Shown one piece after another: positions 1-49,511 of a DNA stretch of 49,511 bases. Made by a program: the position numbers and the translations under genes. The first letter of the stretch is position 1; every line of letters begins with the position of its first letter. Under the pieces are notes generated by a model. That model was given only the letters and a program-made list of their open reading frames with translations. It had not been told where the DNA came from and made no database searches. The DNA lies in contig WJIL01000052.1 of assembly GCA_014730275.1 (NCBI GenBank), forward strand, positions 1 to 49,511. The letters are read 5' to 3'. The stretch comes from Candidatus Lokiarchaeota archaeon (lineage in GTDB: Archaea; Asgardarchaeota; Thorarchaeia; Thorarchaeales; Thorarchaeaceae).

Positions 1-1246
1 AGAATGCTCGTGGTGCATCAGAATCACGAATCTTTCGGTTTTCGGAATATACAGCTTTCATAGAAAATGTGATGTCATTCAGGCTTAGCCCAAGATCTAA
101 AGTTGCTTTCCGAAGGGCATCAGGATGAATACCACGATGTTCTAAGGATTGGAGGCTCCAAGTCCGGGGATCCCTCCAACCAGTATACTCACCGCTCAGT
201 ATTTTTCGTCTGGCTCTACTTTTGCTCAATGTGGCATCTTTGAATTTTAGGCGGCCATAGTAGATCAATTCCGGTTCGGCCCACCCATAAATCCGCCAGA
301 TGTGTTGCTCGATTTTTCCTTCTTTCACCAAGTCCTTCCCACGGATAATGTGGGAGATGCCAAGCTCATGGTCATCTATGCCCCACGAGTACTCCAGCAT
401 CGGCCATACCCGATAACGATCTCCAACTCGGGGGTGTTCAGCTTCGGAGATTCGCAAAATAACGTGGTCTCTCATTGCAGGATCCGGATCATCCATGCCT
501 GTCTTGATACGGACGGCTGCTCCCTTCTCAGGGTAAGTTCCATCTAGCATTTTTTCCCATCGCGCTAGATTCTCATGAACCGACAAGTCTCGGCATGGAC
601 AAGGCCTGGACAATACCTTGTATTCATTCCTCCACAGCTCGGGGTCACAATCACAGACATAGGCTTCTTCCTTCTTGATTAAATCAACTGCGTATTCATA
701 GAAAATCTCCAGCCTGTCAGATTTGTAGACCGTTTCATCCCAATCAACACCCAGATATTCCAGCCCCTCGGGGATTAAATCATATGCTTCAGGCTCGACT
801 TTCTTCTCTTCGGAGCCAATAGTATCATCAAACACTAGGATGAGTTTGCCGCCATATCGTTTGACGTAGTAATCATTGAGAATGACCATTCGTGCATTTC
901 CAACATGAAGTGTTCCCGACGGAAACGGTGCGAGCCGCATGACAATATCATCCCATTTGTCAGCATTTGGCAGCTCAGGAGGTTCTTCTTCCTCGGGCTC
1001 TTCTTCTTCCTCCTCAATAAGCTCTGGAGCTAGTTCCATCAACTCACTCCGCTGAGCTTCAAGAGATTCCTTCTCGATTTCATGTACTAGGCGCTCAGTA
1101 ATTTCTTTTACTTCTCCTGCACGGGAACGAAGATCTGCTCTGGACCCAAGCAATGCAGACATCACAGACTTTACGCTTGGTTGACCATCGTATTTCACAG
1201 CGTTCTGCAGAACCAACTTGCGAATCTCAAGTTCAAGACCGTCCAT
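1..1246 (-). CDS. gltX: Glutamyl-tRNA synthetase, archaeal type, 3' end cut by window edge
   Basis: Charges tRNA-Glu (or also tRNA-Gln) with glutamate in the cytoplasm. The minus-strand frame opens at ATG 1246 and runs off the left edge, giving about 415 of the usual 550-570 residues. After an N-terminal helical region and a Glu-rich linker comes the class I HIGH-type signature in the form FPSGTLHVGNAR (plus-strand 880-940). Further on are the substrate-pocket segment around GIDDHELGISHIIRG, the KMSKS-equivalent TLSKSRARR, and the YTGWRDPRTWSL segment typical of archaeal/eukaryotic GluRS. The start is set by an in-frame stop at 1307-1309 and a GGTGAT-type ribosome site just before ATG 1246. 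It lies 65 bp downstream of the membrane-protein gene on the same strand. The C-terminal anticodon-binding beta-barrels are outside the window. Confidence 0.95.
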   Translation of the reverse strand, partial: MDGLELEIRKLVLQNAVKYDGQPSVKSVMSALLGSRADLRSRAGEVKEITERLVHEIEKESLEAQRSELMELAPELIEEEEEEPEEEEPPELPNADKWDDIVMRLAPFPSGTLHVGNARMVILNDYYVKRYGGKLILVFDDTIGSEEKKVEPEAYDLIPEGLEYLGVDWDETVYKSDRLEIFYEYAVDLIKKEEAYVCDCDPELWRNEYKVLSRPCPCRDLSVHENLARWEKMLDGTYPEKGAAVRIKTGMDDPDPAMRDHVILRISEAEHPRVGDRYRVWPMLEYSWGIDDHELGISHIIRGKDLVKEGKIEQHIWRIYGWAEPELIYYGRLKFKDATLSKSRARRKILSGEYTGWRDPRTWSLQSLEHRGIHPDALRKATLDLGLSLNDITFSMKAVYSENRKIRDSDAPRAF

Positions 1247-1311
1247 ATCACCAGCACCATACTTTCTTTCTTTGGACCTGCATATATGTTTCCGGTTACT
1301 GTTGGATTAGA

Positions 1312-2100
1312 CTATGGCGAAAATACTGGCAAGTTGAAGAAGTACAGGGCAAGAAGAACTCCTGCAACCAGAACAAGTAAGAAACCGTTACCCACAAGCC
1401 AATGTTTCGCCTTGGATTTGCTAACCTTTAGAGGACCCACCGCTTTCAAACCAACAGGAGCCTCATCATAAGGGCTAACTACCCTCCAGATGATTTCGAA
1501 TGGACTAGCATTACTTGGATAGATGTCTAGAAAAAGATGACTTGCATATCCGAGCAAGAAGAGTGCAGTAATATAATACTCAACTTCAGCTCCAATTCTG
1601 AATGTCTCAGCTGAAGCAATTTTCAATGCGACATTCGTGATGGTCGTCACGGTGATTAGGAGTGGGAGAATGGCAGAGTGAAAAACAACATTTCGGTGAC
1701 GAGAAATGCCAAGCAGTGGTATGTCAAAATCGGGCATTTCTGCACCCACAACCATGATTAGAGCTCCAATGAGGATAGAGATATTGCCCACGATTGGGAT
1801 AGCAGTTCGCCATTGATACACCAGAGAACCACCTAATGAGCCTATACCGAATGTAACAAATGATAGGGCAGAAATGGCACCAAGATTCCCGAATGAACGG
1901 CTGCTACTACCTCGATGCGGCGCTTTGTAGTAAAGAACTGGCACCGAAATAACGGTGAGGATTAGGCCGCCAGCAGCATAATAGATAAGCAAATCTCTAA
2001 GAACACCAAAGCTGGATTGCCAGACACTGAATGCGTGTATCAACGAGTAAAGTGAAACAAATAGGAAGAAAGCAAAGAGAATATGGGAAAATCGATTCAT
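1312..2100 (-). CDS. Multi-pass membrane protein with YdjM/DUF457-like Asp/His motifs
   Basis: A 262-residue protein with about seven hydrophobic segments. Between them lie PDFDIPLLGISRHRNVVFHS and later HLFLDIYP. This D-x-D, H-R-x3-H-S, H-L-x2-D pattern is characteristic of the YdjM/DUF457 family of membrane-bound putative metal-dependent hydrolases. I infer membership from the motif order only, since overall similarity cannot be measured here. In that family the Asp and His residues are thought to bind metal at the membrane face, but the substrate is unknown. It precedes gltX by 65 bp on the same strand and may be co-transcribed. A TATA-like GGATTTAATACC (about 2186-2197, minus) lies about 90 bp upstream of the ATG. 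Confidence 0.6.
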   Translation of the reverse strand: MNRFSHILFAFFLFVSLYSLIHAFSVWQSSFGVLRDLLIYYAAGGLILTVISVPVLYYKAPHRGSSSRSFGNLGAISALSFVTFGIGSLGGSLVYQWRTAIPIVGNISILIGALIMVVGAEMPDFDIPLLGISRHRNVVFHSAILPLLITVTTITNVALKIASAETFRIGAEVEYYITALFLLGYASHLFLDIYPSNASPFEIIWRVVSPYDEAPVGLKAVGPLKVSKSKAKHWLVGNGFLLVLVAGVLLALYFFNLPVFSP

Positions 2101-2603
2101 AGTTTATTCACCTTAGCAATGGAACATACTGTTTCAGAGTATCACAGGGTGTCTCATTGACTATGGGCAGATACTAGCTTGAGGGTATTAAATCCTAACG
2201 AGAGAGTAACAAAAGAAGAGCTATATGTCATAAATAGCCTGATCTCTGTGATTCAATGAAAACCTTTGTTCGGGGTCAAAAACAAGCTACTTGATTCTGT
2301 TCAGAATCTGGAGGACATTTCCGAAATTGTGTTGGATGTACCTACTTTTTTCGTTATAGGCTGTAACTTCTTTGAACATAGCATCTTTTCTGGCTTTCTC
2401 AAGGAACCTGCTTGATGTTATCTCTTTTCTCCCGAACATGGCGAACTATAGATGTCTGCGTTCAGATTCTGAAAAATGCCGACTAAATGTCATTCTAATC
2501 ATATGCTACAACCAAATATGGAAATATGAAAAAATAAACGAGTCATCATCACAGCAGGGTTAAACATTTATGTCAAAAGCACAATCGCGTCTTGGAGCTT
2601 CAA
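2101..2603. other. Intergenic region between divergent genes
   Basis: About 500 bp without a convincing gene. The only open frame of note on the plus strand (2372-2563, 63 codons) has low-complexity composition, no ribosome site and no recognisable motif, so I do not call it. The region holds a TATA-like element for the minus-strand membrane gene near 2186-2197 and one for the plus-strand operon at 2561-2570. I see no tRNA, no strong hairpin and no repeat. Confidence 0.6.
2561..2570 (+). promoter_or_regulatory. TATA-like promoter of the longin/GTPase operon
   Basis: TAAACATTTA lies about 27 bp before position 2592, which would place transcription start near 2592. This supports ATG 2604, with GGAG at 2594-2597 as ribosome site, rather than the upstream TTG at 2592 as the start of the first gene. 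Confidence 0.45.
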
Positions 2604-3725
2604 ATGCCTGAAGGAGTCTTTGTTGTCCGCTTGGATGATATGCGTGGTTTCCTTGTTGAGGAGAAACACCCCACCACGCTGAGATTGAGTGAAAAGCTTC
2701 TGAATGTAATCTTCTATGAACATGAGACAGGCAAGAAGGAGCAGATAAAATTCTTTGAATCAGAAGGAAAAAGAATTGGCTCCTTTACTCAAATAACCCA
2801 TCCAGCGTGGTTTGTCTGTTTTATCCTCAGTCCTGATGAAGAACCGGAGATAATACGTGATCAGCTTATAGGTATGGGGAGACTGATTACCGAACTAGCC
2901 ATCGAAACACCGGATAAGCTCGATTTGGGACAGATTCTCAAGGAAGGCAGTACACTTCCCAAACGATCACAGGAACAGCTTTTCACGGAGATATTTACCA
3001 CACCATCCACTGCACTACTACTTGAAAGACTAGAAGATGAAAATGAAGGCGGATTGGAGAAGGCTGCTTCGCTTTCCATTTGGTTGAAAAACCAGGTCAA
3101 GAGTGAAGATATGGATTTGCGCGAAATCGTTAAACCCCTGATGAAATCTGGAGCAGTAGAAGTGAAAATGGTTGGCAAGGCTTCAGAAATGGTATTTCTC
3201 ATCAAAGATGTATTTGCCTACAGAGCACCCCCAGTTCAAGCACTACTGAATGTTGAGAATCAGCAGATGAATTTCGCCGAAGAATACAGACAACAAGTCA
3301 AGGAATTCTTCTCCCCCGAGGGGGAGGGAGGCTATAATCCATCATTGCCAGTAACAGACCCGAATTCTCCCATTTTGGAAGATAGACAAAAAATTGCAGA
3401 GATTATGGATAACATCTTTCATTACAGGATTATTGAAGCACTTCGGGAGAAGCCATGTAATGTGGAAGAGATTGTCAGTGAAACTGCTTTGCCGAAGAGA
3501 ATCGTCAGGGATTCCTTGAGAGTATTACGTAACAATCATATAGCAATTAATATTGGAAAAGAAGGTACATGGGCACTGCTCTCAAATCCTAGGATTGATT
3601 GTTTTATGCCGGAATTTGTCCTTCCAGCTGTAGCAAAAAAAGTTAGAAGCAAGAAAGTAAAAAGACAAGCTGCACAGGAGTACTTGGAGTTACTTATACA
3701 ACAATGGGAGGGTGAAAACAGTTGA
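2604..3725 (+). CDS. Longin-like/winged-helix protein encoded with a small GTPase
   Basis: A 373-residue protein that I cannot place in a named family. Residues 1-100 alternate strands and helices in a pattern compatible with a longin or roadblock fold: VFVVRLDDMRGFLVEE, a helix, then WFVCFILSPDEEP and a long helix. The middle is acidic and helical. Residues about 270-330 (REKPCNVEEIVSETALPKRIVRDSLRVL, read in two parts, then WALLSNPR) look like a winged helix-turn-helix. ATG 2604 is chosen over TTG 2592 because GGAG at 2594-2597 is well spaced. Its stop overlaps the start of the next gene by 4 bp (TTGA), which implies translational coupling with the longin-GTPase and probably a physical partnership. 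Fold assignments are inference. Confidence 0.8.
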   Translation: MPEGVFVVRLDDMRGFLVEEKHPTTLRLSEKLLNVIFYEHETGKKEQIKFFESEGKRIGSFTQITHPAWFVCFILSPDEEPEIIRDQLIGMGRLITELAIETPDKLDLGQILKEGSTLPKRSQEQLFTEIFTTPSTALLLERLEDENEGGLEKAASLSIWLKNQVKSEDMDLREIVKPLMKSGAVEVKMVGKASEMVFLIKDVFAYRAPPVQALLNVENQQMNFAEEYRQQVKEFFSPEGEGGYNPSLPVTDPNSPILEDRQKIAEIMDNIFHYRIIEALREKPCNVEEIVSETALPKRIVRDSLRVLRNNHIAINIGKEGTWALLSNPRIDCFMPEFVLPAVAKKVRSKKVKRQAAQEYLELLIQQWEGENS

Positions 3726-4591
3726 TACGCGGAGTATACCTTCTTGGGCCCCATAACAGCTTGCTTCATTCTAAGGAATATGTGGAGCCGGCATCAAGAG
3801 AGGCTCTCATCGACTTCTTGCTGAATCTTACGGAGTTTCTTTCAACACAGGATTTGGGAGACCAAATCGAATTCATGAATCTAGCCACTTCACGACTCTA
3901 TTACTCAGTAAATGGAGACTACACCTTTCTTCTTGTCGCAGACAAGGCAGACGATATGGAGCAAATAACCGAGAAGATTCAGCAACTGGAAACCGTCTTC
4001 ATGGAGAAATTCGTGCCGGTATATGAAGCCGGAAAAGCAATTGAAGGACTTGACAATTTCATAGATAGTCTGGCTGTAACGATGGTAAAGGTAGCGATTC
4101 TTGGTTTTGCAGGGGTAGGGAAAACCACGACTTTGCATCTGCTACGCGGGGAAACATTACCGCTGAAACATGATCCCACAATTGGTGTTACCATCAAGAA
4201 GCTGCCATCAGAAGTTGAAAATGCCAACATAGTGTTGTGGGATCTTGCAGGTCAATCACGGTTCAAAATCCTATGGGGTAAGATGATTGCGAATGCTCAG
4301 GTTGTTGTTATTGTCACTGACAGCACCCTCGAAAATGTACTTAAAAGCAAGAAACTGGTTGGCCTTGTTAAAGAGAAAGTACCGAATGCGAAAATCATAG
4401 GTATCGCCAATAAGCAGGACCTTCCAACAGCATTAACGCCTGATAGAGTTGGTAAAATACTCGGTGTTAAAACCTATGAGCTAGTAGCAATCGACGTATC
4501 CTATCGGGATAGGCTTATTCAAATCATCCGGAGGGCCATTTTGGAAGGAAAAGCTGAAGATTCTGGTGACGGAAAGAAGGCTGACAATTAG
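3722..4591 (+). CDS. Longin-domain / Arf-like small GTPase fusion protein
   Basis: A 289-residue fusion. Residues 1-120 (starting MIRGVYLLGPHNSLLHSKEY, with a central YTFLLVADKADD strand) match the layout of a longin domain, the fold found in SNAREs, adaptins and the SRP-receptor alpha subunit. Residues 121-275 form an Arf/Rag-type GTPase: P-loop GFAGVGKT (128-135), switch-I DPTIGVT (151-157), switch-II WDLAGQ (173-178) and NKQD (230-233). All nucleotide-binding boxes are intact, so binding and hydrolysis are likely. The Gln of WDLAGQ corresponds to the Arf/Ras catalytic Gln. There is no C-terminal prenylation cysteine or N-terminal myristoylation site. Start is TTG 3722, preceded by a strong GGAGGGTGA site at about 3707-3714. 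Asgard genomes are known to be rich in such GTPases and in longin proteins. One polypeptide carrying both suggests an intramolecular regulator. Confidence 0.88.
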   Translation: MIRGVYLLGPHNSLLHSKEYVEPASREALIDFLLNLTEFLSTQDLGDQIEFMNLATSRLYYSVNGDYTFLLVADKADDMEQITEKIQQLETVFMEKFVPVYEAGKAIEGLDNFIDSLAVTMVKVAILGFAGVGKTTTLHLLRGETLPLKHDPTIGVTIKKLPSEVENANIVLWDLAGQSRFKILWGKMIANAQVVVIVTDSTLENVLKSKKLVGLVKEKVPNAKIIGIANKQDLPTALTPDRVGKILGVKTYELVAIDVSYRDRLIQIIRRAILEGKAEDSGDGKKADN

Positions 4592-4686
4592 ATAAGACAA
4601 GATTAGCAAGACACTAGCAAAAATAATAAGAACAGTAAGACACGAGAAAACAGTAGAGACACTATCAACTGAAGGTGGATTATCCT

Positions 4687-5343
4687 ATGGCGTTTGACAT
4701 TGATGAAATTATGCAGAAACTAAAGGCAATTGAGGGGTTTGCCAAGAATGTATCTGAGACAAAAAAGCTTGCAGATGATTTAGCAAAGAATTTTGCCAGC
4801 ATGAAAACAGCACTGACCAATACTATGAACGAGAGCTTCACAGAGATAGCTCAACAAATAGAGGAACTGCGCAAGAACATGGAGCGCATGGAGGAAATGG
4901 GAAGTGTTGAAGCTGCTACCTCATCGGCGGAACCCACACCTTCACCGACCCCGGAGCCAACTCCAAAACCACCTGAACCAGAACCAAAGGTTGAACCAGA
5001 GCCTGAACCAGAACCAAAGGTTGAACCCGAACCAACCCCTCAAGAGGTTGAAGAGGTATCTGAAGTCAAAAAAGAAGAGCCAGAGGCTCCTCCCAAAGAA
5101 CCGACCACTGAACCAGCTCCAAAACCACCTCAACCAGAACCAGAAGTTGAACCAGAATCAGAGGAAGAAAGCGGCGAACTCGATCTGCTCCTTCAAGAAC
5201 AAGATCAAGTCAAAGCAAAGCTCACAGATCTTCGATTTGATTATATGCGTGGATACATTCCAGAAGACGAATACAAGGAAAAGGAGAGCGAACTGGATAA
5301 CAAGCTAGAGGAATTGGATAAGAAAATAGCAGATCTGAAGTAG
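4687..5343 (+). CDS. Coiled-coil protein with Pro/Glu-repeat linker
   Basis: A 218-residue protein in three parts. An N-terminal amphipathic coiled coil (about 1-75) is followed by a linker of roughly 90 residues built from EPEPKVEPEP-type repeats, and then a C-terminal helical hairpin (about 160-218). The hairpin contains DYMRGYIPEDEYKEK, similar to the short SHOCT-like turn seen twice in the protein at 23247-23849. ATG 4687 is preferred to GTG 4675 because GGTGGAT at 4674-4680 is a well-placed ribosome site. The gene lies 95 bp after the longin-GTPase on the same strand, so it may belong to the same unit, perhaps as a scaffold. No catalytic motif or membrane segment is visible and the function is unknown. 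Confidence 0.8.
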   Translation: MAFDIDEIMQKLKAIEGFAKNVSETKKLADDLAKNFASMKTALTNTMNESFTEIAQQIEELRKNMERMEEMGSVEAATSSAEPTPSPTPEPTPKPPEPEPKVEPEPEPEPKVEPEPTPQEVEEVSEVKKEEPEAPPKEPTTEPAPKPPQPEPEVEPESEEESGELDLLLQEQDQVKAKLTDLRFDYMRGYIPEDEYKEKESELDNKLEELDKKIADLK

Positions 5344-5367
5344 ATATTCCCAAGAAAAACAAGCAAT

Positions 5368-5393
5368 GGAGAGCAGTTAGGGTGCTGCTCTCC
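5368..5393. terminator. Hairpin between convergent genes
   Basis: GGAGAGCAG (5368-5376) and CTGCTCTCC (5385-5393) form a perfect 9-bp stem with an 8-nt loop. It sits between the convergent stops at 5343 and 5438. There is no long T-run, so termination is likely but not certain. Confidence 0.6.
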
Positions 5394-5437
5394 CTATTCT
5401 CAGTTACTTCCTATCAACTTCTTTCGAGGCACTATGC

Positions 5438-6385
5438 TCATTTAAGAAGATCCTTTGCTTCCTTTATGATTCGCTTGGCACCATCAACGGTTATGCCTTC
5501 AACTTTCTGCGCCACTTCTTCTGATTCGGCATCAGCAAGCGCCTTCACTGAATCATAATGGGCAAGAATCAAGCGTTTTTCCAAGGTTGGGCCAATTCCC
5601 TTGATATCAGAAATCTCAGGTACTTCTTCTCCTTCGAGTTCCTGTATCATCTTCTTTGCTTCATAAACCATATCAGCCGCACCCTTTGAACCAACCCCAT
5701 CTACTTTGTCGGCCAATTCATCAGGATCAGCTTCGGATATCGCTCTTACATTATCAAAGCCAGCATTTGTCAGACTATCAGCGGTCTTGGGACCAATACC
5801 AGATATTTCAGTTACTTTCAGATCAGGTCTCTCGGGAGCCTTCTTCTCTTTCTTCTTTGGTTTGGCCTTCTTTTCTGGTTTCTTCTTGGGTTCTTCTTCA
5901 ACTTCTTCAACAGCTTCGGGTTTAGGTTTAGGCTTCTTCTTTGCTTTCTTCTCGCGTTCTTCACGCTTCTTTCGAGCAGCCCTACCCGGTTTCACTGGTA
6001 CATCTTCTGTTGCAACATCAATGGCTGATTCCATTTCGTCGTTCATCAATGGTACATTCTTGATAGTGCTTGCCACGACCTCAATTTGCGGACTCGGTTC
6101 TTGACCCTGCTTTTCCATCTCTTCAGGCGTAGTATAGACACTAACACCTCCTTCATGAATAAAGGGTACAATTTCTCCATCATCCGCATACTCCTTGAGC
6201 ATTTTCTTTGCAACACTCATGCGTATATTGAACTTAGATGCTAGATCGTACGGCGTCACGGATTTGGCATTGAGTACGTAACTCTTGATATCTGAAGCGG
6301 TGTCATCTTTGGGGATAGCATCTCTGACTACCCGCTCTTTCTTCGCAGTTGATCGGCCCCATTTCTTCTTACTAATTGTGAGCAC
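5438..6385 (-). CDS. rps25e: Ribosomal protein eS25 fused to two helix-hairpin-helix domains
   Basis: Residues 7-86 match small-subunit protein eS25: a basic KKKWGRSTAKKE start, then the winged-helix core with SVTPYDLASKFNIRMSVAKK and a GEIVPFIHEGGVSVYTT end. Archaeal eS25 is usually about 100 residues, but this protein has 315. After a Lys/Pro/Glu-rich linker (135-188) come two helix-hairpin-helix modules: ISGIGPKTADSL...GVGSKGAADMV (191-245) and IKGIGPTLEKRL...GITVDGAKRII (257-312). Each carries the GIGP hairpin that usually binds nucleic-acid backbones. The GTG start at 6385 is immediately preceded by AGGAGA with unusually short spacing, so the exact first codon is uncertain. A TATA-like TTTTTAAGAA at about 6461-6471 (minus) is present. 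The fusion suggests eS25 with an added RNA- or DNA-binding arm. Confidence 0.85.
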   Translation of the reverse strand: MLTISKKKWGRSTAKKERVVRDAIPKDDTASDIKSYVLNAKSVTPYDLASKFNIRMSVAKKMLKEYADDGEIVPFIHEGGVSVYTTPEEMEKQGQEPSPQIEVVASTIKNVPLMNDEMESAIDVATEDVPVKPGRAARKKREEREKKAKKKPKPKPEAVEEVEEEPKKKPEKKAKPKKKEKKAPERPDLKVTEISGIGPKTADSLTNAGFDNVRAISEADPDELADKVDGVGSKGAADMVYEAKKMIQELEGEEVPEISDIKGIGPTLEKRLILAHYDSVKALADAESEEVAQKVEGITVDGAKRIIKEAKDLLK

Positions 6386-6494
6386 TCTCCTAAGATATTT
6401 CTAGAGGCCCCAGTAGAATACTAGGTCCTCTCGTTGAGGTCATCGCGAACCGTCGTTTTCATTCTTAAAAACATGCGCATAAGGAAGAGACAAT

Positions 6495-7784
6495 CTAACA
6501 GGGTTCCTCCTCACGCTCTGAAACTATGAGCTTCTGTTTCACGGAAACATTCTTGCGTGGAGGGATGTTTCTATCTATGACACATCCAGGCGAAATCATG
6601 CTCTCTTCCCCAATCTTCACAGCTGGGTAAAGAGAGGCGTTAACACCAATTACCACGTTATCTCCAATGATGCCACCAATCTTGCTCAAAGGCACCTCAA
6701 TTTTCTCATCACCGTTTTCAAAGAAGAAAGGTTCTGAGCCAGGCCTCCAATTCCACAATTGAGCTCCCGCCTCTATGCAACTGTTGGTACCTACCATAGA
6801 GTCGGCCACATATGTCATTCTGCCAACATTGACCTTCTCGAAAATCATGGAGTTTCGAATTTCAACAGAATATCCGATGTGAACGTCATCACACAGACAA
6901 GAGTAGTCTCGTATCAAGGAATTGTTCCCAATGTGAACTCTCTTGCCAATATAGAGTGGACCTCTGAGTGTGGTACCAGGGCGGATAATTGCATTCTCAT
7001 CTATGTATACTGGGCCTTCAATGACCACGTTCTTTCCGACCTCGACAGATTCGGCGATGAAACTGCCTCGTCCCTTTAATTTTCGATCCATTACGATTCT
7101 GTTTGCTTTCAGGATGTCCCATGGCCAAGTGAATTCAGCCCATTCTTTCTCCCAGACAGTACTAACGATTCGTCTTTCGCTCTTAATCATCTCTCCAATG
7201 GCCTTCTCCATCGTTTCATGTTCTCTTAGCATATCGAAGATTTCACTTGTGAACACAGAAACACCCGCAACGGCATAGTTGCTAACGTATCGCTCAGGAC
7301 CACCTTTTTCGACCAGTTTTTCAACACGTCCATTCCGTCCCATTTTGACCGTGCCAAATTGTGCGGGATTCGATACCAGTGTCACTAACATCGTCACATC
7401 CGCATTCATGTTTTCGTGATTGTTGAGCGTTCGTGACACCATTTCATCTTCTACGAGAACATCTCCATTCACCAGCAGGAACTCGTCTTCATCCTCCAAT
7501 TCAGGAGCAGCCGTTAGCATTGCATGTTCTACACCTTTCTGTTCGTGTTGCAAAACATATCCAATCTGGACTTCTTGATCCCCGCCGTGTTGAAAATGAT
7601 CAACAATTTGTTCCCTGCCATGCCCAAGGACAATGATGATGTCCTTGATTCCATTAGCCTTGAGGCTATCAATGATATATTGCAACACAGGACGACCAGC
7701 AATCATCAGCATTGACTTAGATCTATTGGCGGTCAACGGCCTGAGTCTTTTTCCTCTCCCTGCTGTCAAGACAAGAGCCTTCAT
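6495..7784 (-). CDS. Bifunctional sugar-1-phosphate nucleotidylyltransferase/acetyltransferase (GlmU-like, archaeal)
   Basis: A 429-residue cytoplasmic enzyme. The N-terminal half is a nucleotidyltransferase that transfers NMP to a sugar-1-phosphate. It has the signature LTAGRGKRLRPLTANRSKSM at residues 6-25, with metal-binding GD in LLVNGDVL. The C-terminal half (about 250-425) is a left-handed beta-helix with hexapeptide repeats such as VIEGPVYIDENAIIRPG and IGDNVVIGVNASLYP. This is the architecture of archaeal GlmU/ST0452-type enzymes making UDP-GlcNAc or dTDP-sugars. Start ATG 7784 is chosen because the nucleotide-binding motif begins there and CGGTG lies just upstream. An upstream GTG/TTG extension would add 23 unrelated residues. 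It may supply UDP-GlcNAc to the epimerase at 31639. Confidence 0.92.
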   Translation of the reverse strand: MKALVLTAGRGKRLRPLTANRSKSMLMIAGRPVLQYIIDSLKANGIKDIIIVLGHGREQIVDHFQHGGDQEVQIGYVLQHEQKGVEHAMLTAAPELEDEDEFLLVNGDVLVEDEMVSRTLNNHENMNADVTMLVTLVSNPAQFGTVKMGRNGRVEKLVEKGGPERYVSNYAVAGVSVFTSEIFDMLREHETMEKAIGEMIKSERRIVSTVWEKEWAEFTWPWDILKANRIVMDRKLKGRGSFIAESVEVGKNVVIEGPVYIDENAIIRPGTTLRGPLYIGKRVHIGNNSLIRDYSCLCDDVHIGYSVEIRNSMIFEKVNVGRMTYVADSMVGTNSCIEAGAQLWNWRPGSEPFFFENGDEKIEVPLSKIGGIIGDNVVIGVNASLYPAVKIGEESMISPGCVIDRNIPPRKNVSVKQKLIVSEREEEPC

Positions 7785-7892
7785 CACCGACACGCATTCC
7801 CAGCTGTCCGCATAACCAATATAACCTTTCGCAACACCCGCGAAGAAGAACAAGTGATTTCAGCTAGTATGTGTTGCATGCCAAAGCACGCA

Positions 7893-8618
7893 TTAATCAT
7901 CAAGATGGAAATAGATTCGCTGTTTCTCTGAGCCCATGTTCTTGTTTTTGGTGATTCGTATCCCACCAATTTCCTTTGTATTTGCAACATGAGTACCAGC
8001 ACAGGAAGCAGCGTCGTAATCCCCTATGACAATAATGCGGAAAGTCTTCACGAAATCAGGTACCATTTCGATGTACCTTGTTTGATAACCCCGTGATTCT
8101 AAAAAGTCGACAGCTTCTTCGCGGGGCATAAAGCGCATCTCTACATCAATACCTTCTTCAACAACTGAATTGACAGCCTGCTCCGCGTCCCGCTTCATAT
8201 CATCATCGAAATCATCAATGGGCTGATAGTCAGCACGACCATGGTCTGGCTTAATCATACTGCCAGCAGTCTCAAGTCCGTAGTTCTTCTGGAGGTATCT
8301 AGACAGGATATGTTGGGCGGTATGAAATCGCATACAGCGATATCTTCGTTCCCAGTCAATGACACCGTGAACTTCAGCACCAACTTCAATGCCCTCCAAT
8401 AAATCAATCTTATGATAAACAGTCTGGCCTTTCTTAGTAGTCTGATCTACCCGAAACTCCTTGCCTCCAACCTCAAGTAATCCATGATCACCTACCTGCC
8501 CTCCACCGCGCGGATAAAAAGCAGTGCGATTGAGGACTACTGAATCATCCGTAACTTTCTCTACTTTTGCATCAAATGCCTTCACATAATTGTCCTTCAT
8601 ATGCAGCAATTCAGTCAT
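7893..8618 (-). CDS. alaX: AlaX-type alanyl-tRNA editing hydrolase
   Basis: A free-standing editing domain that hydrolyses Ser-tRNA-Ala or Gly-tRNA-Ala made by AlaRS. It is 241 residues, the size of the AlaX-M subgroup. The zinc site is complete: HTAQH (H99, H103) and CAGTH (C206, H210). The YPRGGGQVGD segment (35-44) marks the AlaX-M/L types, which carry the glycine-rich N-terminal domain. It starts 13 bp after the stop of the upstream one-TM protein gene (8631-9137) on the same strand and is probably co-transcribed with it. Confidence 0.93.
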   Translation of the reverse strand: MTELLHMKDNYVKAFDAKVEKVTDDSVVLNRTAFYPRGGGQVGDHGLLEVGGKEFRVDQTTKKGQTVYHKIDLLEGIEVGAEVHGVIDWERRYRCMRFHTAQHILSRYLQKNYGLETAGSMIKPDHGRADYQPIDDFDDDMKRDAEQAVNSVVEEGIDVEMRFMPREEAVDFLESRGYQTRYIEMVPDFVKTFRIIVIGDYDAASCAGTHVANTKEIGGIRITKNKNMGSEKQRIYFHLDD

Positions 8619-8630
8619 TGATAGTAGCCT

Positions 8631-9137
8631 CTATTTGCGCTGCTGACGCTTCCACTCGTTGAGAGCTAGTTGCTTTGCCTTCTCTACTTCCCGAGTTGTG
8701 AAGTTTGCGTCTTGCATTTCAGCGGCTGCTTCAACAACATCGAACACTTCTTGTCTCTTAAGAGTTGGCAAGTCGTCAAGAATGGCCCTCATAGTCTCGG
8801 AATCTACGCCATGTTCAATCATATAATCTGCAAAATCACCAGTTGATACAGGAATGAAACCGGCTTCACTTGCTGGCTCTAGACCAATCTTGTTCATTTT
8901 GCTTTCGAACAATTCAGTAATGATATCCTGTCGAGAGCGGGTAACCGGAATATCTGGTTGATTTCCCTTTTTAATAACGGAATGCATATGCTTGACCTTC
9001 TGAATCGGTGATCGATCTGCAGGGCTAATCATCTTCTTCTTAGCAAAATAAAGAACAACAACTACTAGAACCAAAACAAGAGAGATGAGAAACATCGGTG
9101 AGCTCAAAAAATCTCCAAACGAATCAGGGAATTGCAT
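8631..9137 (-). CDS. Single-TM membrane protein with cytosolic helical domain
   Basis: A 168-residue protein of unknown function. It begins MQFPDSFGDFLSSPMFLISL, continues as one transmembrane helix ending LYFAKKK, then a mostly helical cytosolic part. ATG 9137 is preferred to TTG 9191. A TATA-like CTTAAAG at 9193-9199 (minus) would place transcription start near 9168, downstream of the TTG, and GAGGTC lies upstream of the ATG. The first 35 residues are clearly related to the complete 41-residue protein encoded just upstream at 9236-9361. By positive-inside logic the N-terminus faces out and the 130-residue tail is cytosolic. Confidence 0.8.
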   Translation of the reverse strand: MQFPDSFGDFLSSPMFLISLVLVLVVVVLYFAKKKMISPADRSPIQKVKHMHSVIKKGNQPDIPVTRSRQDIITELFESKMNKIGLEPASEAGFIPVSTGDFADYMIEHGVDSETMRAILDDLPTLKRQEVFDVVEAAAEMQDANFTTREVEKAKQLALNEWKRQQRK

Positions 9138-9189
9138 TCCTGTTTGACCTCGCAAATAGCTATTTCTACTAGCAACAGCAGTAAAGGTC

Positions 9190-9204
9190 AACTTTAAGGT
9201 TTCT
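9190..9204 (-). promoter_or_regulatory. TATA-like promoter, copy 1 of a duplicated element
   Basis: The plus-strand 15-mer AACTTTAAGGTTTCT is identical to the one at 9412-9426. Read on the minus strand it gives AGAAACCTTAAAGTT, about 53 bp before ATG 9137. The same spacing (51 bp) occurs at the paralogous gene, so the promoter was duplicated together with the coding start. Confidence 0.6.
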
Positions 9205-9235
9205 ACGAGCTTCCATTGTACTTTATCTAAGAATA

Positions 9236-9361
9236 CTAGTCATCTGAAAAATCAGGTGTTTTTCGAGCACAGTATAGGACAACAACTAGAAGAATCACAC
9301 CAAACAGGACTATCAACATTGGCGGCTCCAATAAGTCAGCAATCGCTTCAGGAAACTGCAT
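9236..9361 (-). CDS. 41-residue one-TM mini-protein, paralog of the downstream gene's N-terminus
   Basis: A very short gene: ATG 9361 to TAG 9236, 41 residues. It starts MQFPEAIADLLEPPMLIVLF, continues through a hydrophobic helix to LYCARK, and ends in an acidic tail PDFSDD. It aligns over its whole length with the first 35 residues of the neighbouring protein (MQFPDSFGDFLSSPMFLI... LYFAKK). A GAGGGTTGAG ribosome site precedes the ATG, and an identical copy of the neighbour's TATA element lies 51 bp upstream. These independent features make it a likely expressed gene. It could be a membrane partner or decoy of the longer paralog. Confidence 0.72.
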   Translation of the reverse strand: MQFPEAIADLLEPPMLIVLFGVILLVVVLYCARKTPDFSDD

Positions 9362-9411
9362 TATTCTCAACCCTCATAGGAACAAAGGTAAACATCCATA
9401 AACGAATATGG

Positions 9412-9426
9412 AACTTTAAGGTTTCT
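9412..9426 (-). promoter_or_regulatory. TATA-like promoter, copy 2 of a duplicated element
   Basis: Identical 15-mer to 9190-9204, located 51 bp upstream of ATG 9361. It also sits in the divergent spacer before larB. Confidence 0.55.
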
Positions 9427-9468
9427 CACTTTATGCAGTGAGGATATCAATAGGAATGAGTAAGAGTG

Positions 9469-10248
9469 ATGCACGAGGTTCGTGAAATTCTAGAGGCCCT
9501 ATCAGCTGGCAAAATCAATGTGAATGAGGCGGAAGAAAAACTCAAGAGGCTAGAATTGCGAAAAATTGGGAGCCTAGCTGTCATCGACCCAGGTCGAGAG
9601 CATAGAAGCGGGATTCCTGAAGTTGTTATGGCAGAAACAAAAACGAGCGAACAACTCGCGAAAATTATTCAGGGTATGTTGGAAGCAAAGAAGTTCGTGC
9701 TCACAACGAGAGCCTCAGAAGCACAAGTCGAATACTTGGAGGATTATCTGAAAGATTTCGAATTCGATGTCAGAGGAGGAAACAACCACATAACTCTGCT
9801 AATTCATCATCCTGATTGGAAGCCCAAAAGGCGTGGCGGTACGATCGCAGTTATTACCGCAGGAACTTCGGATGAATTCTTCGCAGAAGAAGCAGAAGCC
9901 GTTGCAGAAGTAATGGGAGTCGAAGTACTGAGATTTCGTGATGTTGGCGTAGCTGGCATCCATCGGCTTATCGAACCTCTTGAACAGATAAGAGAGAAGG
10001 GCGTGGATGCAATCGTGGTATTTGCCGGAATGGAAGGGGCATTACCTACTGTTGTGGCTTCGTTAGTTGATATCCCAGTAATTGGTGTGCCTGTGCCCAT
10101 TGGATACGGGCATGGCGGGAATGGTGAGACCGCTCTATCATCCATGCTTCAATCTTGCGCTCCGGGATTAGCAGTTGTGAATATCGGAAATGGTCTTGGC
10201 GGCGGTGGAATTGCGGCACTTATTGCTCTGAGAGCATCATATGAGTGA
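9469..10248 (+). CDS. larB: LarB, pyridinium-3,5-biscarboxylic acid mononucleotide synthase
   Basis: LarB carboxylates nicotinic acid adenine dinucleotide, the first step in making the nickel-pincer nucleotide cofactor of lactate racemase-type enzymes. The 259-residue protein has an N-terminal helical segment with VREILEALSAGKINVNEAEE and then the PurE-like domain. That domain includes VITAGTSDEFFAEEAEA, VFAGMEGALPTVVASLVDIP, GVPVPIGYGHGGNGETAL and the glycine-rich NIGNGLGGGGIAAL. All are family hallmarks and the length is normal. ATG 9469 directly follows an in-frame GTG at 9466. The partners LarC and LarE are not in this window; the PP-loop protein at 16021 resembles a KH-containing family rather than LarE. 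It converges on the M20 gene with a 24-bp gap. Confidence 0.93.
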   Translation: MHEVREILEALSAGKINVNEAEEKLKRLELRKIGSLAVIDPGREHRSGIPEVVMAETKTSEQLAKIIQGMLEAKKFVLTTRASEAQVEYLEDYLKDFEFDVRGGNNHITLLIHHPDWKPKRRGGTIAVITAGTSDEFFAEEAEAVAEVMGVEVLRFRDVGVAGIHRLIEPLEQIREKGVDAIVVFAGMEGALPTVVASLVDIPVIGVPVPIGYGHGGNGETALSSMLQSCAPGLAVVNIGNGLGGGGIAALIALRASYE

Positions 10249-10272
10249 CAAAGGCACTCCAATATGTGGCAG

Positions 10273-11412
10273 TCAGCGGTTTTCATCAAAATGGCGTGCA
10301 ATCTTGAGATAGATATCAACCGAATCGAGCAATTGGTCAATTTCTATGTACTCGTCAGGTTGATGTGCCTGTTCTATCGATCCAGCTCCACAGATGATAT
10401 TCATAATCCCCACCTCCGGCTGTAGGACTGAACAATCAGTTCCGTATGTAGCGGTAGCTATGTCAGGATGCCGTCCTGTAGTTTCAGATATAACCTTCTC
10501 TGCAATTTTCACTATTTCTGCATCATTTGGTGTAAGAACTGGTGGATGAGCATCAATGATTTCTATCTCGATGCTCTCCTCTAGACCTGCATCCTGTAAT
10601 CGTTCTTTCATGGATTGCAATATAGATTCAGAAGTCTGACCTTCAACTGTCCGCATGTCGATTTGGGCTTCACAATGTTCTGGAACAACATTGATTTTTG
10701 TGCCGCCTTCGATTACACCTATGTTAACTGTAGGCTTGCCCAGTAGTGATTCATCATATGCAAATTCTTCACCAGCAACGCTTTCTAGAGCTTCCATACA
10801 CAAGGAGATAGCATTGATTCCTTCTTGGGGCCTTGAACCATGAGCTGACTTTCCTTTTGCCATTATTCGGGTCCAGAAAGTCCCTTTTCCGCCCAAGAGA
10901 ATACCTAGGCTCGTTGGTTCAGCACATATGCCCCATTCAATACCTTCCAGGATACCACTCTCTGCAACTTGTTGGGCACCCCCAAGTCCAGCCTCTTCAT
11001 CCGATGTAGCAAGCATAACTAATGGTGTATCATGGTTCTCAGCTTTGTACTGAATCATTGTCTCAGCTAGGGCAGCTACTGGCCCCTTCATATCACACGC
11101 ACCACGGCCATAGAGACGGCCATCAGAAATCTGAGCTCCAAATGGATCATAGGACCAGTTATCTTCCGATCCAACCGGGACAGTATCCATATGGCCATGT
11201 AGCAGGAGATTTCCAAATTCACCATCATGTGTGGAGAAAACAAGATTTGGACGATTCTTATCGTTTCCAACTTCTTTAGCGTGAATGTCATACTGAGCAA
11301 GGTGGTTGCAGAGCACATCAGCAACTGCGCGTTCATTACCAGGTGGATTTTCACTATTAGTCGCCACGAGTTTTTCCAGAAGAGCAAGAATCCTCGAACG
11401 ATCAATCATCAT
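10273..11412 (-). CDS. M20-family deacylase (ArgE/DapE type)
   Basis: A zinc-dependent amidohydrolase of about 379 residues that removes an acyl group from an amino acid or similar amine. The metal-site motifs are present in order: HGHMDTVP, YGRGACDMKG, TSDEEAGLGG with the catalytic Glu pair, CAEPTS, and a C-terminal AHQPDE. The dimerisation (lid) domain sits in the middle, around AKGKSAHGSRPQEGINA. Substrate cannot be told between acetylornithine, succinyl-diaminopimelate or a general N-acyl amino acid. The start is a double ATG at 11412/11409. A TATA-like AGCTTTATG lies at about 11494-11502 (minus). It is the last of a same-strand run that includes two DapA-family fusions. Confidence 0.88.
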   Translation of the reverse strand: MMIDRSRILALLEKLVATNSENPPGNERAVADVLCNHLAQYDIHAKEVGNDKNRPNLVFSTHDGEFGNLLLHGHMDTVPVGSEDNWSYDPFGAQISDGRLYGRGACDMKGPVAALAETMIQYKAENHDTPLVMLATSDEEAGLGGAQQVAESGILEGIEWGICAEPTSLGILLGGKGTFWTRIMAKGKSAHGSRPQEGINAISLCMEALESVAGEEFAYDESLLGKPTVNIGVIEGGTKINVVPEHCEAQIDMRTVEGQTSESILQSMKERLQDAGLEESIEIEIIDAHPPVLTPNDAEIVKIAEKVISETTGRHPDIATATYGTDCSVLQPEVGIMNIICGAGSIEQAHQPDEYIEIDQLLDSVDIYLKIARHFDENR

Positions 11413-11660
11413 CTATCATCCAATTAAAACTCACAACATCTGATTAGGATTGTGAAAAAGCGAGCAAGAGCACAAAGAATACAAGAAATAGTTCATAAAG
11501 CTTCTCTAAGAATACGAGATGTGGCGGTCTATGACGTTGCAATTACCCCTGTATGAGCCGAAAGGCAATGATTATCCAAGAGCAGGCTGAGGCTTGCCAC
11601 ACCTTCTCTCATCTTACTCTTTAGATCAGGCTAGAAGAAAAAATCATACAATCCCAAATC

Positions 11661-11909
11661 TCATTCGAATCTCAGTTTGGAATCTGTGGAATCAGAAAGA
11701 ACTCCTTTATCAAGTCGATAGCTAACTTCACCCCCAATATCAGAAGTTGGTTTCGCTCGTACCTCATTACCGTTCCTTGTCAAAGAGACGCGGCCATAAT
11801 CGCTCTCAAGTACAATGCTTTCGCCATCTTCTAAGAATCCGTCCAAGCTATCGGAGCTAACTGACCGAATTAAGCCATCAAGCCATTTCTTATATTCTTC
11901 ATAGGTCAT
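11661..11909 (-). CDS. Small conserved-looking protein of unknown function
   Basis: An 82-residue protein beginning MTYEEYKKWLDGLIRSVSSD, followed by a beta-rich half (ESIVLESDYGRVSLTRNGNE). ATG 11909 is chosen over ATG 11975 because a CTTAAG TATA-like element at 11937-11942 would start transcription near 11912, giving an almost leaderless mRNA. No family is recognised. The helix-then-strands layout gives no functional clue. Confidence 0.6.
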   Translation of the reverse strand: MTYEEYKKWLDGLIRSVSSDSLDGFLEDGESIVLESDYGRVSLTRNGNEVRAKPTSDIGGEVSYRLDKGVLSDSTDSKLRFE

Positions 11910-12030
11910 GCTGATGCACCAAGATTTCGAGTCATGCTTAAGTGCTAATTCGTGGAGGTATTGCCGGAATGGCACTCAGATTTGCTAACCTGTGGATAGG
12001 GTACTCCATTATAATTGTAGTGTTCTCTGG

Positions 12031-13506
12031 TTAGGGGCTATAGGCAAAAGGATGTCGTGATGAATCCTTCTGTGCTACGACCTTAGAGATCTCGGGTCTT
12101 TGTTCAATGGCTCTCCTCAGGGCATGCCTGACCGCACGGAAGTTGTTTATGTGTACTCTCCGACGATTATTGGCGGTTGGATGAACAAAAGCATTGACTG
12201 CAATAACAAGATCCGGAACCAATTCCTCAGGTATGATCTGGTCGGTCACGGTTCGGGTAACCGCATCAGCAACTGCCTTCTCGGCTACATTGTAGACCAT
12301 ATCCTTGTGCGATTCATCAGTGATATTTACTGTTGGGGCAAAGACCGTAGTGGGTTGCAAGTCTTTGATTGTATTTGACTGATGGAACCCTTTCATGATT
12401 TTGTCTGCTGTTTCTAAAGCTTGTTTCATCGGGCCTGTTTTGATGCCCATCAACAAGTCCACGTGAGCAACCTCATGACCGCCACCACACAAAGACTCGC
12501 CATGCAACAGAGTCAGGTCTTCAACAACATCAGGAACAATTCCGACAGCCTTTGGATACTGTTCCGCAACTATTTCTCTATCACCCATTCGAAAGGCTAC
12601 AGGCCCCCTTGGAATTAGTTGCAGGTCCTCTAGGCAGGTCCTAAGCTCATCTAGGTCTTCGAAGCTGAATAGATCGCCCTCAAGAAGGGGTTTTCGAGCA
12701 TCACCCACGGTGATACCCATCATATTCAGAGCAGCCTTGACTGCAATTCCGCCACCCTTATTGACAAGTAGTCGAACCGTCTTCTGAATTGTCCTTTGAA
12801 CAACCTTTGCATCATTGAGATTACCACCCGACAAGGCATTTTGCATCTCAATGTAACGGTCGGGAAATATGTTGGCACTCATGAGTATAGCGCCATCACA
12901 ACCTGCTGCAAGAGCTGGAAATGCAACTTGATCATGACCAACAACTACTTGAAAATCATGAGGTCGTCTGAGCAGAATGCTGGTAAGGTTGACCAAGTCA
13001 CCACTGGAATCTTTCATTCCAGAAACCCCGTCTATTTCTCGCAACCCATCGACCAGCTTCCAGTCAAGCTTGACGCCAGTTACTTGTGGAATGTTGTACA
13101 AGAAGATGGGAATATCGCTGGCCTCTGCTATTTTCGAATAATGCTCGTAGATTTCCTTTGTGGAGGGTTTGAGGAAATAGGGGGTAACAACGAGGGCGGT
13201 GTCTGCACCCATTTCTGCCGCTCGTCTGGTGAGTCTTACTGCGTCAGCCGTATATGGGGCGCCAGTACCGGCCATAACACGAACTCTTCCGTTTGCTGTT
13301 TCACAAGCAATTCGAATAGCCTCCAGACGTTCATCGAAAGTCATGCTAGTGAATTCACCGGTAGTGCCGCAGGGGACAATTCCGGTAGCACCATGCCGAA
13401 TAACATGTTCGATTAGATCTTGGTACTGTGACTCGTTCACGCCAGTCTCGTCAAATGGTGTAACGAGAGCCGGATAGACGCCTTCAAATTTGAATTCGTT
13501 ACTCAT
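12031..13506 (-). CDS. DapA/NAL-family aldolase fused to formaldehyde-activating enzyme (Fae) domain, member 1
   Basis: A 491-residue fusion. Residues 1-300 are a DHDPS/N-acetylneuraminate-lyase TIM barrel with GTTGEF (47-52), catalytic Tyr137 in YNIP and Schiff-base Lys165 in GMKDSSGD. It is therefore expected to be a pyruvate-type aldolase. Residues 335-491 match Fae, which condenses formaldehyde with tetrahydromethanopterin. The opening GESLCGGGHEVAHVDLLMG carries the conserved EVAHxD histidine (H348). Later come AVADAV, PDLVIAVNAFVHPTA and the C-terminal HPFA (485-488). The Fae motif KPxTLMxPxxxxxxMRQAxxxxGPxQ is largely lost. The gene starts 4 bp after the stop of its paralog, with GGAGCTGAGAG as ribosome site, so the two are co-translated. 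The likely role is a formaldehyde-releasing or -fixing aldolase coupled to pterin C1 metabolism; this is inference. Confidence 0.85.
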   Translation of the reverse strand: MSNEFKFEGVYPALVTPFDETGVNESQYQDLIEHVIRHGATGIVPCGTTGEFTSMTFDERLEAIRIACETANGRVRVMAGTGAPYTADAVRLTRRAAEMGADTALVVTPYFLKPSTKEIYEHYSKIAEASDIPIFLYNIPQVTGVKLDWKLVDGLREIDGVSGMKDSSGDLVNLTSILLRRPHDFQVVVGHDQVAFPALAAGCDGAILMSANIFPDRYIEMQNALSGGNLNDAKVVQRTIQKTVRLLVNKGGGIAVKAALNMMGITVGDARKPLLEGDLFSFEDLDELRTCLEDLQLIPRGPVAFRMGDREIVAEQYPKAVGIVPDVVEDLTLLHGESLCGGGHEVAHVDLLMGIKTGPMKQALETADKIMKGFHQSNTIKDLQPTTVFAPTVNITDESHKDMVYNVAEKAVADAVTRTVTDQIIPEELVPDLVIAVNAFVHPTANNRRRVHINNFRAVRHALRRAIEQRPEISKVVAQKDSSRHPFAYSP

Positions 13507-13510
13507 TCTC

Positions 13511-14911
13511 TCAGCTCCAAATAGAATTCATTGCTTTGCCGACCACTTCTTCAGTAGTTGCAACTATTTTCCTACGATTACGAGAATCTAGGTCCACATC
13601 TAGCATCAGAATCATCAGAGTGTCACCAATTTGCTCTTCCTTTATGAAACCAGAATCTACAGCTGTTGCTATCGCCTTTGCAGCACCAGATTGAACAGGC
13701 CCGTAGAAGAGAGATGCTTGACGCATTGATTGGATTCCTCTTGCAGGGACCATCAATGAGCTTGGCCTAACTGCCAGATTTGGCTCTAGTATAACAGTAA
13801 GACCTTCATAACCCTGCTTGGGGGTAGTAAGTAGTCTGACGAATAGATCGCCAGCTATAGATTTTTTGTTCCCAGTTAGAACAGTAACCGATACTGTATC
13901 ACTTGCCTCGGTTGTGAGGTTACATTCCTCAAAATTGGGGTTATCAAAGCCAAGTTCGGTAGCTAGTTGACGTATATCAGGTTCCTTCTTGACTGGTTCT
14001 CTGGAAGGAGTATCTATGAGTGCTAGCTTTTCAAGTTCCAATCTTATTTCTTCCTTAAGTTCCCGCGTAAGGGTTCCTCCCGAGTCTAGAGGCATTCGGG
14101 AATAACCAGCTTCAATCCCCATCATCTTAAGGGCAGCTTTAACAGGGGGAGCTCCACCGTTCCGTGTGACTATTCTGGAAAGCGTTTGAACGTCCAATTG
14201 CCTTTGCCGTGCTTCGTCCAAATTGCCATTTTTGATATTGTCCATTATTTCAAGCCAGATGTGTGGCATGATATTTGCTGAAGCCATAATGGCGGCACTT
14301 GCCCCTGCAGAAACAGCTGAAAGAAAGCACTCGTCGTGACCAATGAGCACTGGGATTTTATCACCAACTTTCTGTATTAGCTCCATCGTATGGCCAATAT
14401 CACCACCGCTATCCTTTATGCCAACAATGTTGTCGAGGTCCGCCAGGTCTTGAACTATGTTGGATTGCAAAGTTCCAAGCGTACATTGCGGGATGTTGTA
14501 CATGATAATGGGAAGATTTCCCTCTCTTGCGATTTCCGCATAGTGATCATAGTATCCCTTATCACTTGGTCGTAGAAAGAAAGGCGACACAACTAGAGCT
14601 GCATCACAGCCCACATCAGCAGCATATTTTGTAAGCCGAATTGTGGCCTCCGTGCTATTCTCTCCAGTTCCTGCCACAACAGGAACCCGACCATCTACAT
14701 GCTCTACTGTTAGTTTGAGAAGCTTCTTTCTCTCTTCCGTCCGCATATAGACGAACTCGCCAGTAGTCCCAGCAGGAACTACCCCTGTAGCTCCTTTCTC
14801 AATAGTGTAATCGATTACCTGCTTGAGGCCTTCTTCATGTATATCGCCATGTCTAGTAAATGGCGTAACTAAGGCAGGCATCACTCCATGAGGAACGAAT
14901 CGTTTAGTCAC
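13511..14911 (-). CDS. DapA/NAL-family aldolase fused to divergent Fae-like domain, member 2
   Basis: A 466-residue paralog of the next gene with the same order. Residues 1-300 are the aldolase barrel, with GTTGEF (48-53), Tyr138 in YNIP and Lys166 in GIKDSGGD, all catalytic positions kept. Residues 338-466 are Fae-like. The N-terminal EVAHID motif is replaced by TVSVTVLTG, with no histidine, and the HPFA tail is missing. In contrast, LAVRPSSLMVPARGIQSMRQ and the following ASLFYGPVQSGAAKAI are very close to the central Fae consensus. It thus keeps the part its partner lost. The gene is first in a two-gene unit. The 89-bp spacer upstream contains an AT-rich TATA-like stretch near 14950-14980. 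Confidence 0.85.
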   Translation of the reverse strand: MTKRFVPHGVMPALVTPFTRHGDIHEEGLKQVIDYTIEKGATGVVPAGTTGEFVYMRTEERKKLLKLTVEHVDGRVPVVAGTGENSTEATIRLTKYAADVGCDAALVVSPFFLRPSDKGYYDHYAEIAREGNLPIIMYNIPQCTLGTLQSNIVQDLADLDNIVGIKDSGGDIGHTMELIQKVGDKIPVLIGHDECFLSAVSAGASAAIMASANIMPHIWLEIMDNIKNGNLDEARQRQLDVQTLSRIVTRNGGAPPVKAALKMMGIEAGYSRMPLDSGGTLTRELKEEIRLELEKLALIDTPSREPVKKEPDIRQLATELGFDNPNFEECNLTTEASDTVSVTVLTGNKKSIAGDLFVRLLTTPKQGYEGLTVILEPNLAVRPSSLMVPARGIQSMRQASLFYGPVQSGAAKAIATAVDSGFIKEEQIGDTLMILMLDVDLDSRNRRKIVATTEEVVGKAMNSIWS

Positions 14912-15000
14912 AGGAAATAGCCACCACGCTTCTCCCCCGAGCTAGTCCGTATATAGGTTTCCATCACAAAAATAACATAAAAACAGAAGTTATAGCTAGA

Positions 15001-15948
15001 TTAGTGACTATTCACATACCAAATACTCTCTTCTTGATAAATCAATCCCGCCTTTTCTAGACTTCTAAGTCCTACGAGAACAGTTGTCGGTAATAGGGGT
15101 TTCATTTCCTTCGGGTATGGCACCGAGTTGGATTTGGTAATATCAAATACAAGCTGTTCAATGTCTGCTTCTCCTCGAATCTTGAGATGTTCTAGAAGAC
15201 AGTTCTGGAACGCTATTACGCCTTCTAGGGTCTCTCCGATTTGTACGTTCACATCGTCGAAAAGATGTGGTATATCGTGAGTAGGAAGAAGAAAATCAAT
15301 ATCCAAATCCCTGATTTTCTCTAGAGCACTCCTCTTGGAAATCAGATTTCCAGATAAATCAACGTAGAACTTCCGGGGATTATGAGGGAAATTGTTTATC
15401 TCATCTCCACAGAACAGCGTTTTTCGATCGGGATCATAAAATACGCAGTGACCTGCAGAATGCCCACCAGTATGTAGTGTTTGGAGTTCGTGATTGCCAA
15501 AACGCACCAAATCTCCATCGGTGATGATTCTATCCGGTTCCAAACCATCGTAGTTGACTCGCAACGGTCCTTTTTCAAATTTCATGACAATTCGGTCTGA
15601 AAGAGTCATTTTCAAACGCGATTTGGTGAACATGGCGGGGTCTCGAAGGAGAGGAGCATCTTGTTCATGAATAATCACAGAGGCTCTAGTGCGTTTCTTG
15701 ATGTTTTTCACTCCACCGACATGATCAGGATGAGCATGAGTACAAAGGATAGCTTTGACATCCTCAGAGGGTTGCAATCCAATATTTCTGATAGCCGCGA
15801 GTATTTTCTCACCAGGACTGCCAGCCGTGCCGGGATCAACTATCAAACACTCATCTTCAGCTGCAAGCAGATAAGCAGACAAGTAGCCATATTCCCCTAC
15901 ATAGTCGCCTTCTATTCTATAGACGTCAGGGAGTATCTCGGAAATCAT
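15001..15948 (-). CDS. Metallo-beta-lactamase-fold hydrolase with C-terminal winged helix
   Basis: A 315-residue soluble hydrolase. Metal ligands are THAHPDHVGG (H71, H73, D75, H76), HTGGHSAGH (H164 and/or H168), GDE (D183) and a later PTHD. The C-terminal 80 residues form a small helical/winged-helix domain, as in LACTB2 and glyoxalase-II-like proteins. Substrate is unknown; thioesters, nucleic acids and lactones are all used by relatives. ATG 15948 is within a few bases of the transcription start predicted from the shared CTTAAG element at 15976-15981, so the mRNA may be nearly leaderless. It lies 89 bp upstream of the aldolase-Fae pair on the same strand. A role in the same pathway is possible but unproven. 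Confidence 0.88.
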   Translation of the reverse strand: MISEILPDVYRIEGDYVGEYGYLSAYLLAAEDECLIVDPGTAGSPGEKILAAIRNIGLQPSEDVKAILCTHAHPDHVGGVKNIKKRTRASVIIHEQDAPLLRDPAMFTKSRLKMTLSDRIVMKFEKGPLRVNYDGLEPDRIITDGDLVRFGNHELQTLHTGGHSAGHCVFYDPDRKTLFCGDEINNFPHNPRKFYVDLSGNLISKRSALEKIRDLDIDFLLPTHDIPHLFDDVNVQIGETLEGVIAFQNCLLEHLKIRGEADIEQLVFDITKSNSVPYPKEMKPLLPTTVLVGLRSLEKAGLIYQEESIWYVNSH

Positions 15949-15975
15949 TTTGCATTATGATACTCGACCTAGCAA

Positions 15976-15981
15976 CTTAAG
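15976..15981. promoter_or_regulatory. Palindromic TATA element shared by divergent genes
   Basis: CTTAAG lies at equal functional distance from both genes. Adding about 27 bp predicts starts near 15952 (minus, ATG 15948) and 16005 (plus, ATG 16021 with GGGTGG at 16007-16012). Confidence 0.5.
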
Positions 15982-16020
15982 ATGGTATCGACCCTGTTGC
16001 TATAATGGGTGGCCCGTTCA

Positions 16021-17052
16021 ATGGATGCAGAGGAACTAACGAGACTGCTAGACGAGACACGTAGAAGACTGAATCTTACCCGAGGGGCTCCTCCGCAAGT
16101 ACAACGGGTCTTAGAACACCCGGAAGGCCAGCTTCATGCGATTGTGCCAGATAGAGCCGAAAAGAGTCAGTGCATAGGGCGGGGAGGAAAGATAGTAGCC
16201 GAGTTAGCACAAAGAATCGGGAAGGATGTAGCATTCCATGGTTCTGACGAGTTGGCTCTCAGACAAGTAAGACTCCGAGCAAGCAAATCGAGGATACATG
16301 AAATTAAAGAAAGGGTTGAATCCGAAAATCAATCGCTCCTTACAGTTTTCGAAAGGCTCATCGACCTAGAAATTGCCTTTCCTGTTCAATCAGTACATGA
16401 CTATGAGGCCTACCACAAAAATGGGGGAGTGGCGGCTTCTTATTCGGGAGGGGTAGACAGCTCTGCTGCCTTAGTCATTCTAGAACGAGCCCAAGTTGAC
16501 TGTAACGCCTACACTGTATCTCCGGATCCCAGAATACTTCCCCCACCAGATATAGACGCTATTCAGGAATTCTGTAGAGAAATTCGGATAGACTGTCAAA
16601 TCATTCATGCACCAAATCTGATCCAGGATATCATGAATAGGGCCAAAGAAGGGCTGATTCATCCCTGTGGTGAATGTCATGCCACAATAATGGGGAAAGT
16701 GATTGAAGAAGCGACATCAAATGGTCATCATATGATAGTAACTGGACAAAGCCTTCCAACAGGAAGGCAAGCCATTCAAGAGCTGGGTGGGATAATACAA
16801 ATCCATTTGCCAGCACTTCTTTCCTTGACGAAATACCGCATGAAGGAAATATTGAAGAAAAGAGGGTTCCCACCGCATCGAGAAAGATTTGGATGTAATT
16901 TCCTCAGCAGGCTCCATAATGATGGGTGGAGTATGATTGGCCCGTCAGTCTATCGAATCCTGAGAGAACTCGAGGCAGGTATTCTAACAAGTGGGGAATC
17001 ACTACGACTCATCAAGAGTGTAGCAAAACAATCTATGAAGAGCAAGAAATAG
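16021..17052 (+). CDS. KH-domain / PP-loop ATP pyrophosphatase
   Basis: A 343-residue protein, probably tRNA- or RNA-modifying. An N-terminal KH/NusA-like segment (about 40-70, CIGRGGKIVAELAQRIGKDV) should bind RNA. Then comes a PP-loop domain with SYSGGVDSSA (about 141-150), which adenylates a substrate before sulfur or nitrogen transfer. Cysteines HPCGEC and a later FGCNFL could bind metal or carry persulfide. The order KH then PP-loop matches an archaeal family of predicted PP-loop ATPases, distinct from ThiI (THUMP) and LarE. ATG 16021 is preferred to GTG 16009 because GGGTGG is ideally spaced. It is followed 28 bp later by the DUF123 gene. Confidence 0.85.
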   Translation: MDAEELTRLLDETRRRLNLTRGAPPQVQRVLEHPEGQLHAIVPDRAEKSQCIGRGGKIVAELAQRIGKDVAFHGSDELALRQVRLRASKSRIHEIKERVESENQSLLTVFERLIDLEIAFPVQSVHDYEAYHKNGGVAASYSGGVDSSAALVILERAQVDCNAYTVSPDPRILPPPDIDAIQEFCREIRIDCQIIHAPNLIQDIMNRAKEGLIHPCGECHATIMGKVIEEATSNGHHMIVTGQSLPTGRQAIQELGGIIQIHLPALLSLTKYRMKEILKKRGFPPHRERFGCNFLSRLHNDGWSMIGPSVYRILRELEAGILTSGESLRLIKSVAKQSMKSKK

Positions 17053-17080
17053 GAAATAGAAAACAAAGAGGACAATCAGG

Positions 17081-17542
17081 ATGCAGGGCGTATACACTTT
17101 GATAGTCGATGTCACAAACCGACTGAATCTTGCAGCTGGAGGGTTGGGAGATTTGACTCTCGATAAGGGACCTTACGTTTATGTTGGTTCTGCGATGGGA
17201 ACAGGTTCCACAAGCTTGGAGAATAGACTGGCTCGTCATTTCTCCGACGAAAAAACTGTTCATTGGCATATCGATTACCTTCTCAATAAGGACGCAGAAA
17301 AGAAAAGCGCGATATGGGCGGAGACTGAGAAATCAAGGGAATGCGATGTGGCACTAAGAATTAAGATGAGCAATCATTTCGTGAACGGACCCGCTGGATT
17401 CGGAGCATCGGATTGTAAGAAGAAATGCGGTACGCACCTGTTTCGGCAAATATCAGAGGTAAGCACATCCACAATCCTAGAGGATATTTTCGAGCAGTTA
17501 GGGCTTACACCTCACATCGGAACCAAAGATGATTTCCTGTAA
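17081..17542 (+). CDS. DUF123 (GIY-YIG-like) protein
   Basis: A 153-residue protein with GVYTLIVDV near the N-terminus, GPYVYVGSAMGTGSTSLENR in the middle, then HWHIDYLL and a Cys/Gly-rich CKKKCGTHLF. This is the pattern of DUF123, a GIY-YIG-nuclease-related family that in some archaea and bacteria is fused to endonuclease III. DNA processing is therefore plausible but unproven. The gene starts 28 bp after the PP-loop gene and is probably co-transcribed. Confidence 0.85.
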   Translation: MQGVYTLIVDVTNRLNLAAGGLGDLTLDKGPYVYVGSAMGTGSTSLENRLARHFSDEKTVHWHIDYLLNKDAEKKSAIWAETEKSRECDVALRIKMSNHFVNGPAGFGASDCKKKCGTHLFRQISEVSTSTILEDIFEQLGLTPHIGTKDDFL

Positions 17543-17612
17543 TTCAACATTCAGCAAGGGTTAAATTCCCTATCAGGATAAAGAGGGCACAGGACAGCGG
17601 AGGAAAAAAAGC

Positions 17613-17831
17613 TTGGCTGAAACAAATTGGAAGCGGATATTTGAGGATTTGAAGAATACCGAAACAACATTTACGGTTTATTTGCGCTATCAGCAAAAGG
17701 ATACCTTAGCTAAAATCCCGAATGTGCAAGTTAACGAAATCAGTGACGATCATGTGAAATTAGAAAACCCATCTGGCTTCGGAATACTCGGCTATAATGA
17801 TATTCTGTATCTATCGATTCCTCGCAAGTAA
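17613..17831 (+). CDS. Small protein of unknown function
   Basis: A 72-residue protein (starts MAETNWKRIFEDLKNTETTF) with an N-terminal helix and several short strands. Start is TTG 17613, supported by CGGAGGAA at 17598-17605. A TATA-like GGTTAAATTC lies about 60 bp upstream. The size and helix-strand layout resemble small DNA- or RNA-binding proteins, but no family is recognised. Confidence 0.65.
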   Translation: MAETNWKRIFEDLKNTETTFTVYLRYQQKDTLAKIPNVQVNEISDDHVKLENPSGFGILGYNDILYLSIPRK

Positions 17832-17924
17832 CCATTTGCAGATATGAGAGGTAATAGATACGGTCAACCTTTTAATTGAAAAGAGAGGTACGTCCCACGA
17901 TAGTCATAAGATGGTGTTTCCATA

Positions 17925-18884
17925 TTGTCGTCTCTAGTCTACATCCCAATTGATGGTGAGCGAAAGCTCGCGCAGGGCAATGAATACATTGTGAGTAATT
18001 ATCGTCTGATCCAATACGACCGCGGTTCAAAAACCAGTGTCAGTCTTCCACTTCACATAATCAAAGAATACAAACTGACATCGAACAAAGCAATGTTCAA
18101 GGTCGTCAACGGTATTGTCAACGTGATTGGCAAAATGCCGAAACGAGAAGAGCTACGTTCTGCACTAAGTATGAGAGAATTCGACAGCCTGAAGGTAGGT
18201 GATCAACGGAAACTTTGCGAAATGTCATCTGTACCCTTTGTACATGAGAGACACCCCTATAACCATTGGACGACTATCGGGTACCATCGAAAGTTCTCAC
18301 TACACTTCTATCGCATATATGCATGGATAAAGGGCGAAGAAGTTTTTACATATTATCCGGATTCGTTCATTTTAACAAATTACCGTTTATATCAACGAGA
18401 TTCTCGGGAGAATAAGTTGTACATTTTCCCGATGCACTGGGTTCACACCTTTGAAGCCAAGAAAAATGAACTCGAGATGGAATGCAAGACAGGTGAGTTC
18501 AAAATCCGGGGCAGGGTTCCAAGGCAGGACCATTTGTTGAGGGTCTGGCAAGCAAGAGCATGGGATACAGTCCCCGATGACCATCTAGATTGGTTGGTAC
18601 GCCCGTACGACTACATCAAGGCTCGACATCCACTGTCACAGTATGATATTCAGGATTATGAGAAAACCTCACCCATGGCAAAAGCAACCGAAACGGAAGA
18701 AGAAATGCAAGTCACTTCGGGCAGTCAAGCCAGTGGTACAGTATTTGTAAAACCAGTAATCAAGGACAAGTGCAGTCACTGTGGAGCTCCATTGTCCTGG
18801 CAGGAAATAGATTGGGTTGGTCCAGACCAGTACGAGTGTCCCAACTGTGGTGCCACACATCGAGTGGACTATGTACGGATGTAG
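17925..18884 (+). CDS. Tandem PH/GRAM-like domain protein with C-terminal zinc ribbon
   Basis: A 319-residue soluble protein. Two related blocks are visible. Residues 11-82 contain EYIVSNYRLIQYDRGSK, and residues 137-210 contain DSFILTNYRLYQRDSRENK. Each is followed by a beta-strand pair, a hydrophobic-His/Trp strand and a closing helix, the layout of a PH/GRAM fold. The TNYRLY string is like the GRAM strand of myotubularins. A zinc ribbon follows, with C283, C286, C305 and C308 (CSHCGAPL...CPNCGA). PH/GRAM domains in eukaryotes bind phospholipids, and Vps36 combines such a domain with zinc fingers. Whether this protein is functionally similar is inference. Start is TTG 17925 after GGTG. A TATA-like CTTTTAATTG lies about 50 bp upstream. 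Confidence 0.78.
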   Translation: MSSLVYIPIDGERKLAQGNEYIVSNYRLIQYDRGSKTSVSLPLHIIKEYKLTSNKAMFKVVNGIVNVIGKMPKREELRSALSMREFDSLKVGDQRKLCEMSSVPFVHERHPYNHWTTIGYHRKFSLHFYRIYAWIKGEEVFTYYPDSFILTNYRLYQRDSRENKLYIFPMHWVHTFEAKKNELEMECKTGEFKIRGRVPRQDHLLRVWQARAWDTVPDDHLDWLVRPYDYIKARHPLSQYDIQDYEKTSPMAKATETEEEMQVTSGSQASGTVFVKPVIKDKCSHCGAPLSWQEIDWVGPDQYECPNCGATHRVDYVRM

Positions 18885-18900
18885 ATATCCCGGCTGAAAT

Positions 18901-20796
18901 CTAGTTCATGAAATCTCTCGTCCAGTCGAGCGAGAGATTTTTGATTATGTTATCAGTAGGTAAACCTGTTTCTTTGTCCCAGCCACGTCTTCGATAGTAT
19001 GCATTGAGCATGGGATCCAAGTCAACTGTCTGACCCTTTCCAGGCCCCTCAGGCATGGGATCCTTTGTGAATCTACTTGGCAACGTATCATCAGCACGCG
19101 TAATGCCTTCCCGCGCGTTGAATAGACGTTTGAGGGTCACTTGTCGTTCTGCAATCAGATTCAGGTTATCAACACTACCGAATTCATCAATTCCTGTAAC
19201 CAAAGGTAACAGTTCAGCGAAATCTTCCATCCAGAAGATTGGTGGCCACGAAACAGAATACCAACAAACAATCAGGGTATCACGAATGCAATATGCGTTC
19301 TCAGTTTCGACCACAGCCGCAGCCTTGTACTTCTCGGTATAAGGATCAATTATCTCAGGTAGTTTGTCTTTGCCCCATCGCTTCGCTGCAACATCTTCAT
19401 ATCCGAGCTGATCAACAGTCACCAGACTTCGCAAATGGTCTGCTCCACGGGCAGCAGTTGCATGGGCTAAGCCAATACTTCTGTGAGTGCGCCCATCCTG
19501 ACCCGAGACTTCAAGACCCTTAACATGCATAGCAAATTTCTCAGCTTCAGGACCAATTGCTTCAGCTGCCTTTTTGCTTCCTTGTGATAACAGCTCACCC
19601 AAACCTTCACGTTCACCAATCATCTCAAGAAGCTGGATGGCGGCCTTCTTGCTTCCCCATTCTAGCTCTAATCCACCGGTATCTTCCGTTGTAAGAATAC
19701 CTTCTTCGTACAATTCCATAGCAAATGCAATAGTCGTTCCTGCCGAGATTATATCCATTCCATACTTGTTGCAGATTTCGTTTGCTTTCAGTGTTGTTGG
19801 ATAATCATCAATTCCTAGTGAACTTCCAAATGCCATAAGCCCCTCGTATTCAGGTCCTTCTTCCAATGTTCCAGCATATTCGCCTTCTTTGATGTAGTTG
19901 ACCTTTTTACAGCCGATACTACAACCGAAGCAGGCTCTGTCTGATACCGTGTATCGTGGGCGAATATATCCAGCACTAAGCTTCTCCCAACCTGAAAAAA
20001 CACCAGTGCGGTGATTGTAGGTCGGGAGTTCGCCAATTTCCTGCTTGGTTGCTGTTAGGGACCACGTACCCCACCTGCTCATCTCCTGAGCCTGCGGATT
20101 CTCACGAGTTCTCCTGTGAGCCCTTTTTGCCAAGTCGATGAAAGATTCGTGGTCGTGTACTTCGACGGCTCCTCGGCCGCGGATAGCGATGGCTTTCACG
20201 TTCTTCGAACCAAGGACGGCACCCATGCCAGTTCGACCAGCGGCTCGTGCATGATTAACAATTATTGAAGAGAACCGGACACCATGCTCACCGGCTGGGC
20301 CAATCGCAGCAACTTGTGTATCTGGATCGCCCTGGAGGCGACGAATCTGGGAAGTTGCAGTATCTGTCGTTTTGCCCCATAAATCACTAGCATCCTTGAG
20401 CTGTAAATCCGAATCTGTAATACTGATGTAAACAGGTTTCTCAGAACGACCTTCAACCACAAGAAGATCATAGCCTGCATACTTGAGTTCGGGCCCAATG
20501 AACCCACCAACATGACTTTCGCCCCATATGCCGGTTAGTGCGGCTTTTGAGAAGAAAGCAGACCGGCCGCTTGTGGGCCACAGAGTTCCCGTAACGGGTC
20601 CAGTTGCAAGAATCAGTTTATTCTCTTCATCTAATGGCCGACATTCAGGAGGCACCTCCTCAAACAGAATCTTAGCAGCGAATCCGTCACCACCTATGTA
20701 ATCCTGTATCCATGCTTTGGGAAGGGATTCCTCTTTGAATCGATTATTGCTGAGGTCGGCACGTACTATTGTACCCTGATATCCTCCAAAACCCAT
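18901..20796 (-). CDS. aor: Tungsten-dependent aldehyde:ferredoxin oxidoreductase
   Basis: Oxidises aldehydes to carboxylic acids in the cytoplasm using a tungstopterin and a [4Fe-4S] cluster, passing electrons to ferredoxin. At 631 residues it is full length. Hallmarks are GTIVRADLSN at the N-terminus, ATGPVTGTLWPTSGRSAFFS, the pterin-binding HARAAGRTGMGAVLGSKNVK and the cluster ligands CFGCSIGC, with a fourth cysteine near YCIRDTLIVC. The start codon abuts the stop of the ferredoxin-subunit gene (TAAATG), so the two are translationally coupled. Substrate (formaldehyde, glyceraldehyde-3-phosphate, general aldehydes) cannot be fixed from sequence. With the Fae fusions nearby, formaldehyde detoxification is one possibility. 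Confidence 0.95.
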   Translation of the reverse strand: MGFGGYQGTIVRADLSNNRFKEESLPKAWIQDYIGGDGFAAKILFEEVPPECRPLDEENKLILATGPVTGTLWPTSGRSAFFSKAALTGIWGESHVGGFIGPELKYAGYDLLVVEGRSEKPVYISITDSDLQLKDASDLWGKTTDTATSQIRRLQGDPDTQVAAIGPAGEHGVRFSSIIVNHARAAGRTGMGAVLGSKNVKAIAIRGRGAVEVHDHESFIDLAKRAHRRTRENPQAQEMSRWGTWSLTATKQEIGELPTYNHRTGVFSGWEKLSAGYIRPRYTVSDRACFGCSIGCKKVNYIKEGEYAGTLEEGPEYEGLMAFGSSLGIDDYPTTLKANEICNKYGMDIISAGTTIAFAMELYEEGILTTEDTGGLELEWGSKKAAIQLLEMIGEREGLGELLSQGSKKAAEAIGPEAEKFAMHVKGLEVSGQDGRTHRSIGLAHATAARGADHLRSLVTVDQLGYEDVAAKRWGKDKLPEIIDPYTEKYKAAAVVETENAYCIRDTLIVCWYSVSWPPIFWMEDFAELLPLVTGIDEFGSVDNLNLIAERQVTLKRLFNAREGITRADDTLPSRFTKDPMPEGPGKGQTVDLDPMLNAYYRRRGWDKETGLPTDNIIKNLSLDWTRDFMN

Positions 20797-21291
20797 TTAC
20801 GATTCACCCTCGCTTGCTGTGCGGGCCATTTCTGCAAGATACGCTTCAGCCTTGTCATGTCTGTCAACTACTGTGGTTTTTGCAGGTGAACCAAACTGGA
20901 TTGCTCCCGTTGGACATATCTTGACACATTCAGGATCGCCGCCACAATGGTCGCACTTGATGATTCTCATGTTGTCAGTATCAAGACGAATAACACCGTT
21001 AACGCATGCTCCAACACAGGACTTACAGAGGATGCACTTATCATGATCAACATAGGTCATTCCTGTAACTGGGTCCCTTCGCATGGCATAAGTTGGACAA
21101 ACATCGACACATGGCGCTTCCTCACATGGGCCACAGACATTCGGCACGTCTACTCCTAAATCATCATAGCGAACAATCTTCAACCTAGCCAGGCTGGGCT
21201 GGAATTTGTTCTCATGATGGGCTGAACAGGCCAATTCGCAGAGCCTGCACCCAGTACACTTCGTATAGTCCACAGTTAGTTGTTGAGGCAC
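20797..21291 (-). CDS. Ferredoxin-type electron-transfer subunit of AOR (four [4Fe-4S] motifs)
   Basis: A 164-residue iron-sulfur protein with cysteine groups CTGCRLCELAC, CGPCEEAPCVDVCP, CILCKSCVGAC and CDHCGGDPECVKICP, enough for four [4Fe-4S] clusters. This is the HycB/DmsB-like polyferredoxin type. It is encoded directly before AOR with abutting stop and start, so it should be the electron-accepting subunit. GTG 21291 is the start, with GAGGTGG nine bases upstream inside a 12-bp palindrome. Confidence 0.93.
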   Translation of the reverse strand: MPQQLTVDYTKCTGCRLCELACSAHHENKFQPSLARLKIVRYDDLGVDVPNVCGPCEEAPCVDVCPTYAMRRDPVTGMTYVDHDKCILCKSCVGACVNGVIRLDTDNMRIIKCDHCGGDPECVKICPTGAIQFGSPAKTTVVDRHDKAEAYLAEMARTASEGES

Positions 21292-21301
21292 CTTTGGGCC
21301 A

Positions 21302-21313
21302 CCTCGGCCGAGG
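21302..21313. promoter_or_regulatory. 12-bp perfect palindrome over the ferredoxin ribosome site
   Basis: CCTCGGCCGAGG contains part of the GAGGTGG ribosome site. It lies at the transcription start predicted from the minus-strand TATA-like CTTTTAGC near 21333-21343. It could be a repressor operator or a hairpin masking the ribosome site. Confidence 0.4.
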
Positions 21314-21412
21314 ATTGTGGTGACATCAATTCGCTAAAAGCTTTGGCAAAGGTTGGTGTATAGATATGAATCCTTTATTAGCACAAAAGGAATGCAGTTC
21401 CTCGTGAAAATA

Positions 21413-22051
21413 ATGGTTCGTAAAGAGTTCGAGAAGAAAAACGAGGAAAGCATCGAGTTTGAATTTGAACTTGGCGGATTGGAATTCGAGGCGCGGGGGA
21501 AAGCCAGTGTCATCGAACGGATGTTTAACCTGCTTCTTGAGAAAATTGAATCCGGGAAGATTCCCCTTGATGAAGAGCTCGAATTTGAAGAAGAGGGAGA
21601 GGAGTATGAAGACGAATACGAGGTCGAAGAAGAATCTGAAGAGGAGGAAGAACCCGAAGACTATTCATATGAAGAAGTAGAATCTGAGGAGGAATGGGAG
21701 AAAGAACGCGAACTCTACGAAGAAGAACATGAAGAAGACGAGTGGGAGGAGGAAAAAGAACTCTACGAGGGTGAAGTGCCTGAAGAGGAATGGGAGCAGG
21801 AAGAAGAAGTTTACGAAGATCAAGAAGTGGAATCATACGAAGTTGACGAAGAGTATGGAGAATACCCATACAGAGATGATGAGCCCGCAGAAGAATCATA
21901 TGAGGGGCATGAGTATGAAGAGCAGCCAGAATCTGAATCCGTAAGCAAGCCTCCCGAGTGGGACAACTTGGACCCTGACGAAAGTCGTGCAAAGCTTGAG
22001 CGAGAACTCCGAGAGAAGGAAGAGGATGAAGAAGACCCAGATTGGGCCTGA
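21413..22051 (+). CDS. Extremely acidic, mostly disordered protein
   Basis: A 212-residue protein. A small folded-looking N-terminal module of about 55 residues (EFEFELGGLEFEARGKASVI, then a helix ending LLLEKIESG) is followed by about 130 residues dominated by Glu, Asp and Tyr. Imperfect repeats such as EEWEKERELYEEE, EWEEEKELYEGE and EEWEQEEEVYEDQ occur. The C-terminus is charged and helical. Of three possible starts I chose ATG 21413, because a TATA-like TTTATTA at 21374-21380 would initiate near 21403. No function is recognised. Such tails often bind basic partners such as histones or ribosomal proteins, or chelate ions. Confidence 0.7.
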   Translation: MVRKEFEKKNEESIEFEFELGGLEFEARGKASVIERMFNLLLEKIESGKIPLDEELEFEEEGEEYEDEYEVEEESEEEEEPEDYSYEEVESEEEWEKERELYEEEHEEDEWEEEKELYEGEVPEEEWEQEEEVYEDQEVESYEVDEEYGEYPYRDDEPAEESYEGHEYEEQPESESVSKPPEWDNLDPDESRAKLERELREKEEDEEDPDWA

Positions 22052-22072
22052 GCCAAGAATCTTAGACCTCTC

Positions 22073-23137
22073 CTACACTTCGTAAATCCAATCATATGGA
22101 TCATCGATTTCGCCGCACTGGATACCTGTGAGGGTGTCGAAAAGCCTCTGTGAGAGGTCTCCGACTTTTCCATTCGCTATCTGGTAGGACGAGTTGTTGA
22201 AATGAAGCTCACCCACAGGTGCGATAACAGCAGCGGTTCCTGTACCGAAAACCTCGAGCACCTTGCCATTTTCGATACCATCTATAGTTTCGTGAATCGA
22301 GATTTTTCGCTCGTTAACATCATAGCCCCAATCTCGCGCGAGTTGCAATACTGAATCCCGGGTGATACCAGGTAGAATCGTATCATTAAGCGGAGGAGTA
22401 GCAAGTTCGTCATCAAAACGGACAAATATGTTCATGGTGCCGCATTCTTCGATATACTTACGTTCTATAGCATCAAGCCACAACACCTGTGAATATCCCT
22501 TCTCACTTGCCTTCTTCGTAGCCAATAGACTGGCAGCATAATTGCTCATAGTTTTGGCTGCACCGACACCACCCTTGACCGCTCTCGTATATTCGTTCGA
22601 GACATATATGCGAACAGGGCTGAATCCTTCCTTGAAGTATGGTCCGACAGGGCTCAGGATAATGTAGAAGAGATACTCATCGGAAGGTTTCACTCCTAGC
22701 TTCGACTCTGTGGCAATCATTGTAGGTCGAATGTACAGGGATGTCCCATGCACCTGAGGAATCCAATCCCGTTCAATATCGATGAGCTTTGCTAGGGCAT
22801 CTAATAGAAAACCCTTGTCTATTTGAGGCATGACCATGCGTTTGGCCGACCTATTCAATCGCTTGAAATTCTCACGGGGACGAAACAGTAGAACACAATC
22901 TCTCCGCCGATAGGCCTTCATTCCCTCAAAGATGCCCTGACCATAGTGGAGGACCAAAGCCGCAGGACTCAATTCCAGCTGGGCATATGGTTTGATCTTG
23001 GGAGTATGCCATTGCCCATCATGATACCGCATAATCAGCATGTGGTCAGTGTACACACTACCGAAGGTAAGATTCATGGGATCTGAAGGTTTTTGCTTTC
23101 GTTCATTTTCCGAAACCAAAGTGATATCGATTTTCAA
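22073..23137 (-). CDS. ilvE: Branched-chain amino-acid aminotransferase
   Basis: A PLP fold-type IV enzyme that interconverts Leu/Ile/Val and their 2-oxo acids with glutamate/2-oxoglutarate. It is 354 residues, the length of the larger IlvE subgroup. Characteristic segments are LVLHYGQGIFEGMKAYRR, TSLYIRPTMIATESKLG, GGVGAAKTMSNYAASL, VLWLDAIERKYIEECGTMNIFV and EVFGTGTAAVIAPVGEL. Start is TTG 23137 and the ribosome site is weak. It converges on the acidic protein gene with a 21-bp gap. The amino donor chemistry links it to gdhA 0.8 kb away. Confidence 0.95.
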   Translation of the reverse strand: MKIDITLVSENERKQKPSDPMNLTFGSVYTDHMLIMRYHDGQWHTPKIKPYAQLELSPAALVLHYGQGIFEGMKAYRRRDCVLLFRPRENFKRLNRSAKRMVMPQIDKGFLLDALAKLIDIERDWIPQVHGTSLYIRPTMIATESKLGVKPSDEYLFYIILSPVGPYFKEGFSPVRIYVSNEYTRAVKGGVGAAKTMSNYAASLLATKKASEKGYSQVLWLDAIERKYIEECGTMNIFVRFDDELATPPLNDTILPGITRDSVLQLARDWGYDVNERKISIHETIDGIENGKVLEVFGTGTAAVIAPVGELHFNNSSYQIANGKVGDLSQRLFDTLTGIQCGEIDDPYDWIYEV

Positions 23138-23211
23138 ATCCAGCCCAACCCGATTGATTCATTTCAGAAATGACTCTTAGGTCTTTCCTCAAGAAACGAC
23201 ACAACAAATAT

Positions 23212-23217
23212 CTTAAG
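23212..23217. promoter_or_regulatory. Palindromic CTTAAG TATA element in divergent spacer
   Basis: Lies between ilvE (minus) and the coiled-coil gene (plus). The predicted plus start is near 23241, six bases before ATG 23247. The predicted minus start near 23188 gives a leader of about 50 nt. Confidence 0.45.
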
Positions 23218-23246
23218 TTACTGAGTTAAAAACTGCAGTGATTTCA

Positions 23247-23849
23247 ATGAGTCATAGCGAAGGAAAGGATGACGAAGATTTGTTCTTAAAACCAGAGGAG
23301 GTTCTAAGCCAGTACTCTGTGGAATGGGTTGCCCTTCGCAAATCCTATACTGAGGCCAAGAAGGAACTTGACCAGGTCAAGGAGAAACTAAACGAACTTG
23401 ATGAGAAACTTGAGAATGGCCAAATAACCGAAGAAGAACATATGGAGCAGTATCGAGCCTACTGGAAGAAATCTACGCAGATGGTCGAAATAAAGCGAGA
23501 AGTTGAGTCAAGACTCTTTGAAATCCAACGGAAGATACGAAAAGCAAATCGAAAACTCAAGAAACTTGAAGAAGAGAAACGTAGACAGAAACGTATTGAA
23601 AAAGAACGTTCCAATGCAATGATTGAATGGATGAGCTTGAAGCAGGGATTCGATCTTGTTGGAGACAAACGTAGCGAGATTTCAGCACGAATGGATGAGT
23701 TAGAGCTGAAACGTCGCAATGGAGAAATCAGTGATGAGGATTACCGAAAACAACATGTCGAGAATCTGAAGGAACTAGCCAAGCTGCGTACACTTGAAGT
23801 GGATATTCAGAATAGACTCGGTGAACTACTGGAAATCATCAGGAAGTAG
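23247..23849 (+). CDS. Coiled-coil protein with two SHOCT-like turns
   Basis: A 200-residue, almost entirely helical, highly charged protein. It contains two copies of a helix-turn-helix pattern with the turn LENGQITEEEHMEQY and RRNGEISDEDYRKQH, each followed by a long heptad-repeat helix. The same turn appears in the C-terminus of the protein at 4687-5343. ATG 23247 is chosen over GTG 23238 because of the promoter position. No enzymatic motif or membrane segment is visible. A structural or adaptor role is likely. Confidence 0.78.
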   Translation: MSHSEGKDDEDLFLKPEEVLSQYSVEWVALRKSYTEAKKELDQVKEKLNELDEKLENGQITEEEHMEQYRAYWKKSTQMVEIKREVESRLFEIQRKIRKANRKLKKLEEEKRRQKRIEKERSNAMIEWMSLKQGFDLVGDKRSEISARMDELELKRRNGEISDEDYRKQHVENLKELAKLRTLEVDIQNRLGELLEIIRK

Positions 23850-23871
23850 TCATTCCCCTCAAAGAAAATAC

Positions 23872-23905
23872 TCGAAAAAATAAGGAGTGACCCCCGAAGG
23901 GGGTC
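23872..23905 (-). terminator. Terminator after gdhA
   Basis: GACCCCC-GAA-GGGGGTC (23889-23905) forms a perfect 7-bp stem. On the minus strand it is followed by a T-rich TTATTTTTT (23873-23881). It lies between the convergent stops at 23849 and 23916. Confidence 0.7.
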
Positions 23906-23915
23906 TAAACTAATT

Positions 23916-25268
23916 TTACATCAAGTAGCCTTGTGCAATCATAGCATCTGCAACTTTCAGGAAACCAGCAATATTCGCACCAAGCATGAGATTACCTGGT
24001 TCACCGAACATTTCTGAAGTTTCGTAGGCGGTCTTGTGGATATTTATCATGATGTCATGGAGCTTACGATCCACTTCTTCTCTGCTCCAGAAGTATCTCT
24101 GACTGTTCTGGGCCATTTCCAGACCGGATACAGAAACACCACCTGCGTTTGCAGCTTTACCAGGGCCGTACAGTACATCAGCTTCCTGGATGATTTCAAT
24201 TGCAGCAGGTGTTAGGGGCATATTTGCTCCTTCACCAACTGCTATGACACCATTATCAACTAGAGACTGTGCTTCTTTCTTGTCGACTTCGTTTTGGGTT
24301 GCACAGGGAAGAGCCACATCACAACCAAGATCCCATGGACTGCTTTCGGGATCGAAGTCAACATCATCGAACTCCTCTGCATATTCCTTAATCCGTCCAC
24401 GGCGGACATTCTTCAGTTCGAGAATCCAGTCTAGTTTCTTCCTATCGATGCCATCAGGATCGTATACGGCGCCATCAGAGTCGCTCATTGAAATGACCTT
24501 AGCACCCATCTCGATGCACTTCTCAGCCGCGTACTGAGCGACATTTCCAGAACCGGAGATACAGACCTCCTTGCCCTTTATTGTGTCATCACGACTCTTC
24601 AGCATCTCTTCCGTGAAATAGACACATCCGTACCCTGTTGCTTCAGGGCGAATCAGAGAACCTCCATAGGTCTGACCTTTTCCAGTCAAAACACAGGTAC
24701 CATGTTTGTTCGTGGCCTTACGATATGCCCCATAGAGATAACCGATTTCACGGGCACCTACACCGATGTCTCCAGCAGGTACATCAGTAAACTGACCAAT
24801 GTGCTTGTAAAGTTCAAGCATGAAACTGGTGCAGAAATTCCGTACCTCTTCGTCGGTTTTTCCATGGGGATCAAAATCCGATCCTCCTTTTCCTCCGCCC
24901 ATTGGTAATCCAGTTAGAGAGTTCTTGAAAATTTGTTCAAAACCAAGGAACTTGATTAAACCAAGCCTAACGGTGGGATGAAATCTGAGCCCACCTTTGT
25001 ATGGTCCAATAGCAGAATTGAATTGAACTCTGAAACCACGATTGACTTTGGTTTTGTTATCCCTATCAACCCAAGGAACGCGGAATATGATTACGCGCTC
25101 GGGTTCAACTATGCGCTCGAGAATAGCGTGTTCCTTGTATTTAGGGAACTTCTCTAAAGCTGGCTCAAGGCTTTCTAGCACTTCATATACAGCCTGATGA
25201 AAAACATCTTGCCGGGGATCTTTTTCTTTACAGGCTTCATAAACTTCTTCGATGTAGCTACTCACCAT
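23916..25268 (-). CDS. gdhA: Glutamate dehydrogenase, hexameric ~450-residue type
   Basis: Reversibly aminates 2-oxoglutarate to glutamate, linking ammonia to amino-acid metabolism. At 450 residues it fits the bacterial-type NADP-dependent class. Key segments are GPYKGGLRFHPTV, the catalytic-Lys loop LPMGGGKGGSDFDPHGK, DVPAGDIGVGAREIGYL, the nucleotide-binding CISGSGNVAQYAAEK and EGANMPLTPAA. The serine-rich SDSDG after the nucleotide fold (ISMSDSDGAVYDP) fits NADP preference, though this is inference. The start region is duplicated in tandem (see the repeat at 25261-25294). Confidence 0.96.
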   Translation of the reverse strand: MVSSYIEEVYEACKEKDPRQDVFHQAVYEVLESLEPALEKFPKYKEHAILERIVEPERVIIFRVPWVDRDNKTKVNRGFRVQFNSAIGPYKGGLRFHPTVRLGLIKFLGFEQIFKNSLTGLPMGGGKGGSDFDPHGKTDEEVRNFCTSFMLELYKHIGQFTDVPAGDIGVGAREIGYLYGAYRKATNKHGTCVLTGKGQTYGGSLIRPEATGYGCVYFTEEMLKSRDDTIKGKEVCISGSGNVAQYAAEKCIEMGAKVISMSDSDGAVYDPDGIDRKKLDWILELKNVRRGRIKEYAEEFDDVDFDPESSPWDLGCDVALPCATQNEVDKKEAQSLVDNGVIAVGEGANMPLTPAAIEIIQEADVLYGPGKAANAGGVSVSGLEMAQNSQRYFWSREEVDRKLHDIMINIHKTAYETSEMFGEPGNLMLGANIAGFLKVADAMIAQGYLM

Positions 25269-25301
25269 AATGCCTCACTCACCATAATGCCTTTGGCATT
25301 T
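25261..25301 (-). repeat. 17-bp tandem duplication of the gdhA initiation region plus hairpin
   Basis: CTCACCATAATGCCT occurs at 25261-25275 and again at 25278-25292, a period of 17 bp. Each copy contains a start codon on the minus strand (25268, the true gdhA ATG, and 25285). The upstream ATG opens a 7-codon frame, MVSEALW, whose stop overlaps the gdhA start. AATGCC-TTT-GGCATT (25287-25301) is a 6-bp hairpin next to it. Confidence 0.75.
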
Positions 25302-25388
25302 CGGGCCAGCCATGCCCCGTACATAAATGTGATGATTCAACTAGAAACGCCCAATCAAATGAAAAATGGCTTCTTTCATGGGGGAAGG

Positions 25389-26177
25389 CTATTTCAGAAG
25401 GTCCTCTCGCTTTGTTTTTCCATAACCTGTTCGTGTACGCTCAAATCGTTCGTCTTTCTCCATATTAGAATCCAAGAATGATTCTCCCAAGCCGGAACTA
25501 CATTTCGAACACATGAGACCAGAAGTTTCACTGAAATCTACGATTTTGCCACAAGAGATGCATATCCACAAACCAGCCCGATAGAGACGATCTCTACGAA
25601 AGATAATCTTCGCGGTTTCCGTTAGGGATTCAGGGCATTCCTTGGAGACACCAGCAATCATGCCGTTAGACCAGCTGCATATAAGGGAGACAAGCGTGGT
25701 TGACAGCTCTATCAAGCGTGTTGTGTGTTCCTCAATCTCATTTGCTGATTCCTTTTTCTCATCCTCGGGTGGTTCTTCAATATCTGCTAAGAATTCCAGA
25801 AATGCAAAAAACGCTGGCATTGGGAAATTAGGCTCATCATCAGAAGCAGCCATTCTAGCAAGTACAGCCGAAATCATCACTGTCTGGCTGTAGTCTTGAT
25901 TGAGAATAGAATCTATTTCCTGAGCAATGGCCTTTGGTCTTAAGCGATACTTGTTTACCGGTAATCCTTCGTCCTTCAGGACCAACTCAACAGATTCAAC
26001 GAAGTCCCGTCCTTGGTGCATGGCAGTATTGACACGGTTTGCAAGCTCACCATATGATAGACCCGTCTCTTCTGCAATTTTCTGTAGCAAATCTCGCGCA
26101 GTATTAGGCAAGGTGAACACACAGGGATATGAATAATGGAACAGCAACCATTTTAGGTTGTCGTCTATGAATTCCAA
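25389..26177 (-). CDS. Unknown protein with C-terminal zinc ribbon
   Basis: A 262-residue mainly helical protein. The C-terminal region has a four-cysteine ribbon, CISCGKIVDFSETSGLMCSKC. The N-terminal part (LPNTARDLLQKIAEETGLSY) resembles a helix-turn-helix, and the middle is acidic. TTG 26177 is the longest start. If the AAATAA element at 26176-26181 is its promoter, a start at TTG 26147 would fit better. No family is recognised. A transcription-associated or adaptor role is possible because of the ribbon. Confidence 0.7.
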   Translation of the reverse strand: MEFIDDNLKWLLFHYSYPCVFTLPNTARDLLQKIAEETGLSYGELANRVNTAMHQGRDFVESVELVLKDEGLPVNKYRLRPKAIAQEIDSILNQDYSQTVMISAVLARMAASDDEPNFPMPAFFAFLEFLADIEEPPEDEKKESANEIEEHTTRLIELSTTLVSLICSWSNGMIAGVSKECPESLTETAKIIFRRDRLYRAGLWICISCGKIVDFSETSGLMCSKCSSGLGESFLDSNMEKDERFERTRTGYGKTKREDLLK

Positions 26178-26206
26178 ATAACAGAAGCTAAAGAGAGGTA
26201 ATACCC

Positions 26207-26749
26207 CTGCTTTCCGATCGTGATCTGAAAAAGGTAATAGAATCCAAAATAGTCAGAATCGAGCCCTATGACCCTGATTCCGTTGGTCCCTGTAGTATAG
26301 ATTTACGGCTTGATTCGGTATTCCGTACGTTCAATCCTGGAACTCCAGTGGATATCAAGAAACCTCATGAAGCCGCAGAATATACAAGATTAGTTAACAC
26401 AGAAGGTGACCCCTTCATGATTCTTCCTGGACAATTCGTGCTTGCCCAAACACAGGAGAGAATCGCTATATCAAGTGATTATGCAGGACTGTTGGAAGGA
26501 CGATCAAGTGTTGCCCGTTTAGGAATAATTGTTCACGCCGCAGGATTGGTCAATCCCGGTACAGGAATGGAAGAGATGACCAAGTTGACACTGGAGGTGT
26601 ATTGCTTCAATCTAAGCCCCGTGCTTTTGTATCCGGGCATGAGAATCGTTCAATTGATGTTGGTTCCTCTTAGTTCGGCTGCGGCTGTAGGTTATGATGA
26701 GCGGGCATCAAGCAGGTATATTGGCCAAGATTCTCCCGATATGAATTGA
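26207..26749 (+). CDS. dcd: dCTP deaminase (Dcd/dUTPase superfamily) with non-canonical start
   Basis: Deaminates dCTP (some archaeal members also cleave dUTP) to supply dUMP for thymidylate synthesis. Homologous sequence begins at LLSDRDLKK, well before the first ATG/GTG/TTG at 26348. It includes VRIEPYDPDSVGPCSIDLRL, PGQFVLAQTQE, LEGRSSVARLGIIVHAAGLVNPG and a C-terminal YDERASSRY. An in-frame TAA at 26189-26191 leaves only CTG 26207 (or ATA 26201) as start, with GAGAGGT at 26193-26199 as ribosome site. From CTG it is 180 residues, normal for the family. A sequencing error is the alternative. It is followed after 46 bp by prs, so nucleotide synthesis genes are grouped. Confidence 0.85.
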   Translation: MLSDRDLKKVIESKIVRIEPYDPDSVGPCSIDLRLDSVFRTFNPGTPVDIKKPHEAAEYTRLVNTEGDPFMILPGQFVLAQTQERIAISSDYAGLLEGRSSVARLGIIVHAAGLVNPGTGMEEMTKLTLEVYCFNLSPVLLYPGMRIVQLMLVPLSSAAAVGYDERASSRYIGQDSPDMN

Positions 26750-26795
26750 CGCAAGGCTCATAAAGAAGCAAGAATGAAACCGGCATGGCGTATTG

Positions 26796-27794
26796 TTGAT
26801 GAATCCACCAAGGAAGGACTATGATATAGTCTTAGCCAGCGGCGCTGAACATCTCAAATCCCGTTTCGAAGACAAGGGATTCCGGGTATACTGCTGTGCA
26901 AGGAATTATGATGATAAACGGATATTCCCTAATGGGGACATTTACGTCAGGATAGAGGACATAGAGGAACTCTCTGATAGAAGAGTCGTAGTTGTTCAGA
27001 CCTGTACAGGAAAAATCCATGATGGTGCATTCTTCTCAACAGCAGATAGTGTGGTTGAACTCCTGCTCATGCTTGATGCACTTAAGAGACCTATAGACGT
27101 GGAACGAAAAGCAAGCAAGAACTATGAAACAACACCAATTCCGCCACCAGCTCATGTAGAAGTAGTTCTCACCTTTCAGCCATTTGGATTACAGGATAAA
27201 GCATTCGAAACTGGAGAAGCAGTATCTGCAAGATGGGCAACTGAAACAATAGCTCGTAATTGCAATAAGATATGGGTAGTGAATCCGCACGCTACGAGAA
27301 ACCTCGAGTGGGTTCAGAACTTCATGGAGCGCGACTTACTCGAGTACATTGATGTCACACCGGAACTCATCAAATTCGGTGCCAAGAAGTTTGGATTCGA
27401 GGAATATGAAATTGTCACGCCGGATATAGGTGGACAACAGCGGTTCAATGTGAAGGGCTTCAGCAAAGAAAGGTCAAATTCATTTCATGTCCAACTTACT
27501 GGCGATTTGGATGTGAGGGGCAAGAACGTCATAGTCATTGACGATTTAACCAAAAGCGGGAGCACTCTCCTAAAAACGCAAGCAAGACTACGGGAACAGG
27601 GAGTGGCTGATGTTGGGCTTGCAGTGGTACATGTACTTCCCCTAATAGACAAGGGAGAGGAGCTATTGGAAAACCTGTTTCAGAATAGCAATGGAGAAAT
27701 TGTTACCACCAATACAGTCCGTACTGCTCTCTTTTGTGAAGAGCATCCTGAACTCACATACAATATAGTTGATAGTCTAGTAGGGATTCTTTGA
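26796..27794 (+). CDS. prs: Ribose-phosphate pyrophosphokinase (PRPP synthetase)
   Basis: Makes PRPP from ribose-5-phosphate and ATP for nucleotide and NAD synthesis. The 332-residue protein has the PRPP-binding VIVIDDLTKSGSTL, an N-terminal NGDIYVRIED segment, TFQPFGLQDKAFETGEAVSA and NPHATRNLEW. It is somewhat divergent from standard Prs, with the flexible-loop region altered. ATG 26796 follows an in-frame TTG at 26793; the ribosome site is weak. It is the second gene after dcd. Confidence 0.9.
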   Translation: MMNPPRKDYDIVLASGAEHLKSRFEDKGFRVYCCARNYDDKRIFPNGDIYVRIEDIEELSDRRVVVVQTCTGKIHDGAFFSTADSVVELLLMLDALKRPIDVERKASKNYETTPIPPPAHVEVVLTFQPFGLQDKAFETGEAVSARWATETIARNCNKIWVVNPHATRNLEWVQNFMERDLLEYIDVTPELIKFGAKKFGFEEYEIVTPDIGGQQRFNVKGFSKERSNSFHVQLTGDLDVRGKNVIVIDDLTKSGSTLLKTQARLREQGVADVGLAVVHVLPLIDKGEELLENLFQNSNGEIVTTNTVRTALFCEEHPELTYNIVDSLVGIL

Positions 27795-27875
27795 TTACAG
27801 GGAGCTATCAAATCAGCCGCAGCAAGAGTTAATTGATTGGTTGTTCAGTCAGATACCGAGGAGAGTATGCCGTAG

Positions 27876-29537
27876 ATGGTTAGGAGACTAAGGCTTCCGT
27901 TTGCATTGAAGACAACCGATTCCGGATTAGAACCGGCTTCCGAATCTGAATCTAGCGTTGTTGCTCTTGCAAGAACAGAACCGAGTATAGAAGAGAAGAT
28001 GAGCTATGCTTTAGCAAGAGTTCCGATTCCATTCTGGTGCGTACAGATTTCGGAACATGAAGCTATCATTCTCTCTGCTATTAGAGATGAACCAACCGTT
28101 TTCGAATTCACCAACGACAAAGAACTAGGAGCAATCAAACGCATAGTAGGAAGTGAGATGGATAGCTGGAAAACAATTCCAAATGCGGCAGACCGGATCC
28201 TCCCACTACTCGGGAGTATAGAGAAAGAGGTGAAGTATCTAAAAGGGTTAATCAATCCTGCTGTGTTCTTGTCGGTCGGTAATCATTTCGTCCAGCAAGA
28301 AGGACAGACAGGAGATGAGGTTCTAAACGAAATCATCGACTCTCATGTCGCGTTGGATGCAAGCGAAGAATTCCAACAGATTCTAGATAGTAGAAGAACC
28401 AGATTGCAAAGCTTGCGTGAAATTCAGCAATTAGCAGAGAAGACACTTGAATCAGAGACGAAGAAGCTTAACAATCTGATCAAGAAGGAACAAGAGAGAA
28501 CCGAAGAGCGAACTAGGAATCTCCGCGATATCGTAGATATGGAAATTTCGATGCTCAAAGAGAAGCAAAGTGACCAGCTCCAACAGTTAGAACAGGAAGA
28601 AACCATGGACCTTAGAGCTCTAATTGCAGATTTCGCACGCAGCACCAACGAGCTGGAGACCTTTTTCTCGCAGAAGATTCTTGAGACAATCAGGGATAGA
28701 CGCAGCAAGATAGCACGTAGTAAGGAAGATGTAGAATCAGCAACCAGCCACTTCGAGGAACTTTCCAACTATTTAGAGGAGAATGTTCCAAAATACGAAG
28801 AAACCATTTCCAACCTTCACACAGAAGAAAAAGAAGTTCTTGCTCGCGAAAAAGAAATCAGAGAATCTTATGAAGAGAAACGTAGAAAGCTGGAAGAAGA
28901 AATCAACATGCAAATCAGAAATCACCAGCATCGCATTGTTGAATTTGAGCTTGAGCGGGATCAGACAGAAAATGAATTGCTTGAAGCGAAGAGTCGATTG
29001 AATCAAGCCAGTGAAAAGTTGAAAGAGAAAATCGAGGGGCGTGTGCAGCAACTCAAAGAAGAATTACAATCACTTGAGAAGTTCGCTCTCAAAAGTGTCA
29101 ATATTCCAGGTCTTGCTCCTTTAACCAAGCTCAATGTAGAGGTCTTCGTGCATAATCAAGACGATCAGCTTGAAGTAATGACACCCTGTATAATACCGAA
29201 AGAAGGTATTGCATTTGGACTGGAGTGTGAGCATGCCGACCATCATCTTAGCACATTTCTCACAGAAATGATTACGGAAAGAATAGAGTCTAGCATGTCA
29301 TTTGCCAATGAGATAAATCAAGCTTGTATTTCAGAAAATATGTTTATGGTGGAGATGATGAATCAAGATATTGAAGAAGGTACAGATCAATTGCATCATA
29401 GTGGCCTTCTAGAAAGTCACAAGAAATCCGCATTCACAAAGAGATTCAGCTTGAGAGCTGGAAGATGTCCATACTGTGGTGCTGAAATTGCTGACTCGGT
29501 GCGCTTTTGTGGTGAATGCGGAAAACCTCTTCAATAA
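27876..29537 (+). CDS. Long coiled-coil protein with C-terminal zinc ribbon
   Basis: A 553-residue protein. The N-terminal domain (about 1-140) includes VPIPFWCVQISEHEAIILSA. A central coiled coil spans about 160-400, rich in Glu, Lys and Arg heptads. A globular part (about 400-510) contains NVEVFVHNQDDQLEVMTPC. The C-terminus is a CPYCGAEI...CGECGKPL zinc ribbon (about 528-550). There is no ATPase Walker motif, so it is not an SMC protein. Such zinc-ribbon/coiled-coil proteins are common in Asgard genomes, with unknown roles. ATG 27876 has GAGGAG at 27859-27864. Confidence 0.8.
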   Translation: MVRRLRLPFALKTTDSGLEPASESESSVVALARTEPSIEEKMSYALARVPIPFWCVQISEHEAIILSAIRDEPTVFEFTNDKELGAIKRIVGSEMDSWKTIPNAADRILPLLGSIEKEVKYLKGLINPAVFLSVGNHFVQQEGQTGDEVLNEIIDSHVALDASEEFQQILDSRRTRLQSLREIQQLAEKTLESETKKLNNLIKKEQERTEERTRNLRDIVDMEISMLKEKQSDQLQQLEQEETMDLRALIADFARSTNELETFFSQKILETIRDRRSKIARSKEDVESATSHFEELSNYLEENVPKYEETISNLHTEEKEVLAREKEIRESYEEKRRKLEEEINMQIRNHQHRIVEFELERDQTENELLEAKSRLNQASEKLKEKIEGRVQQLKEELQSLEKFALKSVNIPGLAPLTKLNVEVFVHNQDDQLEVMTPCIIPKEGIAFGLECEHADHHLSTFLTEMITERIESSMSFANEINQACISENMFMVEMMNQDIEEGTDQLHHSGLLESHKKSAFTKRFSLRAGRCPYCGAEIADSVRFCGECGKPLQ

Positions 29538-29539
29538 GG

Positions 29540-29764
29540 CTACTCAAGGTAGTCTTCGGCGTCTCCGGTTGCTATCCAGCTCTTACTGCTGTATCGTTCA
29601 GCCAAGTCCTTCTCCTCAAGGGAGTTCAAGGCTGCAATAATATCATTCCGGGTATAGCGTTGTTCTTGACCGCTCAATGCTTTCTGAATCGCAGAAGCAC
29701 GATGATTGTCCTCGAAAATGAAGCGAAGGATTTTCCGCTCGAGATCTGAGATGTCTTGGCTCAT
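29540..29764 (-). CDS. Small winged-helix protein
   Basis: A 74-residue protein with helix-turn-helix layout: ISDLERKILRFIFEDN, then QKALSGQEQRYTRNDIIAAL and a closing strand pair ERYSSKSWIATG. It fits a minimal winged helix-turn-helix DNA-binding domain, probably a transcription regulator. Its stop lies 2 bp from the stop of the convergent coiled-coil gene. It is divergent from the nucleoside phosphorylase 112 bp away, which it might regulate. Confidence 0.75.
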   Translation of the reverse strand: MSQDISDLERKILRFIFEDNHRASAIQKALSGQEQRYTRNDIIAALNSLEEKDLAERYSSKSWIATGDAEDYLE

Positions 29765-29876
29765 TGTAATCCTATGTCGAGCGAGAATCTGAATCTTAAA
29801 AACGCTGTCATTAGGAAAGGGGCAGGAAAATCCTTTTTACAACTTTGTCCTCCACCGCACAGGCCAGTGAAGAAAT

Positions 29877-30626
29877 ATGAGTGGAGCAGAATACCACATT
29901 GGAATAGCAAAAGGAGAAATGCCCCAACGGGTATTATTGCCTGGAGATCCAGGCAGAGCGAAAGCGATTGCAGAAACTTACTTTGAGAATCCTACACAGG
30001 TAGCCCAGAACCGTGAGTACTGGAGCTACAAAGGAACATATGACGGGGTAGATGTCGGTGTATGTTCCACAGGTATCGGTTGTCCATCTGCAGCCATCGC
30101 AATTGAGGAGCTTGTGAAGGTTGGCTGTAAATCGTTTATCCGTGTCGGATCAGCCGGTGCCATAGATAGAACACTATCATCTGGAGATTTGGTCATATTC
30201 ACTGGGGCGGTACGAGATGATGGTACATCAGTGCAGAATGTGCCTATTGAATACCCTGCAGTTGCGGATCCGGTTCTGGTCCAGTCAATTGCAGAAGCAG
30301 CCGAACAAAGAGGGGCAACATACAGGATTGGCATTGGCCATAGCAAAGATGCATTCTATAGTGAACACCCAGATATGACAACAAATCCTGAGGCACTCGA
30401 GAAGAAATGGAAAGCGATGGAACGAGCTGGCGTCCTAGCTACTGAAATGGAGGCTGCCGTTCTGTTCGTTCTAGGACAGCTTCGAAATGTCAAAGTTGGG
30501 TCAGTATGCGTTGTGATTGGTGAACCAATCCAAAATGAAGCAAAGATTACTGATAAGCCAGAACTAGAAAAATTGGTTCCCGTAGCCCTGGACGCAATAA
30601 CCAAGACAGGTGTTCATAAGAGCTGA
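29877..30626 (+). CDS. udp: Nucleoside phosphorylase (uridine phosphorylase type)
   Basis: Cleaves nucleosides with phosphate in salvage. The 249-residue protein has LLPGDPGRAKAIAETY (phosphate binding), the CSTGIGCPSAAIAIEEL strand, FIRVGSAGAIDRTLSSGDLV and the nucleoside-binding EMEAAVLFVLGQLR. This is the PNP/UDP family-1 pattern. The EMEAA motif and G-x-G phosphate loop fit uridine phosphorylase best, though other nucleosides are possible. A TATA-like CCTTTTTACAAC lies about 50 bp upstream of ATG 29877. Confidence 0.9.
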   Translation: MSGAEYHIGIAKGEMPQRVLLPGDPGRAKAIAETYFENPTQVAQNREYWSYKGTYDGVDVGVCSTGIGCPSAAIAIEELVKVGCKSFIRVGSAGAIDRTLSSGDLVIFTGAVRDDGTSVQNVPIEYPAVADPVLVQSIAEAAEQRGATYRIGIGHSKDAFYSEHPDMTTNPEALEKKWKAMERAGVLATEMEAAVLFVLGQLRNVKVGSVCVVIGEPIQNEAKITDKPELEKLVPVALDAITKTGVHKS

Positions 30627-30670
30627 ATAGGGAGGAGAATCTCCCTTATCCAGCTTGTGCATTATTTTTC
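30621..30670. terminator. Strong hairpin terminator
   Basis: AGCTGAATAGGGAG (30621-30634) pairs with CTCCCTTATCCAGCT (30641-30655), 14 pairs with one bulge and one wobble, followed by ATTATTTTTCTTTC. It contains the udp stop codon and sits between the convergent stops at 30626 and 30680. Confidence 0.75.
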
Positions 30671-30679
30671 TTTCAACTA

Positions 30680-31462
30680 CTATACTCGGGCGCCCCAGAC
30701 TTGCTTCTGTAGCTTAACTAGCATTTCCTCAGCTTGTGATTCTTCTATGCCTACCGATCTTGCGATGGTCTTTGGGCTAGACGAGAGTAAATCTGTTACT
30801 CCTGTCAATCCAGCATCAATCACTGACTGAATAGCACTCTCAGACATACCAATTTGCTTTAGTGTGGTTCTCATTTCATCAAGAGACGCTTCATCAGGAG
30901 TCGGTTGGCTAACATCTGGCAAGTCATGCATTTCTTTTGATGGTTCCTTGTCAACCCCACGCACTACAATATCATCGTAGTCTGCCATCTCAGTTTCTGA
31001 AAATCTGTTAACGAAACTTGGTCGAAGCAAGAAAACTCCAAGCAGAAAGGAACCAATAAGTAAGGGAATGATTATGATTGGGCCCAGATTAAGGCCAACG
31101 ATTTGACCCCCAAGTCCAACGATTGGCAAGGCATTCTGAAAACCAAGCAATAAGACTTCATATACTGGATCACCGGTTAACTCGATATCAAGCAGTAACC
31201 ATAATGGTGAGAAGAAGGCCAATCCCCCTATTTCAAACACAATAACTTCCTTTAGTATCTCTCTCCGACGAAAATAGACAATAAGAATTGGCAATACTAG
31301 GATTACTAGCGAGATTACACTCCATATTGTATACATCAGCCAAATTCCTTGCAGCGCAGCAAAATCAGTAAGACCATATCCCATCATCTTAATGACAGCG
31401 GCGCCATTGAATATAATGCCTGAAAGGAGCGCTGAAAAGGCAATTCCATGGGCATATCTCAA
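30680..31462 (-). CDS. Four-TM membrane protein with cytosolic helix-hairpin-helix-like tail
   Basis: A 260-residue protein. About four transmembrane helices fill residues 1-150. An acidic linker follows (about 155-200). The C-terminal domain (205-258) has IGMSESAIQSVIDAGLTGVT and SVGIEESQAEEMLVKLQKQ, which resembles tandem helix-hairpin-helix/SAM-like helices as in RpoA or Rad51 N-domains. Start is TTG 31462 with GGTG about nine bases upstream. Function unknown. A membrane-tethered nucleic-acid- or protein-binding domain is inferred. Confidence 0.75.
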   Translation of the reverse strand: MRYAHGIAFSALLSGIIFNGAAVIKMMGYGLTDFAALQGIWLMYTIWSVISLVILVLPILIVYFRRREILKEVIVFEIGGLAFFSPLWLLLDIELTGDPVYEVLLLGFQNALPIVGLGGQIVGLNLGPIIIIPLLIGSFLLGVFLLRPSFVNRFSETEMADYDDIVVRGVDKEPSKEMHDLPDVSQPTPDEASLDEMRTTLKQIGMSESAIQSVIDAGLTGVTDLLSSSPKTIARSVGIEESQAEEMLVKLQKQVWGARV

Positions 31463-31638
31463 AGAGCATCAACACCTCTAAAGCCTGCTATTCGGATAAT
31501 GAGCTTCAACTCACTTAAAGTTATTCCGAGAGAATGCTACTGTTCAATGAGTCAAATAGGAAGCGACTGGTTCTTAGGTAGCGAAATATCCACCATCCTT
31601 ATGTGTATATCCAATATACCGGCTATTTGTGAGTTGAA

Positions 31639-32730
31639 GTGGAACCGTTTTTAGTCGTCGGGACTCGCCCCGAAATAATAAAGATGACACCGATAATCCA
31701 CGCTTGGGAGAGTGAAAAGAATAATCTCTTCCTGCTTCATACAGGTCAGCATTACTCAAGTTACATGAGCGATGCATTCTTTCAAGACATGGATTTGAGA
31801 GAACCAGACAAGAATTTGAATATTGGTTCGGGTTCACATTCTGAACAAACCGCGAAGGCACTATTGGGGATAGAGAAACAATTACAGAGAATCAAGCCCC
31901 CACTTGTTATTGTACAAGGGGATACAAACGCGGTGTTGTCCGCCGCATTAGCAGCAGTAAAATTGAATATACCCGTCGCCCACGTTGAGGCGGGCCTCAG
32001 AAGCTTTGATATCCGGATGCCCGAGGAACACAATCGTAGATTAACAGACCATGCTAGTACCCTTCTTTTTGCCCCAACAGTAGAAACGGCTCAAATACTG
32101 GAGAAAGAGAATGTATGGGGTGAAGTGCACATTACGGGAAACACAGTAATCGATGCGGTTGAGCGGTACATGCCCATAGCGCTGAAAAAAAGCAATGTCA
32201 TAGATAGGCTCAATATCGATTTCGAGGATTATGCACTCCTTACGTTACATCGCGCTGAGAATGTTGACGATCCTAGTATCTTGAAGGGCCTAATAGAAGG
32301 TATTGTTCAACTCGAAACGAATATCGTCTTCTCTGCCCATCCTAGGACAATTGCTCGGCTCAAGGATTTTGACATGATGAAGAAAGTGGAGTCTAGCAAG
32401 CAAATGATACTGATTGAGCCAGTTCCTTATTTGGACTTCCTAAAACTGATGCACGGATCCTCATATATCCTTACAGATTCTGGAGGAATCCAAGAAGAGG
32501 CAACTGCACCATCTCTGAATAAGCGTGTTTTTGTACTCAGAACCTCAACAGAACGCCCTGAAGCGGTAGATTCTGGCTATGCACACGTTGTAGGGGTGAA
32601 CCCTGCGGTTTTTCCAAATCGCATCAAGGCCATTTTACATGAGTCCTTTGAGCCGGCAGCATGCCCATATGGAAACGGAACTGCCGCTAAGAAAATTACA
32701 AAAATCATTACGGAATGGTTCAAAAAATAG
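31639..32730 (+). CDS. wecB: UDP-N-acetylglucosamine 2-epimerase (non-hydrolysing)
   Basis: Converts UDP-GlcNAc to UDP-ManNAc for cell-surface glycans. The 363-residue protein begins FLVVGTRPEIIKMTPII and has LLHTGQHYS, VQGDTNAVLSAALAA, HVEAGLRSFDIRMPEEHNR, ITGNTVIDAV, LLTLHRAENVDD and TDSGGIQEEAT, the full set for the family. Start is GTG 31639 after GTGAG. The upstream spacer contains a TATA-like TTATGTGTATATCC near 31599. Its substrate could come from the GlmU-like enzyme at 6495-7784. Confidence 0.95.
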   Translation: MEPFLVVGTRPEIIKMTPIIHAWESEKNNLFLLHTGQHYSSYMSDAFFQDMDLREPDKNLNIGSGSHSEQTAKALLGIEKQLQRIKPPLVIVQGDTNAVLSAALAAVKLNIPVAHVEAGLRSFDIRMPEEHNRRLTDHASTLLFAPTVETAQILEKENVWGEVHITGNTVIDAVERYMPIALKKSNVIDRLNIDFEDYALLTLHRAENVDDPSILKGLIEGIVQLETNIVFSAHPRTIARLKDFDMMKKVESSKQMILIEPVPYLDFLKLMHGSSYILTDSGGIQEEATAPSLNKRVFVLRTSTERPEAVDSGYAHVVGVNPAVFPNRIKAILHESFEPAACPYGNGTAAKKITKIITEWFKK

Positions 32731-32893
32731 GGATATTGTTCCATAAAATGGTTTTAATTTCGAAAAAACGAAAAGAGTATGCAAAATGGTCTTAGAGCGC
32801 GTCTAGTAGGCATCTGGCGAAGTCTTATAAGGCATCATTGTTCTCTTTCTGTGCATTCCTATATGAGGAGTGGAGAAAAACGGAGGAAAAACC

Positions 32894-33067
32894 ATGGCAG
32901 ACTATGTAGTTAAGAAAGCAATTCAAGACTTCGCAAGAGAAAACGATCTAATGGTAGCATCAGATTTCTACGATGAGCTGGACAAGCACGTCGAGAAGCT
33001 ACTCAAGGCCGCAGCAAAGAGGACAACGGCCAATAGACGAAAGACACTAAGCCCCCACGATTTGTAG
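32894..33067 (+). CDS. Histone-fold mini-protein
   Basis: A 57-residue protein starting MADYVVKKAIQDFARENDLM and ending RRKTLSPHDL. Helix-loop-helix-loop-helix spacing and the RKT...DL end match the short archaeal histone-fold/DUF1931-like proteins related to HMf histones. Unlike HMf, its N-terminal helix is replaced by the VVKKAIQDFA type. It should dimerise and bind DNA or act with another histone-fold partner. ATG 32894 has GGAGG at 32882-32886. A GTG 32870 extension is less likely. A TATA-like CTTATAAGG at about 32824-32832 lies upstream, and a strong terminator follows. Confidence 0.85.
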   Translation: MADYVVKKAIQDFARENDLMVASDFYDELDKHVEKLLKAAAKRTTANRRKTLSPHDL

Positions 33068-33083
33068 AACTACACGGGTTTAG

Positions 33084-33131
33084 GAACTGGAACTGGAATG
33101 CCTCCTGTTCCGGTTCACCCTATTTTTTTTT
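33084..33131 (+). terminator. Hairpin plus T-run after the histone gene
   Basis: GAACTGGAAC (33084-33093) pairs with GTTCCGGTTC (33107-33116), ten pairs with one wobble. A run of nine T at 33123-33131 follows, the clearest terminator in the window. Confidence 0.8.
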
Positions 33132-33200
33132 GAGTTACCAATCAGAGAACTCATTAGGAGCTCAGAGAACTCTCTGAAAAAGTAACGGTAGTGATCACGG

Positions 33201-33977
33201 TTGAAAATATGCCTAACCAATGACGACGGCGCAGATCACCCAGGATTACTCGAGTTGGCAAGCAGTCTCAGCAAACTTGGTAGTCTGACGGTTATCGTGC
33301 CAAGCAATCAGCGTAGTGCAACCGGCAAAGCGCTAACTCTCAACAGTCCAATCAGAATCAGCGAAGGGATTCTGAAAGACAATTACGAAATGATAAAGCA
33401 CTCCGGTCTCCCAGCTGATTCCGTTGTTTTAGCAAAAGCTTTCATGACCGATATAGATTTGGTAGTAGCAGGAATAAATGGTGGCGCGAATCTGGGTTAT
33501 CAGAGCATGCTAACAAGTGGAACGGTAGGAGCAGTATTCGAAGGGGCAATTATGGGGATTCCTGGAATTGCCTTTTCAATGGTGGTTGAACCACATGAAT
33601 GGTTTAATTCTCAGGGTGTGCAGGAGGACTACCAAAAGGCCGCTAAAATTGCTACTGGAATTACTGAGAAGGTTTTGAGCACGGGTCTCCCAGGTGGAAT
33701 TGACGCAATTAATGTAAATTTCCCATCAGAAATAGCTGATAACACCAAAACTGTTGTTACGAAGCCAGCAAAAGCACGCATTGAGAATGAACTAGATAGG
33801 CGTATAGATCCGAATGGAAGCCCATACTACTGGTTACGAGGTATACCGGCAGATGCTCCTGCTGGAACTGATGCTCATGAGGTCCTAGAAAACGGCAATA
33901 TATCCATTGCGCCGATAGTAATTGACACGGTAGAAGATGAGCGGATTGAACAGCTTAAGACGCTTTTCTCTCATTGA
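33201..33977 (+). CDS. surE: SurE, 5'-nucleotidase/phosphatase
   Basis: A metal-dependent phosphatase acting on nucleoside monophosphates. The 258-residue protein has the N-terminal metal site LTNDDGADHPGLLELA, then VVPSNQRSATGKALTL-type residues (VPSNQRSATG), VVAGINGGANLG and SGTVGAVFEGAIMGIPGIAFS. All SurE motifs are intact. Start is TTG 33201 with GTGATC about six bases upstream. The 3' end overlaps the convergent HypE-like gene by 23 bp. Confidence 0.94.
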   Translation: MKICLTNDDGADHPGLLELASSLSKLGSLTVIVPSNQRSATGKALTLNSPIRISEGILKDNYEMIKHSGLPADSVVLAKAFMTDIDLVVAGINGGANLGYQSMLTSGTVGAVFEGAIMGIPGIAFSMVVEPHEWFNSQGVQEDYQKAAKIATGITEKVLSTGLPGGIDAINVNFPSEIADNTKTVVTKPAKARIENELDRRIDPNGSPYYWLRGIPADAPAGTDAHEVLENGNISIAPIVIDTVEDERIEQLKTLFSH

Positions 33978-34974
33978 GAGTCTTCAATGCGCCCCAAAGT
34001 GCATCGCTATCATACCGCTTAACATGGGTGTATTCACCATCTTCCACAAGTAATCTGGTTGTGCTGTCATCGACAATTTTCCCAATAATGGTCGCCTGAA
34101 CCCCCTTCTTCTCGATTTCATGCACCACTTCTTCAGCATGAGCAGATGAGCACGTTATGAGCATACATCCACTACTTATCAGATTAAGCCAGTTCACTCC
34201 GAGTATATCACATATTTCAGTTGTTGAGGGATGTAAAGGAATGCTATCCAGATTCACTTTGAAACCAACACCACTCGCATCACACATTTCATGCAACCCG
34301 CCTGCAATGCCACCTTCAGTCGGATCGTGCATTGCAGTTACATGACCAGTTTGAAACGCGGTAATTCCTTCCTCAACAACACTTATGCTATCCCGAATTT
34401 GAATCGCATTTTCAACCAGGTCTTTACTTATTGCTTCTGAGAGATACTTGCGGCCTTCTGAGGCCAGAATGGCCGTTCCTTCGATGGCTGCAGTCTTTGT
34501 CATGATTATGGTATCTTCAGTTTCTGCACCACTCGAAGTAACGTATTTTCCAGGTTCCGTAAGACCTAACATGAAACCAGCAATAATCGGACGGTCAAGG
34601 CCTTGAGTTATTTCTGTATGTCCACCAGCCACGGAAATCCCAAGAGAATCTGCTGCTTGGTGAATTTGTTGCATAATCTTCGCTAAATCATCTTCGCCTG
34701 ATGTCTCAGGCAGCATGATGGAGTTCAAGAACCATCTAGGAGACACTCCAAATGTCGCGATATCATTGGCATTCACATGCACAGATAGCCACCCTGCATC
34801 TTCAATGGAGCCAGTAATAGGATCAGTAGCCGCTACGAGTATCCTGTCACCAAATCTAATGAGACAGGCATCTTGACCTATACCGGGACCAAGAATTAAA
34901 TCAGGATCTTTCTTGCCAAGATGTGTAAAAACAAGCTCCTTCAACATTTCAGGGGGTACTTTTCCTGGCAACAA
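33955..34974 (-). CDS. PurM/HypE-like ATP-dependent enzyme
   Basis: A 339-residue member of the AIR-synthase/HypE/SelD/ThiL superfamily: GPGIGQDACLIRFGDRILVA, ATDPITGSIEDAGWLSVHVNANDIATFG, SVAGGHTEITQGL and MHDPTEGGIAGGLHEMCDASG. It most resembles the HypE-like archaeal proteins. The C-terminal cysteine used by true HypE for cyanide synthesis is absent; the protein ends LNERKAS. It may therefore have another ATP-dependent role. Start is a TTG-TTG pair at 34974, supported by GGAGGTTG about eight bases upstream. The 3' end overlaps surE. Confidence 0.85.
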   Translation of the reverse strand: MLPGKVPPEMLKELVFTHLGKKDPDLILGPGIGQDACLIRFGDRILVAATDPITGSIEDAGWLSVHVNANDIATFGVSPRWFLNSIMLPETSGEDDLAKIMQQIHQAADSLGISVAGGHTEITQGLDRPIIAGFMLGLTEPGKYVTSSGAETEDTIIMTKTAAIEGTAILASEGRKYLSEAISKDLVENAIQIRDSISVVEEGITAFQTGHVTAMHDPTEGGIAGGLHEMCDASGVGFKVNLDSIPLHPSTTEICDILGVNWLNLISSGCMLITCSSAHAEEVVHEIEKKGVQATIIGKIVDDSTTRLLVEDGEYTHVKRYDSDALWGALKTLNERKAS

Positions 34975-35105
34975 CTTCGCAACCTCCTTTCTAGGGTTCT
35001 AACGTATAGCACTACAGGAAAGAGAGAGGAAATATCCTGCGGCTTTCAATTGCATGGTTTCCTATAACTCATCCAAGTAATTCTGGAGCGGGTGGGGTTA
35101 ATAAC

Positions 35106-36533
35106 TCATTTGAGATAGGCATCAGCTTGCTTTAGGTTTTTTACTTGTATCGAGGGTGTATTCGCAGCAGCTTCAAGTAGAGTGTCTATTACGGAATCTG
35201 CTCGGGTTACTTCTGAACAAAGCAAAGCACGACTACCTGCTATTTTTGCTACAAGATAGGCACCAAATTCTTTCCGAAATGCTGGAACTGACAGAATCGT
35301 TTCAATGGCATTTGAGTATCCCTCTTTCTTCATCCGAAGATGTGTGGCGAGTTCCAAAGCTTGATGGTATGGGCGTTTCAAGATAGAACTCCATTTGGCT
35401 TGTCTTCTGTTCACGTTAATTGGTACAACAGGCACATCATTCTTCTTCAAAATCCGTGTGGATTTGATAATGTCGCGCACAGGAGTGTAGCGAGGATGTC
35501 CAGGACCAGCTGATTGTTCGAGAGGTATGTTGGGAGCGAAATCTGAGAGAAGAACCACAAGTGGTTGAATCCCACGGTTTCTCATCCGTTCTCTCTTCAC
35601 AGTCTGAAGCGATTTCATAAGCCCTTCGGCCAAAGGAGTTAATCCTGAAATCCTGAGCTTCAAGAGAGCACGATAAAGGCGATTCCAGTTTGTTGTTGGA
35701 GCTTGAACTTCAATGGCCCCACTATCCTTGAAAGCGATAAGTCCAACACGGTCCTTAGAGCCACGAGTTTCATCCTCGATTCGCTGTATGATTTTGCGGA
35801 TATGTTTCAAACTCCCTTTGATAGACATACTCACATCTATGACAAGCAGTATTGTCAAGGGCGTTTTGCCGGAGAATATTCGCTCCCTCAAGTCTGACTC
35901 CGTGATTTTCAAGTGATTTTCATCACTGAATTTCCCAGTTCGCGTAACAGCCGCCACCACCGATGCCGGGAGATCGATACTCTGAATTTCTCCCACAGGT
36001 ATACGCGATCTCGTGGATCGACCATGCTGGGCAATTTCAGGGGATTGCAATGACCCAACAGAACGAGAGCTTCTGTTTTTTCTCGACCATGCACCAGACG
36101 TAACCCTGGACCGGACCATTGCTCTTCTTTTGAGTTCCTCCTCTTCGAAGATGGGTTCGCCAGCATCCAAGTCAGGAGTCTTAACAAAGAAAGTATCCTC
36201 GAGATCTAGAGGGGGGTGGCGAATGTCTGACTTGGAACCAATGACCTGAGATTTTTCACTATCGCTGTATTCTCTCTTTGCTATTCCCCACTCATCTCCC
36301 GGTTCGGGTTTTGCCTTTCCTGGCTCAACTACATCAATCCCCGCTGCAGGACCACTCTTTCGTTTCTGCATGGTGCGAAGCCATTTTCTAACCGTATAGG
36401 CGATAAGTGGGACATAGATTGCTGTATTGACAATCAGTAGTGGAACAGGGGGAAAAACGCCAAGCCAAGGTCCGAAAAAAAGGTTCAATGGACTCAAGTA
36501 AATCCAAGCAAAGAATCCAAAGAATGCCATCAT
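35106..36533 (-). CDS. Membrane-anchored VWA-domain protein (ChlD/MoxR-partner type)
   Basis: A 475-residue protein with two N-terminal transmembrane helices (about 1-50), a disordered charged linker and a von Willebrand A domain from about 225. Its MIDAS site is complete: DVSMSIKGS, the Thr in SGLTPLAEGL and LSDFAP. It is the second gene after a ChlI-like AAA+ ATPase, with a 47-bp gap. The pair matches the AAA+/VWA chaperone modules (MoxR-VWA, magnesium-chelatase I-D) that remodel or insert metals into proteins or tetrapyrroles. No CobN/ChlH subunit is visible here. Start is a double ATG at 36533/36530. Confidence 0.85.
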   Translation of the reverse strand: MMAFFGFFAWIYLSPLNLFFGPWLGVFPPVPLLIVNTAIYVPLIAYTVRKWLRTMQKRKSGPAAGIDVVEPGKAKPEPGDEWGIAKREYSDSEKSQVIGSKSDIRHPPLDLEDTFFVKTPDLDAGEPIFEEEELKRRAMVRSRVTSGAWSRKNRSSRSVGSLQSPEIAQHGRSTRSRIPVGEIQSIDLPASVVAAVTRTGKFSDENHLKITESDLRERIFSGKTPLTILLVIDVSMSIKGSLKHIRKIIQRIEDETRGSKDRVGLIAFKDSGAIEVQAPTTNWNRLYRALLKLRISGLTPLAEGLMKSLQTVKRERMRNRGIQPLVVLLSDFAPNIPLEQSAGPGHPRYTPVRDIIKSTRILKKNDVPVVPINVNRRQAKWSSILKRPYHQALELATHLRMKKEGYSNAIETILSVPAFRKEFGAYLVAKIAGSRALLCSEVTRADSVIDTLLEAAANTPSIQVKNLKQADAYLK

Positions 36534-36580
36534 GATAACCGCGATGAGAGTTCCCTTAATCGGGAGCCCCCTAGGATTCC

Positions 36581-37780
36581 TTATTTTCGACGGGGTTTTT
36601 TTTTACCGTCTTGTTTTCCCCAAATTGCAAAGGAAGATTGCCTTCCAAATTTGCCCCCGCTCTTTCTTTCTTCCGTCTCCTCCGAGGAAGCAGGAACTTC
36701 GGTTGGTGATTTACGCTTGTCACTAGTTTTGGTGATATTTGCAGCACGAGTAATAGCCTTGTCAATTTCATCTGGAGAGGGTGGCTCAAGTAGGCCGCCA
36801 CGACGAGTCCTATGACTCAAAGCCAATTGAGCGCCCAGTTTCATATCTTCTAACGTGACATGTTTTCGTCCTTGAAAGGCTGCATGGGTTATCGCGGTTT
36901 TGCTAATTACGATATCAGGTCGGACCCCATCTACCTCCAAGGCATCACAAGCCATAGCAATAGCACGCAACTTCGATTCATCTAGCGCCACCTCATCGAG
37001 AATCTCGCGAGCCTTCACAATTCGCTCCCGTAACTCCTTTTGGGCTTCTAACCAATTCTCCCTAAACGTCTTAGGATTTTGTTCAAATTGGAGATTGCGT
37101 CTGACCAGCTGCATCCTTTCTTCGATTGAGTGATTCCCTCCTACTGATACGTGTAATGGGAAACGATCCAGTAGCTGAGGTCTAAGCTCCCCTTCCTCGG
37201 GGTTCATGGAGCCCATCAATACGAAATCAGCGGGATGAGAGACAGAAATACCTTCACGTTCTATCACATTAACTTCTGTTGCCGCAGCGTCAAGCAAATC
37301 ATCAACAAGGTGATCAGGCAGTAGATTCACCTCGTCCACATACAATATATTCTGATTAGCTTCTGCGAGAATTCCTGGCTGTAAGACCCGAGTTCCTTCC
37401 TGCAAAATCTGTTCTATATCGAGGGATCCAACTAGCCGATCCTCTGTTGTAGAAAGTGGCAGATTAACAACGCGCATTTTTCTCATTTCAGTCTGAAGAG
37501 TTTCACCTGATTCAACACGCGCACGACAATCGGCACAGAGGATCTCTTCGTTTGAGGGGTCACAACTAAATGGGCAGTCCTGCACCACTTCCACTTTAGG
37601 TAATAAATCGGCTAGCGCTCGTACTATCGTTGTCTTGCCAGTTCCTTTAGCTCCAGAAACTAAAACACCGCCGATTCGGGGGTTCACGCCATTAAGAAGA
37701 AGTGCTAATTTGAGTCGCTTCAAGCCCACGATGGCAGTGAATGGTAGAACTGACCTTCGCGACTCGCTCAAAACGTTCAT
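36581..37780 (-). CDS. AAA+ ATPase, magnesium-chelatase ChlI/BchI-like
   Basis: A 399-residue ATPase. Walker A is [10 protein letters not shown], Walker B is [10 protein letters not shown], and sensor-type [18 protein letters not shown] follows, all typical of ChlI/BchI. A Cys cluster [17 protein letters not shown] between Walker A and B probably binds zinc and is also seen in archaeal ChlI relatives. The C-terminal 50 residues are basic. ATG 37780 is chosen over ATG 37885. The AAATAA/TTATTT element at 37812-37817 would start transcription near 37787, and [17 protein letters not shown] begins shortly after ATG 37780. It pairs with the VWA gene downstream. Confidence 0.9.
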
Positions 37781-37811
37781 CCCTCTTTTTGGAGTAGATT
37801 GAAAAACAACC

Positions 37812-37817
37812 AAATAA
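37812..37817. promoter_or_regulatory. AAATAA element in the thrC/ChlI-like divergent spacer
   Basis: Read in either direction it is TATA-like, at about 27 bp from predicted starts near 37842 (plus, ATG 37852) and 37787 (minus, ATG 37780). Confidence 0.4.
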
Positions 37818-37851
37818 GGGTGTGCTTCCCCGTAGTCTGTGTGTTGGCACC

Positions 37852-39000
37852 ATGTGCTCACAGATGACTCATCTTGAATGTCCAAACTGCGGAAAGCAAT
37901 ATGAAGCCGAAAAAGGAATCACCTACTGCTCATGCGGGTCTGCCCTGTTCGCGAGATATGATATAGACAAGGTAAGGGAGGATATTGCAGAAGGAAGCTT
38001 TCCTGACCAAGTAAATTCGATGTGGCGATATGCCAGTTTACTACCTGTAGATTCTCACAGCGCGATTAGTTTGGGCGAAGGTTGGACGTCTTTGTTGCAA
38101 ACAAAACGGATTCACGAACATATAGGGTTGGATTTGCTACGTATCAAGCAGGAACCACAGAATCCGACACTAAGCTTCAAAGACCGGGGATTAAGTGCAG
38201 CAATCTCGAAGCACAATCAGCTTGGAAGCAACCATTACGTTATTCCGTCTGCTGGCAATGCCGCGATATCCATGTCTGCATATGCTGCGGTTGCTGGGGG
38301 TCAAGCAACCGTCTATATGCCTCAGGATACGCACGATACATTCTTCCAAGCTTGCTATCAGTACGGCGCAGAGGTCATACCCGTAGAAGGAACCATTGCA
38401 GACTGCGGTATAGCAGTAAATGAGAGCGAGAAGAATTGGACGGATGTCTCAACAACAAAAGAACCGTTTCGAGTAGAGGGAAAGAAGACACTAGGATTTG
38501 AAATATGTGAGCAATTGAAATGGTCCCTACCTGATGTGATTGTATGTCCTACTGGGGGAGGAACCGCGCTTCTTGGCATATGGAAGAGCCTCAAAGAGCT
38601 CGAAGAGGTAGGCCTTATCGGAGATACCAGACCTCGGATGTTTGCCGCTCAAAGCGAGGGCTGTGCGCCAGTTGTTCGAGCGTTCAAGGAAGAAACTGTA
38701 GAAGTGGAGCCTTGGAGCAATAGTGAGACAAAAGCACTTGGGCTCCGGGTTCCCAAACCATTTGCAGATAGACTTGTTCTCGACGTGTTGAGAGAATCAC
38801 AAGGAGGGGCTGTAGCTGCACACGAAGAATCAATCCAAGAAACAAGACAACTAGTAGCGGAGAAGGAAGGGCTTGATATGTGTCCAGAAGCCGCAATCGC
38901 TGTCGCTGGAACGAAAAAGCTGGTTGAACAAGGAAGCATAGACAAGAAGGAAGAGGTTGTGATTCTGAATACAGGCTCAGGCATTAGATATCCAAGGTAA
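37852..39000 (+). CDS. thrC: Threonine synthase with N-terminal zinc ribbon
   Basis: Converts O-phosphohomoserine to threonine using PLP. The 382-residue protein has an N-terminal ribbon [20 protein letters not shown], the PLP lysine in [33 protein letters not shown] and the phosphate loop [11 protein letters not shown]. These fit the archaeal/bacterial short type of threonine synthase. ATG 37852 or ATG 37864 could be the start; neither has a clear ribosome site. Its 3' end overlaps the convergent HAD gene by 24 bp. Confidence 0.9.
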
Positions 39001-39612
39001 AATAAGGCGCAAATCGTTCTCATGTATGACAAGATCAGCAGCCTCCGCTACTTCCTCATATTCCGGGCAGAAAGCTATGGAAAGCCCAACATGAGAAAAA
39101 GCACTCACATCATTCCGTCCATCCCCTATATACGCAGTATGTTCTAGGGAAACATCAAAGTGGTCAGCTATTGTTTGGATTACAGTGCCCTTCGCGCCCC
39201 ATCCAACCTGAACATCTACTTCGCCGGTTATTTTTCCATTCTTATGGAGTAACCTATTTGTCACCACGCAGTCTATATCCAAAATACTTCCAATATAATT
39301 CGCCGCGATATCAAGTCCACCAGACACGATGGCTAACTTGACACCATCATTCCTTAGAGATTCGACCGTCTCTATTGCACCAGGAGTCAGATCAGATGAT
39401 TTGATCAATTTTCTTGCATCACCAATCGCCTCCCCTTTCCACAAGGATGCATCGAGTTTAGCCCATTCGTTGTAATCAATTTCGCCAGCAAAATAGCGGT
39501 CAAAATACTCCTTGCCTTTATTCTCAGTCCCAAAGTGTTCATGCAGCCTCCACCAGATAGAGGAATGCGTTGTGAGGGTGCCATCAACATCGAATATGGC
39601 AAGCTCTATCAT
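38977..39612 (-). CDS. HAD-family phosphatase (phosphoserine-phosphatase-like)
   Basis: A 211-residue HAD phosphatase: motif I FDVDGTLT, motif II IVSGGLD, a lysine at GWGAKG, and motif III IGDGRNDVSAF. The helical cap between motif I and II (about 15-75) is of the SerB type. The position beside thrC fits serine/threonine metabolism, but substrate is not certain. ATG 39612 is the start. The last 24 bp overlap thrC. Confidence 0.85.
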   Translation of the reverse strand: MIELAIFDVDGTLTTHSSIWWRLHEHFGTENKGKEYFDRYFAGEIDYNEWAKLDASLWKGEAIGDARKLIKSSDLTPGAIETVESLRNDGVKLAIVSGGLDIAANYIGSILDIDCVVTNRLLHKNGKITGEVDVQVGWGAKGTVIQTIADHFDVSLEHTAYIGDGRNDVSAFSHVGLSIAFCPEYEEVAEAADLVIHENDLRLILPWISNA

Positions 39613-39644
39613 TGTTATCTAACCCCAAAGAATTCAGTTTAGGC

Positions 39645-40295
39645 CTAAGAGCTTCTCTCCTTCTCCATCCGGGCTTCCTCTTCAAGCTCCAGTAGAAGCT
39701 CTTCAACCCTATCAGATGCAGCCTCCTTCTTTCGTCTGGCTGCTATGTGTTGTTGTTCCACAGAAGGAACAGTAGATTGTTTCTCCATCAAAACTTCGGC
39801 TTCCATTTCGCTCAGCCGTTTTTCGATTTCTTTCTTCTCACTAACACTAGTTCCCGTTCCAACGAGATCCTCCGATAGAAGCTCGCTTGAAATGGAGATT
39901 CTTTCCAAAGAATCAGACAACCTGTCCATTTCCTCTTGTATCTCAGCTGGAGATAGATTCTCACGAGCCTGATTCAAAGCTCTATTTGCAATCCGAAGAG
40001 TCTTGAGAACATCAGTCTGATCCGTGGATTCCTCGATGCTCATAAGTGCAGATTGGAGTGTTTGGAACTGCTGTTGGTATCTCCCTAAACGTTTCTCAAG
40101 ATCTACCGCAACGCCCAGATGAGATTTGGCCAAACTCCTGTTTCCTTGTTTTATGGCCTTTTTTGCCGCATTATGCTTCTGTGAAATACGGGTTTCAAGC
40201 TGTCTTATTCTGAGCGTAATCGCATTCATAGTGCTCTTTATTTCTAGAATTCCTCTTTCGGCATCAACTTCTTTCTTGCCGCCCAGGAAATCCAT
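39645..40295 (-). CDS. ESCRT-III (Snf7-type) protein
   Basis: A 216-residue helical protein with the Snf7 layout. A short basic start MDFLGGKKEV is followed by a long alpha1-alpha2 hairpin with KHNAAKKAIKQGNRSLAKSH (charged helix 1-2 turn as in CHMPs). Then come ALMSIEESTDQTDVLKTLRI, and a C-terminal acidic part beginning LSPAEIQEEMDRLSDSLERI, with a further acidic helix near ELLLELEEEARMEK. ESCRT-III polymers remodel membranes and are hallmark Asgard proteins. ATG 40295 is chosen because GGTG lies six bases upstream and the TTTAAA at 40340-40345 predicts transcription from about 40316. No Vps4 or ESCRT-II gene lies in the window. Confidence 0.8.
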   Translation of the reverse strand: MDFLGGKKEVDAERGILEIKSTMNAITLRIRQLETRISQKHNAAKKAIKQGNRSLAKSHLGVAVDLEKRLGRYQQQFQTLQSALMSIEESTDQTDVLKTLRIANRALNQARENLSPAEIQEEMDRLSDSLERISISSELLSEDLVGTGTSVSEKKEIEKRLSEMEAEVLMEKQSTVPSVEQQHIAARRKKEAASDRVEELLLELEEEARMEKERSS

Positions 40296-40339
40296 GATGT
40301 GCACCATTCCGGTTCTAGGATGTGTCCTGAGCGAGAGCA

Positions 40340-40345
40340 TTTAAA
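40340..40345. promoter_or_regulatory. Symmetrical TTTAAA TATA element between ESCRT-III and IMPase genes
   Basis: The only TATA-like site in the 86-bp spacer. Predicted starts at about 40316 (minus) and 40370 (plus) give leaders of about 20 and 12 nt. Confidence 0.5.
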
Positions 40346-40381
40346 CGGTTGGAATATCAGCGCTATAATGGAAACCTCATT

Positions 40382-41197
40382 ATGACACTCATCGATCTTA
40401 TCCAAAAAGCCGCAGAATCAGCTCGTGAATTAGTACTTAGGAATATAGACAAGGCAGCCGAGAAAACAGGAAAGAGAAATCCATTTGGAGACCAGACCCT
40501 AGCTCTTGATAAGGAAGCAGAAGATATAATTATCGAAATCTTGCAACAATCTGGCACCAGCTTTTCGATTATGACAGAGGAACAGGGCATAATCAAGAAT
40601 GAAAGCCAACCAGAGTATCTTGCTATCATCGATCCGATTGATGGCTCCGCCAACCTAGAACGTGGTATACCAATCTGCTCAATCGGTATCTCTGTCTTGC
40701 CCTATGACGAAAAGATGACAACGGATGATATTGAGGCAAGTGTTATTCGTTCATTCTTCACCGATGAGACGTATATGGCAATCAAAAACCAAGGGGTTAC
40801 CCTCAATGGTGAACTTGTGGACCCTGCTCAGCCCAAGCCCATGGAAGAGATAATTGTTTCTTATGATACCAAGAAGAAATGGGATAAAGAGTTTACAGCT
40901 GCCTCGGTACGCGTATTAGAAAATGTGTTTGATATGCGCCGCAGTGCAAGCAATCTACTAGATCTATGCTGGACTGCTGCAGGCGGGCTTGACGCAATGC
41001 TGGATCTCCGCGGTGTGCTACCGATTGTGCATGTGTCAGGCACACATATGGTTACCGAGGCTGGCGGATATGTGGTTGATTCCACAGGTTCTCGACTTAA
41101 CCTGCCAATAGAATACGAACAAAGGATGAGCTTCGCCGCTGCATCCACCGAAACGCTGGCTAGAAAGCTGCTATCGCTGTGGAGGGGCACAAGTTAG
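40382..41197 (+). CDS. Inositol-monophosphatase/archaeal FBPase-family phosphatase
   Basis: A 271-residue Li-sensitive-type sugar phosphatase. Metal-binding motifs are MTEEQG and IIDPIDGSANLERGIP, and the C-terminal segment is GTHMVTEAGGYVVDS. Archaeal members dephosphorylate inositol-1-phosphate and often fructose-1,6-bisphosphate. In this protein the usual WDxAAG is changed to VSGTHMVTEAGG, so substrate is uncertain. ATG 40382 is chosen over TTG 40349 from promoter position. It is divergent from ESCRT-III. Confidence 0.85.
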   Translation: MTLIDLIQKAAESARELVLRNIDKAAEKTGKRNPFGDQTLALDKEAEDIIIEILQQSGTSFSIMTEEQGIIKNESQPEYLAIIDPIDGSANLERGIPICSIGISVLPYDEKMTTDDIEASVIRSFFTDETYMAIKNQGVTLNGELVDPAQPKPMEEIIVSYDTKKKWDKEFTAASVRVLENVFDMRRSASNLLDLCWTAAGGLDAMLDLRGVLPIVHVSGTHMVTEAGGYVVDSTGSRLNLPIEYEQRMSFAAASTETLARKLLSLWRGTS

Positions 41198-41275
41198 CAC
41201 TCAAAATGTTTAGTCGTATCTAAATTCTTTTTTGATAGGAACGAGCTAGGCAATACAGCACAGAGGATTGTTGAA

Positions 41276-42094
41276 ATGTCCAAATCAAAATCGATGGTAC
41301 CTCCCGAAGTAGAGAAGGCTATGAAAAACGTCAAACACAAAATTGTGATACTTAGTGGGAAAGGCGGTGTAGGTAAGACTACTGTTGCAACCAATCTGGC
41401 CATGTCTTTTGCTAAGAAAGGAAAACAGGCCGGAATACTGGATGTAGACATATACGGGCCTAATGTTCCAAAGCTTCTTGGCTTAGAGGGACAACATCCA
41501 ACGGCCGAGGAGAAGATGATTCAACCGGTTAGGGGACCGCTGAATACAAAGGTAATGAGCATGGCTTTTCTGCTACGGAACAAAGACGACGCTGTAGCTT
41601 GGAGAGGACCGCTGGTAGCGAAGACAATCAGTCAGTTCCTAGGTAATGTCACGTGGGGAGAACTAGATGTACTGGTTGTTGACCTTCCACCTGGTACAGG
41701 TGATGAGATTCTCAGTATTCTTCAATCAATTCCAGACATCGATGGAGTCGTCGTTGTGAGTACTCCTCAGGAAGTCGCAGTACTCGATGCTAGACGTGCT
41801 GTTCGTCTTGTTAAGAAGATGGGAGTACCGGTACTAGGCATAATTGAAAACATGAGCGAGTTTGTTTGCCCGAATTGCGGTGAATCGTACAAGCTCTACG
41901 GTGAAGGGGCAGCAAAAGAAGCAACAGAAGATTTTCAAATAGATTTGTTGGGCTCGCTTCCTCTTGATCCAAGGGTGATTCAGCGTAGTGACGAAGGGAA
42001 GCCATTTGTGATTTCCGAACCCGATACTGAAGTCTCAAAGGCATTCGAATCTGTTGTGGAGAAGCTAACCTCCAAAATCACCATGAAAGAATAA
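41276..42094 (+). CDS. mrp: Mrp/NBP35-family iron-sulfur cluster carrier ATPase
   Basis: A 272-residue ParA-like ATPase that assembles or transfers [4Fe-4S] clusters in the cytosol. It has the deviant Walker A SGKGGVGKTT (27-36), GILDVDIYGPNVPKLLGL, VDLPPGTGDE, and a C-terminal CPNC with the cluster-bridging cysteines. The short N-terminus lacks extra ferredoxin motifs. It could serve the many Fe-S enzymes such as AOR. ATG 41276 is the start. Confidence 0.95.
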   Translation: MSKSKSMVPPEVEKAMKNVKHKIVILSGKGGVGKTTVATNLAMSFAKKGKQAGILDVDIYGPNVPKLLGLEGQHPTAEEKMIQPVRGPLNTKVMSMAFLLRNKDDAVAWRGPLVAKTISQFLGNVTWGELDVLVVDLPPGTGDEILSILQSIPDIDGVVVVSTPQEVAVLDARRAVRLVKKMGVPVLGIIENMSEFVCPNCGESYKLYGEGAAKEATEDFQIDLLGSLPLDPRVIQRSDEGKPFVISEPDTEVSKAFESVVEKLTSKITMKE

Positions 42095-42124
42095 TTATAC
42101 TGTGTAATGCCCAACATACTCCTA

Positions 42125-42180
42125 GCAATGTACAGGACTACATGAGCCTGTACATTGCGGGATTAATCAAAACATGATTA
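42125..42180. terminator. Two tandem hairpins between convergent genes
   Basis: GCAATGTACAGG (42125-42136) and CCTGTACATTGC (42147-42158) form a perfect 12-bp stem with a 10-nt loop. TAATCA/TGATTA (42164-42180) forms a second 6-bp stem. No long T-run follows, so they may stabilise 3' ends rather than terminate directly. Confidence 0.6.
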
Positions 42181-42221
42181 CCTGAGCACAGGTGTTTCAC
42201 TACAGTTCGATGATGTGCCCA

Positions 42222-42521
42222 CTATTCATTACTTGCTTCTTCTGTATCAATTCGAACCAGATATGCCTGTAATAGTAGGAAGCTGAAAAGTGCCAAACCC
42301 ACCTCAATCCAGAAAGTAAGGTGTGCACCGAACCACTGCACCGGATTGATTGCAAGATCACCGATTGGAGTTCCAAGTACAACCGACTCAATCCACATTG
42401 GAACAACAAAGACCAAGGGAAGTGAAACTAGCACTAGCAAAATTATTGAGGCTATTATCTCGGCCGTATACATGAGAATCCGCTTGACTGATTCTTTGAC
42501 TCTTGAAAGAGTGTCTGACAT
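42222..42521 (-). CDS. Small two-TM membrane protein
   Basis: A 99-residue protein: a charged N-terminus MSDTLSRVKESVKRILMYTA, then two hydrophobic helices separated by about 25 residues, and an acidic C-terminus EEASNE. ATG 42521 is preferred over the longer frame from 42674. A TATA-like GCGTTAAAAGG (about 42558-42568, minus) would start transcription near 42536, and the upstream residues look non-coding. No family is recognised. Confidence 0.6.
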   Translation of the reverse strand: MSDTLSRVKESVKRILMYTAEIIASIILLVLVSLPLVFVVPMWIESVVLGTPIGDLAINPVQWFGAHLTFWIEVGLALFSFLLLQAYLVRIDTEEASNE

Positions 42522-42605
42522 CTTGGTTCCCTTTCCTGGGATTTCACTTTGTGTCATCCTTTTAACGCTTGCTAGAGCATCAACAATCTTCGGAAAAAAG
42601 AATAG

Positions 42606-42676
42606 GGGTGACCCCCGAGAGATGGTCAACAATTGAGTGTGGATGTCTTTCCGAGAGGGAGAGAGGTGGGTCACCC
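42606..42676. repeat. 9-bp inverted repeat in an upstream region
   Basis: GGGTGACCC (42606-42614) and GGGTCACCC (42668-42676) are perfect inverted copies separated by 53 bp, upstream of the small membrane-protein gene. They could be paired operator half-sites or stem arms. Confidence 0.4.
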
Positions 42677-42780
42677 GTTGAACATGGATATGTAATAATA
42701 TATAATAAGTGTATATAGTATGAATATGGTGGTCATATAATCAGGGAGGATCAGGGAAAGCACAAAGAGAATAGATAGCC

Positions 42781-42872
42781 AAAAAAAGAAGGGTGGCAGG
42801 GGGCACATTCAGAACGCGGAAGGAGGAGAGAGAACGTCGTTCGCGAAAGAGTAGCCCCCAGTCGCCTTCAGG
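42781..42872 (-). ncRNA. Candidate structured small RNA
   Basis: Within a gene-poor region of about 500 bp (42522-43020) that is AT-rich apart from this GC-rich island. GGC-A-GGGGGC (42795-42804) pairs with GCCCCC-AGTC-GCC (42854-42866). A GAACG-A-CGTTC-like hairpin lies inside. On the minus strand a TATA-like element (ATGTATATAATTT at 42888-42900) lies about 27 bp before the 5' end, and seven T at the 3' end (42781-42787) would serve as terminator. I cannot match it to tRNA, RNase P RNA or SRP RNA. The opposite strand also has TATA-rich sequence upstream (42690-42725), so strand is uncertain. Confidence 0.4.
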
Positions 42873-43020
42873 CATATTATTGAGAAAATGTATATAATTT
42901 ATGCTATGATGTAATGCTTGTATAGAATCAGTATGAATATTGAGAAATTCACAAAATGAGAATCCGCGGTCGCGAATATCACAATTCTTATTAGTTCGCT
43001 TGTATATACCTCAATCGAAC

Positions 43021-43152
43021 GTGTCGAGGAGCGCCGGAACAAAACTCCTACATCCTGGCAAGCCGATTCGGCTTGCACACACTCCTCTCCTCCTCAAGCG
43101 CGGGCGTAAAGCCTGCAAACCAAGCAATCTTTTTCTCAGGCGCTCCTCGCAC
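43021..43152. repeat. Inverted-repeat element with internal hairpins (possible RNA or mobile miniature element)
   Basis: CGAGGAGCGCC (43025-43035) and GGCGCTCCTCG (43139-43149) are perfect 11-bp inverted repeats, extended by three more pairs after one bulge. Inside are GCAAGCCG-ATT-CGGCTTGC (43058-43076) and GCGGGC-GTAAA-GCCTGC (43100-43116, one G-T pair). The GC-rich block stands out from the AT-rich surroundings. A TGTATATACC TATA-like site lies at 43001-43010. A cloverleaf-like three-way fold is possible. No transposase is present. Confidence 0.5.
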
Positions 43153-43431
43153 CTTCACATTCTTCACCCCATCAGGACATAATGCCCTTCTGCATAGATA
43201 CGATTCAGTGTACAAAAGCCAACAAGTTATCTCGACAGTAGTACGCAATCCAGTTTGAGTTGTTTGAGAATCAATGGTACAGCTTCTTCTCGCAAGTTCA
43301 ACTAGCTCGAGGTTTACGAAGCGAAGTTCACCTAAAGAATCTAATTCGAAAAGAGAGTATCTAGGTGAACATTTCTCTGAGATATGGCTCTCTACTACTT
43401 TGCAGACGCATTCGAATTGGGGCAGATCCAT
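43048..43431 (-). pseudogene. Uncertain open frame, perhaps a degenerate gene tail
   Basis: An open frame of about 127 codons, starting MDLPQFECVCKVVESHISEK, overlaps the 3' end of the neighbouring gene by 71 bp in another frame. It ends inside the inverted-repeat element at 43021-43152. It is cysteine-rich and has no recognised domain. It could be a frameshifted extension of the gene at 43361-43834 or a chance frame. I list it only as doubtful. Confidence 0.25.
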
Positions 43432-43834
43432 GTGAAAAGACTTCAACAAAAAACGGGTTAGATGATTCCGCAACTTTCAACCAGTAACCGTTTTCACACC
43501 TATAGTAGCTATAGTTGAGGTTGTTTTCCTTAACCTCGATGATAGAGCCTTCACCAAGTTTGTCAAGTTTCTCAACAACAAGCTTCGAATGTTTAGATCC
43601 GTCTTCAACAGGATGCGAAAGGTAGAATTTTTGAATTCTACCTGATTCCCTGCAGAGAACTGCGACATGGGGACGTTTGCAGGAATCCCACTTAGTGGGT
43701 ATAGGGGGATTTCGACAGAGATACGCACCTGTTGCTGACGCAAGAACTGAATATGCACCCTCATCGATCATCATTGACTCAATACCTTTTGCTGCTGTTT
43801 CTTGTACCATGGACGAGGGACTGCCCAGTAGCAT
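43361..43834 (-). CDS. Unknown protein
   Basis: A 157-residue protein without recognised motif. It is mixed alpha/beta, with ESMMIDEGAYSVLASATGAY near the N-terminus and IIEVKENNLNYSYYRCENGY in the middle. ATG 43834 has CGGAG upstream, and an AT-rich TATA-like stretch (TTATTATATTATAT on the minus strand) lies at about 43850-43866. Its neighbours on both sides are AT-rich spacers, so this area may be an acquired or fast-evolving island. Confidence 0.5.
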   Translation of the reverse strand: MLLGSPSSMVQETAAKGIESMMIDEGAYSVLASATGAYLCRNPPIPTKWDSCKRPHVAVLCRESGRIQKFYLSHPVEDGSKHSKLVVEKLDKLGEGSIIEVKENNLNYSYYRCENGYWLKVAESSNPFFVEVFSHGSAPIRMRLQSSREPYLREMFT

Positions 43835-44053
43835 GATTCAATTACTCCGATATAATATAATAAGCTGTTAGAAGCTCATATCCTCAGGAGTTGTTTTCTA
43901 TACTGCATTCTATTCCACTTAGAGGGGTTCTAACAGCCATTCTGCAAAAGTCATTTTGAAGATGTCATTGCATGTCATAAACATGAAAGGCAAATCGGAA
44001 AGAGTGACATAATTCATGGTCTTTATCTTAACAATCGGACAACTGTGGGGGTA

Positions 44054-44731
44054 TTAACAGTTCAGTCGTTTTCGTAGTGCAGGCAAAATCCCTTTGAGCT
44101 CGTCAAATACTTCTTCAGCCCCCGCCTCAAGAAGCTCTTCTTTCTTGACTTCGCCAGTTGCAACACCCCAAAAAGCAATGTCAGCTCTCCTTGCAGCTTC
44201 AGCATCTATGCTTGCATCTCCAACATATATTGCCTCACTCGGCTTCACATCGAGTCGTTTAAGAACACGAATCAAACCATCGGGAAAAGGTTTCGGATTG
44301 GGGGATTCGTTGCGAGTCTGAATAACATCAAAAAGATGATCTACGTTGATTTGATCCAATATCTTGTCAACCGCTTCCCGGCCATTATTGGTCAATATTG
44401 CTGTTTTCAATCCCAGGTCGGATACGGATTTTACAACGGACTTAGCCTTGTCAACCAGTCGTACTTCGTTGGCCGCATCCGATTCATGTTTGTTTAGGAC
44501 AACATCAACCTCTCTCTGAAGCTGGTCCCATTCTTCCTCGGACATTCCCCGTTCCATGAAGTATTGCTTTGCCTTCTTGGTCGAACTGGATATACCATCC
44601 GTAGAATCAAGAAGACGGGGTGGAAGACCCTTTTTCAGATAGAACTCTTTTGTATCATCCCGCATTTTGTTTAGCGGTAACGTTAGGGCTATTATTGTTC
44701 CGTCGAGATCGAAAACCACAGCTTCTAGCAT
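44054..44731 (-). CDS. HAD-family phosphatase (phosphoglycolate-phosphatase-like)
   Basis: A 225-residue HAD hydrolase: motif I VVFDLDGTII, helical C1 cap, motif II ILTNNG, and motif III YVGDASIDAEAARRAD. Layout fits Gph/beta-phosphoglucomutase-like phosphatases. Substrate is not predictable. ATG 44731 is the start. About 95 bp separate it from the next gene on the same strand (44821-45324). Confidence 0.85.
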   Translation of the reverse strand: MLEAVVFDLDGTIIALTLPLNKMRDDTKEFYLKKGLPPRLLDSTDGISSSTKKAKQYFMERGMSEEEWDQLQREVDVVLNKHESDAANEVRLVDKAKSVVKSVSDLGLKTAILTNNGREAVDKILDQINVDHLFDVIQTRNESPNPKPFPDGLIRVLKRLDVKPSEAIYVGDASIDAEAARRADIAFWGVATGEVKKEELLEAGAEEVFDELKGILPALRKRLNC

Positions 44732-44820
44732 TCAGGGCGTCACCCGTTTAGCCTACACGAAAAACGAGAGGGTTTGGATGATTACTAAAACCTATCGGAT
44801 TCACGAAAGAATCAAATGAT

Positions 44821-45324
44821 TCATTCAGAAGAACCTCTGACGACAAGTGATTTTACACACGTCTTATCTTCACTTGCTGGTTCTACGACTTCCATCTTAA
44901 CTGATGGTGCAATCCCCTCAGCGATGGCCCGTACATATGGTAAGCAAACGGATTCGCAGTATAACCTTCCCCGTTGTTTGAACTTCTCGTGCTGGGGGCA
45001 ATATGGATGTTCAGTATTGACTCGATTAGAAGATATTTCGACAACCTTCATTTTTGCGCCCATGACATGCCCTACAACTCTCCACGCATCAACAGCGTCC
45101 TCTAGTGTCTCGCCCAAACCAAGTCGGTTTTTCATTTGTTTAGCATCAACATCGCCGAGCCTCCGAAATACCTCTGAAAGGGCTTCAAGACCTTCATCGC
45201 CAAAGCGATCATGAAGGACAATAGCAGATTCCACCATTAACCTAGCCAAATTGTCCCGAAGCTCTGAGACCTTCTGACCGGAGGGGATAAGTCCCCGTTT
45301 TGCAAAGGCTCTTGTCAATCCCAT
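44821..45324 (-). CDS. Cysteine-rich protein resembling the ATC-hydrolase (L-2-amino-thiazoline-4-carboxylate hydrolase) family
   Basis: A 167-residue mostly helical protein. The C-terminal half has CPQHEKFKQRGRLYCESVCL and a final Cys in EDKTCVKSLVV. This spacing is like the ATC_hydrolase family, whose many members have unknown functions and may bind metal or small molecules through these cysteines. The N-terminus is a helical bundle (LARLMVESAIVLHDRFGDEG). ATG 45324 follows TTG 45330, and both are possible starts. The assignment is tentative. Confidence 0.6.
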   Translation of the reverse strand: MGLTRAFAKRGLIPSGQKVSELRDNLARLMVESAIVLHDRFGDEGLEALSEVFRRLGDVDAKQMKNRLGLGETLEDAVDAWRVVGHVMGAKMKVVEISSNRVNTEHPYCPQHEKFKQRGRLYCESVCLPYVRAIAEGIAPSVKMEVVEPASEDKTCVKSLVVRGSSE

Positions 45325-45465
45325 AATCAAAACCGAATCAAATGATAACTCCGCATCTAATGAAGCTTGTTGATGATGTTGAAAAGAATCTCGGAATTGT
45401 GAACTAATGACATATGATGGAGATTAATATATGGCTAATGAAGAGAGAGGAATCAGGGATAAGGA

Positions 45466-46494
45466 TTGCAGGAAACGTTAGACATTGTAGGAAACTCAAT
45501 GAGCAGTTTAGTTGATGCGTTCTTCGATTTGCTATCTAAGAAAACGCTAGCAGAAAGCACCCAGGAAAATGCCAGAAGCTTGGCGGCTCCTAGCAGCAAA
45601 GGTATCTGCACAGTTGGTATGGGAGGGAGCTCAATAGTCGGCCAGATTGCTATTGCATTACTTAGAGAATCCTCCCCCGTACCTTTGTTGTTTGTACGGG
45701 ATTACCAACTTCCGGGCTTCATTGATGATGAATGGGTCACAATTGCTGTTAGCTATTCTGGGAATACTGAAGAAACACTATCTGCCTACAAAGATGCAGA
45801 TTCTAGAGGCTGCGAACTCTTTGCAGTAACAACTGGAGGGCAACTAGAAGCAATGTCTGAACCAAAAAGAACACATCTTTTGCCAAAAGGCGTTCAGCCC
45901 AGAGCTGCCCTTCCCATGATGCTGGCGGCAGTTCTCCCACTCATGGAATGCTTGATTGGACAACCTTCTACTGATTTTGAGATGCTTTCAAAACGACTGA
46001 CTAGTAATCAGCAGAAAAAGGAGGGTTCAACCAAGGAACCACAAGACCTAGCTAACGAGATTCAAAATCACATTCCTGCTTTTATCGGATGGCGACATCT
46101 TTCACCTGTTGCATATAGAGCAAAAACACAAATCAATGAAAACGCGAAATGGCCCGCTTACAGCCTAGAATTACCAGAAGCCAATCATAACGAGATAGAA
46201 GCCATAGGAGCATACAGAGGACAATCAGTGTTTCCGATTCTACTAAGAAGTGCATACGAAAATACACAGACACGCAAACGATTCGAAGCAACATCAAAGA
46301 TTCTTCAACAAGAAGGAATAGAAGTCGAAAGCATATCCTTCTCCTGTGAATCCAAAATCGAAGAGGTAATCATAGCTACCCAATACCTTGACGACGTATC
46401 AGTCAGACTAGCCAATATTCGTGGTGTGAATCCTGAAGACGTGCCCCAAATATCATTATTGAAGGCCATTCTTGCAGGACAAACTGAACTGTAG
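45466..46494 (+). CDS. Bifunctional phosphoglucose/phosphomannose isomerase
   Basis: A 342-residue SIS-domain isomerase interconverting glucose-6-P or mannose-6-P with fructose-6-P. It has CTVGMGGSSIVGQIAI (first SIS loop), ISVSYSGNTEETL-type residues (VSYSGNTEETLSAY), and the catalytic region ENAKWPAYSLELPEANHNEI with its Glu and His. This is the archaeal PGI/PMI family pattern. Start TTG 45466 fits a TATA-like AATATATGG at 45425-45433. It feeds sugar-nucleotide synthesis. The 3' end overlaps the convergent gene by 39 bp. Confidence 0.9.
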   Translation: MQETLDIVGNSMSSLVDAFFDLLSKKTLAESTQENARSLAAPSSKGICTVGMGGSSIVGQIAIALLRESSPVPLLFVRDYQLPGFIDDEWVTIAVSYSGNTEETLSAYKDADSRGCELFAVTTGGQLEAMSEPKRTHLLPKGVQPRAALPMMLAAVLPLMECLIGQPSTDFEMLSKRLTSNQQKKEGSTKEPQDLANEIQNHIPAFIGWRHLSPVAYRAKTQINENAKWPAYSLELPEANHNEIEAIGAYRGQSVFPILLRSAYENTQTRKRFEATSKILQQEGIEVESISFSCESKIEEVIIATQYLDDVSVRLANIRGVNPEDVPQISLLKAILAGQTEL

Positions 46495-47073
46495 AGGTTC
46501 TATGATATCCACACCTACCTGACTAAATGATACAACACGAACTTGGGAAGCATCAGAATCGAAAGTGTGATAGAAAACAGTCAGTAGGATTGAAAATGTC
46601 CAATTTGATTCATCGTATGCAGCATAAAGGATTTCTTTGTCGGACATAACGTCAATTGTCGATCCAATCGTGTAGTTTCTGTTGTATCCCGGGTTCAACT
46701 GCCTGTTCTCAGCCCGGAGAAGTTTAGTAAAAGAAGCATAATCAAAGGATTCACCGTTGAGATAGATATTCGCTCGAAGAAAGGTAACTGATGCGTCGCC
46801 AGAAAGGGTTTCGGGAACTTGAAGATTAAAGGATACGGACAAGCTTGGATTTACCGTCTCATTATCAGGCTGGAGATTGCTTACCCTCACACCGAGTAAG
46901 TCAACTTCGAGATATTGGATCATCAAATAGCTACCTGAGTAATAGGCGGAGCTACCCGCCAAACTAACCCCACTTAGTATGCCAATGGCCAGGGTTATTA
47001 CCATGATTACATTCTGTGAGCGTTCACTCGATATCAATTCAATTTCTCCTTCGACTTTTTCATTGCTCTGCAA
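46456..47073 (-). CDS. Membrane-anchored exported protein with beta-sandwich-like domain
   Basis: A 205-residue protein. A charged cytosolic N-terminus (about 1-20) and one transmembrane helix (VIMVITLAIGILSGVSLAGS) precede an extracytoplasmic part with alternating strands: LEVDLLGVRVSNLQPDNETV, LSVSFNLQVPETLSG, then ANIYLNGESFDYASFTK. That pattern resembles LEA14/WHy-type beta-sandwich domains. It follows the GxGD-protease gene by 22 bp on the same strand and may be co-transcribed and functionally linked. Start TTG 47073 has no clear ribosome site. Confidence 0.65.
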   Translation of the reverse strand: MQSNEKVEGEIELISSERSQNVIMVITLAIGILSGVSLAGSSAYYSGSYLMIQYLEVDLLGVRVSNLQPDNETVNPSLSVSFNLQVPETLSGDASVTFLRANIYLNGESFDYASFTKLLRAENRQLNPGYNRNYTIGSTIDVMSDKEILYAAYDESNWTFSILLTVFYHTFDSDASQVRVVSFSQVGVDIIEPLQFSLSCKNGLQ

Positions 47074-47095
47074 ATAGTCAGCACATGATTGTTTG

Positions 47096-47962
47096 TCATA
47101 CTAAGTATATCAATGTGGCCAAATGAGCAGCCCATGGAAACATACCTAGAATTGCAGGAATAGGAATGGCTGGAAGAATCTTCCCCTTCTCAGCTACGAC
47201 TGTCAGATTGATCACAATTCCTAGAAATGATAGTGCCATTGAACTTAGCCAAACGAAAGACGGAAAGAAAAGGAATGCATGAGAGGAAATCAATGAGTAA
47301 GCAATGAAATCACCCACACCTACCACAATGTTTTCTGATTCAATTCTTGTGTAGTCGAAAGGATCCTCACCGATTTTCCCGGCCATTTGGGCAGACTTGA
47401 CAGCAGGAGAATATCGGGTAAGCAAATAGTCCTCTGCTACTATGGTAAATACAAGAACAAACATCGTAGAAGTGACCAATGTCGCCGCAAGGAAGGTTCC
47501 AAACACAGCGCCATAGAACGCGACATATACGTTCCTTATTGCAGTAGGAATCGCATCAATTAGAACAAGAATGATGGACATCATCGAAACCCCAATTGAA
47601 ACCACCATTACGAAACCTTCCAAAGGGGTTTGCGCACCCTTGAACAGCACTAGAAGGAAAGCTTGACCTAAGAAAAGGGAAACGAAGAAAATGATAGGAG
47701 ATACAACAAAAGCCACAACTAGTTTCTTTGCACCCCTACCACGCCTATGCAGTATCCAGAACAGCGAGATTACAACAAGTGAACCAACAACTGTTGATAC
47801 TACTGCCTGCAGGACCAGCTCTAGAGGAGTGAAAGAATCTCCGTTTCCTATCGTCTCTCCAATTAAGGAAGTACCGCCCACCACATGAGCTAACCCAGAG
47901 CCAACAAGTAGAGGAAGAGACGAAATTACTATTCCGATTAGATGTGACTTCTCAAGCTTCAT
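47096..47962 (-). CDS. GxGD intramembrane aspartyl protease, presenilin/SPP-like (PF06550 type)
   Basis: A 288-residue protein with about eight or nine transmembrane helices. The two catalytic aspartates of the presenilin/signal-peptide-peptidase class are visible. D178 is in VAEDYLLTR at the end of one helix, and D218 is in VVGVGDFIAY, the GxGD motif in the next. The PAL-type motif is PIPAIL (267-272) in the last helices. These match the archaeal presenilin-like family. It should cleave transmembrane segments. ATG 47962 is preferred to the upstream start 48004, because a TATA-like GCTTTATCTTG overlaps the latter. The downstream gene encodes a single-TM protein that could be a partner or substrate. 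Confidence 0.75.
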   Translation of the reverse strand: MKLEKSHLIGIVISSLPLLVGSGLAHVVGGTSLIGETIGNGDSFTPLELVLQAVVSTVVGSLVVISLFWILHRRGRGAKKLVVAFVVSPIIFFVSLFLGQAFLLVLFKGAQTPLEGFVMVVSIGVSMMSIILVLIDAIPTAIRNVYVAFYGAVFGTFLAATLVTSTMFVLVFTIVAEDYLLTRYSPAVKSAQMAGKIGEDPFDYTRIESENIVVGVGDFIAYSLISSHAFLFFPSFVWLSSMALSFLGIVINLTVVAEKGKILPAIPIPAILGMFPWAAHLATLIYLV

Positions 47963-48078
47963 TCTTGCCAGCTGAGAAGTTAGTGAAACAACAAGATAAA
48001 GCACCTGAGGTCAGGGCAATCTGACGTAAATAATGAAAAAAATAGGAAAAGGGGGAACAGAAGTCCCCCGTCATTAAA

Positions 48079-49511
48079 CTATCGCTGTCTCATCAAGACA
48101 TATCCGCCAACTAGGATGACAACTGCTGCTCCGACTGCACCGGCAACGAGAGCCAATGTAAGATCCGGAGCTGTGGGTTCAGGTGTACCTGGACCACCGG
48201 TTGGTTCAGGAGCGTAGAAGTAGTTCGGATTTCTGCTAATCTCGCAGAATTCTCCTGCAACATACTCCGACACGTTGAACGGACCGGAAGTCACCATCTC
48301 TTCAGCTGGTGGATTGGGATCCCAAGTGTTCCAGCCATTAAGGCCGATTTCGGTGAAGATGTGCTTGGGTATGACAGGCTTGTACGAGACCGTGTGTAGG
48401 TGCCAGTATGACTCCGAGTTGAATTCCACCTCAAGTGTGTAAGGTGTCTTCGCGTAAGCCGCAGTCATGTCTGTTAGATCAGCACCATACGGATTACCGG
48501 GTGAATCACGGAAGTAGTTCAGCGAGAATGCAACGTCCTCGGCCGTTAGCGGTTCGCCGTCAGTCCAGGTTGCGTTCTGGAGCATATTGAAGGTAAACCG
48601 TGTGTGACCTTCTGGAACTTCTGCATTATCGTCATGGGTCTCTGCCGTGTAGTCGGTAATGAGCCAGTTGACGTCTTTGCCTTCCCAGTCCTGAGTAATC
48701 AGGCTGTCGTAGAGCATCATTAGGATGTTATTGGTGTATGCAGAGGAGCTAACCATAGTATTGAAGGTATCAATGTCAAGTGGATTGCTCCACGTGAAAG
48801 TACCTCCGAATGGGCCACCCTCTGAGTCCTTCAGGTGAACCTTGTAGTTGGTCCAGTATCCTGGGACACCACCGCTGACATCGTTCTTGAAGCCTTCGAA
48901 TCTGTCGGTCCTATAGGCCGAAATCTCGAAGTTCTCGTACGCGATGATCATCGGAGACTGGTAAACCCAAATCTTCTGCATCTCGATTGCTGCTTCACGC
49001 ACAGATTCATAGTCAGTTGAGTAGAGCAGGTCTTCTCGGTAAGAGTCATAGGTATCATTGGCGAAGTTCGGGAAGTTCCAGTATGGCTCATCAACGTACT
49101 CAGACCAGTACTCGTAGGCAAGCCAGTCAACATCAAAGGTGCTGAATGACGAACCTAGGAACACCATGTCGTAGTCACCGTGGAAGTACAACCGGTTCAG
49201 GTATTCGTAGAAGTCGGTTGGTTCCGAGGTAGCATCAACGCTGAGTGCCTGTAGAGCATCGGCGAAAACGGCACCGACCTCAATGGCGATTTCGGATGAA
49301 TCAGCACACTCGATGAGAATGTCAAAGTCCTCACCGTTTGGTGCTTCTCTCAGACCGTCATCGTCAACATCTTCAAACCCGGCATCGTCAAGCATCTGAT
49401 TACCAAGTTCGACGTTGGCCTCGTAGTAGTGGTATGTCAACTCATCTTCAACAGAGAATGGGTTAACTTGCGGTACACAGCTGTCCTGTGGATAGGACAG
49501 ACCATCCCAAA
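48079..49511 (-). CDS. ABC-transporter solute-binding protein (SBP_bac_5), 5' end cut by window edge
   Basis: An oligopeptide/dipeptide-type binding protein; 476 codons are visible and the frame continues past the right edge. The first visible part (MLDDAGFEDVDDDGLREAPN, then FDILIECADSS) is the C-terminal lobe of the family. Unusually, it is followed by an N-terminal-lobe-like segment: GGTFTWSNPLDIDTFNTMV, ATWTDGEPLTAEDVAFSLNY and VTSGPFNVSEY. A Pro/Gly/Thr linker and a C-terminal transmembrane anchor ending YVLMRQR follow. So it seems to contain more than one lobe set. It should sit on the outer membrane face and feed a permease encoded outside the window. Confidence 0.9.
   Translation of the reverse strand, partial: WDGLSYPQDSCVPQVNPFSVEDELTYHYYEANVELGNQMLDDAGFEDVDDDGLREAPNGEDFDILIECADSSEIAIEVGAVFADALQALSVDATSEPTDFYEYLNRLYFHGDYDMVFLGSSFSTFDVDWLAYEYWSEYVDEPYWNFPNFANDTYDSYREDLLYSTDYESVREAAIEMQKIWVYQSPMIIAYENFEISAYRTDRFEGFKNDVSGGVPGYWTNYKVHLKDSEGGPFGGTFTWSNPLDIDTFNTMVSSSAYTNNILMMLYDSLITQDWEGKDVNWLITDYTAETHDDNAEVPEGHTRFTFNMLQNATWTDGEPLTAEDVAFSLNYFRDSPGNPYGADLTDMTAAYAKTPYTLEVEFNSESYWHLHTVSYKPVIPKHIFTEIGLNGWNTWDPNPPAEEMVTSGPFNVSEYVAGEFCEISRNPNYFYAPEPTGGPGTPEPTAPDLTLALVAGAVGAAVVILVGGYVLMRQR

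Follow-up and report, generated by a model that had tools for sequence, protein, structure and literature searches.

A conserved Asgard operon pairs a longin and tandem winged-helix protein with a longin-Arf-like GTPase, and its family is linked to giant surface proteins

Small GTPases account for up to about 2% of Asgard genes (PMC10307638), and work on one strain indicated that operons do not reveal the partners of these proteins (PMC10933270). A cluster of three genes in a Thorarchaeon (Asgard), one of which encodes an Arf-like GTPase, raises the question of what such a switch works with and where in the cell it would do so. The cluster lies on contig C52, whose full length of 49,511 nucleotides is referred to here as the window and which belongs to a genome of 3.64 Mb that is 99.5% complete. 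The genes, termed A, B, and C, are intact open reading frames on the + strand at the positions originally predicted. Gene A (2604-3725, 373 aa) begins with an ATG that follows a GGAG, its MP start being kept in all aligned relatives, while gene B (3722-4591, 289 aa) begins with a TTG that lies over the stop codon of A in a 4-bp overlap (TTGA, 3722-3725) and has a MIR-type start conserved among relatives; orthologues of gene C (4687-5343, 218 aa) begin MAFD or MSFD. Crude dN/dS values of 0.08 for A and 0.04 for B against the sister genome indicate that these are real genes under purifying selection, and C is likewise a real gene. Convergent with the trio, at 5438-6385 on the - strand, is a gene whose product combines an S25-type winged helix, a Lys/Pro-rich linker, and two helix-hairpin-helix domains; this last domain also occurs in the cytoplasmic tails of giant surface proteins encoded on contig C82 of the same genome (G000:C82).

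Residues 121-275 of B (4082-4546) form an Arf domain (Pfam Arf, 3.6e-20), closer to Arf than to Rag in Pfam, in which the 42 homologues compared retain the P-loop, switch I Thr, WDxxGQ, and NKQD motifs, so that the G domain should bind and hydrolyze GTP. Its nearest solved structures are Arl1, Arf1, and the Asgard protein ArfR1, the best structural match (8oum, 6e-12). Residues 1-118 (3722-4075) follow the order b-b-a-b-b-b-a-a in the AlphaFold2 model of B (mean pLDDT 79.8), which is the topology of a longin domain, and a profile of this part alone retrieved AP-2 sigma (7.6e-5), AP-2 mu (9e-5), AP-3 sigma, and the VAMP7 longin from the PDB. Since all of the 18 best matches are longin proteins, the longin-Arf fusion that had been proposed for B is established at the level of sequence. 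The fusion itself is not new, as longin-GTPase fusions have been reported for the Asgard strain MK-D1 (Tran et al. 2024, PMC10933270). By model and profile, B has no N-terminal myristoylated amphipathic helix of the Arf type and carries the longin domain in its place; it is also without a membrane anchor of its own.

The AlphaFold2 model of A (mean pLDDT 92.9, pTM 0.89) places a longin domain (residues ~4-114; coordinates 2604-2945 for residues 1-114), again with the order b-b-a-b-b-b-a-a, before a winged helix (~123-208), a second, ArsR-like winged helix (~256-334), and two C-terminal helices. An hhalign comparison relates the two winged helices (P 2e-7), and the second matches Pfam HTH_5 (9.3e-5) and, when an alignment profile is used, solved ArsR structures (8e-4). 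The N-terminal domain is thus modeled as a longin fold and not a roadblock: a roadblock/LC7 assignment was rejected on topology for both A and B, which begin with strand 1 and have no extra N-terminal helix. The original prediction for A had named the overlap with B, a longin- or roadblock-like start, and one winged helix; the overlap and the longin stand, whereas the roadblock option falls and the winged helices number two. A profile of the A longin gave no sequence match to any longin in the PDB, and its match to the B longin is weak (hhalign P 0.004). About 6 kb from an A-B pair at another locus, a stand-alone protein of 134 aa (L052:15328-15732) matches only the longin part of A.

In Foldseek searches with A, the GATOR1 subunits NPRL3 and NPRL2, in GATOR1 complexes, came first (2.7e-4 to 7e-3), followed by other longin and DENN proteins, zeta-COP, AP chains, ArsR, and, at rank 17, ESCRT-II VPS22. 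An 'NPRL2-like longin' family has been listed for Asgards (PMC9834061), and this asCOG family may include A. Such matches could mean that A is an archaeal NPRL2/NPRL3-like GAP and A-B a GATOR1/Rag-like nutrient-sensing pair, but we consider this distinctly improbable, given a whole-chain TM-score to NPRL2 and NPRL3 of only ~0.2 despite the best Foldseek ranking, no sequence match of A to NPR2/NPR3 in Pfam or the PDB, and a G domain in B that is nearer Arf than Rag. Moreover, no arginine is conserved in the longin domain among the aligned A sequences, which gives no indication of an NPRL2-type arginine finger. Because the whole-chain scores are low, the predicted likeness to NPRL2/NPRL3 is taken as shared architecture and not as membership. 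The locus had also been compared with the SRP receptor, a comparison that does not hold, since A has neither a membrane anchor nor an SRP-receptor match and its best folds are GATOR1 NPRL2/NPRL3 and adaptor longins. With ESCRT-II (Vps22/Vps25/Vps36), A shares tandem winged helices, two in number and mutually related; no EAP30/Vps25 match to A is listed in Pfam.

The association of A with B extends well beyond the window. Matches to A are present in 128 of 147 Asgard genomes (E<=1e-3), in some families only weakly, and B with its longin is present in 111 (E<=1e-25); strong matches to the two tend to co-occur or to be absent together across these 147 genomes, and families f15, f17, and f20 have no strong match to either, except for one weak B (G125). 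Almost every Thorarchaeota locus examined has the two genes paired, as do several further Asgard lineages, and in most relatives the coupling is tight, like the 4-bp overlap of the window. B lies adjacent to or near A in the Thorarchaeal trio clade, a Jordarchaeal clade (f4, f11), f6, f5, f9, and among Thorarchaeal paralogues, so at least five deep Asgard clades share the pairing, with a C-like gene after B in two besides the Thorarchaeal trio. Outside the trio clade, B was found no more than 5 ORFs from A at 29 of 68 A loci against ~2% expected, although kinship among the genomes keeps these loci from being independent, and the recurrence in separate clades outweighs the binomial value. A quick tree of 89 A loci labeled by partner required eight changes between a receptor and B as the neighbor. 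The genome of the window itself holds a third A, 1.4 kb from another B.

Several paralogues of B depart from the simple fusion. The closest in the window's genome (L032, G000:C103:21418-22179; 45% identity) has an in-frame TGA near the end of the match and may be truncated. Another (L045:6212-8194, G000:C62) and its Thorarchaeal relatives of 640-680 aa are single chains that run from a longin through a GTPase and a linker to a second longin and a winged-helix region; this second longin is related to that of B (P 7e-5) and the winged-helix region is only weakly A-like. A stand-alone relative of this C-terminal part is encoded in family f6 (L057:5042-5953). The C-terminal extension of B paralogues of 560-640 aa was considered as a fused A, a view that found no support, these being acidic tails with a negative hhalign comparison to A.

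The coiled coil originally proposed for the third gene is borne out by its orthologues, which follow A-B at most Thorarchaeal loci. Their alignment gives an N-terminal coiled coil, a variable Pro/Glu linker, and a near-invariant C-terminal hairpin (LTDLRFDYMRGYIPEDEYK), the coiled coil and hairpin being conserved and the linker not. The same hairpin is found again in Jordarchaeia (P 5e-5) and family f6 (P 1.8e-5), each time in the gene that follows B, compared with P 0.03-0.04 for an unrelated coiled coil used as a control, and by this sequence measure at least three lineages keep the whole trio and not the A-B pair alone. Both expectations raised for this locus, longin folds in the predicted structures of A and B and a neighborhood conserved among Asgards, were borne out. 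In the part of the literature covered, no report was found of a conserved A-B-C operon or of fusions between A and receptors.

What is new here is that A homologues are tied to giant surface proteins, either by sharing an operon with them or as a fusion that follows their single membrane span. Asgard cells are seen to carry complex surface proteins (PMC9834061). An unfused A abuts a long same-strand gene for a type-I membrane protein in 29 of 83 cases, a form taken by 1.8% of other nearby ORFs, and many of these A and receptor genes overlap or sit no more than 3 bp apart. With spans and topology called from hydropathy, most A-adjacent receptors have a hydrophobic segment at the N-terminus and cross the membrane once, near the C-terminus, leaving a tail of ~90 residues (median) behind the span. 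The ectodomains of A-linked surface proteins contain CarboxypepD_reg, Ig-like, Invasin_D3-like, or laminin-G-like domains. In one genome (G040), receptor, A, and B are consecutive on one strand, separated by a 4-bp overlap and a 6-bp gap, and a second locus in the window's genome (C82) comprises A, a 2,445-aa receptor, a B paralogue, and a coiled coil. In two further genomes (G100 and G154), A is part of surface proteins of 0.9-2.65 kaa, partial and complete; as it always follows the span, the fused A is predicted to sit in the cytoplasm beneath the surface protein. A forms the C-terminus of ~2,650-aa surface proteins in a tandem series in G100, where one region (L101, L102; G100:C9:432000-470000) contains at least four giants in tandem, the complete ones of ~2,650 aa, with laminin-G-like domains and a terminal A domain in each. 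Upstream of the A-receptor loci of Thorarchaeota lie carboxylase and thiolase genes, which were set aside as apparent metabolic neighbors.

These fusions bear on the reading of A as a transcription regulator that binds DNA and whose only tie to the GTPase is a common operon, as the HTH_5 and ArsR matches of its second winged helix might suggest. A covalent position behind the membrane span of a giant surface protein would be odd for a promoter binder, and longin domains and tandem winged helices typically bind protein; we accordingly regard a regulator as very unlikely. No receptor gene lies next to the trio in the window or at any locus of its own clade, and the link of this trio to receptors thus rests on homology to other A proteins.

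The locus had been described as a membrane-trafficking or membrane-recruitment module with a resemblance to ESCRT-II, and A, B, and C might indeed act in vesicle budding or sorting together with ESCRT-II-like proteins. Most Thorarchaeal trios stand head-to-head with a coiled-coil gene of ~780 aa (L062:3791-6133) that has an EAP30/Vps36 match of 2.8e-5, the B longin is related to AP sigma/mu, and VPS22 is among the fold matches of A. However, the window's genus has no EAP30-like gene at this locus, the corresponding region of the window (2101-2591) being without one, and in the other lineages that were examined no counterpart stands beside A-B. Genes for coats, SNAREs, or ESCRT-III were not seen beside A-B, whereas A is far more often linked to surface proteins. 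Participation in trafficking is rather unlikely in our estimation, and the ESCRT-II resemblance is circumstantial, resting on a divergent neighbor that most Thorarchaeota have and the window's genus lacks at this locus. The recruitment theme is partly supported, and the strongest new evidence, the fusions and operons of A with receptors, points to a switch coupled to surface receptors and not specifically to vesicle traffic. In the sister genome, the site of the missing gene is taken up by an ORF of 319 aa without relation to it, which was considered as a relic of the EAP30-like gene and rejected for want of similarity.

The reading that we prefer, with about an even chance of being correct, is that A-B-C is a GTPase switch module whose A family connects surface proteins of the adhesin or receptor kind to an Arf-like switch recruited to the membrane. 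A would be a cytoplasmic platform of longin and tandem winged helices linking surface receptors to B, an Arf-like GTPase with a longin where Arfs carry an amphipathic helix. The longin of A may pair with that of B, as eukaryotic longins do in the C9orf72-SMCR8, NPRL2-NPRL3, and Mon1-Ccz1 dimers, and A might hold or regulate the G domain, so that pairing would bring it to the membrane under the control of a receptor, assuming that the signal runs in that direction. Given that B lacks an anchor, that homologues of A lie beneath surface proteins, and that the two are co-encoded, longin pairing at the membrane is the economical reading; in eukaryotes, it is heterodimers of longins that hold Arf and Rag GTPases (PMC8213707, PMC8534245). 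C would serve as a coiled-coil scaffold or effector. As the operons of the window's subfamily contain no receptor gene, its A may either work with a receptor encoded elsewhere or have specialized. A broader proposal, which we advance only tentatively, is that many Asgards possess a receptor-coupled G-protein system, in which laminin-G/Ig-type giants with a cytoplasmic longin and tandem winged helix recruit and regulate longin-tethered Arf-like GTPases, in parallel to or as a forerunner of the longin-type regulators of GTPases and the recognition between Arf and adaptors in eukaryotes. Seen across the family, the locus has a richer and more unexpected context than the original prediction described: the A-B loci provide a concrete pair of GTPase and partner, offer it a physical way to the membrane, and through fusions tie it to giant surface proteins. 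They make testable the role of Asgard Arf-like GTPases and the question of whether longin-GTPase platforms served surface signaling before internal trafficking.

Comparison with known systems places the locus among several partial likenesses. The MK-D1 fusions, like B, join a longin to an Arf/Rag-like G domain, but GTPases of that strain as a rule do not share operons with longin or roadblock genes, while B shares a conserved one with A and C (PMC10933270). The Haloferax vesiculation operon ArvABC likewise sets an archaeal small GTPase in a three-gene operon, although ArvB and ArvC are DUF2073 and DUF2072 proteins and A and C, by their Pfam matches, are neither (PMC10927574). A, in its predicted fold, resembles GATOR1 NPRL2/NPRL3 and the other longin GAP/GEF complexes (FLCN-FNIP, C9orf72-SMCR8, and Mon1-Ccz1) in having an N-terminal longin before further domains, and it is co-encoded with an Arf-like GTPase; it differs from them in lacking a sequence match and conserved arginine finger and in its low whole-chain TM-score. 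Longins also work with Arf1 in AP-1/2/3 and COPI, and the B longin is related in sequence to AP sigma/mu, yet the eukaryotic longin and Arf are separate chains and B is a single one. The related Asgard longin-winged-helix protein of family f6 (L057) has a DUF742 match (5.5e-6), DUF742 being the CvnC component of the conservons, receptor-linked GTPase operons of actinobacteria. At the trio itself, the domain is a longin and not a roadblock, the GTPase is Arf-like, and no kinase-like gene adjoins. Conservons (CvnA-D) keep a histidine-kinase-like receptor, a roadblock, and an MglA-like GTPase as separate proteins where the Asgard loci have an adhesin-like receptor, longins, and an Arf-like GTPase, but the logic is similar, a membrane receptor, a protein of the roadblock/longin class, a winged-helix protein, and a small GTPase being brought together in one operon (PMC13343842).

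What the first reader, a model, noticed from the sequence alone, without database searches (positions are those of the whole stretch)
5438..6385. Ribosomal protein eS25 with two C-terminal helix-hairpin-helix domains
The first 86 residues are eS25. A basic/acidic linker then leads to two modules with GIGP hairpins at 191-312, tripling the usual protein length. HhH pairs bind DNA or structured RNA, so this may add a flexible rRNA/tRNA/IRES-like contact or link ribosomes to nucleic acid.
Basis: partly seen in the sequence, partly recalled or inferred. Interest (0 to 1): 0.78.

Follow-up and report, generated by a model that had tools for sequence, protein, structure and literature searches.

The report
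Thorarchaeal eS25: long tail, AUU start
A ribosomal protein of a Thorarchaeota archaeon really does carry a long extra tail ending in two nucleic-acid-binding-type modules, and its gene appears to start at AUU instead of AUG, a rare trick that elsewhere lets translation genes control themselves.

Summary
The fusion is real. On the MINUS strand the ORF encodes the genome's only credible eS25 (Pfam 46 bits, cut-off 28.8), a conserved helical segment, a Lys/Glu linker and two HHH_5 modules. The genus-mate has the same 312-aa protein, so it is no artefact. The long tail is a trait of the whole family (Thorarchaeota): all 31 full-length eS25s are 233-348 aa, against at most 200 aa in the printed non-family Asgard rows. 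The HhH modules are optional: 9 of 31, about five changes on the tree. What they bind was not shown.

Going back to the sequence gave a second result. Orthologues place the start three codons later, where the window has ATT. Of 38 family genomes, 29 (9 of 13 genera) have ATC or ATT there, always 10 nt after GGAG; 22 of these 29 have no ATG/GTG/TTG in frame upstream. No ATT/ATC start was seen in the control gene sets that I judged genuine. aIF1, the archaeal start-codon gatekeeper, also avoids AUG (19 GTG, 10 CTG of 29; AUA in four other Asgard genomes). I propose infC/eIF1-like control of eS25 synthesis: inferred, not shown.

The parts
5438..6376 (-). rps25e: eS25 with C-terminal extension, 312 aa, ATT start (6376-6374), TGA stop (5440-5438)
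6374..6376 (-). proposed start codon AUU (near-cognate); ATC/ATT in 29 of 38 family genomes
6387..6390 (-). Shine-Dalgarno core GGAG, 10 nt before the AUU
6383..6385 (-).
6131..6370 (-). eS25 winged-helix core (residues 3-82)
5927..6106 (-). family-conserved helical extension (residues 91-150)
5825..5926 (-). Lys/Glu/Pro-rich disordered linker (residues 151-184)
5636..5824 (-). HHH_5 module 1 (residues 185-247), hairpins GIGP and GVGS
5441..5635 (-). HHH_5 module 2 (residues 248-312), hairpins GIGP and degenerate GITV
6464..6471 (-). TATA-like box (TTTTTAAG; mostly CTTTAAAAG in relatives), 14 nt before the conserved TTCGCG
   Evidence: promoter role inferred
6444..6449 (-). conserved TTCGCG, probable transcription start region
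   Evidence: inferred
6403..6431 (-). leader hairpin found only in this genus (window and L042)
6495..7853 (-). GlmU/eIF2B-like nucleotidyltransferase directly upstream; the neighbour in 38 of 38 family loci

Best explanation
This is the genuine small-subunit protein eS25 of a Thorarchaeota archaeon. Its winged-helix core sits on the 30S head (inferred from family structures). In this lineage a conserved helical segment and a long Lys-rich arm were added, and in some genera one or two HhH modules sit on the tip. The arm is a tethered, sampling contact of the ribosome head, to rRNA, mRNA or a nucleic-acid-bound partner (inferred). Its synthesis starts at AUU, a near-cognate codon with a strong Shine-Dalgarno. 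Initiation there depends on how strictly start codons are proofread, so eS25 output is kept low and coupled to initiation stringency, as for bacterial infC (AUU) and eukaryotic eIF1 (poor context). Shown: gene, domains, conservation, start-codon pattern. Inferred: use of AUU/AUC in the cell, the feedback, the binding partner.
For: Domains. Sole eS25 over the cut-off in the own genome; the other weak hit is a membrane winged-helix protein. Family-wide: 38 of 47 genomes, 13 of 13 of those at least 90% complete and at most 5% contaminated; upstream neighbour kept in 38 of 38. Start: 21 ATC and 8 ATT of 38, GGAG spacing exactly 10 in all 29; 22 of 29 with no ATG/GTG/TTG in frame since the last stop. 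The other nine have ATG (3), TTG (3) or GTG (2) at the same site, or GTG one codon earlier (L053). Start class changes six times on the tree. Controls: upstream neighbour ATG in 37 of 37 found; uL14, uS13, uS4, uL24, eS4, uL29, eS26 all canonical, no ATT/ATC. Spacing from GGAG in control genes is mostly 6 or 9-11, none at 4. aIF1 non-AUG. Literature: Saccharolobus eS25 N-tail contacts uS13 near the P-site tRNA (PMC11698992, passages); aIF1 favours discrimination against non-canonical starts (PMC6237735, passages); RPS25 and RPS26 silencing lowers ACG-initiated translation in human cells (PMC12084008, passages).
Against: No expression, proteomic or ribosome data. 9 of 38 genomes use ATG/GTG/TTG, so a near-cognate start is not obligatory. 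7 of 29 AUC/AUU genomes have a canonical codon in frame upstream; in three (L042, L048, L072) it is two codons before, at spacing 4. AUU at codon -2 (23 of 29) could in principle be the start, though spacing 4 was never seen in the controls. Leader folding is not significant (z -1.0 and -1.5). The human RPS25 data suggest that it promotes non-AUG initiation, which would make the loop positive rather than negative. The HhH modules are acidic and absent from 22 of 31 full-length relatives.
Confidence: 0.55

Rival explanations
1. Plain domain accretion: an ordinary eS25 whose tail and HhH modules are nearly neutral ornaments, and whose weak AUU/AUC start only sets a low expression level without feedback.
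For: HhH present in only 9 of 31 full-length relatives with about five changes. Start codon drifts among AUC, AUU, UUG, GUG and AUG, ten changes. Tails differ greatly in length.
Against: Segment 91-150 is conserved family-wide. AUC/AUU starts recur in 9 of 13 genera and are not seen in neighbouring or other ribosomal genes. A ribosomal protein needed once per ribosome is an odd gene to give the weakest start.
Confidence: 0.28
2. The HhH tip tethers the 30S head to transcription or the nucleoid, like the HhH repeats of NusA or RpoA-CTD, giving transcription-translation coupling or ribosome positioning.
For: The best Foldseek match of the model is chain NA of an E. coli transcription-translation coupling complex (8y5l, E 9.2e-4; that this chain is NusA is recalled). 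NCBIfam links the region to NusA C-terminal repeats, RadA and Topo I. Modules are acidic, as a protein-contact role would allow.
Against: The Foldseek match is weak (TM 0.19/0.12) and generic to HhH. Most relatives lack HhH. No partner identified.
Confidence: 0.12
3. The protein is not ribosomal: a winged-helix/HhH DNA-binding regulator derived from eS25.
For: HhH is mostly a DNA-repair module; the protein scores below NCBIfam's S25e equivalog cut-offs (38.2 against 83).
Against: It is the only eS25 over the Pfam cut-off in a 99.5% complete genome, found in 13 of 13 good family genomes, and the core model matches ribosomal eS25 chains.
Confidence: 0.05

Closest known systems
eS25 (RPS25, PF03297)
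   Same: Winged-helix core, KKW motif near the N-terminus, sole copy
   Different: About 220 extra C-terminal residues with a family-specific segment, Lys-rich arm and two HhH modules; lacks the two N-terminal glycines that PMC11698992 reports as strongly conserved in archaeal eS25; AUU start
Haloarchaeal eL32 (NCBIfam PRK12766; 1jj2 chain X) and bacterial bL21 (PRK12278)
   Same: Ribosomal proteins whose models share HhH sequence with the query
   Different: Large-subunit proteins; here the HhH sits at the end of a Lys-rich arm on a small-subunit head protein
RadA/Rad51 N-terminal and Topo V HhH arrays
   Same: Closest HhH sequences
   Different: DNA recombination and topoisomerase enzymes; here only the HhH is shared
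Bacterial infC AUU start and eukaryotic eIF1 weak-context autoregulation (recalled; seen here only as references 43 and 39 of PMC9845219)
   Same: A translation-initiation gene with a start that initiation proofreading would reject
   Different: Here a ribosomal protein in archaea, with AUC as well as AUU; feedback not demonstrated

Membership tests
eS25 (PF03297) | Pfam profile over curated cut-off | tested here: met
   46.3 bits against 28.8; 37 of 37 family members scanned match
eS25 (PF03297) | eS25 fold | tested here: met
   Most of Foldseek's top 50 are ribosome entries matched over about 62-88 columns, TM of target mostly 0.64-0.82
eS25 (PF03297) | Only eS25 of the genome | tested here: met
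   1 of 2 hits over the cut-off; the other is a winged-helix membrane protein
eS25 (PF03297) | NCBIfam S25e equivalog cut-offs (naming models, not defining for the family) | tested here: not met
   best 38.2 bits against 83
eS25 (PF03297) | Presence in the 30S subunit | not testable with these tools
   needs mass spectrometry or cryo-EM
HhH / HHH_5 | Profile match and hairpin GxGP | tested here: met
   82 bits, two stretches; GIGPKTA and GIGPTLE; second hairpin of module 2 is degenerate
HhH / HHH_5 | Nucleic-acid binding | not testable with these tools
   net charge -6 and -5 argues against simple unspecific binding
infC/eIF1-type start-codon autocontrol | Conserved start that proofreading would reject, with strong SD | tested here: met
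   29 of 38 AUC/AUU at GGAG+10
infC/eIF1-type start-codon autocontrol | Exceptional against other genes of the same genomes | tested here: met
   no ATT/ATC start in the control sets judged genuine; aIF1 is the other gene avoiding AUG
infC/eIF1-type start-codon autocontrol | Product represses its own near-cognate start; AUG abolishes control | not testable with these tools
   experiment needed

The most novel reading that the evidence does not exclude
Asgard archaea run a start-codon-stringency feedback: in Thorarchaeota the ribosomal protein eS25 is made from an AUU/AUC start and the gatekeeper aIF1 from GUG/CUG (AUA in two other Asgard families). Levels of both would then report and correct how loosely ribosomes choose start codons, an archaeal counterpart of infC and eIF1 autoregulation extended to a ribosomal protein shared with eukaryotes and implicated there in non-AUG initiation.
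Probability: 0.38. Interest if true: 0.85.

Novelty: new variant of a known kind. Interest (0 to 1): 0.68.

Why it matters
eS25 is one of three small-subunit proteins shared by TACK archaea, Asgard archaea and eukaryotes but not other archaea (PMC11698992), and in human cells it affects non-AUG initiation. A lineage in which its gene itself starts at a near-cognate codon gives a natural test of whether eS25 controls start-codon choice. It also gives a small-subunit head protein that has acquired an arm with HhH modules, and warns that automatic gene callers will misplace this start (the GTG here) or truncate the protein in relatives.

Tried and rejected
Upstream ORF beginning ATGAGCATCTTT (MSIFKS..): rejected as coding; the CTTTAAAAG to TTCGCG distance is a constant 14 nt and the reading frame to eS25 is closed in most genomes, which fits a TATA box better. 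Leaderless start at the RTGA after TTCGCG: rejected; in the loci that I read by eye that frame ends before eS25. Leader RNA structure: z -1.0, -0.9, -1.5, 0.2, 0.6 for five stretches, not significant; a strong hairpin occurs only in this genus. Rfam: 0 matches in the whole window. Sigma-70 and terminator scan: at chance level and not apt for archaea. The genome-contig scan gave one locus (L041), from a contig of the same length as G210:C56 and the same open frame as L067; dropped from the counts as a duplicate. Second PF03297 hit of the genome: a winged-helix membrane protein, not eS25.

Control clusters: searches also list antisense and low-complexity ORFs whose start column means nothing; I judged as genuine, by eye, only sets with a sharp rise of conservation at the column and a ribosomal or neighbour protein that I recognise. 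In those a few rows are neither ATG/GTG/TTG nor gaps (AlaX 1 ACG of 34, uS17 2 GGT of 30, an RNase P subunit ACA and ACT of 29, uS11 TCA and GAG of 27); none is ATT/ATC. ATT/ATC does appear in sets that I set aside: four clusters without a rise of conservation (38, 35, 31 and 23 rows) and the 38-row cluster that is eS25 itself, where the script chose an internal Met column; also one ATC in a 12-row one; an 8-row set (3 ATC, 2 ATT, flat conservation), and one ATC or ATT each in a 9-row and an 11-row set. Names of control genes are recalled from their sequences.

Nine of 47 family genomes gave no eS25; none of the nine is among the 13 that are at least 90% complete and at most 5% contaminated. 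G184's second half on another contig (C29) was not examined for HhH.

Full report
Observation. The ORF is on the minus strand, 6385 to 5438. Pfam places Ribosomal_S25 at residues 6-85 (46.5 bits, cut-off 28.8) and two HHH_5 stretches in the last 125 residues (82.3 bits, cut-off 27). By sequence the solved structures that match are eS25 chains for the first part and Topo V, RadA and haloarchaeal eL32 for the second. AlphaFold on 37 aligned relatives gives a confident winged helix, a moderately confident helical stretch to about residue 146, a disordered 150-181, and two confident HhH modules. Most of Foldseek's 50 best matches are ribosome entries matched over about 62-88 columns; the single match below E 0.001 is chain NA of an E. 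coli transcription-translation coupling complex.

Context. The window is contig C52 of a 3.64 Mb, 99.5% complete genome. A locus from the named genome collection, L041, is Candidatus Thorarchaeota; it lies on a contig of the same length as G210:C56, a genome of the window's family, with the same open frame as L067. PF03297 gave 184 of 227 Asgard genomes with a match, 38 of 47 in the window's family f1. A family profile again found 38 of 47, and 13 of 13 at at least 90% completeness and at most 5% contamination. In f1 all 31 full-length proteins are 233-348 aa from the proposed start. In the printed non-family rows the open frames are at most 200 aa (G083; its tail is Lys/Glu-rich without HhH); not all rows were printed. 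Upstream the same GlmU/eIF2B-like nucleotidyltransferase stands in 38 of 38 family loci.

The extension. Three layers can be told apart in the alignment: a family-wide conserved segment (EEVASSVP..VITEEMD.ALAAA..VKPSKLARKRREAGEKKER..RPEVVVEPLE), a histone-H1-like Lys/Ala/Pro/Glu arm of variable length, and a tip of zero, one or two HhH modules. HHH_5 matched 9 of 37 members scanned; six of the 37 are cut by contig ends and none of these six is among the nine, so 9 of 31 full-length. Two modules by eye: window, L042, L071; one: L048, L049, L050, L054, L055, L061. Presence changes about five times on a tree of eS25 core plus the upstream gene, so the tip is gained or lost repeatedly. Between the window and L042 dN is below dS in every region (dN/dS 0.03/0.70 core, 0.014/0.073 HhH-1, 0.027/0.171 HhH-2; the low dS of the linker and HhH-1 is unexplained). 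The modules are net acidic (-6, -5).

The start codon. Relatives show a strong TAGGAGAG-like Shine-Dalgarno and, 9-13 nt after GGAG, the codon before S-[KR]-[KR]-[KR]-W-G. In 38 genomes (L041 dropped as a duplicate) that codon is ATC in 21, ATT in 8, TTG in 3, ATG in 3, GTG in 2; in L053 a GTG lies one codon earlier. All 29 ATC/ATT genomes have exactly 10 nt from GGAG. 22 of 29 have no ATG, GTG or TTG in frame between the preceding stop and this codon; seven do (the window's GTG at 6385, 1 nt after GGAG; L042, L046, L048, L062, L066, L072). Downstream methionines lie inside the winged helix, so a later start would destroy eS25. The ATC/ATT codon is therefore needed in most of the family. It occurs in 9 of 13 genera and the near-cognate/canonical state changes six times on the tree, so it is neither one frozen accident nor one bad genome.

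Controls. Neighbours: nucleotidyltransferase ATG in 37 of 37 found (of 38), AlaX ATG/GTG/TTG in 25 of 25 found (of 38), the Arf-like GTPase in 23 of 23 found (of 38). In the 158 loci, sets that I recognise (names recalled) as uL14, uL24, uS13 and uS4 are canonical in 30 of 30 each, eS4, uL29 and eS26 in 29 of 29 each; none shows ATT or ATC. In 20 regions from 10 genomes the clearly conserved sets are again almost all canonical; exceptions and the sets set aside are told in Tried and rejected. GGAG-to-start distances in control genes peak at 6 and 9-11, none at 4, which speaks against the AUU found two codons earlier in 23 of 29. eS25 of other Asgard families has an ATG/GTG/TTG near the expected place in 26 of 26 loci read (of 30).

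aIF1. The protein reported to favour discrimination against non-canonical starts in archaea (PMC6237735, passages read) is itself made from GTG in 19 and CTG in 10 of 29 family loci read (of 30), ATG in none; the two g1 loci (L135, L138) have CTG but also a GTG four codons earlier and no GGAG at the usual place. Among 30 loci from other Asgard families, 27 were read: four (L261, L266, L268, L270, families f3 and f4) have no ATG/GTG/TTG in frame and an ATA after GGAGG; the other 23 have ATG or GTG. eS26 starts with TTG in 20 of 29.

Mechanism. I propose that eS25 synthesis is coupled to initiation stringency through its near-cognate start, as for infC and eIF1 (both recalled; the papers appear only as references in PMC9845219). 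[quoted passage not shown] In human cells silencing RPS25 or RPS26 lowers translation from an ACG start (PMC12084008, passages), so the sign of the loop is open. The Thor protein starts (M)SKKKWG and lacks the two N-terminal glycines reported for archaea, so the contact may differ.

Literature. Searches (listings; passages only where said) showed no report of the eS25 extension, of HhH on eS25, or of AUU/AUC starts in archaeal ribosomal genes. Most subscription papers and all bioRxiv preprints are outside that library, so this is weak evidence of novelty.

Verdict. HhH on ribosomal proteins has precedents (eL32, bL21); on eS25 it is a new variant. The conserved near-cognate start is the stronger and more testable result.

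Noticed in passing
G000:C38, L252:4659-7508 (-): Topoisomerase VI subunit A (Spo11-type Toprim) preceded by seven HHH_5 domains, next to Topo VI subunit B; recalls the HhH array of Topo V.
   Followed up: partly
L112-L141; L261, L266, L268, L270: aIF1 gene never starts with ATG in the family loci read (19 GTG, 10 CTG of 29) and has an ATA start after GGAGG in four genomes of two other Asgard families.
   Followed up: partly
eS26 loci L172-L201 and table: eS26 starts mostly with TTG (20 of 29) and several family genomes hold two eS26 matches, for example G194, G195, G196, G203, G210.
   Followed up: no
window 2592-5343 (+): Convergent cassette next to eS25 conserved in many relatives: HTH protein, Arf-like GTPase with an N-terminal domain, and a coiled-coil protein with Pro/Glu-rich middle and a weak CdvA-like match below cut-off.
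   Followed up: partly
window 6403-6431 (-): A roughly 29-nt insertion in the rps25e leader, forming a strong hairpin, found only in the window's genus.
   Followed up: partly
window 5636-5926 (-), window against L042: Synonymous divergence is much lower in the linker and HhH-1 (0.05, 0.07) than in the eS25 core (0.70); recent gene conversion or a nucleotide-level constraint is possible.
   Followed up: no
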